Source of the DNA: Cliona cf. orientalis | Lineage: Eukaryota; Porifera; Demospongiae; Clionaida; Clionaidae | Length of the DNA stretch: 64,000 nt | Direction of reading: 5' to 3' | NCBI GenBank assembly: GCA_963930775.1 | Contig: OZ005689.1 | Span: 21,843,718 to 21,907,717, forward strand | In this document: positions 1-64,000 of the stretch, piece by piece | How positions within the stretch are numbered: the stretch's first letter is position 1 | How the letters are laid out: each line of letters begins with the position of its first letter | Program-made: the position numbers and the translations under genes | The notes under the pieces: generated by a model | The model's input: only the letters and a program-made list of their open reading frames with translations | Databases searched by the model: none | What the model was told of the DNA's origin: nothing

Positions 1-218
1 CAAACTCTATGAAAATATGGCTAGAGTCGTATCCAGGCGATTTCACGGACTGCTTGGCCTAGCTCTACACTTCTCTATACTTTGTACAGGGGTGGGCGTG
101 GCACCTGTCATGTGACACCGCAGCTGCATGATCGTGAAGAGTGCTGAAACAGCTTTATTCAATGGATTTTTTTTTGTATTTCAACTCCAGGTGAGTGATA
201 TTTTACATAAAATTAATG
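1..218. other. No recognised gene
   Basis: I see no coding or repeat signature here. It lies downstream of the gag remnant on the minus strand, so it is either flanking DNA after a deletion or decayed retroelement body continuing past the window edge. Confidence 0.3.
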
Positions 219-1177
219 CTATGTTTTATACTTGAAAATCAGTCTTAGACGGCTATTTGGCACTATGCTATAATCGATCTGACCACGCCCATCGATCATT
301 GCATGAACCCGCTTGACCCAGTCCTTAATGTACCTGAGCACTTTTGTCTCCTCTGTCCACTTAGACAGTCGAGCTCTCTCCTCGAAACGCTCCAACCACT
401 GCAGGAAGTCATTGTCATCCCCATCTGTACTACCATCAAAACAGGCGAGAGGGGGTAGACTTGCAGCTTGTACCTGAGCAGCAAGCAACTGATTGAGTCT
501 CAAACAATTTTGCCATCATCTCTGCACTTCCTACAGAAGTCAGGGTTGGAGTACTGTGCGTAGCTGTCGTACTACCTCCTGATGCAGCCGTACTCGCCCT
601 AGCAGAAGAGGCTGTCGTACTCGATGATGCTGAGGTTGATGAACTGGCGCTAGAGAGTGCTCCACTGGCCGTAGCCGCAACTGTGGTGGATGGAGTAGAG
701 GTAGAGACTAGTAGTCACACTGGTGGACGACTCGCTGGGAGAAGCTGAGGTAGCGGAGGTACTTGCCCCTGAGGTACTCTTGGCCTCTAACATGGCAATC
801 TTCTCCAACACTGCTTTCTCAGTCTTAAACCGTTCACTCAGTTCACCCATGCTTGCGACCTCTCACACTCTTCGTCTGACCTTCTCCAATGCACACAGTT
901 TCTCCACCTCTGCACGCAGCGTTACTGTTTCCAGTTCTGCCTGGGCATCGTCCAATCGCTGCTGCAACTTTACGTCACTCTCCTTCGCCCTCTCCACATC
1001 AACTTTCTGCTCTTTGATTGTGCTTAGTGCCTCCTCGAGCTTCGCTTCCAACTCAGCGATCTTGTCTGTTTCCTCACTCATGTTGCGAATCGATCTCGTC
1101 GACGACCGGGTTCTCTTATGTGTAGAACTGTCCTTATGCTGGTCGGCTAACAGTGCTCGAAGTTCTCTCTGGCTCAT
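219..1177 (-). pseudogene. Retrotransposon gag remnant
   Basis: Minus-strand capsid-type protein of an LTR retrotransposon, broken into pieces in different frames. The first piece (1177 to 863) is a charged coiled coil rich in Glu, Lys and Ala (EETDKIAELEAKLEEA). The middle (850 to about 520) is a Ser/Thr/Ala-rich linker. The last piece (503 to 219) has the gag-like segment LPPLACFDGS, then FLQWLERFEERARLSKWTEE, the usual start of gypsy/Pao-type gag domains. At least two frame changes separate the pieces, and similarity ends near 250, with no protease or polymerase in the window. The primer site and LTR directly upstream fix the orientation. The family assignment rests on pattern memory only. 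Confidence 0.6.
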
Positions 1178-1198
1178 TCAGACATATACTCGATCCTC

Positions 1199-1219
1199 GA
1201 CTCCTGGCAGGTATCGCCA
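1199..1219 (-). other. Primer-binding site of LTR element
   Basis: On the minus strand the sequence directly after the LTR begins TGGCGATACCTGCCAGGA. A TGG start 2-3 bases after an LTR ending in CA is the normal tRNA primer-binding site layout. It lies between the LTR and the gag remnant. Confidence 0.55.
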
Positions 1220-1221
1220 AT

Positions 1222-1473
1222 TGTGACAGTGCACGCTGAAACACGGCTGCAGCCCTGTTCACAGCTGATCTTTTATTACAATTCAGCCATACACCAATCA
1301 CAAGATACAGAGAGCACACACAACAGACAAGAAGAAAGAAGACAGATACAACTACTCAAAAAGACAGCTGACATGACCATATTATATGGTAATGAAATGA
1401 TGACTGAACAAACCGGACAGTCAGGTACGCAAACCAGTTTAATATGACAAGGGAAAGGAAAAGGGTCGTCACA
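1222..1473 (-). repeat. LTR (5' LTR of minus-strand element)
   Basis: A 252 bp segment which on the minus strand starts TGTGACGACCC and ends CACTGTCACA, giving TG...CA boundaries. It is followed by a primer site and gag. No second LTR lies in the window, so the partner and the target duplication cannot be confirmed. Confidence 0.55.
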
Positions 1474-1959
1474 CCCCCACCTATAATAATATTAGTCAAT
1501 TCTTTTTTTATAATAATTATAAAGTTTAGCAACAAACAGCAAGGACACAAATAAGCGTAATTATAGCTAATATTACAAAACAGGTGGTAGTGTACACGAG
1601 TTGTACCCTTCAACAGCTACAAACTGAGATCTGTAGAGCAGGTAACTCCTGATCCATCTAGTAAGAACATTATGATAATATATTACATCTATCAAGTCCT
1701 AACTTTTCCATGGATTGCAAGAGAGGAAGCTGTGGTACTGTTATCGCCAGCTACAGCTATAGCTTCTTGATCTTTGCCTATTGTGACGTTCTAGCTTCAA
1801 GATTATTGGTGAACATACATGAATGGGGGTGGGGCATTGATAGGTTGATTGATTTTACATCTTTCCTACATAATCCCATAGTAATATTACTTGTCCCATA
1901 CAAGTATAATATTATTATTATATTGACAGGTACAATAAGAATGAAGCACTATAGTGCAA
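1474..1959. other. AT-rich intergenic DNA
   Basis: AT-rich sequence. No gene, inverted repeat or RNA was recognised. Confidence 0.3.
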
Positions 1960-2520
1960 AACCCTCGGCGCGCAAGCACTGAGCACTACTGTGTTAGTGC
2001 AAGAAGCTTACATGCTATAAGCCTATGCCTATGGGCTTCCTAGCACAATGTCAGAGTAACCACAAGAATGCACATTGTATGCGCATGCGATTGCATAATG
2101 TCCAGCAGTATCACGTATGTAATGCTGTGTCAGCATTTTGTAGCATGCAGAGATAGCCAAGAAGCTTCTCTGCCAGTGTAGTGCGATCAGTGACGAACCA
2201 GTCATGTTGTTGGATCTATAACCAACCGTATATACTTTTCGAGTAGAAAAGAAGCCATTGCTATCTCGTTTGGCCGTCGAAAGTTCGCCGGCGAGCGAGG
2301 ACATAAGCGGTGACCAGCAAATGACGCCATAACTCTTGAACGAAGCGTTTTCAGGGAAAGCCAAACGGTAAAAACGTTGAAAACGCCATAAAGACCCCTA
2401 TAAAACTTCGTTTGTGACGTAAAAATGAGGTTGGCAGCTGATTTTGTGGTAACAGACAGACAGACACACACACACACACACAGAATGACTACCATAACCC
2501 TCGCGCATGCGCCGAGGGTT
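1960..2520. mobile_element. Non-autonomous element, AACCCTCGGCGC ends
   Basis: Starts AACCCTCGGCGCG and ends GCATGCGCCGAGGGTT, an imperfect terminal inverted repeat. A second copy at 26751-27605 shares both ends, the internal stretch with TTGAAAAGAAGCCATT-like sequence, and the CAGACAGACA plus CA-repeat block before the right end. No coding capacity. The superfamily is unknown. Confidence 0.6.
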
Positions 2521-3055
2521 AATAATAGAAATCATAGTAGCCCTTAGCCACTCATCCTGGACCGTACAATGGTTAAAAATATTACCTCCTGTGTAGTCCA
2601 TACATCACTGAAAGTCTTCTCATTATCATTTTATAACTTCTTCCAGATTGAAATAATGTAATAACATCTACATAATATTATAGTCGTGATAATAATCGCC
2701 ACTTCACGCAACATAGACCGCTAGCTACAACAACTAACCATTGAGAGCCTGGGCACTGAGAGAGTGTGACATAGTCACGATCAGCTGCACGAATATACTC
2801 GAGTTTATGACAGTATTCTTGCCAACCAAAAACAAGGAATTGTCCAAGTCATATACTTAACACCGGGATCGTGAATCGAGTGACCTCATGCACGTGGTAT
2901 TGTATGCGCATGCGTAGTCTGTGCACGAACGTAGGCATGCAGTTTACTCGATCATGAATATTAAATTTTGTCCAAAAAATAATATTTCTGTGAAATGCTG
3001 AGTTGACTGTCATCAACTGACTGACTCTACACTTGCTGATTAATAATAAGAGTAG
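2521..3055. other. Intergenic DNA
   Basis: No gene or structured repeat recognised between two MITEs. Confidence 0.3.
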
Positions 3056-3404
3056 CAGTGGCGGATTTAGGGTGGTTCCTAGGGTTCCATGGAACCCCCC
3101 TTTGGGCTGCACCTAGCACTAAGAAGTACTGATGACTGGTGATTGATAGGCTAAATGGAACCCCCCTCTCTGTCCTACAGACTCAGAAAACTACTCTACT
3201 GCTATGGCTCACCTTAGCATGCTTTAGCAGAAAATTCGTTCAAAAACTGATCGATTGGACTGGTAGGACTGATAGTTTCTCTCAAAAACGATTGAAATGG
3301 GCGTAATTTGACCTCAAAGTGGGTGAGGCTTCAAAAATTTCGTGCGTGCTTCGTGCAACTGCACTATTGGGACCCCCCTTCTACAAATCCTGGATCTGCC
3401 ACTG
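3056..3404. mobile_element. MITE, CAGTGGCGGATCCAG family, copy 1
   Basis: Ends CAGTGGCGGATTTAGG and CCTGGATCTGCCACTG, flanked by a 5 bp direct repeat AGTAG (3051-3055 and 3405-3409). Copies 2 and 3 at 5917-6224 and 42256-42645 have the same ends and 5 bp duplications. CAGTGGCG-type ends suggest hAT; 5 bp duplications are known for the hAT5 group. No coding capacity. Confidence 0.75.
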
Positions 3405-3853
3405 AGTAGTGAACAGTACGGTGATGTCATAATGAGTTGACTGACATCAAGAGTATAGTCTACACTGTACAAAATGACAAGTGACGGTCACTATTTTGCC
3501 CTTCACTGCCATGTAGTGAAATAATATCGATAGTGACGGTCACTACTAATAGAGGTGGTTCACTACAATTATTCTTAGTGAAATGTATGGGTAGTGAGCC
3601 TCACTACAAATAGATCACCAGTGTTCACTACATACTGTAATGACGTCATAACCACACATGCGCATATTAATGAGCGAGTGGCAACTGCAGCTGAAATTTG
3701 AAAATGGAGAAGACATGAAGAGTGCTTATTCTGTGTGAAAGAAGGCAGAGAGCTCTGATATCATTAAAAATAACAAAGGTAAATGGTGTGGAACCCATTG
3801 AGTTAGCTAAATTTGGTGTTGACTGTTCTGAGTATGCTAGCTAGGTAGTTTTA

Positions 3854-4239
3854 CAGTCGAGCCTCTGATAACGGACCCTCCGAGAAGCGGACAACCTCTC
3901 TACAACGGACAAGTGCCGTGTTACCGATTGAATTTAGCATAGTTATAGTACATTAGCAACCTCCGAGAAGGATTCCGGACAGCAGACAAGATCCAAGCTC
4001 CCAACGTGACTTTTCAATGCAAAACTGCCTCTAAATAGCGGACATCCGGAAACCACGCCCTTAAATTAACGATGCCACGCCCAACTTTGCCGCAATCTAG
4101 GCCGTCGCAATATTATGCAGCATGCGTGATAATAATATTAGCCTTGAATCCAGATAACGATTTTGGAGTAGTCAGTACTTCAGAAACAAAAAAAACAAGA
4201 GGCCGTTCCCAAAGTGTCCTTTGTTCGGAGGCTCGACTG
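3854..4239. mobile_element. MITE with CAGTCGAGCCTC ends, TA duplication
   Basis: Inverted ends CAGTCGAGCCTC and GAGGCTCGACTG with TA on both sides, 386 bp. This is the layout of pogo/Tigger-type MITEs. It is nested in the 3463-6331 element. Confidence 0.75.
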
Positions 4240-4499
4240 TAGTTTGAACATCTTTCAGAGTAGAGTAGATAATACATGAACCCTACGCTGAACCTATTTG
4301 TAAAGATTTCCAGCATATGTTGACTGACATGGTTCCTGTGAAGCCTTCTGGTTCAACTTTTTACCTCTTTTGTTTTGTATGAATATCTGTAGGTCTAAAA
4401 CACAACTAGAAGAGAGGTGCTACACTAGTACAAGGTGAGGATATTGTCACAGTCACAGTACCACTTGTATTCTATACCTGCATGGTCTTAACATACGCC

Positions 4500-5001
4500 C
4501 CTGTCAGTTTCTACCTCTCCTCTCTATCTCTCTCATCTTTCTTTTATCTCTCTCCCTCTCCCTTCCCCTTCTGTCGTACAGACTAGTCTGTCTCGCTAAC
4601 TCTCTTCCCTCATCTCTTTGTTCCTGCTCCCCTCTCTTTTTATCTTTTGTCCTATATCTATCTTCCTATTCCTCTCTTAATTTGCCTCCCCATTTTTTTA
4701 TCTCTGCAGCTTGGCCTTCAAATTTAAACTGATATGATGACGAAGCCATTGACAACATGTAGGTATGTCAGTTGTTCCTCTTACTTCATCTCATCTCTCT
4801 CTCTGTCTCTCCCCCACCCCACGCCCCGGCCTCATTCTCTCTGATTTGTATCACCATCTTTATCTCTGCAGCTCAGTTGTCAAATTTTTAAGCTGATATG
4901 ATGGTGGTCCTGTTGACAGTATGCAGGTATGTCAGTTTCTACCTCTCGTCTCCTCTCTCTTGTCTTTTCCCTCTCTCTCTCCTCTCATTCTTGTCTGTCT
5001 T
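4500..5001. repeat. CT-rich simple sequence
   Basis: Polypyrimidine-rich tract (CTCTCTCC and similar). It resumes at 5450-5640 on the other side of the 5002-5441 insertion, so that element landed in a CT tract. Open frames here are compositional and not credible genes. Confidence 0.6.
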
Positions 5002-5441
5002 TAGTCTGGCGGGCCAGCCCCTTCGCCAGAGGGAGGAAGGGTCTGGTGTCATGCCTATACACGACTTGTACCGCTGCAGCCAGGAGTGCAGCCCAATCAG
5101 ATCACTCCACGTCACGACTAATATTGTGTGGCTACTGGTATGCAGGCCGACCAATCAGAGGCCCACTCTTCTTGTTCAGTAAACGGTTGGGGTTGTCGCT
5201 ACCACGCGTTCTGACCAACCAGGTGCTAAATCTTCATGAGGCTGGCGATCATAACTATTTATTACCAACGAAGAGCAGGCATCTGATTGGTCAGCCCGAG
5301 TATTTAGATAGCTCCACAATATTGGTGGTGACATGGCGAGATCTGATTGGGCTGCACTCCTGGCTGCAGCGGTACAAATCGCATATAGGCACGACACCAG
5401 ACCCTTCCTCCCTCTTGCGAAGGGGCCAGCCCGCCAGACTA
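5002..5441. mobile_element. 440 bp element, long inverted ends, 9 bp duplication
   Basis: Begins TAGTCTGGCGGGCCAGCCCC and ends with the reverse complement. Similarity between the arms runs for roughly 110 bp. Flanked by the 9 bp direct repeat GTCTGTCTT (4993-5001 and 5442-5450). Long arms with 9 bp duplications are typical of Mutator-like elements. The ends resemble those of the 28993-42223 element and of the tiny elements at 11235 and 37255. The flank is CT-rich, so the 9 bp match is slightly weaker evidence here. Confidence 0.7.
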
Positions 5442-5916
5442 GTCTGTCTTACCACCTCTCCTCCCTCGTTTCTCTCTGTTCAGCTCCCCGTCTTTTTTTC
5501 TCTTGTCTCCTCTCTCTCTCTCCCTCTCCTTTCATTCTTGTCTGTCTCACTGCCCCTCTTCCCTTGTCTCTGTTTCTGCTCCCTCTTTAACTCTTGTCTC
5601 CCTCCCCTTTCTCTTTCTCTTCTCCCTTTTTCTCTGCAAAAGATTAATTTTTTTCATCCTTACAGCTCGGGTGACAAGAATTCAGGTTAACAAAACTGTT
5701 GAAAACTATGTTAGTAAAACAATAAAATATGACAAACACTAGTTTCCGCTTTCTAGAAAATGCTTTGTCTATACTTGCTTAACTGTTGCTGACTTCTTTT
5801 TTATCATTAATTTTATTGAATTGGATTGTCAAAACAAACATGTAGTGAAAATCATATTATCTAGTAGTGAACCTGACAACATTTGGTAGTGAATGCCACC
5901 TAATATTTATGTAGTG

Positions 5917-6224
5917 CAGTGGCGGATCCAGGATTTCCAGAATGGGGGTCTTGCGCGCAAAGCATGCGCGAAATTTTAGAAGCCACGCCCACTTTGGGGC
6001 AAAACCACGCCCATTTCGATTGTTTTTGAGGCAAACTACCAGCCCTACCAGTCCAATCGATCGAACTTCTAAAGCATTCTAAGGTGAGCCATAGCAGCAG
6101 TTTTCTTAGTTCTATAGCCAGAAAGGGGGGTTCCATTTAGTTTATCATCAGTACTTCTTAGTGTTAGATGCAGCCCAAAGGGGGGTACACTTGCACCCCC
6201 CTTACCCCCCTGGATCCGCCACTG
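5917..6224. mobile_element. MITE, CAGTGGCGGATCCAG family, copy 2
   Basis: Ends CAGTGGCGGATCCAGG and CCTGGATCCGCCACTG form a nearly perfect inverted repeat. Flanked by the 5 bp direct repeat TAGTG (5912-5916 and 6225-6229). Nested in the 3463-6331 element. It is the least diverged of the three copies. Confidence 0.8.
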
Positions 6225-6331
6225 TAGTGAGAGCCTGTGTAGTGACCATCACTACACCAAAAGTGGTGAGAACTGTGGTAAACATTTCACTACATATTTA
6301 TAGTGACGGTCACTAATCATTTTTTACAGTG

Positions 6332-6745
6332 TACTCTTGCTGATATGTTATAATTATGGGGATAAATTTAATAAGAGCAGCGAATGACAGTGTAATAACA
6401 ATAAATGGGGATAAGCGAATGACAGTTTGTAGTACACGAGTATTAATATCCAAGTGTTATGGCCCAGACGGCTGTCAGCTACTTGCTTCCTGAACGAAGA
6501 GGATTCCACATCTCCAGTGCCTATATCAATCAGGCAAGCACAACACTAGAATATAACCATGTTTATGCTAACAAACACAATGTCATAATCTAATTAGTGC
6601 AAGAAGATTCACATTTTCATAGTGTATCTTAATGAGCACGTGACGACCTTTACCAGAAATTTGTGCAAATTTTAAAATCGTAAATCTTTTCTAGAATAAT
6701 CAAATAAACGCTACCTATCTATATTTTTAATTGAAGTATACTTAC
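6332..6745. other. Intergenic, possible last kinase exon
   Basis: Downstream of the kinase gene on the minus strand. Around 6530-6440 a minus-strand frame reads LIDIGTGDVESSSFRKQVAD without stops and could be a last exon, but no clear acceptor or homology supports it. Confidence 0.2.
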
Positions 6746-8500
6746 CTGATCCATGGTACACCTTCGCTTATAATTGTGTTCACAACATTTTTTAGTGATA
6801 ATGCTGAACACTTCGGCAATTTCTTCCGAAACCAATCCAGGCTTGGAGTCACACCCAGCTCTAAACTTCTTCACATCAGTCCAGGCTCCAGCCTCTGCAA
6901 TGATCAACCAAAATTACATGTGTTACATGCAGTACATCAAAGCTATTAAGTTTGACAACACAATCACTAATAATTATTTATATACCAATTTTTCATCATC
7001 ACACTCATCTAAATACACAAAAAGACCAGTGCACGTTCAAGACAGACCTACCTAGTAGGAGCAGTATTCTTATGCAGCAAAATAGTACCAATGGGCAACC
7101 TATAATCATTTCTTTCGTATAGTATTACAAAAAAATAACATGGATACCTACACCAATAAAATATTGGTAATGAATATTATTAAAGATCACACTTACCACT
7201 CCATACATACATATATACATCTGTTTTTGGCCCTCTCTTCCCGTCTGCATATTCTGGTGCAGTGTAACCCCTCGTACCAGCAAGTCCAATTGCTCCTCTT
7301 GCGGTCACAATAGCTGTTGACCCAACATTGGTGGGCAAAGGAGTCACAAAACTGAAATCTGCTACTTTGGCTGTAAAGGACTCGTCAATGAGGACATTTT
7401 GTCTAGCAAAGATTTTACTATGATGTAACAACAATACTTTGTATTCGGTAACTTACGATTTAACATCTTGATGGACATACGGGGGCTTGGAACTGTGTAG
7501 GTAGCTGAGACCACATCCAGTGCCATAGAGTATCTTAATTCTCTGTTCCCAGGTCAAAGGATTAGAAACCTATTGTACCGCAACTATCATTGAATTTGGT
7601 GGTGTACAGTAAGGATGGTATCTAACCTTGTACTTGTGAATGCAGTCATACAATGACAAATTCTTCACGTGAGGATACACTAAGGCCTGTGGAGTGTTAC
7701 AGTAACCCATAAGTGTGATAAAGTTTGTGTGACGAAACCTGAAGATATTTGAATTTCACTTGATGAAAGATAATTACACAATATCATATGTAACCTCGAA
7801 AGGTTTTTCACTTCATCCACCAAGGATGAAACTCCAGGCATTTCTGTCCTTACTTTTGGCTATATAAGAAAAAAGGTTGTCAATAATAATTAAAGTTTGT
7901 CAAAATTAATGACACTGAACTACACTCACATTCAAAACTTTAACAGCCACTTCCAATCCATGAAAAATACCTAAGTAAACACTTCCAAAACCACCCTTTC
8001 CAATCAAGGCATTATAAGACGATGTGGCGATATCTAGCTCATCTGTAGTAAACTGTCGCACTGTGAGCAAAAATTACACAAATAGGGGCAGTGACTCGCG
8101 TGAGTCAGTCATGCCACCACTCACAGTCGAACTCCTACTATCAATAACAACGGCACTTTCCTTTGAGATAGGAGAAGCAGACAATTCATCATCAGCCAAG
8201 ATCATCTTGAATCATCTTGAATGAGGCTACAAATATGTTATAATGCTGCATAATTATTATAAATATTAAGTACGATATTAGTGTACCATCTGTCACTTCA
8301 ATGCTCTTGGAACAGCATTTATTCCCAAAACCATCATCCACGGTACATTTGTATATCCCACTCTTATGGGCATAATAGACAGGACTGAGTAGGCCTACAT
8401 CTCCATGCAGATTGTGCCAACGATAGGAGAGAAGAGAGTTATGAGTCGAAGCAATACAAAAAAGAGGTACCACAGCTTTTGGAATTTGTAACACCACATC
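6746..8500 (-). CDS. Ig-domain IRAK/Pelle-like kinase gene (partial)
   Basis: Multi-exon minus-strand gene. Exons read about 8500-8287, 8213-8125, 8060-7930, 7859-7795, 7738-7627, 7569-7457, 7417-7197 and 6894-6746, with GT-AG borders that keep frame. The first exon shown encodes an Ig-like fold (CIASTHN..YRWHN..SGIYKCTVDD). A Ser-rich linker follows. The kinase part has the glycine loop IGKGGFGSVYLG, VAVKVLN with the ATP lysine, FRHTNFITLMGYC, YLHSSKPPYVHQDVKS, VADFSF, GTRGYTAPEYADGKRGPKTD and a C-lobe with AGCDSKPG. This order fits the TKL group, closest to IRAK/Pelle and plant receptor-like kinases. Two key motifs deviate: HRD is HQD and DFG is DFS. The catalytic Asp of each motif remains, so reduced activity or a pseudokinase is possible. 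Signal peptide, membrane segment and 5' exons were not found. Confidence 0.8.
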
Positions 8501-8584
8501 TTTGCTTTGGTGTGCAACACAGAATGTTTATGCAGAAAACATTGTGATATAATAACACTAAACTACATCATATCCAAGGGCCTA

Positions 8585-8843
8585 TATATGTGGCAGTCCC
8601 ATATAGAAAACGAACATTATTCCTATCACATTTTGACCACTATTTCTACTTTACATGATTGTAACTCTGCTGTGGAATCTCCCAGAAAGCTCAAATTTAG
8701 GCTTTAGTAACTTCAATCTATCTGCTAGGGATAAACCAACTTCTGGCTTCAACTGTCAAAGCATAATATTAGGAGAGCTAATTAAATTAAGCTAATTAAA
8801 AACAGAATAATGTTCGTTTTCTACATGGGACTGCCACACATAT
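8585..8843. mobile_element. Short MITE, GTGGCAGTCCC ends
   Basis: Left arm TATGTGGCAGTCCCATATAG through GAACATTATTC is repeated inverted at the right end (GAATAATGTTCGTTTTCTAC, then GGGACTGCCACACATA). The arms are about 38 bp and the whole about 260 bp. No target duplication is certain in this AT-rich flank. Confidence 0.6.
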
Positions 8844-8969
8844 CGTGTATATATGTGCTGCTGCCATACGTATACTAATAAATCACACCATAATGCTATA
8901 ACAAACAATGTCTTGTGTATGTAATCATATTATTTGTGCTGTATGCACATTACATTATACTATTATGGA

Positions 8970-9027
8970 ATCCCCGGGGGGGGGGGGGGGGTGATTCCCA
9001 GTGCACCCCCCCCCCCCCCCCCCCCCG
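8970..9027. repeat. Adjacent poly-G and poly-C runs
   Basis: A run of about 18 G, then about 15 mixed bases, then over 20 C. This could fold as a G/C hairpin or G-quadruplex. Run lengths of this kind are unreliable in assemblies. Confidence 0.6.
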
Positions 9028-9789
9028 TATGTACGCAACCCTGCTGGGGATTTAATTTGTTGTGGCCAGTACCATGATTTTATGGCTGTGATACATCCAC
9101 CAGGTAAATATGTAGGAGTACCGTGTTTCTTCTAAAAATTCAGCCCTTCTAATTATTATGCACCCTTTACCAAATGATTGAATATAGTCTAATTTTTCGG
9201 CAAAGGTCGTCATGCGTATATACTACTATAAACGGGAATGGAATGCGCACGCAGACAGAATGTTGAATATTAACATCAAAAAATTTAGCGAAGCTAGAGC
9301 AATATTATTTTCATGCCGGTATGTATCAACAATGAACTGGTTGTCCTCATAGGCAAGTAGTGTTTTCCCCCTAGTGAGTATATATATAACCTAATACACA
9401 TAGATGATTAAACTAACACTAATGGACCATATTCATTATTATTGTTCTATATAACGCACACCACCTCCAGGGGTACTGCTGCTCCAGCAGCTGTTGCGCG
9501 CTTTTTTACATGAAATGCAGTTTTTAACAAGCGAAGGTATCCAAAAAGCGAAAGGAAGACCTACACTTCAGTATTTTTTTGAGAGAGTAATGCTACTGAT
9601 GTACTCGAGGGTTTCCCCAGAAATCTATAGTAGAGTGGTATTTTTGTTCAAAGATCAAAGGTTTTAATATTCCTGTATAAATTTTACTCACCACATCAAA
9701 GGGAAGTGAATGCTGGCCTAGGGAAACCCATCTGTACCATAATAATATAGTTTGCTAGGATCTTATAGCGTGGTGCATAAATATTAGTT
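9028..9789. other. Intergenic DNA with one dispersed repeat
   Basis: No gene seen. A stretch at about 9418-9590 (ATGGACCATATTCATT, CACCACCTCCAGGGGT, AAAGCGAAAGGAAGA) recurs inverted at about 14855-14945, marking an old dispersed repeat. Confidence 0.45.
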
Positions 9790-12271
9790 TGTAATAACCA
9801 CCCCATGCCCACGTAGTGCAGATTTTATTTTCCATCTGTGGTCACAAATTTAACCTCAGATTGACCGAACTAGAATCAGATACTTCGAAACTGGATATCA
9901 ACAAGCTGATTATTACTGGCAACCGGGAGAGACTCTACCCTCTCGTGAAGAGGGGGATGGATTGCCCAATTTTACTCCATCTGCTGAATCTGGAGAAAAT
10001 TCTCGTGACTTTTTTCAGCGTATGGAAAGTGAAATAGATGCGGCGTTTAGTGAGCTTGACCGGAAGTTGGAGAATATTGAGGCCAGAGTGGCTGTAATTG
10101 AACAGAATCCTCTAGCTCCTCCTCAATCGCCATCCACCTCTAGTAGCAGTTCCAATGACTATCGGAAAAGAAAGACGCACTCCCCCAGAATTGCAGGTAA
10201 CTAAAATTAATATAGCTGCATATACTTTCACTCCTTATTGCTTTTGTATTTTATCAAAATAGTTTCAGATCCGTACAATTCATTCCTCTTTTGAAGACGA
10301 AAATCAATTTCATTGCCATGAAAGGTAGCTATATTGTATGATATAATGGTGTCATGTTTACTTTTCTACAAATGTATAGGAATGACAGTGAACATAACAG
10401 GACTGTCGTTGATAAAGAGATTGGGAAAGGATCTTTTTCAGATAAACAAATAAGAGGTAATATACTCACAATGAACATGAATTTTGACTGCTTTATACAA
10501 GTATAAAAAACAATAAAATTGAAGGATGAAGTAGGGATGGCAGGGTCAAAAAGTACACAAACAAGATTTGTAAGGCATAAGCATCTGCTATACATCCCGA
10601 CGCTTGCTTTTCTCGGTTATTATGCACCTATTATTAATGTCAATGTGTTTGTCAAACACGGCATGTGTGAGACATTCAGGTTGTTCCCTGGTTGTCACGA
10701 TGGTTCAGGATAGATTCTGTTACATTATTTATGCATCCCTCAAAAAGCAAGCATAGGGATGTATAGCAGATGCTTATGCCTTACAAATCTTGTTTGTGTA
10801 CTTTTTGACCCGGCCATCCCTACTTCATCCTTCAATTTTATTGTTTTTTATACTTGTTTCTATTCTTTATTTATTGCTCTTAGTATTATTTTATCAATGC
10901 CATCATACGGCTTGCTCATTCAACTCTCAGTGTAGCTAGCAGATGGGAGGTACCGAAGTTTGCGCGTGCGCATAAAGTCTTAGCCACGCCCTTCAAGGTG
11001 GCAGGCTGCTTCAAGTTGTGAACTGGCTGTTATGCTGACTGCTGACTTGGGAGCCTCTTGATACCTAGTTCACTGGCCTAGTTAACTAAGCTATAGTTAG
11101 CTCGTGCGGGAGAGCCTGGCACCTACTTTGATCAAGGCTAGAACTGAGCGCCGCGAGTGTGAGCGGTGAGCGATCGAGCCAGGCCAGTACAGTTATATTG
11201 TACGCGGTCCAGTCCGGTACGTACGTGGTTCATGTAGTCTGGCGTAGGTTCAGCTACACCAGACTATGGTTCATGCATGTTGCATTGCGCGCGCTGCGCC
11301 CTTGACCATAGTCACATGATTTCACCATGGCAACACATTCCGAGCATGCGCATTGTATGACAAAATCGCATCAGACACACCCATTAGTTAATGCGCCGTA
11401 CACACCCACCATTACATATAACTGTCGAGATAACGCCAAACAAACGTGCCATGGACCTGCGCGCTACAAAATAGAGTGGATTTATACGAGAACTAAGGCG
11501 AGTGGTCCAGACAGTCTTGAGTTAGCCCTGATAATGAAAAAGAAAGAAAGAAAGAAAGAATGAGAAATGGGCTATTTTTCAAATATCTGGTTCTGGCAGA
11601 TGTACAATTGTTTTAATGAATGATCTTGGTCTTGCTAGATGCACAATTTGCTGGAGATTCTGATTTTCACACTTAGAAATTTCACAAAATTACTTATTTT
11701 GAGATATTTGGGTATTTGTAATGTATTACATATATGGCATATCCGGGCCATCCCTACTTATAGTCTACGCAAGACTCTCCATGAGAGAGAGAAAGAAAAG
11801 ACTGAGGTGGATAGGAAGAAAATGCATATCAGATCCCGTCAACAAAGGGTATGTAATTTATAATTTTTATCCATAATATGCATAGTGTCATTGGGAATAT
11901 ACTTGTACAGGTTTATGACAGAAGACAGAAATCTGTAAACAAAAAATCAAAGCAAATAAAGATGTGGGATGATGTCACCGCAGAGATGATGACCGAGGAA
12001 GAAATGGGGAGTGATAACAACTATATCCGCCGTCGTCAGAGTTGGCGTTCGGCATTTAATGAACTAAAGGATAAGTTGGACGAGGATAGAAACAGTGGAA
12101 GACTCAGTCTTGCAAGGCCCAGAGATTTAGGAGATTCTATCTTGCGCTCTCCACCTCCAAGTGCCAAGTCGTGGATGATCACACTACCTACCACCAGTCA
12201 AGCTGCAGAAGAGTGACGACGGTGTATCTCCACAATCTGATCATGACATTTCTGATGAAGAGGACATGTAG
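9790..12271 (+). CDS. Uncharacterised multi-exon protein, coiled coil
   Basis: Probable plus-strand gene of unknown function. A 5' exon ending near 10196 encodes FFQRMESEIDAAFSELDRKL and on through NIEARVAVIEQN, a short coiled coil, then a Ser-rich and basic tail up to a GTAACT donor. A basic exon at about 11745-11850 (EREKEKTEVDRKKMHIRSR) is followed by an exon from about 11909 with WDDVTAEMMTEEEMGSDNNY, RRRQSWRSAFNELKDKLDE and SPPPSAKSWM. The tail may end at 12215, or after a one-base frame change with the acidic QKSDDGVSPQSDHDISDEED ending at 12271. The pattern MTEEE...WRS..N...KLD is one I recall from invertebrate transposon-linked proteins, which is weak evidence. An inverted-repeat element sits in its intron at 10497-10857. 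Exon structure between 10200 and 11745 is unresolved. Confidence 0.45.
10497..10857. mobile_element. Hairpin MITE with ~105 bp arms
   Basis: The left arm from ACAAGTATAAAAAACAATAA to TGCTATACATCCC (10497-10602) recurs almost perfectly inverted at about 10752-10857. The loop is about 150 bp. Arms this similar suggest a young foldback element, lying between coding pieces of the 9790-12271 gene. Confidence 0.8.
11235..11266. mobile_element. 32 bp palindromic mini-element, 9 bp duplication
   Basis: TAGTCTGG ... CCAGACTA encloses only 16 further bases and is flanked by the perfect 9 bp direct repeat TGGTTCATG (11226-11234 and 11267-11275). The ends match those of the 440 bp element at 5002. It looks like the minimal remnant of a Mutator-like element. 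Confidence 0.65.
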
Positions 12272-13029
12272 TAACTGATTTGTGACTATCATACTAGCCA
12301 AAGGTACAGATTGATGTAGTCATTGCTACAGGAGTGTCATCTATCCTTTATTTGTGCCATTTATATTATTGCTCTTAATATTGTGAATTTTCTTTAATTA
12401 AATAATTATTATTAATTTTCTGAATCTCAGTATAAGCTCAGTTATAGTGGGGTTGCTATACCACTAGTATTGGAGCAGGAATCTGTTACTATTATAGCAT
12501 AGATATAAGATGCATATAGCTTGTTATTTCAGTAGTATAATAGTAGTATTTAGTAAGAGTATAGCAATAGTATTAGCATAGTATAAGCATCAACTTGTAT
12601 GTGTTCTATAAGCAGGTATAGCACTATCATATATTATCATCATAACCGGCCTTATTCTATGCCTATACCATTAGTAAAGTACTGGTATAAGCTAATAATA
12701 GTCTTATACCCTATCCTTTTCACAGTGATTATTACCAAACAGGGTCAGATGGCCATAACCGGGATAAAAATATGTGACTTTGTTGTTTGGACACCAAAGG
12801 GTATACATGTGCAAACAATACATTTTAATAGTGATTTTTGGAACAGAACATGTGTGCCTAAACTTGAGTATTTTTTTCGATTTTTTTTTATTCCCTGAAA
12901 TTTTGTACCCCCAAAAACCTAACGTACCTTATGATTACTCCTATCATAAGTCACATATGTATCAGAAGTAAGCTATTGATTGTGCATGTTGTCTCAATCA
13001 ACATGTCATTTTATTATCATGCACATAAT
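12272..13029. other. AT-rich intergenic DNA
   Basis: Low-complexity AT-rich sequence with degenerate TAGTATAAGC-like repeats around 12420-12720. No gene recognised. Confidence 0.35.
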
Positions 13030-14460
13030 ACATGAACACTATAATATTGATAATTAAACAAATTAGCTACATAATGGACTGTGGAAATTAGGAAGCATGG
13101 CACAAACCAAAAAATTTGATCTGCCATTCTAGACATGATGTTAGGGATGTTTCCAAGAAGCTTGAATGTTTTTATGCGACCAATTGCCCTTTCAACATGG
13201 ATTCTTAGGTTGGCAATCCTTCAAGTGACTGTAAGTTCATTAGGTGTTAGTTGATCACTCACTTTATTTGGTGGAATATTCAGTGTGACTCCTCTCTGAT
13301 CTAATAAATCTGCTATGGTAAAACCTCGATCAGCCATGACTGAGTCACCAGGTTCTAGAAGGTCCAGCAGACCAGAACGCTGAGTTAGTTTTCGATCCAA
13401 AATATTCCCTCCAAACAGTTGATACAAAAGAGACTGCTCCTGAAGGTGTTACCACTACAAGGGCTTTCAAAGTGTTACGATTTTTGAAAGATGAGTAAGT
13501 TATTTGCTGTGCTTGAGGATTAGATGGTGTTTGTATAAATATTTCAGTAGCGTCTATGATACACCGAGTAGTAGGATAAGAATTATTGAATACTTTAGGC
13601 ATAAACTCATTAATTTGTTCTTGTGACGGCTATAAATTAATATCTTTAAACATAAAATACAAAAAATTGATCCCATGTCATCAAAATTCTACATACGGTA
13701 GGCTGTGAAATGCCAAAGTGGTATGCGAGGTCGTTCTCCATCATGGAGCATCTCAGTCGACACAAAGCAAGAAAGAATTCGTCGAGTGGTCTTAAAGCTC
13801 TAGGAGCACCTCTAAGTGGATTTCTTGATGGTAGTGTTGCTGTAGTGCAAGTGATTTACAGCATCACCAAGAAATCGAAAGCATATCATTAATAGTTCGT
13901 AGCTCTCAAATCCCGTAGAGAAATGATTAGCACTATCATTGTTAATAAATAGCTCTATGCTATATGGTGTTTGCGGCTGGATAAGTGGGTCTGTAGCAGT
14001 TGATGCATTGGTAGTAGAGTAGATATGGGTAGATGTAAAATATCACTAGTAGGTAGTAATAGGTGTTAAATACGATGATCCAGCAGTAGCAATAGATGGT
14101 GATTGATAATCAGGTAAGCAATAAGAATGATCGTGATAAACAACCTGAGATCAGGATAATTTACATGTAGGCACCATATGCGCAAAGTGTACCTCTGCCA
14201 AGGAAAGATTTGAGGGAGATCCTTAGTCTTTTTTTATTCCATCAGCAAAATGTGTGCTGCATATTCTGCTGTGTACTGTAACGTCTTCACGTTGTTTGCA
14301 CACTAGTGTTAGCCACGTTTGTAGCAACCGTTCATCCTTAAAAGGGAGGGTGTAAAATTTGATGTTTTTGCATTCTTCCTTGTTGGAGCGGTTGGTACAG
14401 CCAGGTACAATGCAGGAGTGAACCATTCTAAAAAATTGGAACAAGCTACAGCTATACAAG
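13030..14460 (-). pseudogene. THAP plus DDE_4 transposase relic (ISL2EU-like)
   Basis: Decayed minus-strand transposase of the PIF/Harbinger-related DDE_4 group, which usually carries an N-terminal THAP domain. The THAP domain is at 14427-14223: VPGCTNRS..., FYTLPFKDERLLQTWL, then SRICSTHF, giving the C2CH zinc pattern. A helix-turn-helix segment lies at about 13860-13690 (DLAYHFGISQPTVCRIL). The core at 13620-13345 reads RCIIDATEIF and FKNRNTLKALVVVTPSGAVSFVS, then after a frame change near 13425 LFGGNILDRK...VMADRGFTIADLL. A TGA stop near 13222 precedes LRIHVERAIGRIKTF. The acidic residues of IIDATE, MADRGF and HVERA fit the D, D, E triad. A 31 bp intron may lie near 13630-13660. The frameshift and stop make it inactive. 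Confidence 0.85.
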
Positions 14461-14975
14461 TATTGTGTGCAGATTTAACTTTAGACATGCGAACACCCAC
14501 AGGAATTCATTTATAGTGCCATCCCGTTATCAAACATTGAACCACAGGGTCAATTATTGGTTTTGCCCTATCATCATGCCTATGGTTTTCATGCTTCCTG
14601 TGAAGCCAACTTAGCCCCGCCCGGTGCAAGTAAACAGTTGCAAGCAAACAGGAGGTGCCAGGAGAAGAGTTTCTGACCATAGTGGCTCGAAGCTTCACTA
14701 GTGCGGGGACCAACCAGGCTCCAGAACACTCGAGCTACCCAAAAAAACATGGCTTCCCGTAATACCCTTGCTAAAAGGCTGCCCATGAAGTGCCAAGACA
14801 GTTGTAAATAGGTCAGCTGACTTACTTTAGCGTTACTGTTTCAAAAAAATTCAAAAAAATACTGAAGTATAGCTCTTCCTTTCGCTTTTTGGACCCCTGG
14901 AGGTGGTGTGTGTTATATAGAACAATAAAAATGAATATGGTCCATTGAATTTTTGGTCTGGCCGTACCAACTTAC
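14461..14975. other. Intergenic, repeat copy
   Basis: No gene recognised. 14855-14945 is the inverted counterpart of the repeat at 9418-9590. Confidence 0.4.
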
Positions 14976-15543
14976 CACTTTTGATCATACACACTTCATA
15001 TCCTGATGAATCGGGATACCAAGGAACAGGACAGTGCATTTTAAACACCGGCAAAGACTTCACCTCCTTCCAAATGTCTACTTTCTGTTTCTTATCAGCC
15101 CTTTATCACCGAGCTTAGGAGCATACCACACTGTAAGAAAAGAGAATCATTTTATTTCAATTTAACACAAGACACATTCGCCTTCAACATCACTATATTT
15201 AGGGACTCCCTTCTGCCGTCTTGAAAGCCTGTGGTGGGTTTCTTGCTTCTGGAGTGTACAAATTTTATGAACATAAATGCATACCATTGTTCAAACAGCT
15301 TTCCTCAACGATGCCTATACCAAGTTTGAATTGTGTTTGTTTTTGATACGCAGTCTCTAAATACCTTGCCAGCATCCATGGGCATTCAATGCCATCCTCA
15401 TCAACAATCGGATTATCAAGCACTTTGGATCCGTTCAATCTAAATAGGCACGCCTCTTCCTGGCTCTCCTCCAAATCCATAGATAAGCTATCAAGGGCTT
15501 TATCGACACATTGCGAATAGTCCTCAGTCCCTGAGAACTTTAA
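14976..15543 (-). pseudogene. Uncharacterised gene, part downstream of piggyBac
   Basis: Minus-strand coding DNA cut by the piggyBac insertion. From the TTAA at 15540-15543 the frame reads LKFSGTEDYSQCVDKALDSL, then DLEESQEEACLFRLNGSKVL, IECPWMLARYLETAYQKQ and IGIVEESCLNN to a donor near 15288. A further exon at about 15100-14976 reads DIWKEVKSLPVFKMHCPVPW and YPDSSGYEVCMIKS before GTAAGT. I do not recognise the family. A stop just before the last exon suggests some decay or a misread border. The upstream half lies at 20061-20280. Confidence 0.5.
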
Positions 15544-15707
15544 CCCTTTCGCGGGCAACGTCGCATTTTTGCACCGCGCGCGTCTTAATTGAATGGGCGG
15601 GGGCGCAATTTTGCACCAGCTGCGATAATGGCGGCTATTTTGCACAATCGACACCTGTTAGTACCGTATCTCAGCACTCGACGGGTAGCAAATCTTGTCT
15701 ATAAAGG

Positions 15708-18350
15708 ATGGCAAGCTCAAGGAGCCGTTTGCAGACCACTTTCCTCTCTTCTGACCCGAACTTTCTGCTCGACTACATGGCCGGTCTCGCGTCTGACGAT
15801 AGCGACGATGACTTCGATGGATACCTGCTCTCAGACGACGAGCCAGACCAGCCAGAAGATGGTAATAACCAAAATAAATAATGTATTATTACTACATAGA
15901 TTTATATATACGATTTATGAACAAAACAACTAGCTACAGACCCCGGCAGCTCCATGACTAGCGCAGCAACTGGCAGCTCCTCCCCCACTGATGCTCGTGA
16001 TGGCCACGCCTCTCCCACCAGTCCTGGTAGCCCCTCCTCCAGTGGCAGTAGCAGCAACAGCGGTAGCCCTCCTCATAGCTTCACAGCCAACCCAGGTGTA
16101 GCAGGTCACATAAAAGATTTCTCTCCTGTGGACTGCTTCCTTCAGCTGTTCGACCAGCGAGCTCTCGAGCTTCTCCACAAGGAGACCCTTCGCTACCTCG
16201 AGCAGTACCTGGAGGATAACAAAGAGTACTTGGATGAGCACCCAAATGCTAGAGTCCATGAGCTAGCAAGACACCCCATCACCCTGGAGGACATGAAGGC
16301 ATTTATTGCTATCCTCATAGGAATGGGGATATGCGGCTTTCCCACTATTCGGTAAGTTGTTACAATCATCATTTTTGTATACCATCTCCTTACCTTCTCA
16401 ACCAGGAGTTACTGGAGTAATAGCTGGCCGTATCAGAATGACAACTTCCGTTCCATCATGTCAAGCCGCCGGTTTGAAGTCATTCTGAAGTTCCTCCACC
16501 TGAACGACTCCCGACAGCAACCATCGCGTGGAGAGCCGGGGTATGATAAGCTCTACAAGGTTCGCCCCCTCCTCAACCTCGTCCTGGAGAACTTTCAGGC
16601 AATGTACACCCCGACTCAGAGCTTGTCCATTGATGAGAGCATGGTGGGATTCAAGGGGCGACTTGCTTTTCTCCAGTATATGCCGAAGAAACCACAGAAG
16701 TGGGGGATGAAGGCATGGGTCCTAGCGGATGGTGCAAATGGGTATGTGTGGAACTGGAAGTTATACACAGGCAAGGAAGACAACTCACACTCTACTCTCG
16801 GCTTGGCTCACCGGGTGGTACTTGATCTCCTCGATGATGACCGGCTCCAAGACAAGGGGTATCATGTCTACATGGACAATTTCTACACGAGCCCTGCGTT
16901 GTTCAGAGACCTGCGTGATCAAGGTTTCGAGACGTGTGGAACAATCAGGTCTAATAGAGTAGGGATACCTGAGGACATCCGGTCAGCCAAGTTGAAGAAG
17001 GGTGAGAGCCACTTTAGCCGAGATGACTCAATGCTGTACATGAAGTGGAAGGACAAGTGGGACGTGCTAATGCTGAGTACATTCCACGATGACACCTTCA
17101 TAGAAAAGAGGCGTCGTACTCGGCATGCGGATGATGGAGTGGAGGTAATCCAGAAGCCGAAAGTAGTTGAGGAGTACAACCTACACATGGGGGGTGTAGA
17201 CAAAGGTCAGTATTGTGATAATTGTGACCGGATTTGGGAAAACCCTCCGTATGGGATTTTTTCAGAAAATTGACTTTGATGCATGGTTGATAAGCTCTAC
17301 CATAGAGCTAACCCGCGTTCAAGTCTTAGGCCGATCGCGCGCTTCGTTGTGGAGATACAGCGCTTTGTTTGTGATCGCGCCACACCCCCAATAATCGAGA
17401 AATTACGGTCTAAAGGCGTTGCTATGCACGTGTATGGCGTTTCCGCATACTACGCGTGACCCGGAAATCAATTAAATGGACCTGGGCGGAGCCGTTCGAA
17501 ATGAATGTAAAGATCGAGCAAGAGTTGAATTTCGTTGTTGACAAGGACAGGCGATTGTTCTTAGATGCCCAAGAAGTTAAAAAGGTAAGCGAACGTACAG
17601 TAGATCGATGAATCTAGCTGTATCTAGGTAGAGAATTCTAATTACCGTCCATAGCAACGGGCTTCGTGTACGGTGGCTGTGCCGACTAAGTGGGTCAAAA
17701 TGAAGGCCTTTGTATAGCACGACTAGCCTCCGTAGAAGACGGCAACAGTTAGAAGAAGGGTTGTTCGACATGTATATGACAAAATCTGGACTTTGACAAA
17801 TTTAGACCTGAGCTACTAAAAACGCGCATTGCGCGAATCGCGCGCGGATCCCATACGGAGGGTTTTCCCAAATCCGGTCACAATTGATGACCAATATCTT
17901 CATTACAACTTACCATAAATAATACATTTTTTAGCTGATCAGATGGTGCTCTACTATGGTTTTGCACATCGTTCCATCAAATGGTGGAAGCGTGTATTTT
18001 TCCACATCCTGGATACATGCATTGTAAATGCACACATCCTATATAATGCAACATCAGAAAAGAAACTCACACAGCTGGAGTTTCGCAGAGCTGTAGCAGA
18101 GGGGCTGTTGTGCAACTATGAGGCAGCAAAGGTTCGACATCGAGCACAGGACCCTCATCTTCCACTTCGTCTCAAGGAGCGGGCTTTCCCTGAGCCCATC
18201 CCAGAAAACAGCCGTCCAGACTGCCATGTATGCAGTAATAGAGCAGCTGGTCGCAGGCGCCAGACATCGTACCGCTGCAAGCTATGTAAGACTCCCCTCT
18301 GCCTCTATCCCTGCTTTGAGAAATATCATACTCTTCTAAATTATAAGTAG
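15708..18350 (+). CDS. piggyBac transposase
   Basis: DDE/D-type transposase that cuts and reseals DNA at TTAA. Four exons: 15708-15861, 15940-16351, 16406-17205 and 17935-18350, all GT-AG and in frame, giving about 593 residues, normal for the family. The start at 15708 begins MASSRSRLQTTF and leads into an acidic segment (ASDDSDDDFDGYLLSDDEPD). A Ser/Gly/Pro-rich part follows. The core carries LSIDESMVGFKGR, HVYMDNFYTSPALF and MGGVDKADQM, placing all three catalytic Asp. The last motif is split by intron 3, so correct splicing past the MITE is required for activity. The C-terminus has a Cys-rich zinc finger (CHVCSN...YRCKLCKTPLCLYPCF). No stop or frameshift was seen, so it may be functional. 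Confidence 0.93.
17223..17882. mobile_element. 660 bp MITE, derivative of RAG1-like element, copy 1
   Basis: Inverted ends TGTGACCGGATTTGGGAAAA (17223) and the reverse complement ending GGTCACA (17882), flanked by AT on both sides. It lies inside intron 3 of the piggyBac transposase. The interior at about 17550-17610 (CAAGAAGTTAAAAAGGTAAG, then CGAACGTACAGTAG) matches the exon/intron border of the RAG1-like gene at 55170-55215, and both halves match the ends of the 46197-55530 element. Confidence 0.85.
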
Positions 18351-18602
18351 TTATCATTTTATACACTATTCATTCATCAACACACCACTGCATTCTTGAA
18401 CTCTCACGCATACCCCCCATCATCACTTTCAATCATATCACATCAACAAAAAATCTGCTCCTCCCATACCTACCTTGTGTGTACGGGTACAAGCATGCTT
18501 TTTCTTTCACTCCTGGGGCCCCTCTTCCCTTCTCTCACTGTTACCTGTCAATTTACAAGTTACTAATAATACAACTCCTGTACGTACACAACTCTTGTTC
18601 AC

Positions 18603-19225
18603 ATACCCACCTCACTCACAAGATACATGGACACACAGACACACATGCATGCACACATACATGTTTACACACAGACACGCACATACACATACACACACAC
18701 TGTGCGCACACGCATGCACACACAGACGCACATGCGTGCACACACATACATACGTGCGCACACATGCACACACACATACTCACATGCGCACACATACACA
18801 CACACACACACACACGCGCACACACATACACACACACACATACATACGTGCGCACACATGCGCACACACATACACACACACACACACACATGCACACACA
18901 CGCGCACACGTACACACACAAACACACGCACACATACACGTACACACACACACACATGCGCACACATACATACGTGCGCACACATGCACACACACATACA
19001 CACATGCACACACAAACACACATACACACATGCGCACACATGCACACACAAACACACATACACACATGCGCACACATGCACACGTGCACACACACATGCA
19101 CACATACACACACGCACACACACACACAAACACACGCACACATACACACATGGCACACATACATACGTGCGCACACATGCACACACACACATACACACAC
19201 ACAGATACACAAGCATGCTGACACA
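18603..19225. repeat. CA/TG microsatellite, ~600 bp
   Basis: Long imperfect (CA)n with interspersed TGCG and CATACATA units, inside the piggyBac element downstream of its gene. The long Thr/His-rich and Cys/Val-rich open frames across it on both strands are compositional artefacts. Confidence 0.95.
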
Positions 19226-20060
19226 CACTACAACGTAGAGTTCGTCACAAGTTACCATGTAACATGATTTAGAAAGTAGGTACCACTAGACTTGTACAAA
19301 CGGTAAGTCACATGAACATTGTGCACCATCTATCACTTGAACATTCATATAATGCAGTGTCCAACTGCCTACCGATGCTTCTCTCTCATATGCTGAAACT
19401 CAATATGAATATTATACCTGTACACTTTCAGAAAGTAGGTACTACTAGTAAAGTCACATGCATGAAAGTTTATAAATATTATTGACATAAAATACAATTA
19501 CTCCAAGATGATTGTGGATTCATTTACCACTTCATGCATGCAGTCTTCAACCCCTTTCCAGTGCCCTTCCAGTTCTCTTGTGCATGTTCATAAGCACACT
19601 GATGCTGTACCATGGGCGGTAAGTCACGTGCACAAACTTCAGGTGTTGTGATCCACCGATGTACTCATACACACTCGCTCGCTCATCCCTCACCGTTGAC
19701 TCCATGATTACTTACAACCCCTACGCTACTTTAGCTACTCTTACCTCCATCGGCTGCTTGTCCAGTAAGTTCAGATCGTGGTAGAAATGGCAGGTTGGCG
19801 AGCAGTCCGCTCGCGATCGAACTTACTTGTACAAACCAATAACAGAAGCGACAAATAATATTATTTTAAATCTAAAATTTATAACGAAACTTACTACAAC
19901 GACTCTTCTTTGTCCAGATCGAGTTTCAAACTTGGGGAGCAACGTTTTGTTGACGTACCGCCCCAAAAGTGCCACAGGGTCACGCCCTTATGTCACGCGC
20001 GTCAAACCCCTGCCCACGCGGTATAAACGCAATAATTATCGCCGCCCGCGAAAGGGTTAA

Positions 20061-20280
20061 CTCGACATAATCATCCACCTTCATCCCACCCTTACGATTT
20101 CGCACCATCATGCAAAAGGAAACCTACATATGGCACACAATGTTAATAAATTACTTCAATATAGAATTAACTCACAAGTATAGGCTTGGCTTTCAGCTTC
20201 TTTGTAAATTTATTAGGCACAGTACGCCTAGCAGATGTCCGCAGTCTCTTGGCTTCATTAACAGTAGCAAATACATCTGT
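20061..20280 (-). pseudogene. Uncharacterised gene, part upstream of piggyBac
   Basis: Upstream half of the gene cut by piggyBac, minus strand. An exon at about 20280-20172 reads DVFATVNEAKRLRTSARRTV then PNKFTKKLKAKPIL before a GTGAGT donor. The next exon, from about 20128, has RNRKGGMKVDDYVE running straight into TTAA. The frame continues in the 15543-14976 segment, and removing one TTAA with the element gives one open frame. Function unknown. Confidence 0.5.
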
Positions 20281-20284
20281 AGAC

Positions 20285-22315
20285 ATCAAAAACTTTTCAA
20301 ATAGCATGTATCAAAAATAGCTGTCAAGTACAACTTTATCAATGCACTGCACTGTTGAGAGAGCTGAATTGTGAATCCCTAACGAACGTTTTGTACTGTT
20401 ACCAGAAATGCTCTATGGAGCAGCAGACATCACTCTGCTCTACAGTACTCTATCAGTATAATACCATAGTAACATGTGTGCATAGTAATTACCAATTACA
20501 AGTGTACAAGAAGTCATGAATATCATTATAAATTTCATGATCGACAAACTTGTCACGCCATGGGTTCTGCTTGGAGTGAGCGATGTTTCCAATTAAACCC
20601 ACTAACGTGAGCCTTCACCCAATGCACATGCATGCAACAATAAGCATAAACATTCCAATAGCATTAAATTTTAGGCTCAGGGTCACCTTCACTAAATCTT
20701 GCACTAGAGTGAGGGGCGTTTCTAGCTCTAGGGCTTAGGGCTAGGGGTGTCTTGCACGGGAATCAAAGACTGGTCCAGGAGGCCAAGAATCTGTTCTGCT
20801 AGTTCGAATTTTAGGCTTTGCCAACTTCAATCTTTTCGCTCCGTCCATGTCGCATGCCAGTACCACGACGCAGGATCTGTGGCGCGAGACTAGCTCTACG
20901 GTGCACAGCAGTACAGCTAGTTCACAGTATAAATCACATGGCGTAAGTACAAAATACGCATGCGCATAATACTATTTCGCGTAGGTTCTACGGTAAGGCC
21001 AAAATGAGTTTGAAAGTCTGAAGTTTGGCAATCGAGTTTGAAGGCCTAAACTCCACGAATAGAGTATGAATGTCAAGATGCGAAGTCAGAGATACAAATC
21101 AAGTTTGGAAGTCTGAATTACAGTGCTTGTGAATCGATCTCGAAGGTCAACGCCACGAATCGAGTTTCAAAGTCTGAAGTCAAATCGAATCGAGTTTGGA
21201 AGTTTTAAGTCGAAACGAATCAAGTTTGAAGGACAGAGTTTTGAATCGAAGTCATTGCACTTGTGGGCCACCGTAGTCCTGAAGCAGTTATATCCTATAA
21301 CTCTGGGTGGTGTCAATCAAGGTGATCTGTTGTGCGGGTATTACAACTGCCGCACAAAGAGCGGCAGTATTGTACTATGTAAGCCATACAGATCAAAGGC
21401 ACCGCCACTTGTATAAACCAAGCATAGCATGGATGCGATGACTATAAGTAATTAGTGACCCCAGAACGTGCCGTAAGTAGCGTGCTATAACATGTTATAA
21501 CATGCTACTTATACCATGTATTCCTGTGGATTTTACCTTGCCACGACGAATAATTTACAGCCAGAATAGGCTTCCTTTTGCTAGAGTGCCATGGGCTGTC
21601 GAAAGATCAGACAAAACAGGTACCTATCCACTAAAAGGCAGAGCAGCTCTCCCTGTACCAACACTAAGCATAGGCACTGTGCTATACAGCTCAATGCGAC
21701 TTCGAGGCCTGGCCTGCCATGCCATGCCATGCCATGTCGGCCTTCTTGCTATGATATCCAGATTCCATGCAGCTATACATAGGTTTGCAAACGTACATAT
21801 TGTCCTCGAGATTAGAGTGGCCATCTGTAGAGGATCCTGGTGCTTTTGCAGTGGTAGCTAGAAGGTGGTGATCCCATAAAGCTATGGTTAAATTTTTATC
21901 AATAGCCCATAGGCAGAAACAAGTTTCTGTTCACTCGGTTCGAATGATCAGCCATCCTCACTTTTAAACCAGCTAGCTCCATGTAGCCACCAAATAAAAA
22001 TAGCTTCATCTCTACACTGGCAGAACTGGGCTGGCTTTTTATAGGAGCTTGCGTGACCTTTGCTCTTAACTGTCTGGAAAAGTTTCCAGTGTGTCCTAAA
22101 GCAGACTGTCCAAATATCCCGATTTCATCAGGATACTCCCGATTTGGTTTCCCTCATCCCGTTTCCCGATGCTCACTCGAGCGGTATAATATAAATCTGC
22201 TTTGTGCTGTGGATTGAGCAATGACTGAAGCGCATACACGTGTACATACACGCTCGCCGCTCTTGCGCATGCTTCGGGGTACACACCCACATACAGCCTA
22301 AAGCAAGCATGTCCA
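20285..22315. other. Intergenic DNA with degenerate minisatellite
   Basis: No gene recognised. About 20990-21260 holds degenerate repeats of the type CGAATCGAGTTTGAAAGTCT. 21714-21740 holds a CCATG microsatellite. Short frames here are not convincing. Confidence 0.4.
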
Positions 22316-22318
22316 ATT

Positions 22319-22790
22319 AACAGAGACGAATACCGAATCTGCCAGTGACGATGATACTGGTCCGGCTAAGAAGAAAAAGAAGTGTACTGCCACTTCAAAT
22401 CTGCCTGGAAAAGCCAAGGCTTCAGCTTAAAAGTTGGAGGGAAAGAAAAGACGGTCTCAGGAACTATTCTGTCGGGTGTTGAAGGTGCAGATAACGCTAA
22501 GTGTACACATTGTGGTGTAACCTTTTCTGTACGTCATGGTGGAGCAAAGCACTTCTCAACGAAAGGCCATTGGCAAGCTGTAACTGCTAAGTCTGCATCA
22601 AGTACCCTAGCCAGGTACGGGTTTGGAAACAGTGAGGAGGCATTGAAAGCCGGGAGAGAGAGATGAGCAACAGGTGCAAATACGAGCAGAAGCTATGTTT
22701 ATACAGTTTGTTGCGGAGCATAACCTGTCATTTCAAACAAGAGACCACTTTAGTAAGTTGGTTAAAAGCATGTTTCCAGTAGAAACAGAC
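22319..22790 (+). pseudogene. hAT-like BED-finger transposase fragment
   Basis: N-terminal fragment of a hAT-type protein. An acidic/basic leader (NTESASDDDTGPAKKKKK) leads by a frame change into CHFKSAWKSQGF..., then AKCTHCGVTFSVRHGGAKHF and STKGHWQA, the C-x2-C...H...H zinc layout of BED-like fingers that precede hAT transposases. After a frame change near 22665 it continues AEAMFIQFVAEHNLSFQTRD and HFSKLVKSMFP. The catalytic domain is absent. Assignment is by pattern memory. Confidence 0.55.
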
Positions 22791-23115
22791 TAGCTCGTTT
22801 ATTATTCCACTACCGGACTACTCCACACACAAGTACAGGAGTAACTCCTAATGGGAAGAAAACTCAGTGATTTACTACAGCCAGATTTATATTGACGTAT
22901 TCTAACACAACGGGCAAATCAGAAAACTAAAAATGACAAACGCTTCAAAGAGAGAACTTTTGAGGAAGGTGATCAAGTGTATGTACGCAAATTCAGTAAT
23001 GGCTCTAAATGGCTACCAGAAAAGATAAGTGCAGTTTTGGGATCAGACATTTTGAAGTCAAACTAAATGATGGCCACATTAAGAGGCACCTAGATCATGT
23101 TCGTATTTGAACCAA
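22790..23115 (+). pseudogene. Ty3/gypsy integrase C-terminal fragment
   Basis: Broken remnant of the integrase end of a gypsy-type polyprotein. Readable pieces in different frames are YRTTPHTQ, ELLMGRKLSDLLQPDLY, FEEGDQVYVRKFSNGSKWLP and a HIRRHLDHVR-like end. This order is typical of the region after the integrase core. No LTR was found nearby. It is fused directly to the hAT-like fragment. Confidence 0.6.
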
Positions 23116-23296
23116 TGATGTGGTATATGAACCACCCGAATACCTGCCAGTTGATGTACAGCCGAGAGTCGATAACGAGGAACACTTACCACTCAGTACT
23201 CCTGAACCATGAATTCACTGTTTAACGAGCAATTGTCGACCACCAAATTCATATGACCCAGTTTCAAGCTAAATGGGGAGGAGAAAGTATAGTAAC

Positions 23297-23659
23297 TGCA
23301 GACGTGTCTGTGAACCTTAATGTATAGTGCAACCAGGCATCAATTTCCAAAACTTATTCTTTTACTTGACAGGAAGCGCTCTAGCATCCTAGCAACAATT
23401 TAAACTTTTATTCAGCACATTCTTACCTTTTGTTTAAAAAAAATTTGGTCCGTTTCGATGATGCAGTGGTTATTATAGTAATTGCAGACGTGTCTGTGAA
23501 CCTTAATCTATAGTGCAACCAGGCATCAATTTCCAAAACTTATTCTAAAAATAACTCGACAGGAAGCGCTCTAGCATCCTAGCAACAATTCAAAATTTTA
23601 TTCAGCACATTCTTACCTTTCGTTAAAAAAAATTCGGTCCGTTTCGATGATGCAGTGGT
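23297..23659. repeat. Tandem duplication, ~180 bp unit
   Basis: The unit starting GTAACTGCAGACGTGTCTGT (about 23292) and ending GTTTCGATGATGCAGTGGT (about 23470) is repeated once at 23480-23658 with a few substitutions (GTAATTGCAGACGTG, CTCGACAGGAAGCGC). A simple two-copy tandem duplication. Confidence 0.85.
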
Positions 23660-23982
23660 GGTTGCTATGGACTGCATACCTACCAAGTCTCACTCCTTGG
23701 GAGTGAGTCTCACTCCTATCCACCTAATCTCACTCCTGACACCAGCAGAAAAATGTATTGTTTTATATTGGATCTCACTCCTGGTGCTCTAATCGTAAAG
23801 TATTGTACTATTAGTAGCGAGTCTAAATCTCACTCCTCACCATGTTGAACCCTTGGCAGCTATGGGACTGATCAATCGGAGAGCTGCTTTTGCGCCCGCC
23901 ATTTCTAATTAATGCACACCCCTAATGCATAGACACGCGGCAGTAAGCGAAATCTGAAGGTCTTGACTGTGTTGAAGCTCGA

Positions 23983-25742
23983 TTGTTGCTCAGAGATGCC
24001 TTTTTTATGCAAAAGAAGCAACTACAACAGGCTCATGATAGCAAGCGCCGAAAACATCAAGAAGTTGAGAATCAAGATCCAGAACAAGATGGTGGTGAGG
24101 AAGAAGTACTTGAATCACTAAGTGACTATGAATCAGAAAATGACGATTTTCAGCCTGAAAATGAAGTACTTGATGATGAAACTATGATTCATCTGTATTG
24201 TGAGTGGATTGATGATCTGCACCGAGATGATCTAATGTCTCTTACGATAGTTTTACATCACCTCCTGGCTCTCCATTTTCCGTTGACAAGGGCAACGCAG
24301 CTGATTGCAGAGTTAGTCGGAAAGAGTGATCGCACGGTTTGGGATTGGCGAGCAACTTTCCTGGCAAATTCTGGATCATTTCCGGAGACACTTCAAGGAA
24401 GATATCAGCGTACAGGTATCCTATGGCAGAACGAAGAGCTTAATAAAAAAGCAAGCACGTTTGTGAGAGCTAATAAAGCCATTAAAGGGCGTCCAAACAT
24501 GAAGGTAGCATGTTTTGCCAGGTGGGTTAATGAAAATTTGCCTCTGAATCACGCATTGGAACCTGGATACCCTCGCCAAATAAGCCAAGAAATAGCAAGG
24601 AAATGGCTACATGAACTGGGCTTCTGTGTTCTTGATTCCAAGAAGGGAACTTATGTTGACGGCCATGAGCGGCAAGATGTCACTGACTACCGAGCCGAGT
24701 TCCTCCGCAAAATGGTTGCTCTTGGGTTTTTGAATTCTGAAAACTCCCCCACTCCTGAAGCTGCACATAGTCTACCCAAGGATATCGACATCCCACCAGC
24801 AGAGCAAATTGCCAAAACCATCATCTTATTCCATGACGAGTCAACGTTTCAAGCAAATGATTGTGAGCGTACGCAGTGGGGCCAAACAGGAGAGCACATA
24901 CTTGTACCGAAAAGCAGAGGTGCCGGCATAATGGCATAATGGTCTCTGACTTTATCAGTGAGCAGGATGGCTACTTAAAGCTCTCAGATGAAGAATTTGC
25001 CATTGGTCGTACAATCTTACCTGGACTAAATCAGTATGCTCGAGCATGCATAGAATATGGTGAAAACAAAGATGGTTGTTGGACCTTGGATGGATTCATG
25101 GAGCAGCTTGAATACTTTGCCAAGTATCCTCAAAGTGACGGCTTCAAAGTGGTATGGATTTTTGACCATTCAAGTTGCCATGGGGCGTTTGCTGAAAATG
25201 CACTCAATGCTTATAGAATGAATGCTCGCCCCGGTGGCAAACAGCCTCTCATGCAGGATGCTGTGTGGCAGGGAAGAGTCCAAAAGATGGTGTTCAGTAT
25301 CGGAGTGGCCAAGGGGCTGATACAGGTTCTAAAGGAAAGAGGGAAATACCAGAATGGGATGAAATTGGATGAAATGAGAGCGGAACTGGCAAGCCATCAA
25401 GATTTCAAGAAGACTCGTATTGAACACTTCCTGAATGGGAGAGGACACTGTTGCATTTTCCTGCCCAAATTTCATTGCGAGTTGAACCCGATAGAGCGGT
25501 GTTGGGCACAGGCAAAGAGATTTACTCGCTCTTACTGCAACTACACGATTGGCAGCTTGCGAAAGAATGTCCCTGAGGGATTGGACAGTTTCAGTGGAGA
25601 ACGTTCAGAACTACTATAGGAAGGTACGCCATTACATGTTTGGGTACCTGCTTGGCTTTTCTGGTGGTCCTGACTTGGAGGAGCAGGTAAAGAAAATGAA
25701 GAAACTGTACAAGTCCCACCGTCATGTTGGAATTCACGAGTG
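23983..25742 (+). pseudogene. Tc1/IS630-like DDE transposase, two frameshifts
   Basis: Near-complete DDE transposase of a type I recall from fungi and invertebrates. An acidic Glu/Asp N-terminus (residues 20-60) leads into a helix-turn-helix-like region (ELVGKSDRTVWDWR) and the family signature KKGTYVDGHERQDVTDYRAE. The core shows FHDESTF, VWIFDHSSCHGAF and HCELNPIERCWAQAKRFTR, giving D, D and E. The frame is broken at about 24930 by an 8 bp tandem duplication of GGCATAAT; the second frame (GIMVSDFISEQDGY) continues the alignment. A second shift near 25590 leads to VENVQNYYRKVRHYMFGYLL and the stop at 25741. Flanking inverted repeats were not identified. Confidence 0.8.
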
Positions 25743-25858
25743 ATTTCTATTTCTCACACACTCATCCTTTTTTTGAGATTTTTCTTCTGTAACCTTGCTC
25801 TTAGACTGGCATAGAGTGTATATTTCAATTTCTAGATCCATCAGAATACATTCACATT

Positions 25859-26523
25859 TGTGACTGTCTACGGGAAAACCCGGCATATGGGATCCACGCA
25901 CTGTTCGCGCACTGTTCGCGCAATGCGCGTTTACAGTACCTCAGGTTGAAAAATGTCAAAGTCCAGTTTTTGTCATATTCATGTCAAAGAACATTTCTAC
26001 TAACATTTGCCATCGTCTATGGAGGCTAACCGTAAGTTACAAAGGCGAAATAAGCCTTCATTTTGACCCACCTAGTCAGCCCAGCTGCCGTACCCGGAGC
26101 CCGTTGCTATGGGCGCTAATTAGTACCTAGCTACAGCTAGATTCATCGTACTACTGTATGTTCGCTCACCTTTTTAGCTTCTTGGGCATCTAAGAACAAT
26201 CAGCTGTCGTTGTCAACAACAAAATTCAACTCTTGCTCGATCTTTACGTTCATTTCGAACGGCTCCGCCCAGGTCCATTTAATTGATTTTCGGGTCACGC
26301 GCAGTATGCGGAAACGCCATATGCGTGCATAGCAACGCCATAATTTCTCGATTATTGAGGGTGTGGCGCGATCGCAAACAAAGCGCTGTATCTCCATAAC
26401 AGAGAGCACAATCGGTCTAGGACTTGAACGCGAGTTAGCTCTATGGTAGAGCTTATCATATATGCATCAAACTCAATTTTTACAAAAAATCCCATATAGC
26501 GGGTTTTCCCATAGACAGTCACA
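25859..26523. mobile_element. 665 bp MITE, derivative of RAG1-like element, copy 2
   Basis: Ends TGTGACTGTCTACGGGAAAA and the reverse complement ending ACAGTCACA, with TT on both sides. The interior is the reverse of the 17223 copy, including the exon/intron-like piece around 26165-26250. It lies just downstream of the Tc1-like relic. Confidence 0.82.
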
Positions 26524-26750
26524 TTTAAAGAATTGTTGTTCAAAAATGTAAAAAAAATATAGATAAAATACACTAGTGATATAATCTTCAAAGTGTCTAT
26601 AGATGTCTTCTATCAAAGAAATTATCTTGTTCTACATCAGAAAGAGTCAAAAAATTGTGACAGTAATATCTACAGCTTCCTATATGACTTAAAGCCATTT
26701 GTTTTGTTCTACATCAGAAATAGTCAAAACTAGAACTCTCTTGAGCACAA

Positions 26751-27605
26751 AACCCTCGGCGCGTTGCATGGCATTAGCTAGCTAGGGCTGGGGATCCGGA
26801 CAAGGCTAATGTTATGCAGCGTTGTTCAATATTCAATAGTTCTCAGCAATTAATGACAATCCTGGTATATTGTATCGAGCACCACATGTACACGTACTGT
26901 GGTGCCGGCTATTGCATGTCCAAAAATATTATTATCATTGCAAGTTGCTCATATTATATTATGGGTCCAAGCGCTGCATGCATGCATGCGTACATGTACA
27001 AACTTAGCTAGCCAGACTATCATACAAATGTCACTGTGGTTGCAAGCTATCCAGCCTTAATAGTCTGGGTGAAGGGGCTGGCAACTAGACTACATTAATT
27101 TTATACTAGTCCAGCCTATGCATGTTAGCAGCAGTGAGTGTAACCTCTCCACGGCCACAAGAATGCACACAATTATGTAATATGCATGCACGTGTGCATA
27201 TATGCCTGATCAGCAGTTTTGTTACACACAAAGAAAGTACAAGCCAAGAAGCGTTGTTGATAGTCTACCATGATCAGTGATGACTCAGTCAAGTTATAAG
27301 AGCTATCGCTACTCCTACATACTAGTCTTCTTGAAAAGAAGCCATTACTGCCTCCTTTATCCATTGTGAGCTGGTCAAGAAGCTAAGAAGGCCGTGGTGG
27401 TCAGCAAATGTCGCCAGAACTTCTGAACAAAGCGTTTTCAACGAAATCCACACGATGCAGACGTTGAAATCAGCATAGAAAGGCTAATGATACCTGATTT
27501 TCAACGTAAAAATGAGGTATGTAGCAGCTAGCTCGATTACAGACAGACAGATAGACAGACACACAGAACGACTACCGTAACCCTACGGCGCATGCGCCGA
27601 GGGTT
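26751..27605. mobile_element. Non-autonomous element, AACCCTCGGCGC ends, copy 2
   Basis: Starts AACCCTCGGCGCG and ends GCGCATGCGCCGAGGGTT. Internal similarity to the 1960-2520 copy includes GATCAGTGA, AAAAGAAGCCATTAC and a GACAGACAG block before the right end. It is longer because of extra sequence on the left. Its flanks are two copies of one sequence (AATTGTGACAGTAAT...CTTCCTATA at 26655 and 27607), so this insertion lies in or between duplicated DNA. Confidence 0.65.
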
Positions 27606-27641
27606 AAAAATTGTGACAGTAATGATCTACAGCTTCCTATA

Positions 27642-28062
27642 TGTGATAGGATCTGAGAAAAGGGGTAATTTCGCGCAAAACGCTAAATTTTGACATTTTT
27701 CAAGTTGCCACCACTCAAAGGTACCAAGAGCCATAGGCTTTATTCTTGGTTTATAAGCACCCCAGCCCTTCTACTAAAGAAATCCAACGTTAGAAAGCCT
27801 AGCTATGTTCTTACCTGAAATGGTGGAGCTCCAAAGTGAGGTATAAAACGGCCGATTTTCGACCGCGTGCAATACGGGCGATCGCCACGCCCACACCGGA
27901 AGTGGGCGGGGCGCAAAATTTTCAGCGAGTGTAGAGCAATGATGGGAGAATCATTGCACCAGGTTTGGAGATTGTAGCTACTACAGCCTTGAAGATATGC
28001 GCGATTTAAAACGAAAATTCGGCCTGCGCGCGAAATTACCCCTTTTCTCAGATCCTACCACA
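27642..28062. mobile_element. 421 bp MITE, TGTGAT...GAGAAAA ends, TA duplication
   Basis: Inverted ends TGTGATAGGATCTGAGAAAA and, from the right, TGTGGTAGGATCTGAGAAAA, both followed by GGGGTAATTTCGCGC. A related empty site at about 26680 (CTTCCTATATGACTT) shows the insertion duplicated exactly TA. Partial copies lie at 51829-51935 and 54721-55019. The first 20 bases match the RAG1-like element's left end while the interior differs. Confidence 0.88.
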
Positions 28063-28547
28063 TATGACTTGTAGCCATTTGTGGCTTCATAGCATACTGC
28101 TGCGCTAAGGCATACTACACGGTTATAACGTCATAATTAGATTGCGGTTATGAAGCCAGATAGTGCTTCTAGGTATCTGCAAGATGCAAGGGCAGCCCCA
28201 CCTTCACTATAGTAGACTATAGTAGTTATAACCAATTCATTAATGAAGCTGTTTGGTAATTTATTCCTGGTTGCTCTATAATAGTATGTAATTATATGTA
28301 AGTGTTGGTGTTAAGTTGTACAAGTTTGTTACTGTAATTAGGGAATTAGGTGCATGAGAATACTATAGGTGTAATGTATGCTTAGTCATAGTGTTAGTGT
28401 TAGGTTATGCAATACTTTGTAGTCTCTATATAAGTAAGTTGTGTAAGTCAGTATCAAATTTTGTGTTGGTATTGAGACAGTATCTATTAGTCATATTATT
28501 GCGTGCAAAGTGTAAAAGATATTACAACTATTAATTCTACCACAGCC

Positions 28548-28840
28548 ATGAGTACTCTGCCATCTCCCGAACCACAGTTTTCCTAGTCTGAAAGTGCTCA
28601 CAGAGTCCTGACTTGTCTAAATGCTTGAACATTGAATATGAAAGTCGTGACTTTGTGCCAGGTGTAGGTTACAGGACTCTAGATGGGGAAGAAGAATGCA
28701 CACCTGTGATCAAAAAGAAAAGGATTAGGCTAAGGGGGAGGACTAGGACAGCGAGAATGATGGGAGTGGCAGTGAAGTTGATATTTAATGTTCTAGGATT
28801 TGTGGAGTTTGAAAAGCTAGAGAGGGAACACCCGGGCTAA
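28548..28840 (+). CDS. Hypothetical fragment
   Basis: A plus-strand frame starts MSTLPSPEPQFS then hits a stop; another frame continues LNIEYESRDFVPGVGYRTLD and a basic stretch to 28840. No family recognised and no clear splice signals. It lies just outside the left end of the 28993-42223 element. May be non-coding. Confidence 0.15.
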
Positions 28841-30399
28841 TGATTTACCACACAGGTCTGACACCAATCAGATCTGCTGCTAAGATGGGACCTATTGACT
28901 CTAGGACTCAGTCAAAAACTGCAGACTTAGTTAATTACTAACAATATTGTAGTGGGCACTGCCTTTGTATTAACGTCTACACTATTGTATGTTAGCCTCG
29001 TGCCAGGCTCTCCCGCGCGAAAAATAAAGGGGGGAAGGGGGAGGGAGAGCCTGGTACATTTTGATCATGTGCGGGACGTGGTTTGCACATTTGCGGTCGA
29101 CTTCGCCCACGCACGCGCACGTGGCTCTGTACTACGTATAGTAGTTGGCCTTCAAGATAATTTGATCAAGCTAGCGTTCATTTCAAGTGTGTTGCTACAT
29201 CCCGAAGATTCAGGAAGACTGACCATGATGGCCCGCCTCCAAGAAGGAAAGATCGAATGGTTGGTCAACGTAGCCATAGTCTGTTTTATTAGCTCTCCTC
29301 TCCGTGATGTGCTACTATTAGAAACTTGTCCTTGTAGCCTTACAGTTACACTATGTCTATTTATTTAAATTTGTTTTGATGACAATTACTTCAGAAATTA
29401 TTATAACATTGTTGACAAAGATTGACAAGATATGAATATTATGTGCATGTATCATACTACTAGATTGAAGCAAAACTTCAGGGAAGGTCCAAAGACAGGA
29501 CCACATGTGGCCAGCGTAAGATCAGCTGAAGTACGTGGGTTGCTTGCACAGGTTTTCCCACATAGCCTTAGTAGTGCTGTTGAGGTCACCAAGTTGATGA
29601 GGTTAGCATTTCCTGCGTGCGAGTCCCAGCGTGATACTAAAGGTCAGAAGGAAACTTTCTATGTTGGTGTTGAGCGACTTATGGCATCTCAGCTTTTTTC
29701 CACTGCTACGACATCACTAGAGGTTCAACTGAGCTATAAAGATGCTGAAATTGAAATGCTTAGAGCCAGGGTTCAGGAATTGGAAGGTCAGGTTCACAAT
29801 CAGCAACAATCACCAATGGCTCAACAAGCTGTCGGATCCTTATCGCTGTACAAAGATGAGCTTCTGTCCCTTGTTTCCAGCAGCAGGATGATATCAGATG
29901 GTCCAGTCACTACAGAGGGCTTAGATAGCTTTTCATTCTCTGCTCTTATCCGCTGAGGCTCGACAGATTGCTCCTTCCTTCTTTTCTCTTCTGTGTGACC
30001 TGGGTGATGTGAGAAGAAATGCTGATGATGAGGCAGACACACTCACTCAAAATGAACTAAATGCATTGATGTCATTGTGTTCTTGCCAATGCAAGGTCTA
30101 GGCAAACTAAGGGAGTGCAACTCTTTATCAGTCTCATGCTCATTACACGTGCTGTGAACAAACAGGTACACATAATTATAATTGTACATGTACATGTACA
30201 TACATGTATATTATACAGAGTATATTTCTAGCTAGAGTTACATGGACACTATGCATGTACACACACATAAATGAGCATTAAATAGAAATGGTGAGCACTT
30301 CTGTAAGGTACCTATGTCTATAATACACAACAGGCTCTGACAGTCCTAAACCATGCTGGGGTGCGCTTATCCTACAACATTTTTTTTTTTTTTTTTTTT

Positions 30400-31972
30400 C
30401 AAGGGGACCACACACTAAGCAGAAAAAATGGTCCGAAAACCACCTCACAGTCGAGCTGGATGCATAGTAGAGCCATACAATGCAAGCAGGCATCCAAATA
30501 GCCATATATACAATGTTTGGTAAAGGGTCGTCAACGTACCCCGCGCGCCCGTAATTTTTTTTATGGGCAAACATTGCAAGTGAATGGCTTCCTATATAAA
30601 CATATGGGAATACTTCAAAGTGCCATAACTTTAATTCTAAGGTGTGAATCAAAATTCCCTGCCATCAAAATTCTAGTTTTGACCCATTCTGCGTGCCCAT
30701 GTAAAAAATATCTCCCCAAGTGCTCCCAAGTCCTCAATGAATTACATTAATTATTTAAATTCTTTTTTTTTTTCTACTTAGTGTGTAATTTTTCAAGGGG
30801 ACCACACACTAAGCAGAAAAAAAAAAAAGGTCCGAAAACCACCACAGTTGAGCTGGATGCATAGTAGAGCCATACAATGCAAGCAAGCATCAAAATAACA
30901 ATATACACAGTGTTTGGTAAAGGGTCGTCAACGTACCCCGCGCACCCGTAATTTTTTTTATGGGCAAACATGGCTTCCTATACAAACATATGGGAACTCT
31001 AAAGTGCCATATCTCTAATTCTAAGGTGTGAATCAAAATTTCCCGCCATCAATTTTTTAGTTTCGACCCATTCTGCGTGCCCATGTAAAAATTATCTCCC
31101 CAAGTGCTCCCAATCTCCCCGGTGAATTACATTATTTAATTTCTTTTTTTTTTTCTACTTAGTGTGTAATTTTTTTTTTTTTTTTTTTTTTCAAGCTAGC
31201 GTGCACACTAAGCAGAAAAAAAATTGTCCAGAAAACCACATAATACACCTAGGATGCACAGTAGAGCCATACAAAGCAAGCAAACAACCTATACTCCAAT
31301 TTTGAGAAAGTTTCTAAATAACGCACACCACGGGTATTCCCCGTTTTTCACGTAGCACGTGGGCGGAAAACATTGCAAACGCATGGCTTCCCTATACAAA
31401 CATATGGGAAAACTTTAAAGGGCCGTAACTTTAATTCTAAGGCGTGAATCAAAATTCCTAAAGGTCAAATCTCTAGATTTAATCCATTCTGCGTGCCCGT
31501 ACAAAAATTATGTCCCCAAGTGCTCCCAATTCCCCCCTGAATTAATTATTAAAAATATTGTTTTTTTTTCTACTTAGTGTGTAACAAGGGGACCACACAC
31601 TAAGCAGAAAAAAATGGTCCAAAAACCACCACACAGTCGAGCTGGATGCATAGTAGAGCCATACAATGCAAGCAGGTATCCAAATAGCAATGTATACAAT
31701 GTTTGGTAAAGGGTCGTCAACGTACCCCGCGCGCCCGTAATTTTTTTTATGGGCAAACATTGCAAGTGCATGGCTTCCTATACAAACATATGGGAACACT
31801 CTAGGGGGTGTATCTTTAATATAAAGGCGTGAATCAAAAATCCAAAAAGATTAAATTTCTTGTTTCGATCCATTCTGCGTGCCCATATCAAAATTATGGC
31901 CTGAAATGCTTCCTAGTGCTCTAATCTTTTTTCGGTTCTTAGATCTTTTTTTTTTTTCTACTTAGTGTGTAA
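30400..31972. repeat. Four tandem ~390 bp units with inverted unit ends
   Basis: Units at about 30400-30793, 30794-31191, 31192-31584 and 31585-31972. Each opens CAAGGGGACCACACACTAAG then CAGAAAAAAA and closes with poly-T, CTACTTAGTGTGTAA, so every unit has its own inverted ends (ACACACTAAGYAGAAAAA). Shared blocks include GAGCTGGATGCATAGTAGAG, GGTAAAGGGTCGTCAACGTA and CCATTCTGCGTGCCC. A reversed partial unit sits at 42676-42800. The frames that recur in several units reflect repetition, not coding. Confidence 0.85.
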
Positions 31973-31979
31973 TTTCTCT

Positions 31980-34900
31980 ATGAAATTTTAATGCATTGCA
32001 TAGTGGTTGGACAGTTAGCCTTGGGCTAGTGTTGAAGTCCTCCCATAGAACACAAAGGATAGACAAAATAAGACAAATTGGACACAAAAAGTGCATAGGA
32101 GGGGAAATGAAGGAGTCTTAGATTAGGCAAGGGAAAGGCGACTCTTGAAAATATTAGGAGAGGGGCTGTTGACCACAAATGGAGATAGGGAATTCCAGGT
32201 AGGGATAACATCTATGAAGAAAGAGTGACGATAAGAGAGAGTGGGAACAAAAGGTTGAAAAAGTATTCTATTGTGCTGGGAGATGGGCAAGGGTGGAATG
32301 TGAAGGTTGATTGTGGGATGCAGGAATTGTTATTCAAGATGTTATAAAGGACCTTTAACTTGATATTCTGCCTGCGGACTTTCAAGGAGGTCCACCCCAG
32401 TGTTATTAGTAGCTTGTCAGTGTTTATGGTCCAGTTGTGAAGCACCATCCTACCTGCAAACCTTTGCACACTGTCTAGTCTGGCGATGTCTTGCTTTTGG
32501 TGGGGATCCCACACTGCGGAGCAATATTCCAGTTTAGGCAGGATTATTGTATGAACTATTTTCCGGCGGACATCAACTGGAACTTGGTGAAGCTGTCGAT
32601 GGACAAGACCAATCTGTTTTTTGGCTGCCTTACTGATGTTGGTGATGTGCTCGGACCAGGTCAGGTTTGACGACAGGGTGACTCCAAGGTACTTGACGGA
32701 TGGACTGGGGGGAATGATGTGACCTTCAATCTTAAGGTTGGTAGAGATAGGTCGACGAGAACGTGAGATAGTTAGGAGCTTTGTTTTGGTGTGGTTTGGG
32801 GTCAGACCATGCTCACGTATCCATTTAAGGATGGCATCAACATCTTCCTGCAAGTTGCTAGTGTCCCCGGCTGAGTTGATTGGTTTGTACAGAAGAATGT
32901 CATCGGCATAGAGAACAATTTTTGTTCCATCAGATAGTGGGATGTGGCTGATTGAGTTCATGAAGATTATGTATAAGAGAGGACCAAGGATAGAGCCTTG
33001 GGGGACTCCTGAGGTGACAGGTTTGTAGGTGGAAGAAAACCCGTCTAAGACGACTCTTTGGTGTCTTCCAGAGAGATAGTTGGCAAACCACTGGTGGAGT
33101 TTCCCCGACACCCCAATATCTGCAAGAGATTGAAGCAGTTGGTTGTGGGGGACTGAGTCAAACGCTTTCTTGATGTCGAAGAAAACTGCTGCGACTTGGT
33201 GGTTGGTAGAGAGGTACTCATGCCAGTCTCTGGTGATGGTTAGAAGAGCATCTTGTGTGGAGGATTTTGGTCTGAAGCCATATTGGCAGTCAGACAGGAC
33301 ACTGTTTTTGAGGAGAAAATCCATTACTCTATTATGGACACACCTTTCAAGTACTTTTGAGATCAGAGAGAGAAGGGAGATGGGACGATAGTTTGAGGCA
33401 TCTGATTTATCTCCTGATTTGTGGATCGGTGTTATGTTGGATCGTTTCCATTCATCTGGAATGGAGCATTGCTTGAGAGAGAAGTTGAACAAGGCCGTCA
33501 GGGCTGGAGTGATAGAGCCAGCTGTACCGCGGAACATCACACTGGAAATTCCGTCTGGTCCTGATGCAGTATTGACTTTATGCGTGGAAAGTAGCTTGTA
33601 AACTTCATTATGCGTGCAGGTAACACTGGATATAGTTGGGCTAGATGGGTGGGGCAGAGAGGAGACATTAGACTGAGGTTCAGATCTGGTGAAGCAGGAC
33701 GTGAAGAAATTATTGAAGAGATTTGCCTTTTCTGTTGGTGTGTTGGCGTTCTGGCCTTGATGGTGGAGATTGGCAGGGGTTCTGCTGTGCTTGGGATTGA
33801 GTTTGTGGTATTGAGACCAAAAATCCCGCGATGAGTGGATGTTATCTGCAAGCTGGTGAAAGTAGATTTTCTTGGTTGAGCGCAGTGCGCTAGTTACTTG
33901 ATTTCGGATTTTGGTATATTTGAACCATGCTCTGGCTGTCCCGACCCTTTTGGCGTGGTTGTACTGGCGATTTTTCTTTCTGACGAGGTGGAGTAAATCG
34001 TCAGTGAGGTAAGGAATCTTGGTTTTTGGTTTTATCTTCTTGGTGGGGATGGTTTCTCTCATAATGGTCATGAAGACATCTGACCATTCAGCCCAGAAGT
34101 TGTTCACATCGTCATTAGAGAAGATGGAGGTCGGTAGGCATTGGAGAGTGGTGTTAGCTGAATCAAAGTCAGCTTGTTTGTAGAGCCAGATTTCCCTACG
34201 ATTTCTCCTTGGATGTTGAGTATGGCGGTTGGTTAGAGAAATCTGTAGGATGTTGTGGTCAGAGCCAGGAAGAGGAGGCAAGTTGATGCACTGGGAGTTG
34301 GTAAGTTTCTCGGAGACATAGATGTGGTCAATGATGGTGGAGGTGGTTGTGGTTGTGCGCGTGGCAGTAGAGACTACTTGCTTCAGACCCAGTTTGTCTT
34401 CTATTGAGTTAAGGATTGGTAACAGCGAGTGGCTGGTTGAGTGAGAGCACTGAGAGCGATCGATGTTGAAGTCGCCGAGGAGCACAAGAGACCTCAGTTT
34501 GGATGGTGGCAGCTGTTCTAGGGTAGACTCAACTTCTGTCAGCACAGAGGCACTCGATGATGGGGGGCGGTAGAGTAGCCCACAGAGCATCGAGGAGCAT
34601 CTCAGGCGGATTTCGATAACAAGGAGTTCTACATTGACATGAGATAGGATGACAGCAAATTGTAAGTGGTCTTGGACAAACATAGCAATACCACCACCAT
34701 GCCTATCTCTATCTCTGCGAATGAGCTGGTATCCAGGGATCATGAGCTCACTGTCAGTGATTGTGTTGTCGAGCCAAGTCTCAGCGATCGTAATGATGTG
34801 TGGGTTTTGGGTTGAAGCTAGTAGTCGAAGATGGTCAACTTTGGGTAGAAGGCTGCGACAGTTGGTGTAGAGGATGGTGAGGGCGTTTGGTGGTGACAAT

Positions 34901-35530
34901 GACTGTGACTGCCGCCTCTGGTTGCCACCTATCGTGTTACTGGGTGTCAAGGAATCGCCGTTGGCCGAGGTGTTGATAATGGCGTCAGCTGAAGCATCGA
35001 AAATGGAGTCCGAGTTGGATACGTCATGGAAAGGCACGGCTTCTTTTAGACATCTTTTGCAACACCAGGATTCGTCAGACACTTGTAGCTGGGCGTACTC
35101 TTCGTTGGATATACCGATGCATCTGGTGTGTAGCCAATTCGCACAAACGTCGCACTGAACCCCTCGCTGGTTGCTCTTCACTGGCTTGCTGCACACTCCG
35201 CACGGATATTTCCAACATCTGGGACCTGGATTCACTTCTACGTCGCCAGCGAGTAGGAGTAGCCAGGTGGTTAGCAGAGATCGGGAGGCTTTCAGGTGCG
35301 AAACTTTTGAAGCGGCGGCTACTTCGCAAAGGTGGACTTTCAGGCTGGCGGGAGCGAACCTTATCGAGTCTGGGGGATCCCCACAGAGGTGGTTACCATG
35401 TGGTTTACCACAGAAGGCAGGGCTCAACCGCAACATGGCGAAAAGCACGATAAGCGCACAGAGCTGGAAATTGCACTTCATCATCATCATAAAATTATGC
35501 GCTGAAATAATATTATCGGGAGGCTTTCAG
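31980..35530 (-). mobile_element. PHD-finger non-LTR retrotransposon (LINE)
   Basis: Near full-length minus-strand LINE with one long open frame (35490-32212). The 3' region runs to about 31980, next to the end of the repeat array. The 5' region ends near 35520, where TCGGGAGGCTTTCAGGTG repeats a motif found at about 35280. No clear poly-A or target duplication was found, so the outer borders are approximate. Inserted in an intron of the DUF6589-like gene, antisense to it. Confidence 0.8.
32212..35490 (-). CDS. LINE polyprotein: PHD, endonuclease, reverse transcriptase
   Basis: 1092-residue single-frame protein. After a hydrophobic start, residues about 95-150 form a PHD/RING-type zinc finger (CGVCSKPV...VQCDVCANWLHTRC...WCCKRC). 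Residues about 205-430 are an apurinic-type endonuclease (LYTNCRSL, ITIAETWLD, VLLGDFNID, GSDHN). Residues about 620-890 are the reverse transcriptase with NYRPISLLSLISKVLE, FFDIKKAFDSVPH, GVPQGSILGPLL and YADDILLY, so the catalytic Asp pair is intact. The maturase-like tail (YLGVTLSSNLTWSEHI) follows. This architecture fits the CR1/L2/jockey side of LINEs. Near 32258 a one-base shift moves the last ~40 residues (IDVIPTWNSL, FKSRLSLA, to about 32130) out of frame. The copy is otherwise open and looks young. Confidence 0.92.
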   Translation of the reverse strand: MMMMKCNFQLCALIVLFAMLRLSPAFCGKPHGNHLCGDPPDSIRFAPASLKVHLCEVAAASKVSHLKASRSLLTTWLLLLAGDVEVNPGPRCWKYPCGVCSKPVKSNQRGVQCDVCANWLHTRCIGISNEEYAQLQVSDESWCCKRCLKEAVPFHDVSNSDSIFDASADAIINTSANGDSLTPSNTIGGNQRRQSQSLSPPNALTILYTNCRSLLPKVDHLRLLASTQNPHIITIAETWLDNTITDSELMIPGYQLIRRDRDRHGGGIAMFVQDHLQFAVILSHVNVELLVIEIRLRCSSMLCGLLYRPPSSSASVLTEVESTLEQLPPSKLRSLVLLGDFNIDRSQCSHSTSHSLLPILNSIEDKLGLKQVVSTATRTTTTTSTIIDHIYVSEKLTNSQCINLPPLPGSDHNILQISLTNRHTQHPRRNRREIWLYKQADFDSANTTLQCLPTSIFSNDDVNNFWAEWSDVFMTIMRETIPTKKIKPKTKIPYLTDDLLHLVRKKNRQYNHAKRVGTARAWFKYTKIRNQVTSALRSTKKIYFHQLADNIHSSRDFWSQYHKLNPKHSRTPANLHHQGQNANTPTEKANLFNNFFTSCFTRSEPQSNVSSLPHPSSPTISSVTCTHNEVYKLLSTHKVNTASGPDGISSVMFRGTAGSITPALTALFNFSLKQCSIPDEWKRSNITPIHKSGDKSDASNYRPISLLSLISKVLERCVHNRVMDFLLKNSVLSDCQYGFRPKSSTQDALLTITRDWHEYLSTNHQVAAVFFDIKKAFDSVPHNQLLQSLADIGVSGKLHQWFANYLSGRHQRVVLDGFSSTYKPVTSGVPQGSILGPLLYIIFMNSISHIPLSDGTKIVLYADDILLYKPINSAGDTSNLQEDVDAILKWIREHGLTPNHTKTKLLTISRSRRPISTNLKIEGHIIPPSPSVKYLGVTLSSNLTWSEHITNISKAAKKQIGLVHRQLHQVPVDVRRKIVHTIILPKLEYCSAVWDPHQKQDIARLDSVQRFAGRMVLHNWTINTDKLLITLGWTSLKVRRQNIKLKVLYNILNNNSCIPQSTFTFHPCPSPSTIEYFFNLLFPLSLIVTLSS

Positions 35531-37006
35531 GTGCCATGACATGGCAGTATCCACAAACGAGTTAGACATGAGCGACAAGGTATCCCAAGATTAATATTAT
35601 ACACATCAGTACTTGTAAATGGTAGCACATTTACACATTTAACATAGACAAGATGGAAAATACTACTACTAGACTAGCAGTGCAGATACAAAACCACCCA
35701 CCTTTTCCTTTCTCCTGGTATGATAACACTCCCCAAAGTCTCGTAGTGAGCTGAAGGAGGAAAACATCCTCCCAAAGAAGGACGATGGCCACCACCTCTA
35801 CCAGCGAATGATTAATTTCATGATGGATTTCCTCGTGAATGAGCTTAAGAGTTTGTCGGACCTTCGTCATTTTCTTCCCTCCAAACAACACTCTCCAGCA
35901 CACAAATCAGTGGTGATGCCAATGAAGCTTCTTTTTCGGGATGAGAAGTATACTGATGAAAATATCCAGATAATGCCTTCAGTTGCTAAAAGATGCAAAT
36001 TTGGATGGATCACCACAGGTATACAGTGCTACTGAGCAAGAGAGTAAATAATTACCAGTGTATATTTATTGCAAGTTTTTCAGGTGAAACTTGCATGTAT
36101 TCTGTTCTCACTTGGTACCCAGTTAGGTCAATGGATGGACTATCTACATCTCAAGCAGCAGGCTGAGCTCACCTTTCATAGGGTTTCAGTATGCAAAAAT
36201 GTCCGAAATTTTACGTTAGGCACTCTATCACAACACTCGATATAGTTAAGAACACCGATTTGAGATGAAGATAGGCACCAATAGGACACACCTTTGTGCC
36301 AAGTATGAAGTCTTAACAACAAAACAGTCTTGGAGATATTCACAAAAATAGTATAAAATATGGCCAACTTAAGTTAGGCACTCAATCTTGCATGAAGTTT
36401 TTAGTTAAGAGCTGATATTACACTTTATGCATCCTTATGCATTAACAATCCTAGTGTATGCATGGAACTGCGAATGTTTTGCAGGAAACACCGAATCCGG
36501 AAGCAAACATTTCTGCCAGTTGCTCCAGACGGGTCACAGTCCTCGTTGATGACGTTGCCCTGAACGCACGTGCATTAAAATGACGTTTTAATTGACCACG
36601 CCCCTGGCGATCTGAAACGAGATGATGGCGAGAATGGCGTTGTAAACGTCGAACGTTGAGAAGCTCATCGCTTCTTATCTATCTAAATGAGGTAAGATAC
36701 TAGCAACAGTCGGGTCAATAACGTTTTTCTCCCTCCAAAGCCTCAAAAGAAGAGTGGTAGGGCGGACATTTTGTGCTTGGCTAGACGGCCTCTCATATCA
36801 TCCTTGTACGTTAATATTGTATAGAAATAGACATATTACGCTAGGGGGTTTCTACTTACTAAATCTTGCCTTATGCTCTCCAAAACTTCCAACGGCCAAT
36901 TTTTTTCTCAATTTACATTGCTATATATTGTGCACATGATATTACATCGACGTCATGACACGTCATGCCTTCTGTTACGGAATGGTCTTCCTTTGGAGCC
37001 TTATAC

Positions 37007-37912
37007 TACGGTGGCCCAGAAGGGCCATGTCCATTACCTAATACAATATATATTTCCCATTACCAATTTCGATTTTTCTCATTACCAGCTTCCAATTTGG
37101 TTATTTATCGTTTCCGATTTTGAGTTTTCTCATTACCAACTTCCAATTTGGGTATTTCTCATTTCTACCAGTCTAGTTTACTATCGTAGGCGCCAGTTGT
37201 GTGCATACGCCAATGTCCTCTGATCCACATTTGTGCGACATGTAGGCTACATGTTAGTCTCGTGCCCAGCCCCCTTTGTGCATGAAATGAAGGGGGCTGG
37301 GCATGAGATTAGCTACATGTATAGCTATACCTCTGGTAGACCTTTTTCATCCTGTGACTATTTTTAGGGGGCACTTCCAAACTAATTAACAATGTCATCA
37401 TTATGACGTTAACGGGGGAAGGGGTTGATAGTCAGGGCCTGTCAGGTATGATAATAGCCTGACCTTTGGAGCCACACCCCTCTAATGCTTTTTGCATTAC
37501 AGGGGTATGGCTCTATGACTGCCATGACGCTAAGAGAGGGGTGAAGAGTCCAAGACTTAACATCATACCGGTAATGATTGCCCCCTTAAGCCATAAGGTA
37601 CACCGTATGTTGCACAGTTAACGATCAGTCACTGCCTTCAATGTAAACCTGTCCACCCTCTCTTGCTTTCCATGCATGTGTGCACGCCTATCAATACTAT
37701 AATAGTTCACTACCTACCCAAGTCGAAATAGTTCATTAATGAGAAAATTTGAAATTGGAAATAAGAAATACCCAAGTTGGAAGTTGATAATGAGAAAACT
37801 CAAAATCGGAAACGAGAAATAGACAAATTGGAAGCTGGTAATGAGAAAAGTCGAAATTGGTAATGGGAAATATTGTATTGGGTAATCGACATGACCCTTC
37901 TGGGCCACTGTA
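37007..37912. mobile_element. MITE with TACRGTGGCCCAGAAGGG ends, 6 bp duplication
   Basis: Ends TACGGTGGCCCAGAAGGGCC and, inward from the right, TACAGTGGCCCAGAAGGGTC. Arms of about 200 bp carry alternating TTTCTCATTACCAACTTCCA-like repeats in inverted orientation. Flanked by TTATAC (37001-37006 and 37913-37918). Element B has the uninterrupted TTATACACTAC at the matching place, confirming the insertion. Confidence 0.85.
37255..37311. mobile_element. 57 bp mini-element, 9 bp duplication
   Basis: TAGTCTCGTGCCCAGCCCCC at the left, the near-perfect reverse complement at the right (GGGGGCTGGGCATGAGATTA), with about 15 bases between. Flanked by the perfect 9 bp repeat GCTACATGT (37246-37254 and 37312-37320). 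The ends resemble the 28993-42223 element (TAGCCTCGTGCC). Confidence 0.75.
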
Positions 37913-37955
37913 TTATACACTACTATTGCAACTAAAATCACTATTTCTGTTTATT

Positions 37956-38513
37956 ACCGTACCCTCCCGAAAATAAGCCCCCTCCCCTCTTTGACCTTCA
38001 AGTTCTTGCACAGGTATGTTTGCCTCGATTATAAGCCCCCCTCCCACCAAGTAGACTGCACATAATATACACGCACGCGAGCACGTACGTATACGTATGT
38101 AACCCTGCCCTTCAATTGACTACGAGTACAAAGATGATGGTGGTGGCTTTTAGAAAAGCCTATTTTGAAGTCATTCTGTTATGATGGCACTTTTAGCTTG
38201 GCGAAGACACTTATGAGCCGGTCAAGATGCTTTTACTTTCCTCTAAAGACCTACACACACGGAACAACAAGTCCTTTTCCCACCGCCAATCCTCGTGTTG
38301 CCGTCTACTTGACAGTTCATCTTGCTGCCGCTCTTTTGGAGAAAAAACCGCAGCAAACTCTGGATATTTACCGCAGTACGTGACCAACGATGGTGGCTAA
38401 GGGGGGGGGGCTTATATTCGAGGGAAAGTGCATAGTCGAAAATAAGCTCCCTCCCCAGTCTAGGTCATGTCTACTGCTGAAAAAGCGGGGGGATTATTTT
38501 CGGGAGGATACGG
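37956..38513. mobile_element. MITE with CCGTACCCTCCCGAAAATAA ends, TA duplication
   Basis: Ends CCGTACCCTCCCGAAAATAA and the reverse complement (TTATTTTCGGGAGGATACGG), TA on both sides. Element B has the intact site (TTTCTGTGATTACTGGTC). A fragment of the same family (inverted) is at about 59335-59415. Confidence 0.85.
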
Positions 38514-39835
38514 TACTAGTCAAAATAAGTGCACATACAAAGTTATAAAAAATGTACTCTTTTGCTCAGTAGCACTGTATGTGCAATCAAGTACATTATA
38601 ATACTGCATGGTATTTAGTTACTGTGCGTAATAGGTATTGGAAGGGGATCAGGCAACATGCAAAACAATACGAGGTGCTAAGCGTTGGTGTTCAACAGAG
38701 ATAACACCCCAAAAATAGCTGAAGTGGGCAAATGAAGTACCAGGTTAGAAAGTTTACTTTACCTAATTAGCCCACATACCCCTGTTAACTATTAATTTGA
38801 ATAGATTTTCATTTCCTATGGGAATGCCTGAAGACAGTGGTGGAGACTTTCTTGGGAAGTGTCACACAGTCAGGCTCAGTGTGCAATCTAAGGGAGAAGG
38901 TCAACAGAACACAGCTTGATAAGAGTGCAAAGACTCAGTATTGCAGACGAGTTTGTCATCCACACTCTTAAACCTCACCTACTAGCAGCGGTATACACCA
39001 TGTTCAACGACTCTAGTGGAGATCGAGAAATTGCACATGAAGTGTCAGCACAGTGGTTATAACAGGCAGCGTTTCAAGCTGTGGAGCGTACGCTAATATT
39101 GAGGGAGCCAACAGATGACTTGCACAGCTTTAGCCACGCATTTGTGCACGCAGCTTTTCTTTATTATGACCTACGGCAGGCGATACGTTTTGAAGAGGGT
39201 GAGCACATAATTCACCACTGGAAGTATTGGCTACCTGTGAAGCAGCAAATCTACTCTACTCTGCAATATTCAAGCCAACTTCCCAACACATAGTAGTTCA
39301 CAACAGAACAGTGAACATTACTGGCACACTTGGACATGGCAAACCCATAGACCAAATGGTAGAACACTACAATTTGTAAGTTGCTATTGCAAGTTTCTTG
39401 CCATATCATATCTGATTACAGAAAGGTGTTTTTACATAGGGTCCTAAAGGAAGCTCTGAGGTCAAGCGGGGTAAACTGTACTGAAAAGCACATGGAAGAG
39501 CTATCAATGTGTGCACTGTTATTACTTGATGCAGCAAAGAGGACTGACTATGAGTTTGACACTCCATATCATTCTTCACGTCATACCACAAGTACCGACG
39601 ATGACGTCAGTAAGATGGTGAAATACCTAATAGAGGAGAGAGTAACACAACAGAATGAGGATGGGGCAAAAATCTCCTTTATTGACCCCTTAGTGACAGG
39701 CATGCGAAAGTTGGTGGATGGGTGGCTTAAAAAGTTTAGTGTCATCAGAAGAACTTGATATGAACACAGAAGATGAACCAGTTAATGAGGTGGAACTAAA
39801 TTATGAATTACACAATGCACATTTATAGACACAAA

Positions 39836-41670
39836 TCACATATGTAATACATCTTTAATTACAATAAAAAATAAAAATGACTCTGCAAATACATGAGGTA
39901 AACAAGGAATGACACAAACATCCTGTAAATCCTTAATGTACTTAATACGGTTACAAATTTCGTCGATAGTTGCAATAGGACATGCTACTGATCCCCCAAG
40001 AGCCTTGTACTTCATGTTACCATCAAGTAGACATTTGCGCTGTCGTAACAAGCATGCTTTCAAAAGTGACACAACTTGTGGAGAAACATTCCTTAAAGTT
40101 GTCCGCCGTGGTTTACGAGTAGCTTTAACCGGAGCAAAGGTAGACACGGACAGAGGGCCACACACATCACAGCAACAATAGGGGGAAGGGGATAGACTTG
40201 CCACTCAGCTACAATAGGCGAAAAGGATACATGTACATGCATGTATCATGTATATTATGCTTATGCATCCCTTACACTTACTTGGTAGTACTGCAGAAGG
40301 ACTAGACGGTAGCCCATACATTATCACTACCTCTATATCTGGAATGTCAACCCCCTACATTAAATTCAAATCAATGCTTTACATGTACATGTGCATTACA
40401 ACCTACACAAACCCCACACACAGACATTATCATCATCCTACCATTCCAAAGGCAATAGTAGACACCAAACAACATAGACGTCCAGAAACAAATGCTGAGT
40501 ATACAGCCTCTTTTGTTTCGTCACTGATACTGGCAAGATAAATGGTTACATATGACGATTTGGATGACACTTTAAGATACTCGTATACTGCAAAAACGGT
40601 TTCCTTCATTTACAAAAAATGACTGTCTTTGGATAACGATGAGGGTCTGTACATGATTTTAGGCTGGACGCAACACCCGATAAGTCCCTCTAAAATATTA
40701 TGAGGAAGGGTCCGTAATGAGAAGATTATAGAAATTGTCAGACTTACAGCCAATGACGACTTTTTGCTGACAGATATATAAATATAAACATAAATTTTGG
40801 TCTATTGAGAGGTTGACTGACCACAACTGGGTTTAGCAAGGAAAGAGAGGACTGAATAATGCTCTCTATAGTAGGTGGAGCTGATGCCGTAAGGGCCATA
40901 CATGGACACTTGGTAAGTGCACGTAAGCCTCCAATTCTGCCAAATGCTTTCCGGAACTCTGTGCCCCTGTATCCATTTACACACTCACGACATGTTCATT
41001 ACAGATACCTACAAGCATCAATGCATGTTTCTTACCATTCAGTTATACAATGGGCTTCGTCAACCGCTACCAGGGATAATCTTGATTGAAAGTGTGGTCG
41101 ACCAAACAGTTCCCTCCAAGGTTTATTAACAGCCGTCTCAGGAGACATAAAAACTATCGGAATGAACCAAACCGTAGTACAAACGTATCTATGTCAACTA
41201 TGTATAAACTCACCGAAACGATAAGCACCATTCTCTACATTTTCCACTAAGCTAGCATTTCTTGAAGTTACACGAATTGCAGGAACTCCAACACTTTCAT
41301 CTTAATTACAGGAACAATCAGTACTAGTGGTTAAGCTAGTACAATTTATACAGGCTTACTTGTTCATCCATGAGACAATTCAGGGGACTAACGACAAACC
41401 CATGCTTAAATTAGACATAGCTAGAGGTGGTAAAAACATGCATAGGCTCTTTCCAGCACCTATCGACATACGGATGAAGACATCCTGCCCATGCAGTGCT
41501 GCGAGTGTGGCTTCCAGCTGTCCTGGTCGAAACTCTGCATGCCCATACGTGCTTTTAAGAACACTTTGCAGGCTCTGAACTGCTCGATACTGTCCAAGGT
41601 ATTCCCCCCACACACCTCTGGAAGCTGGGCAGTTGGCATCAGTGCAATACGGAGTATAAGGAGTGGACAT
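39836..41670 (-). pseudogene. RecQ-like DNA helicase gene, frameshifted
   Basis: Superfamily 2 helicase of RecQ type, minus strand, multi-exon: about 41670-41360, 41305-41214, 41153-41036, 40966-40748, 40620-40442, 40355-40275 and 40204-39836. Motifs in order: FRPGQLEATLAALHGQDVFI, Walker A MSIGAGKSLC, PAIRVTSRNASLVENV, VAVDEAHCITEW (DEAH box), GGLRALTKCPCMALTASAPP (motif III), SAFVSGRLCCLVSTIAFGM, IDIPDIEVVIMYG (motif V), then a Cys-rich tail (YCCCDVCGP). A one-base deletion near 41398 breaks the frame before PLNCLMDEQ. Motif IV and the arginine finger exon were not located. It is convergent with the DUF6589-like gene and inside the same inverted ends, so it is more likely transposon cargo than the host RecQ. 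Confidence 0.82.
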
Positions 41671-41819
41671 TGCTTTCGATGCTCAGTCTCGATTCGAATT
41701 TGAAATTTGGCGTGGAAAATTTCGTGACTTGGCATATTAAATTTGTTGTGCTTGTTGTGCTGTGACAGCACAAAAATTTTAATACTAGCTATATAAAATG
41801 TAACAGCCACCAAGTTTGT

Positions 41820-42094
41820 TTTATCTTACACTTACAGTAATACTTACCTAAGACATGGAGCTATTGAAAGAAGACACCAACGACAGAAACATGGCACGAG
41901 TCAAACTTGTCGAGTAAGACCACTAGATTTCACCGGACAAGAAAGATTCACGGAACGTTGAGGCCGCCACTGCCACCAGATATATCCTGAATCGCTTATC
42001 TTTTACTGCTCTTGATACACCACGTGGCATTGTTCATGCCATTTTCGCGGTAGCGCGAAGGCATCGACTAGATCATATCAGAGTCAGGAACGCG
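41820..42094. other. Upstream region of RecQ-like gene
   Basis: Between the first helicase exon and the right inverted repeat of the 13 kb element. By position it would hold the promoter; no motif recognised. Confidence 0.3.
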
Positions 42095-42255
42095 CGTGCG
42101 CGTGCGTGGGCGAAGTCGACCGTAAACATGCAAACCACGTCCCGCGCGTGATCAAAATGTACCAGGCTCTCCCTCCCCCTTCCCCCCTTTATTTTTCGCG
42201 CGGGAGAACCTGGCGCGAGGCTAATTGTATGTATGTATGTCTACACTATTGTATG

Positions 42256-42645
42256 CAGTGGCGGATCCAGCATAGGGGCACAAGGGGCACGTGCCCCCCT
42301 CCCGTTTGCCAGACTTGTCACAGTGCCCAGACTGAGCTATTAGCCTATTGCATTGGCATGATGCTGCTGCCAAGAGAATCTCGCTCACTATTGATTATAC
42401 AAACCATTTTTGTTGATATCAGATCATAAATAGATGAACACAAAATGAATGATGATCGACAGTGTTCTCTACACGTCTCCATTGAACTGTAGCTGAAGTT
42501 TTCTATTAATTTTGAAGATCCCCGCCATGCCCAATTGTGGGCGTGGCTCATTAAATAAAGGGGCGTGATCCAAAAATTTTCGTGCGCTTTTCGCGCAGAC
42601 TTTTACCTGAGCACCCCCATTCCAGAGGTTCTGGATCCACCCCTG
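42256..42645. mobile_element. MITE, CAGTGGCGGATCCAG family, copy 3
   Basis: Ends CAGTGGCGGATCCAG and CTGGATCCACCCCTG, flanked by the 5 bp repeat GTATG (42251-42255 and 42646-42650). It sits directly beyond the right end of the 13 kb element. Confidence 0.78.
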
Positions 42646-42675
42646 GTATGTGTCTGCGGAAGATAAATTATACAG

Positions 42676-42800
42676 ATTACACACTAAGTATAAAAAAGGA
42701 ATTTAAATAACGTAATTCAGTGCAGGGATTGGGAGCACTTGGAAAGAGAATTTTTTATATGGGCATGCAGAGGGGACAAAATAAAAAATTGATGGCAGGG
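42676..42800. repeat. Partial reversed copy of the 30.4 kb repeat unit
   Basis: Starts TTACACACTAAGTATAAAAA and continues with reverse-complement matches to the unit end (GTAATTCA, GGGAGCACTTGG, ATGGGCATGCAGA, TTGATGGCAGGGAA). Only the end third of a unit is present. Confidence 0.65.
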
Positions 42801-44015
42801 AAGTTCGATTATCACCCCAAATCATATGTACACTATCAGCCCTCCTAATATGCCTAATATGCATTTTTAATTCAATATCCGACCCTATTTTGCAACCCCT
42901 CCCCCCCCCCCCCCCCCCCACTCCACCACAGTGAAGTCCTACAAAGAGAAAAGTGAAGTCCTGGAAAGTGATGTATGCATACACACATTAGGTGGTATGG
43001 GTTGGGAACCACCTCCCCATGGTCCATGCCGGAATCTACTAGCTATGAACTGTAGATATAATGAGCTAGTGGATGCAAAGTGTTCTTTTATTTATGAAAT
43101 TAAGTACTAGGAAATATTTTATCAGGTAATCATGTCAAAAATTTCCAATAAGTAATTACTATTTGTGCTCTCTGATCTATTGTATTCTAAAAGTTAAATC
43201 ACTTCTTTGCCTTCTCACGTCTCATCAGTATTCCTTGCCGAAACTTTATCCTCTCATCTTTTTCAATTCTTATCCTCTTACAGACATTTCTTTGTTTCCT
43301 TCCCTGATTCATTCCCATTTTCTCATCATTCTTCCCTTTTTCACATGCCCACTTTCTCTTACCTCACTCTCCATGTGATATACTGTCTCCTCGTTTGTTT
43401 CATTCACCCTACATTCTTCAAATCTCCTGTTTGAATGCTTAAATTATTCTTTCCTTTTCCTCAAGCTCTATCCATTGATTCAGCTCCCTTTCAACATCCA
43501 TTGTAATTACCTTATTCCCTGTCTTCTGTTCAGTTAACTTAACTGATTCAGTTACCTTTTCCAAGTCCATTTATCCTTCACTTGAACTTTCATCTTCCTC
43601 ATTTCCAACACCACCAAGCCTTGCAAACATTCCCCCCCCCCCCCCACTAAGTAAAATAATATCTGGGAACTACCCCATGAATGACACGCATGCGTTATAT
43701 TGACGTTTGCACATGTACTGAAAAGTAGAGATGGCTGAGAAGAGAAAGCTAGAGGAATTTGACGCTTTGTAGCTTCCATGTGGATGCATCCCTGGTTCAC
43801 CAAAATGAAATGGAACATAGTACTTACATTGCCCCAGCCTGCCCATGGCAAGTGGTGAAGGATTACATATTATACATACATGCATAAACACAATTATGTG
43901 TGAGGCATCCACTGCCTGTCTTCAGAAGTACAGAACATTAAAAGTACGACAGTACATAGTATACTAACGTATCTTAGTCCAGTAAACAAAAGCAAAAAGA
44001 ATGAGAAAGTCCGTA
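42801..44015. other. Intergenic DNA
   Basis: No gene recognised. Contains C-runs at about 42895-42919 and 43633-43646 and a CT-rich tract at 43200-43560 in which open frames are compositional. Confidence 0.35.
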
Positions 44016-44451
44016 CCGTAAACTCTGGTTATTAAGCGCACCTCGCTATTAAGTGCACATTATTTATTAAGCGCATGCCCTCTTCTTGTCATAAGCTATT
44101 GTTTATTAAGTGCATGCACTTAATAGGCGTGGCGTTCTATGAGCCTGACCTTGACTGGCTGGAAAGGGTTTGGAGTCAGGTATCTTTGGAGAAATGATGG
44201 CCACGATTAACATTATCAAGCAAGAAGATCGACAACTCACCAGCACTCGTCATCCTGAGTGGCAACTGTTAACGCTAAAGTGCTCGATCGATCGAGCGCT
44301 AGTGCTAGCGCTAGCGGGCCTCACATCCATCACGTGCCCAAACATTTGTGGGTGTGGTTATGTGCCATATAAGCGCATATCCTTCATTAAGCGCATACTG
44401 TCATTCCGTTTACCGCTATAAGCGCATGCGCTTATTAACCAGAGTCTACAG
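44016..44451. mobile_element. MITE with CCGTAAACTCTGGTTATTAA ends, TA duplication
   Basis: Left CCGTAAACTCTGGTTATTAA, right reverse complement (TTAATAACCAGAG...CTACAG), TA on both sides. Subterminal repeats of TTAAGCGCA occur near both ends. 436 bp, no coding capacity. Confidence 0.8.
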
Positions 44452-44570
44452 TATTTCAAAGGAGATCTCCCTTGATGATAAAGGCTGTGAGCATGATCTC
44501 TTTTGAACCGGTTCTTCTGTGAGGCAGCCCTTGTACGAGTCCCTCAGCAAAAAGTCACCCATTTCTATCA

Positions 44571-45228
44571 TCAACTGGATTTGGGAAAACCCCTCCTCTC
44601 CGTATGGGATCCGCGCATGGTTCGCGCAATGCGCGTTTTTAGTAGCTCAGGTAGGAATTTGTCAAGGTCCAGGTTTTGTCATATGCATGTCGAACAACCC
44701 TTCCTCTAACTGTTGCCATCTTCTACGGAGGCTAGTCGTGCTATATGAAGGCGAAATAAGCCTTCATTTTGAGCCACCTAGTCAACACAGCCACCGTAGA
44801 CGGAGCCTGTTGCTAGTTAGAATTCTCTACATAGATACAGCTAGATTCATCGAACTACCGTACGTTTGCTCACCTTTTTAGCTTCTTGGGCGTCTAAGAA
44901 CAATCAGCTGTCGTCAACGAAATTCAACTCTTACTCGATCTTTACGTTCATTTCGAACAGCTCCGCCCAGGTCCATTTAATTGATTTCCGGGTCACGCGT
45001 AGTATGCAGAAACGCCATACGCGTGCATAGAAATGCCTTTTAGACCGTAATTTCTCGATTATTGGGGGTGTGGGCATGATCATAAACAAAGCGCTATATC
45101 TCAACAATGAAGCGCACGATCGGCCTAAGACTTGAATGCGGGTTAGCTCTATGCTAGAGCTTAACCATACATCGAACTCAATTTTTAGACAAAATCCCAT
45201 ACGGAGGGTTTTCCCATATCCAGTCACA
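44571..45228. mobile_element. ~660 bp MITE, derivative of RAG1-like element, copy 3
   Basis: Right end reads inward TGTGACTGGATATGGGAAAA. The left end has lost the first bases (CAACTGGATTTGGGAAAA). Interior same family and orientation as the 25859 copy. Confidence 0.8.
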
Positions 45229-45303
45229 TATTAAGTTCAAATTTTTAATCTCTAATCATAATTATTATATTATTATATTCTATATGATCATTATTTATCT
45301 GCA

Positions 45304-46050
45304 TCACATAATCAGCTCAGGCTCGCCCCAAATATGCATGCATGCAATGCATGACACTAGTACTTCAGTTGTGGTAACTGGGACAGTGCCTTCATAAGAT
45401 ACTAGATATTGGTGAAAGTGGTGTTCATCTGGTAGGTAACTGCCTCGTTTCAAAGGGGAGTCTGCAATCCATCTAGTGGTGTGAATGAGAGAGTAATTTG
45501 CGCACGAGTCCAGTCCAGGTAATACAAGAAGTTCTTCATTTCCTCCCATGAATAATATGGAATCTCGCTACTGGACAAGATCTTACCAAGTAAAATTGCA
45601 CCTAAAAGAGGTAAATGATCTAGATATAAATTTGACATAAAATCATATGCAGGTCATGCATCCGCTTCTTTTCTAACATTATTATCAACCATGTGAACCT
45701 AGACAAGATCTAATCACCTCCATGGGAGACAAACATGCAAACATTTCTTATGCTCTATTCTTTCCTGATTACTGGGAATTGTGCGATACACTTCATTATA
45801 GTAGTAGTACGCCATCACTAGAACATTCACCATGGTCATTGAAATCACGTTTATCCTTTAAAACCTTTTGAATTTCATTTACGTTTAAAAGTTGATAGTT
45901 TGTTATCTTGGAATTTTTAGTAGTGCATGACGTAACCACACATGCCCGTTTGGATGTCATCCATCTTGGTATGTATTGTTCACTTTGATCATGCCGTTTC
46001 AAGTCGTTAGTATATGTTTGCACATACGTCCAGAATTTTTGAGGAAGCAC
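45304..46050 (-). CDS. Possible decayed coding region
   Basis: Two minus-strand open frames (46050-45796 and 45638-45304). The first reads RHDQSEQYIPRWMTSKRACV then SCTTKNSKITNYQLLNVNEI; the second IPYYSWEEMKNFLYYLDWTR. Their composition looks protein-like, but no family or splice pattern is recognised. They lie just outside the left end of the RAG1-like element. Confidence 0.2.
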
Positions 46051-46811
46051 ATTTACATTGCGGTGTGTGGAACCCTATACTAATTTATTGTATACAGTGT
46101 GCACACAAACTATACAACAGGGTAGGCTGAGTTCTGGTGGGTGATCTCATTTAATGCTGGAGATCCAAGGTACCAGGGCTTACAACAATAATTATATGTG
46201 ACCGGATCTGAGAAAACCCGCCATACTTGTCAATCCATGAAAATTTATTTGCTATATATTTGGATAGCTAGGGCTAACCTGTCTCCAAGTCTGAGATACA
46301 TAGCGCGCTTGGATGCGGAGCTAGAGTGCCTTGAATGTGATTGTACCACACCCCCAATAAGAGAAATTATGGTCTCAACGAGGCACTTAGTTGATAATTA
46401 GAACATTACGGTATACTTCTAGATTTGACTGCGTGCGTAGCCAAACTCATTACCATTCCTGGTGTTTGCTACATATACTGAGAGATCCAGGGACTATATA
46501 AGCTCAAAAAACTGTTACAAATATAAAGAATCACTGATAAACACTATGGGTAACAGTGCGCAGCAGCTGCACGCACAAGAAACCACTGTGCAACCACGCA
46601 GCTGCAAGGATTCCCACACGAATTTTGGAGTAGCTCCACTCTGGACCACATCCTGCCTCTCCGGTTAACAAAGATGGTAGAAATACATTAGTTATCTTTA
46701 GCCTTATTTTTGTGCAAAGTTATAGATAATTGAAAAATTTTGAACATTCAACATAAATTATTAATGCATGTAGATAGCCAAACAACCAGAGCAGATCCAC
46801 CAGACTAGACT

Positions 46812-48014
46812 CAAGAGTCTCTGTAGGGTGTGTGGCAGTTCCCTGAAACAGTAGGACTGTGTATGATTCTAAAAATCATAAGGATGATTTGCTGGCTGTA
46901 TTTCACATAGACATAGACATAGACATCTCACCATACACCATACACCCCGATCGATAATGTGAAAAGCGTAGGACACTCATCACTAAGTCCAAGAAGGCAG
47001 CTACAGAAGGAAAGGTGTACATGCAGTGTTAAAGCCTTTGAGTGGCAGTCATGATCCCAGTGGATGCAGTATCTGTGCTATACCAGTGGGTGGGAGACCC
47101 AAGAAACTACCCAAGAATCGGGGACGTCCTACTGCTAACGGTACACACACACTTATCACACATATTAAGCAGTGGTCACCACGAAGCCTCTTACCAGAGA
47201 GTATAAGGAGCAGCAGACCACCCTTTGTCCTGCCCTCATCCCTTGGATTAAGACCAGAAGATGTTGAGTACTCTGTTCTCACCTTCTTGACCAACCAGTG
47301 CAGCTCTCATGTGGTTCAATTGTGTGCATGGAATGTTTTTAGGTCAGTATAGATCAATGTTTAATACCTCACCCAAAATTTATTATAAAAACTGTGCTTA
47401 GATGGATAGAAGTATAGGGTAAGGGAATTGGTCCATGTTGCTACACCAAGCATACTGTTGTAGATTTGCTACAAATGGTTGTTACAACTCTATATTATTA
47501 AATTCTTTTATCGAACTCTCTGATTTTGCATGGAATATGTGCAGCTTATATACACTCTACAATAACTGAGTTTCAGTGAAGTGGTACAGAATTGCGTGTG
47601 CGAAGTATGGTGTAAATAAGTGATAAAGGTGTGAGCATGACACTGAGGGCGAACGAGAAGTAATCATGCACTAGTATTAAATGACAAAAATTATCACCTA
47701 AGATTATGTACAGAAATCATTGATCAGTAGGACAAGTGTAAATTAGTAATGATGAAGCTACAGAAAATATTAATGTCCACTACACTACCAGAGAGCAGTG
47801 TCCTGATGAAGGTTCTTGGACGAGTGATCGTCAAGTGTTCTGTGTGCCTTGAGATGGTGCACATAGACAACATTCACACACATCTAGCTAGTGGATGCAA
47901 AAAGATCACAACAGACCTGTCAGTGTCACTTATCCTGTCTCAGTCACTGACAACACCAACTACACCCACTGAGCGACAACTGGCGTCCAATCTAGTCAGG
48001 CGGATGGATGATGG
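46812..48014 (+). pseudogene. RAG1-like protein, N-terminal zinc domains (relic)
   Basis: N-terminal part of the transposon protein. Around 46820-46960 the pieces SLCRVCGSSL, HKDDLLAVFHIDIDIDISPY and TIHP follow the RAG1 central zinc region (CRICGN..., VFRIDV...SIHP). Then GCSICAIPVGGRPKKLPKNR and GRPTANGTHTLITHIKQW. A RING-like exon end (about 47255-47345) has lost several Cys. The exon from about 47808 has RVIVKCSVCLEMVHIDNIHT and HLASGC, matching the C2H2/TRAF-like finger after the RAG1 RING, then ILSQSLTTPTTPTERQLASN. The coding DNA is cut at 48014 by the next element; four bases (ATGG) are duplicated. Frame changes and stops near 46850 and 46960 show decay. I recall the name N-RAG-TP for mollusc elements with RAG1 N-terminal similarity; I cannot check identity. 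Confidence 0.7.
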
Positions 48015-48252
48015 TATAACATGAATATTCATAATTGTCACACTAATGAACAAGATAACCAAGACAGCTCCTACGTTATGTTATGTGAACTATGAATAGA
48101 CAAAAATTATGTTTTGTGTCTAGTTTCGTCGGATGGTCCTTCAAACTTTTCAGCCATTTCAAGGGCTAGTGGTCTGTGATTAGTACAAATTTGTGTCCGA
48201 ACAAGTATTGCCGGAAATGTTTTATTTACCAAATCATTGCCAAAACTTCTTT

Positions 48253-50135
48253 TCATTTATGGAGTGTTGTCTTTCCGTTTTGGTGAGTTGCCTGCTGGCG
48301 TATGCAATCACACATTCGGCTCCTTATATTTGTGACAACAATGCCATTGTCTGATGCATCAGTGTAAAGTCGGAATGGGACATCAAATCGTGGGAATGCC
48401 AGTACGGGAGCCTTCGTGAACCTTTGCTTTAGCTCTTTGAAGGCTTTCTGGCAATCCTCTGTCCAGACATACTGAACTGATATTTGTGTGAGGCGATGCA
48501 GAGGAGATGCTATTTCAGCAAATATTGGTACAAAGTGTCTGCAATACGATGCAAATCCAATGAACTGTTTCAGTTCCTGAACGTTCCTGGGGGGTGGATA
48601 TTCATCCAATGCTGCAGCCTTACTCGGATCAGTGGCAATTCCTACTTTTGATACAACATGGCCCAGGTACGTTATTTCTTGTCTGAATAGGAAACGTGTT
48701 CGTGGGGTTCAGCTTCAAATTCGCTTGGCAAAGCCTAGTCAACACGTCTGTCAGGCGAGAGATATGGTCCTCAAATGTACGAGAGATCACAATGTTGTCT
48801 AGGTATACTAGACATGATGTACCAACAAGGCCCGCCAGGACAAATTCCATTAATCTTTCAAATGTGGCAGGGGCATTACCCTGCAAGTAGCCAGATCCAT
48901 GGTGGAAAAATATTTTGCCCCACTTAGAGCTTCCCTGCAAAGAGCCAGATAAAAGATCCATGGTTTTGCCCCACTTAGAGCTGCAAGTAGCCAGATCCAT
49001 GGTGGAAAAATATTTTGCCCCACTTAGAGCTTCCCTGCAAGTAACCAGATAAAAGATCCATGGTGGAAAAATATTTTGCCCCACTTAGAGCTTCCAGGGT
49101 GTCTGCTGTGGGGTAGGCATCCTTGAGGGTTACTTCATTCAACTGCCGATAGTTGACGCAAAGCCGGGTGCCTCCATCTTTTTTGGGGACAGACACAATT
49201 GGGGAAGCCCATGGGCTTCGACTTGGCAGAATTATGCCATGGTCTAGCATGGAGTGGATTTGTGTGCTAATTTCTTCTCGCAGGGCATGAGGTATTCTCC
49301 TCGGAGCCTGACGTTTTGGTCTTGCTTCACCTGTGTCAATTTGATGCTCAATTAATGTTGGTCTACTGTAATCAGTAGAGGATTGTGGGAAAGCATGCTT
49401 AAATTCTTCCAACAATTGCAAGACCTCCTTACTTTGCCGTGAAATTAAGTTGTTTGAATCGAGCAGATTAGCCTTCCAGTTTTGTCTCCAGGTAATACGG
49501 CTGACACACAAATGGTATTGAGCTCGTCCCATATATTGTTCTGAAGTGGGTGAAATGTGCCAATATTCATGCCTTTATAAATCTTGACTTCAGGATTTGA
49601 AAGATTAAGCAGTCTTACCGGTATATGTTGCTTAGCAGAAATGGGCTTCTTTTCTGACTGCTTGCTGCAAGTCAACCCCCTCTGAGATTCTGCTGTCGTA
49701 TTAACTGATGGTTGCAATGACTTCAAGCTCCTCTGTGCTGCCCTTGCCACGCCCAGTTGTCGTACGAGTTTCGTTTCTGGCGCCTCTTGGAGTAGGCGTT
49801 GTACACACTCATCAAACAATCCTTCAATTAACTGGTCTCTAACGACCTGCTTTCTCCGTCAGATCTGGAAATGCCTTGACCTGTCGTGCAAGAGCTTCTG
49901 CATATGCATCGAAGGTTTCTCCATCCTGTCTTTGTCGGCGCAGATGGAATCGATATTCAAATGGGCTAGTTGTAGGTGAAAAGTGTTTCTTTAGGGCTGT
50001 TGTCAATCGTCCATAATCTTTAAGGACCTCTTCCGACAGGCTCAGCGAACTGACCAGTGAAGGCATCATCCAACGCTGCAAGCAGAACATCACACTTCCA
50101 TCCTTCTGTGACTTTAGCAGCACTACAGGATTCAA
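48253..50135 (-). pseudogene. Ty3/gypsy gag-RT fragment
   Basis: Minus-strand retrotransposon body. Gag-like piece 50135-49839 (LKDYGRLTTALKKHFSPT, RRQRQDGETFDAYAEALARQ). Then 49819-49445 with KPISAKQHIPVRLLNLSNPE, the spacer normally after the protease; the zinc knuckle and the protease active site are missing. The RT starts at 49532 (LIEHQIDTGEARPKRQAPRR, SRSPWASPIVSVPKKDGGTR, LCVNYRQLNEVTLKDAYP), has motif A repeated (FSTMDL), and continues NAPATFERLMEFVLAGL, LVYLDNIVIS (catalytic YxDD is YLDN), then NVQELKQFIGFASYCRHFVP and FRLYTDASDNGIV at the RNase H start (48609-48253). Integrase and LTRs are absent. Defective. Confidence 0.85.
48884..49093. repeat. Tandem repeats inside RT motif A
   Basis: Units of about 55-70 bp containing CCAGATCCATGGTGGAAAAA and TTTTGCCCCACTTAGAGC recur four times, some lacking internal bases. 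On the minus strand they repeat the motif A segment (AKYFSTMDL then GYLQ). Confidence 0.8.
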
Positions 50136-50479
50136 ATCTGTTAATCCACAGCTTAAAATCCTCCGATATTGAATAGCGCGTAGGCATCCAAATGCTTGTC
50201 TCTGATTTAGCAGGATCCCACCACTGCCACCATAGTAACTAGAGTGGTTCTCAGGTAGGTTTGATTATTGAGATTAGCAATTGAGTCTGATCATACAGTA
50301 TGAAATCAGCTACTTATATAGAAAGTAGAGTAAGGGCTGATACAGAAGGTAGAATAAGGGTTGCTCCAAAACTAGACACAAAACATAATTATTATCTATT
50401 CATAGTTCACATAACATAAGTAGGAGCCGTCTTGGTTATCTTGTTCATTAGTGTGACAATTACGAATATTCATGTTATA

Positions 50480-51828
50480 ATGGCAGCAACAACTAGTGAT
50501 TCTGTACAGATCACTACAGGAGGACAAGTGAGAAAGAAATATTCACCAACAAATGCATATTAGTTACACTTGCCATAGCCACTCATACTTGTCCATATTT
50601 CATCACCACGGGTGCCATCTGGAGAAGCAAGTGCCAGGATTCTCCATAGGAGAAGCAACGAATGGCAGAGTATCCGCACAACCATCAGCAAGGATGCTAG
50701 CACAGTCCAGTTCGAAGTAGAGGTAAAAGCACTTAGCCAGGAGAAGTGGCAGCAGCTGTTAAAGGTTGCCGGAATCACCATTGACATCCCTCCCTCCAGA
50801 GCAAGGTCTAGCTATGAAAGCCGACGTTGCTATTCCTTGCAATCGGCTATGGATAATACATACGGTGGTACATGCGTACTTAAACTGGGGAAACATTGAA
50901 CTATATCAGTATACTTTGTATAGATGGCTTACACAGTGGAATGTGAGTATTGCTAGTGAGCGTAAGTTGAGGAAGCGCTCAAAGGAGGTAGTGACCGACA
51001 ACCTCAAGGCAGAGGGAGTACCCTTCACATTCTCACTCCACTCAGGTGGTGAAGAGATCAGAGCAGCTCCTTTGGCCTATAATCCAGATCTCAAGGAAAA
51101 GATCTTTCTGATGCTTGACAAAAATAGAGTATAATCATCCTAGAGGGTCTTTACTAGCATAGGATTACTTTCTGATGTTTTGTAGTCTCAACAAGCTGAC
51201 ATGGCATCATGCATCTATCCCTGCTGATGAGATGTGGGTGAAAATTGGTGGTGATAAGGGTGGAAGTTCATTCAAGTTGAACTTCCAAATCGTTAATGTC
51301 CCCTGTCCCAATAGCATCCATAACACTTGTGTTTTCACAGTATTCCAGGCACCAGACACCATTACCAATTTACCTGTAGCTCTGGATCGCTACAAAGAGT
51401 CTCTTGCTGATCTGAATAAGACCAAGTGTAGATTAGAATATAAAATAATGCTATAATTATTGCTATATTATTATAGAAATTATAAGCTTCGGATTTTTTT
51501 GTGGGGACTATGAAATTCTCACAGAATTACTGCAGCTACCGGTATTTTCTAAGCATTTATTAATGAAACCATCATTAGTACTAAAATAGGTTGTCACTGC
51601 TGTTTATGGTGCCATATCCAACAAGACCAGTTGAAGCTTATTCCATCAACAGTGCCAATGATTGAGCGTTCCTTGGATACCATCATTGCTGACAATCAGA
51701 GATTCATGGTTGCTGGAAGAAATGTCAAACCAGTCAAAGAATTTAACAATGCGCTCCACGAACCTTTTTTTCAATCTTCTGTTAGACTAGGTACACACTT
51801 CCCAACAGCTGTAACATCCAATCCTATA
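50480..51828 (+). pseudogene. RAG1-like protein, catalytic core (relic)
   Basis: Continuation after the TIR element: DSVQITTGGQ before a GTGAG donor (50530). Exon about 50597-51128: VPSGEASARILHRRSNEWQS, KWQQLLKVAGITIDIPP, a frame change near 50790, EQGLAMKADVAIP, LYRWLTQWNVSIASERKLRK. Exon about 51187-51460: IPADEMWVKIGGDKGGSSFK, QIVNVPCPNSIHNTCVFTVF, PVALDRYKESLADL. Exon about 51478-51545: KLRIF..CGDYEI with a frame change. Exon about 51600-51828: CCLWCHIQ (C-x2-C), RSLDTIIADNQRFMVAGRNV and EFNNALHEPFF. The Asp of IGGDKGG, Asp of CGDYE, C-x2-C and the Glu of the last exon follow the order of RAG1/Transib-type cores (D600, D708, CTLC, E962); this correspondence is my inference. Frameshifts make it inactive. 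Confidence 0.7.
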
Positions 51829-51935
51829 TGTGGTAGGATCTGAGAAAAGAGGTAATTTCATGCATGGGCCGAATTTTCATTTTAAATTACACATAACTTC
51901 AAGGTGTAGGCTGTAGTAGTGGAAAGTGCTGGCGG
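51829..51935. mobile_element. Truncated copy of the 421 bp MITE
   Basis: Starts TGTGGTAGGATCTGAGAAAA, GAGGTAATTTC, and follows the right half of the 27642 element in reverse for about 100 bp before similarity stops. It adjoins the RAG1-like core exon. Confidence 0.7.
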
Positions 51936-52380
51936 TAGTATCCCATGAAACCCTTTATGTTTGTTCCTACATAATGCAGGTTGTAATTATATAGTGGCCA
52001 CTATACAACTACCAAAGAGCTCAAATGCTGTCTGAAACTTGTCACGTATGCTCTCTGCGTCTGGTACTAAAGCAGCACACCTTGCTTGAGCTACCTATAC
52101 TTGAGCAGAGTAAAGAGTTTTGAAGTTCAAGTTCATTTAATAGGTTAGTGAAGTATGTAGCTATGAGTATTTATCTAATAGTAGTACCTTGAGTGATCAG
52201 TGGACATGGTTTCCCACAAAAGTGCCACCATGGTAAGCGCTTCGCCCCATGTTAAAGGATGGAGCAAAACCTTTATGTATTGTTGTGAATCTTACTCTAA
52301 ATTATGTATAAATTTATATGTACTGATGATGATTTTTTTTTCGACAATTCAAGGAATGTGATCACTAACCAGTGTTGCTA

Positions 52381-53947
52381 CAGTGCTACTGAGCAAGAGA
52401 GTACACAATTACCAGTGTATGTGTATGTGTATGTATGGCAGGGCCGGTGGAAGCAAATTTACATTGGTCAGGCCATGCCTATCTTTATTCACAAAATTAA
52501 TAGCGGCTAATTGAAAAGAAATTTAAATGCATAAGATTATTAAAACTGTCATAGAGACAAACTGTTTCACTATAGTTAATAAGTCACAATTCACTATTAT
52601 TCACTAAAGCGCCATACCGTTAGTTGCTATTATCCAATGCCCAACTTTCGTGCACGTGCAGCTGCTATTCGACTAAGTTAATTCTCATCCCCAGACCCCA
52701 CCCCCTAGGCTATCGCACGTCACGGGGTGGAGTCTGGGTGCGGATCGATCGTGCGCGTCGTATGTTGGCATGTTTAGTAGTTAGCTATTCTCGATTGATG
52801 TGGAGACTACGTCGGCAGAAAGTGAAACTGAGTGAGTAATTTAGCTGAAAAATGGTCCGGCCAAAACCGGAGCAACCGGACCGGTTCCACCGGCCCTGTA
52901 TGGTTATTGCAAATTTTCCGGGTGAAACTTGCATGTATTCCGTTCCTACTTGGTACCCAGTTAAGTCAATGGATGGACTATCTACATCTCAAGCGGCAGG
53001 CTGAGCTCACCTTTCATAGGGCTTCAGCATGCGAAAATGTCCAAAAATTATTGATTTTTACGTTAGGCACTCTATCACAACACTCGATTATAGTTAATTA
53101 AGAACACCAATTTGAGATGAAGATAGACACCAATAGGACACATCTTTGTGCCAAATATGAAGTCTTAACTATAAACAGTCTTGGTGATATTTACAAAAAT
53201 AGTATAAAATAAGGCCAACTTAAGTTAGGCACTCAATCTTGCATGAAACTTTTAGTTAAGAGCTGATATTACACTTTATGCATCCTTATGCATTAACAAT
53301 CCTAATGCGTGCATGAAACTGCGAATGTTTTGCAGGAAACGCCGAATCCGGAAGCAAACATTTCCGCCACTTTCTCCAGACGGGTCAGGGTCCTCATTGA
53401 TGACGTTGCCCTGAACGCACGTGAATTAAACTGACTTTTAATTGACCACGCCCTCTGGCGATCTGAAATGAGACGATGGCGAGAATGGCGTTGTAAACGT
53501 CGAACATTGAGAAGCTCATCGCTTCTTATCGATCTAAATGAGGTAAGATACTAGCAGTAGTCAGGTCAGTAACATTTTTTCCTCCAAAGCCTCAAAAGAA
53601 GTGTGGTAGGGCGGACACTTTGTGCCTGACTAGACGGCCGCTCGTATCAGCCTTGTACGTTAATATTGTAGAGAAATAGGCATATACTAGGCATTTTCTA
53701 CTTACTACGATGCTCTCCAAATCTTCCAACGGCCGATTTTTTCTTGATTTACATTGCTATATATTGTGCACGTGATATTACATCGACGTCACGACACATC
53801 ATGCCTTCTGTTACGGAACAGTCTTCCTTTGGAGCCTTATACACTACTACTCTACTGCAGCTAAAATCACTATTTCTGTGATTACTGGTCAAAATAAGTG
53901 CACATGCAAAGTTATAAAAAAATGTACTCTCTTGCTCAGTAGCACTG
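52381..53947. mobile_element. Pogo-type element B, TA duplication
   Basis: Ends CAGTGCTACTGAGCAAGAGA and the reverse complement, TA on both sides (52379, 53948). Shares its interior with element A and lacks A's two nested elements, but has its own insertion at 52439-52898. No transposase. A pogo/Tigger relic lies 2 kb downstream and is a candidate source family. Confidence 0.88.
52439..52898. mobile_element. MITE with CAGGGCCGGTGGAA ends, 5 bp duplication
   Basis: Left CAGGGCCGGTGGAA, right TTCCACCGGCCCTG, flanked by TATGG (52434-52438 and 52899-52903). Element A has the uninterrupted sequence at this place. Ends and 5 bp duplication fit hAT5-like elements. An internal 20-30 bp inverted repeat (CAGACCCCACCCCCT / GGGGTGGAGTCTGGG) lies at 52690-52740. 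Confidence 0.8.
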
Positions 53948-54098
53948 TACTTTTCGTCGTAACTCAACTACAGATTGTCGGCAAAATTCAACTTGCTGTG
54001 TGTTCGCCCCTCTCACAGCAAGAAACGTGCTCAAGTATTCTGCTGCTGATGCTTCCTCATCTTCCCTCTGCTTTTCTCCTTCAAGTTCCTTGATAAAT

Positions 54099-54522
54099 TG
54101 TGACCTGCTCTGAGAAAAGGGACCACTTGGGATATTTCATAAAATTGAATTTTTAGCATGGATTGATAGCTCTATGTCTGCTGAATCCAATGGTGCAAGT
54201 TTCATGAAAAAATATCGATCACAAGTGGAATTATGACCATTTTTATACACGCAGGTAGATATATTTGTTTTTCGGAAAATGCACATATTTAATCAAATTT
54301 TGTATTAAGTTGTATGTGTCCGAGCAATTGTTTGCACCCAAGCATTACGATAGTTTACAGCAAGTACATAAACATAGCATATCAATATGAAACTAAAATT
54401 CTACATTTCTGGTAGACTAAAATACAGAAAAATGATAAATATTTATTTTCCCCACATTTTAGCTATTATTGTAAAATGAAATTTTATCCCAAGTGGGGTC
54501 CCTTTTCTCAGAGCAGGTCACA
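54099..54522. mobile_element. 424 bp MITE, TGTGACC...GAGAAAA ends
   Basis: Ends TGTGACCTGCTCTGAGAAAA, GGGACCACTTGGGAT and the reverse complement (ATCCCAAGTGGGGTCCC, then GAGCAGGTCACA). The terminal 20 bases follow the RAG1-like element; the interior is unrelated to the 421 bp or 660 bp families. AT-rich flanks, no certain duplication. Confidence 0.82.
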
Positions 54523-54720
54523 TTTTATATAGCAGCTGAGTAGAGCTCGAAGGAGTGCAGAGTATCTGGTTGTCTACCCCCTTATGCTAATAGGCCAAGT
54601 GATGGCAAGCCTCCTCAAGCACGTCAAATAACCTGTCAAAAATACCACGAGTTAAGTGTAACCCTGGCATACACACCTACAATCTATGTATGTATGTATG
54701 TATGTATGTATGCATGCATG

Positions 54721-55019
54721 TGTGATAGGATCTGAGAAAAGGGGTAATTTCGTGCAAAACGCTAAATTTTGACACGTTTCAAGTTGCCACCACTCAAAGG
54801 TACCAAGAGCCGTAGGCTTTATTGTTGGTTTATCAGCACCCCAGCCCTTCTACTAAAGAAATCCAATGTTAGAAAGCCTAGCTATGTTCTTACCTGAAAT
54901 GGTGGAGCTCCAAAGTGCGGCATAAAATGGCCGATTTTTGCCACGCCCATACCGGAAGAGGTCGGGGTGCGAAATTTTAGCGAGTGTAGAGCAATGATTG
55001 GAGAATCACTGTACCAGGT
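54721..55019. mobile_element. Truncated 421 bp MITE
   Basis: Starts TGTGATAGGATCTGAGAAAA and follows the 27642 element from its left end to about GAGAATCACTGTACCAGGT, where it abuts the last RAG1-like exon. The right quarter and right inverted repeat are missing. Confidence 0.78.
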
Positions 55020-55194
55020 CAACGCTACAATTTTATCTAAAATGCACATCTTGGAATGTCATGTTCCTGGATGGTTGAAGAAGTGGGGTGTTGGTCTGGG
55101 CTTGATGGGTGAGCAAGGTACGGAGAGTATTCACTCCTTCAACTCCATCGAGAAATCATACCACAGTATCCCAATTGTCCAAGAAGCTGAAAAG
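55018..55194 (+). pseudogene. RAG1-like protein, C-terminal core exon
   Basis: Exon reading VNATILSKMHILECHVPGWL, KKWGVGLGLMGEQGTESIHS, FNSIEKSYHSI, then VQEAEK and a GTGAGT donor at 55195. The pattern K-x-H...H-V-x10-G-L-G-L-x-G-E-Q-G-x-E-S-I-H is the one I associate with the third catalytic Glu of this family and resembles the RAG1 stretch GAWASEGNESGNKLF. The following intron sequence continues as the right end of the transposon. Confidence 0.68.
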
Positions 55195-55850
55195 GTGAGT
55201 GAACGTACAGTAGTTTAATGAAACTAGCTGTATCTAGAAAGAGAATTCTAATTAGCGCCCATAGCAATGGACTCCATGCACGGCAGCTATTACAGACTAG
55301 GTAGGTCAAAATGAAGGCTTATTTCTTTTGCCTTTGTAGCTTATGTTTACCCTTCGTAGGCAGTGGCAACAGTTAGTAGAAAGGTTCTTTGACATAAATA
55401 ACAAACTGGATTTCATATTTGACTACAAAAAATACTAAACATACAAAAAATTTAAAAAGATAATATTTAAACGTGCATTGCACCAAATGCGCGATTGACA
55501 AATATGCCGGGTTTATGAGATCTGGTCACATAATATTATAATGATAAAACAGTTATGGCGAGACTGAGCGAGTAAGAAAAAAGCAAGTGCCTATGTACAG
55601 CAGGGAGATATTGTCAATGCGCACTAATTTCAAGTTTCAGCACAGTTTGTGAAGGAAAATTTCGGATCAAGATGATGGAGCAGTTATCAATCAAGCGGTT
55701 TACCCAGTCAGGACAGCCATTCGCCCCATTTAAGGGCCCTCTAAGGACTCTACAGCCTATGGGTCGAGTACCAAAAGTGAAAAGACTCAAGTTCCACCTG
55801 CACCCCAGAGTGAAAGTGGCCAAGCTTCCCTTGGTACCAGTTAGAATTTA
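55195..55850. other. Right end of RAG1-like element, then spacer
   Basis: 55195-55530 matches the right halves of the ~660 bp MITEs up to the terminal GGTCACA. 55531-55850 is spacer before the Tigger relic, with no gene recognised. Confidence 0.55.
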
Positions 55851-57239
55851 AAGCCTACTAAAAGAGTCAGAGCTGCCTATACCATTGCAAAGAAGCAGCA
55901 AGTGGTGAAGTATGCCAAGGAGCACAGTGTTTATCAGGCAAGCAAACATTTCAATATCATCAGTTCAGGAACAATAGGCCCTTGGATGAAGATAGTTTTC
56001 CAAAGAGAACACTGTAGACTGTAGACTGTAGAGTATTCAGAGTTGCTGGAAGTGGAAGAAAGCTGAGTTATCCAATGAAGAAGGAGAAAAAGTTGGTAGC
56101 ATGGGTCCTGAAACAGGAGATCTACATCTAGCAGTCTCTATACAGCACATCATCGACCATTCAGGCTTCTACTCCATCCTTTCAAGGAACCAGAGGCTAG
56201 GTTCAGAAATTCATGAGACGAAACAACCTATCTTTGCGAGCTAAGACATCCACCACACAGAAGCTACCTGCTGCCCTCGAGAAGATGGCAACTTTCATCC
56301 GGTCTGTTCGAGATATCAGGAAAGAATTCAAGTATCCAGACAGCATGATAGTCAACATGGATGAAACCCCCCATGTGCTTTGACATGACTGTCAACAAGA
56401 CAATCAACCAGAAAGGTGCAAAAGCTGTCTCCATTAGATCCACTGGTGCTGAGAAGCGACGGCTAACAGTTGTCCTGGCTGCAAATGGAGATGGACAAAT
56501 GCTCTCCAATGATCATTTTTAAGGGCAAAAGGGCTCTTAAAAACATCTCTGTGCCTAGGTAAGACTGTAACTAAAGTATGTTTATAGTACACTTCATCTA
56601 TAATATGGCATCTTATTTTATACTTATAGTGGATGGATTGTATGTGTTCAGCAAAAGGGGTGGATGGATGGCACCCTCATGATGCGATGGATCAACGAAA
56701 TCCATCTCAAGTACACTGGAAGCAAGAAATCACTGTTGGTGATGGATACTTTCAGTGCACATTGCTCCAATGACATCATCAGCTTGCTTTCAAAACATCA
56801 CACGAGAGTCGCCCTCATCCCTGGAAGTTGTACATCCAAGCTACTGCCTCTAGATGTCTCACTAAACAAGCCTTTTAAGCAGGTGTGTAGGTGTGTAGGT
56901 GGGCAGGAGTTCCAGACTTACTTCCGTTCCCAGCTTGCTACCATGCCTAGCTCAGCTGATCGTCTCAAGACTGCCTCCAAGCAAGAGATCTGCCAGTGGG
57001 TGGTAAAAGCCCAGAAATACCTCTCAGCTCACCCTGAAATGATCACAGTCATTCAAAGTCACTGGGATTTCCCTAGCTCTGGATGGATCTGAAGATCACC
57101 GTTCAGAAACAAGGCCATCCTTGAGCAAGCAGACGAACCAGAGGATGAAAGGGAAGGTAAAGAAGATGATGATCCTTTTAGCTCAGAGTGTGACAGTGAA
57201 AGCGACAGCGAGGATGAGGATGGACTTAGTGCTAGTTAG
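55851..57239 (+). pseudogene. Pogo/Tigger-like transposase relic
   Basis: Tc1/mariner-superfamily pogo-type transposase. N-terminal CENP-B-like helix-turn-helix at 55851-55995 (KKQQVVKYAKEHSVYQASKH, FNISSGTIGPWMK). After broken sequence, about 56205-56520: RRNNLSLRAKTSTTQKLPAA, IVNMDETPMCFDM (frame change inside), KGAKAVSIRSTGAEKRRLTV. An intron at about 56559-56629 (GTAAGA...TTATAG). Second exon: GWMDGTLMMRWINEIHL, SLLVMDTFSAHCSNDI, IPGSCTSKLLPLDVSLNKPF. MDE, MDTFSAH and LDVSLNKP give the D, D, D triad. The tail is out of frame near 57090 and ends in an acidic stretch (EDDDPFSSECDSESDSEDED) with stop at 57239. Its own inverted ends were not identified. Confidence 0.85.
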
Positions 57240-57274
57240 CTGTGTACTGTGTATTCCTATTCTGCAGTCATGTA

Positions 57275-57964
57275 CAGTGCAACCAAGCAAGAGAGCAAAA
57301 CTTTTTAAAACCATATTTTTGGGGGAAAAACTACATAGATAGACCTACTTGATATCAAAATGGCCACAACAATTTTTATTGTGTTTTACAAAATTGCAAA
57401 TTTCCCATATATAGCTAATACAGAAGCCACATGTGCAGGCCAGTTTTCATAGATTTTTCACTAATTTTGGATAAAAGTGGCTATATCTTGGAAGTGGTAA
57501 GGAGTCAAGACTTCAAATTTGGGATTTAGTAACTTTATTACAAGTGCTATCAGCCAACCAAGTGGAATTTCTTAACTAGAACTAAATAGGAAAAAATGAG
57601 CCTAAGCCCTCCGAAAGGGATTTTAGGACAATATCTGGTTAGCAATGCACTGCACAGCCTCTACACTCATGTCCAATTAACTTCATATGGATGTGCATAA
57701 CTGGGTAGAGCTCACACCCTTAACCGAAAACAATACTCATTTAATGTGCCTAACATATTTTGGAGAGCCACGTTTTCTTATGAAGCCATAAAAATGGACA
57801 TAATCATGGTTACATCCCATAATTTAAATTCTATATAGAGTTTATGTTGAAGAAGATTGGTACCAAATTTCAAACTCTTATCTATAATAGATTTTATTTT
57901 ATGAGTCAAAATCGGCTCAAATTCTGAAATAAAAAAAGTTTTGCTCTCTTGCTTGGTTGCACTG
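57275..57964. mobile_element. Pogo-type MITE C, TA duplication
   Basis: Ends CAGTGCAACCAAGCAAGAGA and the reverse complement, TA on both sides, 690 bp. The first 20 bases differ from elements A and B at four to five positions (CAGTGCTACTGAGCAAGAGA), so it is a sister family. It begins 35 bp after the Tigger stop codon. Confidence 0.85.
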
Positions 57965-59710
57965 TACTTGTAATAAAATATTCTGTTTTGTCCACCTGTC
58001 TGCCCAAGCTACGTAGCTATAAGCTAGTTTAGACAAGCACGCTTCCTGGTAGTGTAACATATTACATTATATTGGATTCACTAGAAAATAATTTCAAGTC
58101 CCACCTTACGTTAGATTAGATTCATAAAATTCCAACAACTGAATTTCTTACGTTAAATTGGATCATATGTAGTATTCGATTAACTACGGTATTATTGTTC
58201 CAACTTTTAGACTTTGTGAAAAAATTTTTGCATGTATAATTATAGCTGATAAGTCATTGTTTACCACAATGCCATTGCAGTAAGTTGGTTATAATTGCTA
58301 GTCTGACCACTATGCGGTACGGGGGAAAGTGTCCTGAAGAATGTGCAGGTCTACAGGAACTCGGTGTTCGTCAGTACTGGGGCTAGGTTTCCTTTTCGGA
58401 GTGGAGATCCTCTTTTCCAGCACCATAATCAAGTGATGTTTGCAGCTGCATGGCAACAGATCAGGCCCAATTTATGAGGTCTTGTAAGTGCTATAACTGC
58501 CATTTCGCTATGCATGCACATTGTGCGTGGTTTAAAATCTGGCGGCACGACCGTTTTAACCCACCTAGTTGGCATAGCTGCTGTACCTGGACCCCGTTGC
58601 TATGTGCGCTAATTAGAATTACCGCCAGTAGGCTATCTAGGTACAGCTAGATTCATCAAACTACTAAAATTTGCTTGGCTGTCATTAATTTTAACTCTAT
58701 GTTCATTTTGAACAGGGCCATTTAATTGATTTCTGGTTCACGCATAATTTCTTGATTATTGGGGGTGTGGCATGATCGCAAACAAAGCTCTGGATCTCCA
58801 CAACGAAGCATGCGATTGGCCTAAAACTTAAACGCTGGTTAGCTCTATGTTATAGCTTATCAACCATACATGAAACTTGATTTTGAGAAAAAAATTAGTG
58901 AAATGTATATTCTTGGGTGGCATAGTTCGTCTTGAGACTCAGCGACAATAGTTTTTTTCACAAATCCACAGATTCTATAAAACTACAACTATCTAGCCTG
59001 TCAACTTAATCTCTAGTCCCCTAGTTATATATGGTACGTAGCTTTACTACTACTAACACGCTAAGGCCACATCAATTTAATATTTTGTTTCTTGGGCTCG
59101 ACTGACCCTTGTCCTGACCTATTGCAAATGTGACCGAATATGAGAAAGTAAACCATTTGCAATAAAATTTGATTTTCCAATAATAGACAAAATGTGGGGG
59201 AAATGAGAATTTTTAATTTTCTGCTTTGTGGTCCTCTGGAAAATGCATTTTTGGCTTCATATCGATATACAATGTTTATATCGTAGCATATAAACGTTGG
59301 TTATGAGCGAAAGTATTTGCTTGGACACACAATTTAATCCTCGTAGTCAATTGAAGGGCGGGGTTACGTACGTACAGGCTCGCATGTACGTGTGCAGTCT
59401 ACTTGGTTGGGGGTAGTTATAAAATAGGGAACGAGGAAACAGGAAATCGGAAATGGCAATAGGAATACATACATAATATTATGGTCCCGCGCGTGCGAAG
59501 ATCTAATCTGCACAGAAGCAGTTCGAGTCTAACTTCGGCAGCCATCAACACTTGAACAGGGTCCTTCGTGTGCCAAGATCCATACAAGACAGGAGAACCC
59601 GCTATTCTTTAGTGTATTAATAGCAGTTCGGCAGCCATCAACTGAGCCTGAGTCCCCCGCGCGCCTGGCAAGATTGGTGTACAAGACAGACGAAGCCACG
59701 GTTCATCAAG
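57965..59710. other. Intergenic DNA with transposon fragments
   Basis: No gene recognised. About 58540-58890 is a degraded copy of the ~660 bp MITE interior (CCGTTGCTATG, GTACAGCTAGATTCATC, ATTATTGGGGGTGTGG, GGTTAGCTCTATG). 59130 starts a one-ended TGTGACCGAATATGAGAAAG fragment. 59335-59415 is a reversed fragment of the 37956-38513 family. Just upstream of 59711 two short blocks with GCAGTTCG...GGCAGCCATCAAC repeat. Confidence 0.5.
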
Positions 59711-61119
59711 ATGTCCCATTTTATCGACCTAACCTTGGATGATGAACAATCTGGAGATTTTTTTGGACGCCCTGATTCTCCTGTAGCCATCCAGGAGAAA
59801 GCAGCTGATATTGACTCTTTCAGCCGTGAATCTGATTCTGAGTACCCGCTTGTGAAGAGTGAGCCTATCGATCTGAGTGATGTTGTGATCGTGAGTGATG
59901 ACATCTCTGATCTAAGGTATGTTGCTATAATTTATAAAAATTACTGAGTACTGCTGCATGCATGCGTTCATGCCCATGTGATATTTATATCGCTTACATG
60001 TATTATTGTATGCAGTGACAATGATATGAAGGATGCCGAATCTTCAGATACCAGTTCAGATGAAGCACAAAGCCACCATGAGAAGTAAGTAGACTGGGCT
60101 CTTACCCTTTACCCCACCAGGAGTTGTAATTTAATTAATGATTATAATTAGGGTCAACAGGTGAAAGGGGGTACAATCCACTCTATCTTTGAGTTTATGT
60201 TGTACTATATAACATAATATTATTAGGGAGTACCAACAATATCATACTGTGTATACATTCATTCATACCCACTTATGGTGTTTATGTTGCTTGCATGTAC
60301 ATTGTATGCAGTGATGATGTAAAGGACACAGAATCTTCAGATGACAGTGCAGATGAAGCTTCTGAAAAGTAAGCAAATTGGGCCTTTACAGTTTATCCCA
60401 CCAGGAGTAAGGTGATTCTCTTGAGGGGTCTTTAAAACTTTAGATATAGAGAGAAAATTGTATGAGTCTTGGGGGGGGGGGCTATTTCCTGATTCTGTGT
60501 ATAATTATATTATATTGAATTTTATTTCATTATAGAGGGGAGTATTACAATGGAAATCAGAAATTACCAGTATACAAGTGGACCATGCCCAAGGAGCATT
60601 TTTCTGTTGAATCGCTTGCTAGGCTGCTACTTGATTTGGATTCGTCTGTAGCATCGGGCAAGCTGAAGATATGTACCACACAACCTGTCCAAGCGTGTCA
60701 CAATGTGTCCTTTTTAGTTGATATTCAAGCTTTGGATGATCCTATGGACATCAGGGCAGATGAGAATGGAGCTTGGGATCGTAAAGGCTCTCCAGTTACG
60801 TATATCAGCGTTCACAATGGTAGAGGTACTACCGCAGTTTACAAACGCAATCACATGGGCTCTCACTCGCATCACTACAAAATTACGTGAGTGTACTATC
60901 GCCACTCATCCTCTCCAGATTTCACTAGGATAATAACTACAGTGAATGGTAAGCTAGTAGTAGCCAGAGCCCAGGTTCTTTCCATTGCCCCAAGTGGCGA
61001 ATCCCAGTAGAACATAGCAGACTGTGTGTATGTACTGGGCTGTCCTATAGTAATTAGGGGAGACCTTAGGTTTGCTGATTGTGTTTTGGTGGACACAGAG
61101 GTTTCCCAGTTAATGTTTG

Positions 61120-61154
<35 letters not shown>

Positions 61155-63187
61155 CCACAAATGTGTACGCCTGTACTATTGATGTCTCATGTTACAATCA
61201 TGCATATAATTGTTTTTCTTCCTGATTGTAAAGGCACTCTTCAACCCCTGGCATTTATCCAGTATGGATTTGATCGTAAAGAACACGCTATTGATATCAA
61301 ACCACATGGGAACTCCAAGAAACAGCTCTCATTCAAGCGTACTAAGCCAAGTACCCTAAAATTGGTGAAAAAGGCAGTGAAGGAGAACAAATGTCCTCTC
61401 AGAGTAATAAGGGAAGTTGAAAACATCCAAGGTGGAGTGATGAGTGCAAAATCTGGCTGTGACTTACCTCGAAACAGAAGACAAGTATATAATGCCAAAC
61501 AAACGAATAAAATAGGTGGTGAGACCCTTTGCAGTTCAATTCCACGACAAGATACTCTTGCTGAAGTTATGCAAGTGTGCAAAGATACATCTTGTAGCAC
61601 TGACGCTTTCATTCGATCAGTGGAGGCTGCTCCTGAGCCGATGTGTGTGCTAGCTACTAGTCAGCAGCTTTCTGATATTGAACGTTTTTGTACTGCATCC
61701 CCCTCTTCTGTATTGTCCGTTGATCCTACCTTCAACTTGGGTCCTTTCTACGTTACTCCCACTACCTATCAAAATCTTTTGGTTGAGACAGGCAGAGGAA
61801 ACCATCCTGTAACTCTGGGACCTATCCTATTTCACCAGACTAAAAAGTTTCAGCCATTTCATTATTTTGCCTCGACTTTAATTCTACTCAATCCCAATCT
61901 TATTAATTTGAAAGCATTTGGTACAGATGGAGAACCAGAGTTCATAAAGGCCTTTAATGTGTGTTTCCCTTCTGCTGTTCACTTGCGGTGTACGCTTCAC
62001 TTGCGTCAGAATGTGAAGGACAAGCTTCGCAATCTTGGTGTCCCTCAGAGTGTGGCGAGTTTGTTGACGATATCTTTGGCAAACAGACCGGCAGTCACTT
62101 CGAAGCAGGCTTAGTTGATTCAGAGTCAGAAGCTGTGTTTAGAAATGTTCTCTCGAAACTGCAATATCGATGGAACAATCTTGAAAGGAGTTGTACACCA
62201 AATGATTCTGAGCCACAATTTCATGCCTGGTTCTGCAAATTTAAAGCTGAGGATATCAAGTGCGTCCTACCAGGAGTATGATCCCAAGCTGGTGCAGATC
62301 CTGGTCACTTATTCACTACCAATTGTAGCAAATCAATTAATCACGTAATCAAGCAAGAGGTAGAATGGAAAGAAAACAAACTTCCACAGTTGATATCCCA
62401 CTTGAAGGCGATTACTGCACAGCACCAGGCCGAATTAGAGAAGGCTATTATTGGGAGAGGAGAATGGCATTTTTGTCCACCATACACAACATTACAGGTG
62501 CCAGAATCTGTATGGTTTTCTAAGTTGAAACCTGAAGCGAAGGAGAAGCATCTCAAAAAGGTGCAAACGTGTCAACTAAAACAGGGTTTGGAATCGAAGT
62601 CTGCTGCTATAGAACATGCAGGTGTCTATCAGCGACAAAACACATGTTTGAGTGTCTCAGTAGATAATGCTGGACTGTCATCAATATCGTTATCAACCCT
62701 GACTGGTATGTGGAAAAAAGCAGAGAACCTGATTCAGTCTGAGGGACATATTTTGAAGGCACCTTGGCTATCTGATGAAAAAGCACGACTTGTGAGAAGC
62801 TCATCATCACCTCAACCTCATGTTATGCAGACCAAATCTAACAACAAATGCCTCTACATTTGTGACTCAAACTGTCCAATGTTTAAGGGCTTTTCTATAT
62901 GTTCCCATGTTATTGCCGTAGCAGAAGTTAATGGGTATCTTTCAGTATTTCTGACAAGTGTCCAAAAGGGATGCAAACCAAACCTAAGTGCCATTGCAAA
63001 CCAAGGATTGCCATGTGGTTCAGGAAGAAAAGGTGGAGTGCCAAAGAGGAAAAGAAAGGATATTACTCCAATCGAATCTCGCTCTGTTCGGCAGTGTTTT
63101 CAGTCACCTACTGATGGTGATATTTTGTCCCATTTGACTGAGAGTGATTTATCCCGTTTCACCTACAGCTCTGCCTGTGGTCAATGA
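59711..63187 (+). pseudogene. MULE-like transposase with SWIM finger, broken
   Basis: Multi-exon protein of the MULE/SWIM type. Exons: 59711-59916 (MSHFIDLTLDDEQSGDFFGR, acidic), 60016-60084, 60312-60368, 60536-60886 (YKWTMPKEHFSVESLARLLL, VYKRNHMGSHSHHYKI) and one from about 61234. The core has RRQVYNAKQ, SSVLSVDPTFNLGPFYVTPT, AFGTDGEPEFIKAF and HLRCTLHLRQNVKDKLRNLG; the Asp of VDPTF and TDGE are the likely catalytic pair. Near 62050 a frameshift moves into EFVDDIFGKQTGSHFEAGL. A TGA at 62279-62281 interrupts before FTTNCSKSINHVIKQEVEWK. The C-terminal SWIM-type zinc motif is at 62848-62910 (CDSNCPMFKGFSICSHVIAV), then a basic tail. Exons 2 and 3 are duplicates of one acidic exon. One shift and one stop indicate a pseudogene, or sequence error. 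Confidence 0.75.
61123..61152. repeat. GT microsatellite
   Basis: (GT)n of about 15 units inside the intron between 60886 and 61234. It produces a spurious Val/Cys run if read as coding. Confidence 0.9.
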
Positions 63188-63189
63188 TA

Positions 63190-64000
63190 GTCCCTCTCAC
63201 TCACACATGGCTACTGGTGCTCCCTCTCACTCTCGCATGGCTACTGGTGCTCCCTCTCGCTCCTCCACAGCTGGTAGTGCTCCCTCTCATTTCTCCACGG
63301 CTACTGGTGCTCCCTCTCGCTCTTCCACGGCTACTGGTGCTCCCTCTCGCTCCTCCACGGCTGGTGGTGCTCCCTCTCGCTCCTCCACGGCTACTGGTGC
63401 TCCCTCTCGCTCCTCCACGGCTGGTGGTGCTCCTTCTCGCTCCTCCACGGCTACTGGTGCTCCCTCTTGCTCCTCCACGGCTGGTGGTGCTCCCTCTCGC
63501 TCCTCCACGGCTGGTGGTGCTCCCTCTCGTTCCTCCACGGCTACTGGTGCTCCCTCTCGCTCCTCCACGACTACTGGTGCTCCCTCTCACTCTCACATGG
63601 CTACAAGTGCTCCCTCTCGCTCTTCCACGACTACTGGTGCTCCCTCTCGTTTCTCCATGGCTACTGGTGCTCCCTCTCACTCTCGCATGGCTACAGGTGC
63701 TCCCTCTCGCTCTTCCACGACTACTGGTGCTCCCTCTCGTTTCTCCATGGCTACTGGTGCTCCCTCTCACTCTCGCATGGCTACAGGTGCTCCCTCTCGC
63801 TCCTCCACGGCTGCTGGTGCTCCTTCTCACTCTCGCATGGCTACAGGTGCTCCCTCTCGCTCCTCCATGGCTACAGGTGCTCATTCTCACTCCTCCACGG
63901 CTAGTGGTGCTCCCTCTCACTTCTCGCATGGCTGCAGGTGCTCCCTCTCGCTCCTCCACGGCTGGTGGTGCTCCCTCTCGCTCCTCCATGGCTGCTGGTG
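63190..64000. repeat. 30 bp coding-like minisatellite
   Basis: About 26 copies of a 30 bp unit (GCTACTGGTGCTCCCTCTCG then CTCCTCCACG) to the window edge. Variants have TCTCGCATGG or TTCTCCATGG ends, arranged in higher-order pairs. One plus-strand frame stays open from before 63208 to about 63920 and reads the 10-residue unit ATGAPSRSST; an extra T near 63922 then shifts it. The minus strand is also open, as expected for a 30 bp unit without stops. In the plus frame it would follow a possible splice acceptor (CCCGTTTCACCTACAG) at about 63170, so it could be an exon of a Ser/Thr/Pro-rich protein. Not proven coding. Confidence 0.85.

Follow-up and report, generated by a model that had tools for sequence, protein, structure and literature searches.

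The window, that is, the whole stretch of DNA analysed here, comprises 64,000 nucleotides of Cliona cf. orientalis (C1:21843718-21907717), and the genome searched for comparison amounts to 216.8 Mb in 149 contigs. At 46197-55530 of the window, we found an inverted repeat of ~39 bp (arms 46197-46235 and 55493-55530), with TA on both outer sides, which encloses zinc-type Cys/His motifs and, downstream of these, GGDKGG, CGDYE, CLWC and GEQGTESIH in that order, just as an earlier note on this DNA had described. Compared with copies elsewhere in the genome, the locus is made up of bases 1-189 of a MITE with TGTGACC ends, followed by sequence related to Chapaev transposons and then by MITE bases 345-673, so that one element lies nested within the other (Table 1).

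Table 1. Features of the nested locus, in window coordinates
Feature	Position	Strand	Basis or remark
TGTGACC MITE, left part (left arm of the inverted repeat)	46197..46375	+	84% to bases 1-189 of L054; TA outside
Predicted Chapaev transposon remnant	46376..55169	+	Blocks aligned to L015, a 5131-bp element
RAG1-like N-terminal remnants (Chapa zinc domain, RING, C2H2), with stops and frameshifts	46798..48014	+	Spliced alignment to L014 protein
Insert within the gene, ~112-bp terminal inverted repeats	48015..50479	.	Broken gag/RT-like frames, minus strand
Middle exons ahead of the catalytic core, frameshifted	50487..51146	+	tblastn and spliced alignment
Frame with the exon of the first catalytic D (GGDKGG), DUF1280	51163..51456	+	Pfam DUF1280 E=8e-13
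Second catalytic D, CGDYE	51500..51514	+	Sequence; spliced alignment
C(2)C motif CLWC	51601..51612	+	Sequence; invariant in five-protein alignment A1
Stretch with gene-inverted blocks, insertions between	51921..54727	-	Minus-strand blocks to L015
Small MITE-like insert in the remnant, TGTGACCTGCTCTGAGAAAA ends	54099..54522	.	
VCPPGLH exon, within the inverted stretch	54596-54727	-	L015 alignment
Last catalytic exon, H(4)H and catalytic E, 3' end cut	55018..55169	+	
GEQGTESIH (catalytic E)	55108-55134	+	In last catalytic exon
TGTGACC MITE, right part (right arm of the inverted repeat)	55176..55530	+	TA outside

As reference for both MITE parts we used a complete MITE of 673 bp (L054), to which the right part is 76% identical over bases 345-673; against L055, the right part shows 86% identity to bases 338-580 and 78% to bases 591-664. 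The sequence between them aligns to its closest gene-bearing copy, L015, in forward blocks of 85-93% identity and inverted blocks of 78-94%. The leftmost block starts at base 8 of the L015 element, within the left MITE part; bases 8-11 overlap the MITE match, and clear Chapaev sequence begins at about base 12. The last block ends at base 4304 of 5131, at ~55169 of the window. These limits of the L015 and MITE alignments indicate that both Chapaev tips, ~830 bp of the 3' end and ~155 bp of the MITE have been lost. From the terminal inverted repeat of the remnant the first ~11 bases are missing, and no CACGGGTGTTTCA-like match with <=3 mismatches was found in 46-56 kb. Since the window copy has neither a CAC tip nor a readable 4-bp duplication, its Chapaev membership rests on its relatives.

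The reading frame of the window copy is broken by stops and frameshifts. Matches to the exon carrying GGDKGG number 25 genome-wide, counting its own copy, and a PDB search with the last exon of the window copy gave no match. Within the gene, the L015 alignment is contiguous on either side of the insert at 48015-50479, which is 2.47 kb long, has a possible 4-bp ATGG duplication and shows weak gag/RT-like Pfam matches; its terminal repeats, which have 10 genome matches, are inverted and not direct, which is odd for an LTR-type element. This insert, the inverted internal segment, the stops and the frameshifts had escaped the earlier note.

Elsewhere in the window, frame reading revealed look-alikes of a piggyBac-type element (16356-17273), a LINE-type reverse transcriptase (32212-35526) and another DDE-type transposase (23947-25619). 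As regards the host, a silicatein-like query had 32 genome matches, from which four short stretches were fetched. Two of them (L058, C12:3674493-3674627, and L059, C12:3671688-3671822) contain CGASYAFSA, in which Ser takes the place of the Cys of cathepsin L; this Cys is retained in the remaining two. Ser at this position marks the silicateins of demosponges, and a demosponge is accordingly the probable host.

Two sets of transposon ends

The inverted repeat belongs to a common element. Searching the window with TGTGACCGGATCTGAGAAAA at <=3 mismatches returned 11 matches, against none in 100 shuffles, and the TA-led TGTGACC end pattern matched the genome 1290 times in forward and 1338 times in reverse orientation (control 0), a total of 2628 that, with TA built into the search pattern, does not independently establish a TA duplication for the MITE. 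We retrieved nine facing pairs of these ends, six of which delimit complete units (651-702 bp); the others measure 424, 1338 and 1626 bp. Together, the genome-wide matches and the complete short units identify the TGTGACC...GGTCACA repeat as the ends of an abundant MITE of ~650-700 bp. Elements of this family, ending in TGTGACC(GGATCTGAGAAAA) or in variants of that sequence, occur throughout the genome and, in the window, at 17223-17882, 27642-28062, 46197-55530 and 54099-54522. No autonomous partner of the TGTGACC MITE was found. A pogo/Tigger-like DDE_1 frame with 99 genome matches lies shortly past the MITE, at 56604-57092 of the window.

The ends of the transposase-bearing element were read from its relatives. 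We fetched 10-kb regions around 20 other loci with the GGDKGG exon and compared them pairwise, taking as ends the points where likeness stops. Nine of these loci had two clear ends, delimiting elements of 4502-5154 bp, and the remaining 11, lacking two clear ends, were left out of the end counts. The ends read CACGGGTGTTTCA...TGAAACACCCGTG or CACTGCTGTTTCA...TGAAACAGCAGTG, i.e. CAC...GTG, in all nine gene-bearing copies, and TGTGACC ends in none; the ends of these relatives speak against the reading of the earlier note. An exact 4-bp target duplication flanks seven of the nine, while L009 and L015 match at three of four positions.

The end pattern CACKGSTGTTTCA had 56+60 matches in the genome (control 5+6). 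Among the matches listed, and apart from the gene-bearing copies, 19 facing end pairs lie <=3.1 kb apart (1386-3080 bp), and the 4-bp duplication is exact in 15 of these shorter pairs, matched at three of four positions in L029 and L033, and unmatched in L035 and L038. Counting the nine gene-bearing copies together with the shorter pairs among the matches listed, the 4-bp duplication is exact in 22 of 28 end pairs and an exact 5-bp duplication occurs in none. The duplications of L030 and L032 say little, because both sit in repeats of the same letters. The 2-bp duplication that had been attributed to the RAG1-like element is the TA of the MITE. One shorter pair (L036) carries a gene fragment. 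Fourteen of the 19 shorter pairs among the matches listed (L030, L032-L035, L037-L040, L042-L045 and L047) measure 1386-1407 bp and resemble one non-autonomous family, a likeness of length and ends without mutual alignment.

Unoccupied sites were sought by comparing the joined flanks of the 28 insertions with the fetched sequences. A junction-spanning match was obtained for seven (L015, L033, L035, L037, L039, L044 and L046), four of which were examined closely. The joined flanks of L044 align without gaps over 96 of 96 columns, at 98% identity to L020 and 94% to L016, and at 88% over 92 columns to L009; those of L037 align without gaps to L013 at 84%. The joined flanks of L046 are the TGTGACC MITE itself, with 81% identity to L051 and, along 62 bases, 90-94% to L018 and L053; the gaps fall away from the junction. 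In all three cases the unoccupied paralogues close up on a single 4-bp copy; the flanks of L035 join with a 2-base remainder. L046 (C13:4159441-4162443) is thus a second Chapaev-ended element in the same MITE family, near the insertion point of the window copy. Viral contigs gave 122 pattern matches, none of them a relative.

A transposase with the front half of RAG1

Two relatives yielded open proteins after splicing: 975 aa from 10 exons in L014, where the start is not fixed, and 985 aa from 11 exons in L020, with short GT-AG introns in both. Several copy pairs are 91-98% identical, which, together with these open frames, suggests that the Chapaev family was mobile not long ago. We built a family profile from an alignment of five spliced proteins (A1), three of them from broken copies and with the window copy excluded, in which the other four proteins are 37-56% identical to the first. 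In a PDB search with this profile, RAG1 was hit at E=4.6e-20 over residues 142-377, a collinear match that takes in the zinc-rich Chapa region, the RING and then the C2H2 finger; an N-terminal construct of RAG1 alone was hit at E=3.3e-9. Ordinary RING proteins rank after RAG1 in the same search, from E=1e-8, so the RING part by itself is not specific. A Pfam search of the five proteins at E<=5 detected RAG1_imp_bd (best 2.9e-11) and DUF1280 (best 2e-14) in every one of them, and the RING model zf-C3HC4_4 in two. Judged by these profile matches, kinship with RAG1 is right for the N-terminal half of the transposase.

All five proteins likewise have the C(2)C, LH, H(4)H and E motifs. The first D is found in four (N in L012) and the second D in four (H in L028), L012 and L028 both being broken copies. 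In every protein the distance from the second D to the first C is 19 residues, as it is from D708 to C727 in RAG1.

Direct comparison of this core with the mouse RAG1 core was not significant (hhalign E=0.23, probability 0.3%). Ungapped motif-window scans against RAG1, each with 2000 shuffles, gave a mixed picture. The best place of the second-D/C(2)C window was exactly RAG1 D708-C730 and that of the E window exactly E962, with scores reached by 158 and 84 of 2000 shuffles, respectively; a shorter second-D window was equalled by 339/2000 shuffles, and a combined HH-E window fell in the right RAG1 region at a score that 470/2000 shuffles reached. The first-D (701) and HH (997) windows fell elsewhere in RAG1. 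The earlier reading of a RAG1-type N-terminus followed by a C-x2-C-containing D/D/E core holds; the direct match of the core to RAG1 is not significant. DUF1280 is described as corresponding to Chapaev transposases, in one clade with RAG1 (PMC3985635), and C(2)C and H(3-4)H are given as common to EnSpm, Mirage, Chapaev, Transib and RAG1 (PMC12730594). With our own comparison not significant and the motif scan mixed, we take the kinship of the core with RAG1 from the accounts in PMC3985635, PMC4411706 and PMC12730594.

A RAG2-like partner, also raised in the earlier note, was looked for among open frames, without a kelch profile, and no such frame was seen in four elements. The flanks beside the transposase in these elements span 0.47-0.67 kb and hold frames of <=136 aa, the longest of which overlaps the gene start; minus-strand frames of <=166 aa lie inside the gene span.

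Chapaev assignment and proposed history of the locus

The hallmarks listed for Chapaev in PMC4079192 are target duplications of 3-4 bp, CAC/GTG ends, C(2)C, LH and H(4)H, and PMC4411706 describes a Chapa domain followed by a RING in two Chapaev subgroups. In the sponge family we find CAC...GTG ends, a 4-bp duplication, a DUF1280 core, D/D/E with C(2)C, LH and H(4)H, and Chapa plus RING. By these published hallmarks the family is, as its sequences indicate, a further Chapaev member; the published definition covers it, Chapa+RING subgroup included, and it is not the new lineage that had been proposed. A literature search on Chapaev or RAG1-like elements in sponges, Porifera or Amphimedon found no title on a sponge Chapaev.

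Chapaev with Chapa and RING (Kapitonov and Jurka 2007, as related in PMC4411706) has the same Chapa-RING order, DUF1280, motifs, CAC...GTG ends and 4-bp duplication; compared by description, the present family differs in its host, a sponge. Chapaev3, according to PMC4079192, shares the CAC/GTG ends, C(2)C, LH and H(4)H, but its duplications are 3-bp TWA, and identity with it is ruled out by the exact duplications of 4 bp. Transib and ProtoRAG have RAG1-related core motifs in common with the family, and TransibSU is described as carrying a truncated Chapa domain (PMC4411706), whereas here a RING is present as well. Their duplications are 5 bp (PMC8355894), so the absence of any exact 5-bp duplication from the 28 end pairs, the shorter ones being among the matches listed, excludes identity with them; the earlier statement that the element is not a canonical Transib/ProtoRAG was correct. 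Vertebrate RAG1 shares the collinear N-terminal half but is a host gene, while the present family is a mobile element whose core lacks a significant sequence match to it. N-RAG-TP of Aplysia, as presented in PMC8355894, likewise has RAG1 N-terminal-like sequence in a mobile element; it is described there as wholly N-terminal-like, whereas the sponge family adds a DDE core. ESTA, a group of fungal CMCT elements, is reported as RAG1-like by HHpred (PMC12730594) and has TA duplications such as the earlier note had proposed, while TA here belongs to the MITE and not to the transposase-bearing element.

The intact relatives encode a single cut-and-paste transposase of ~980 aa, which has RAG1's module as its RING/zinc N-terminus. 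By analogy with the family, its D/D/E core with the C(2)C...H(4)H zinc site would bind and cut 5'-CAC ends, and joining to staggered target cuts would leave the 4-bp duplication. For the RING, a role as ubiquitin ligase is possible, judging from what PMC4411706 relates of RAG1. The window copy would have landed in a non-autonomous TGTGACC element of ~670 bp that had TA at its flanks beforehand, and a later deletion would have removed, besides ~155 bp of the host MITE, both tips and the 3' end of the Chapaev, an order of events that we infer. Through the loss of these parts, the MITE ends would now mimic the ends of a RAG1-like element.

We consider it almost certain, from the comparisons above, that the window sequence is a dead, rearranged Chapaev of the Chapa+RING subgroup nested in a TGTGACC MITE. 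The earlier proposal, a lineage of RAG1-like transposons that end in TGTGACC and duplicate 2 bp (TA) of their target, draws on the coincidence of repeat and gene motifs at one place, 46197-55530; we reject it as extremely improbable because the relatives have other ends, with CAC...GTG and 4-bp duplications, exact (7) or at three of four positions (2), in the nine two-ended gene-bearing copies, whereas its supposed ends have 1290+1338 matches across the genome and bound complete 651-702 bp copies in six of nine fetched pairs. Very unlikely, if somewhat less so, is a composite: the remnant of a Chapaev would have become trapped between MITE ends, and the resulting unit of 9.3 kb would have transposed as a single TGTGACC/TA element. 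The remnant is indeed surrounded by the two MITE ends and their TA flanks, but the MITE parts are the complementary left and right of one MITE, as simple nesting predicts, and although TGTGACC-type matches occur in five of the 20 fetched gene loci (L011, L015, L018, L024 and L027), they enclose the gene on both sides in none of them, a count in which 10-kb stretches could miss a large composite. The long open coding sequences of L014 and L020 could also be taken for a host gene domesticated from a Chapaev-like transposase, that is, a sponge RAG1-like recombinase, yet each of the two is bounded by CAC ends of its own and an exact target duplication, close paralogues exist for both, and the window copy is disrupted by stops, frameshifts, an insert and an inversion, which makes domestication scarcely credible.

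Recognising a dead, nested Chapaev at this locus removes a false lead, that of a RAG1-like lineage with 2-bp duplications, and illustrates that nesting inside a common MITE can mimic another transposon's ends. What the sponge offers is a Chapaev with RAG1's front half, real ends, 4-bp duplications and apparently intact transposases; the apparently intact Chapa-RING-C2H2-DDE transposases are the most interesting point that remains. It is possible, though in our judgement rather doubtful, that a silicatein-bearing sponge holds a recently mobile Chapaev with intact transposases and the whole Chapa-RING-C2H2-DDE order, and that the full RAG1 N-terminal architecture joined to the core predates the sponge split. 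If true, this family would be a living, testable proxy for the ancestor of RAG1's front half. With real ends and apparently intact transposases in hand, the deep origin that has been proposed for the RING and Chapa domains of RAG1 becomes open to test.
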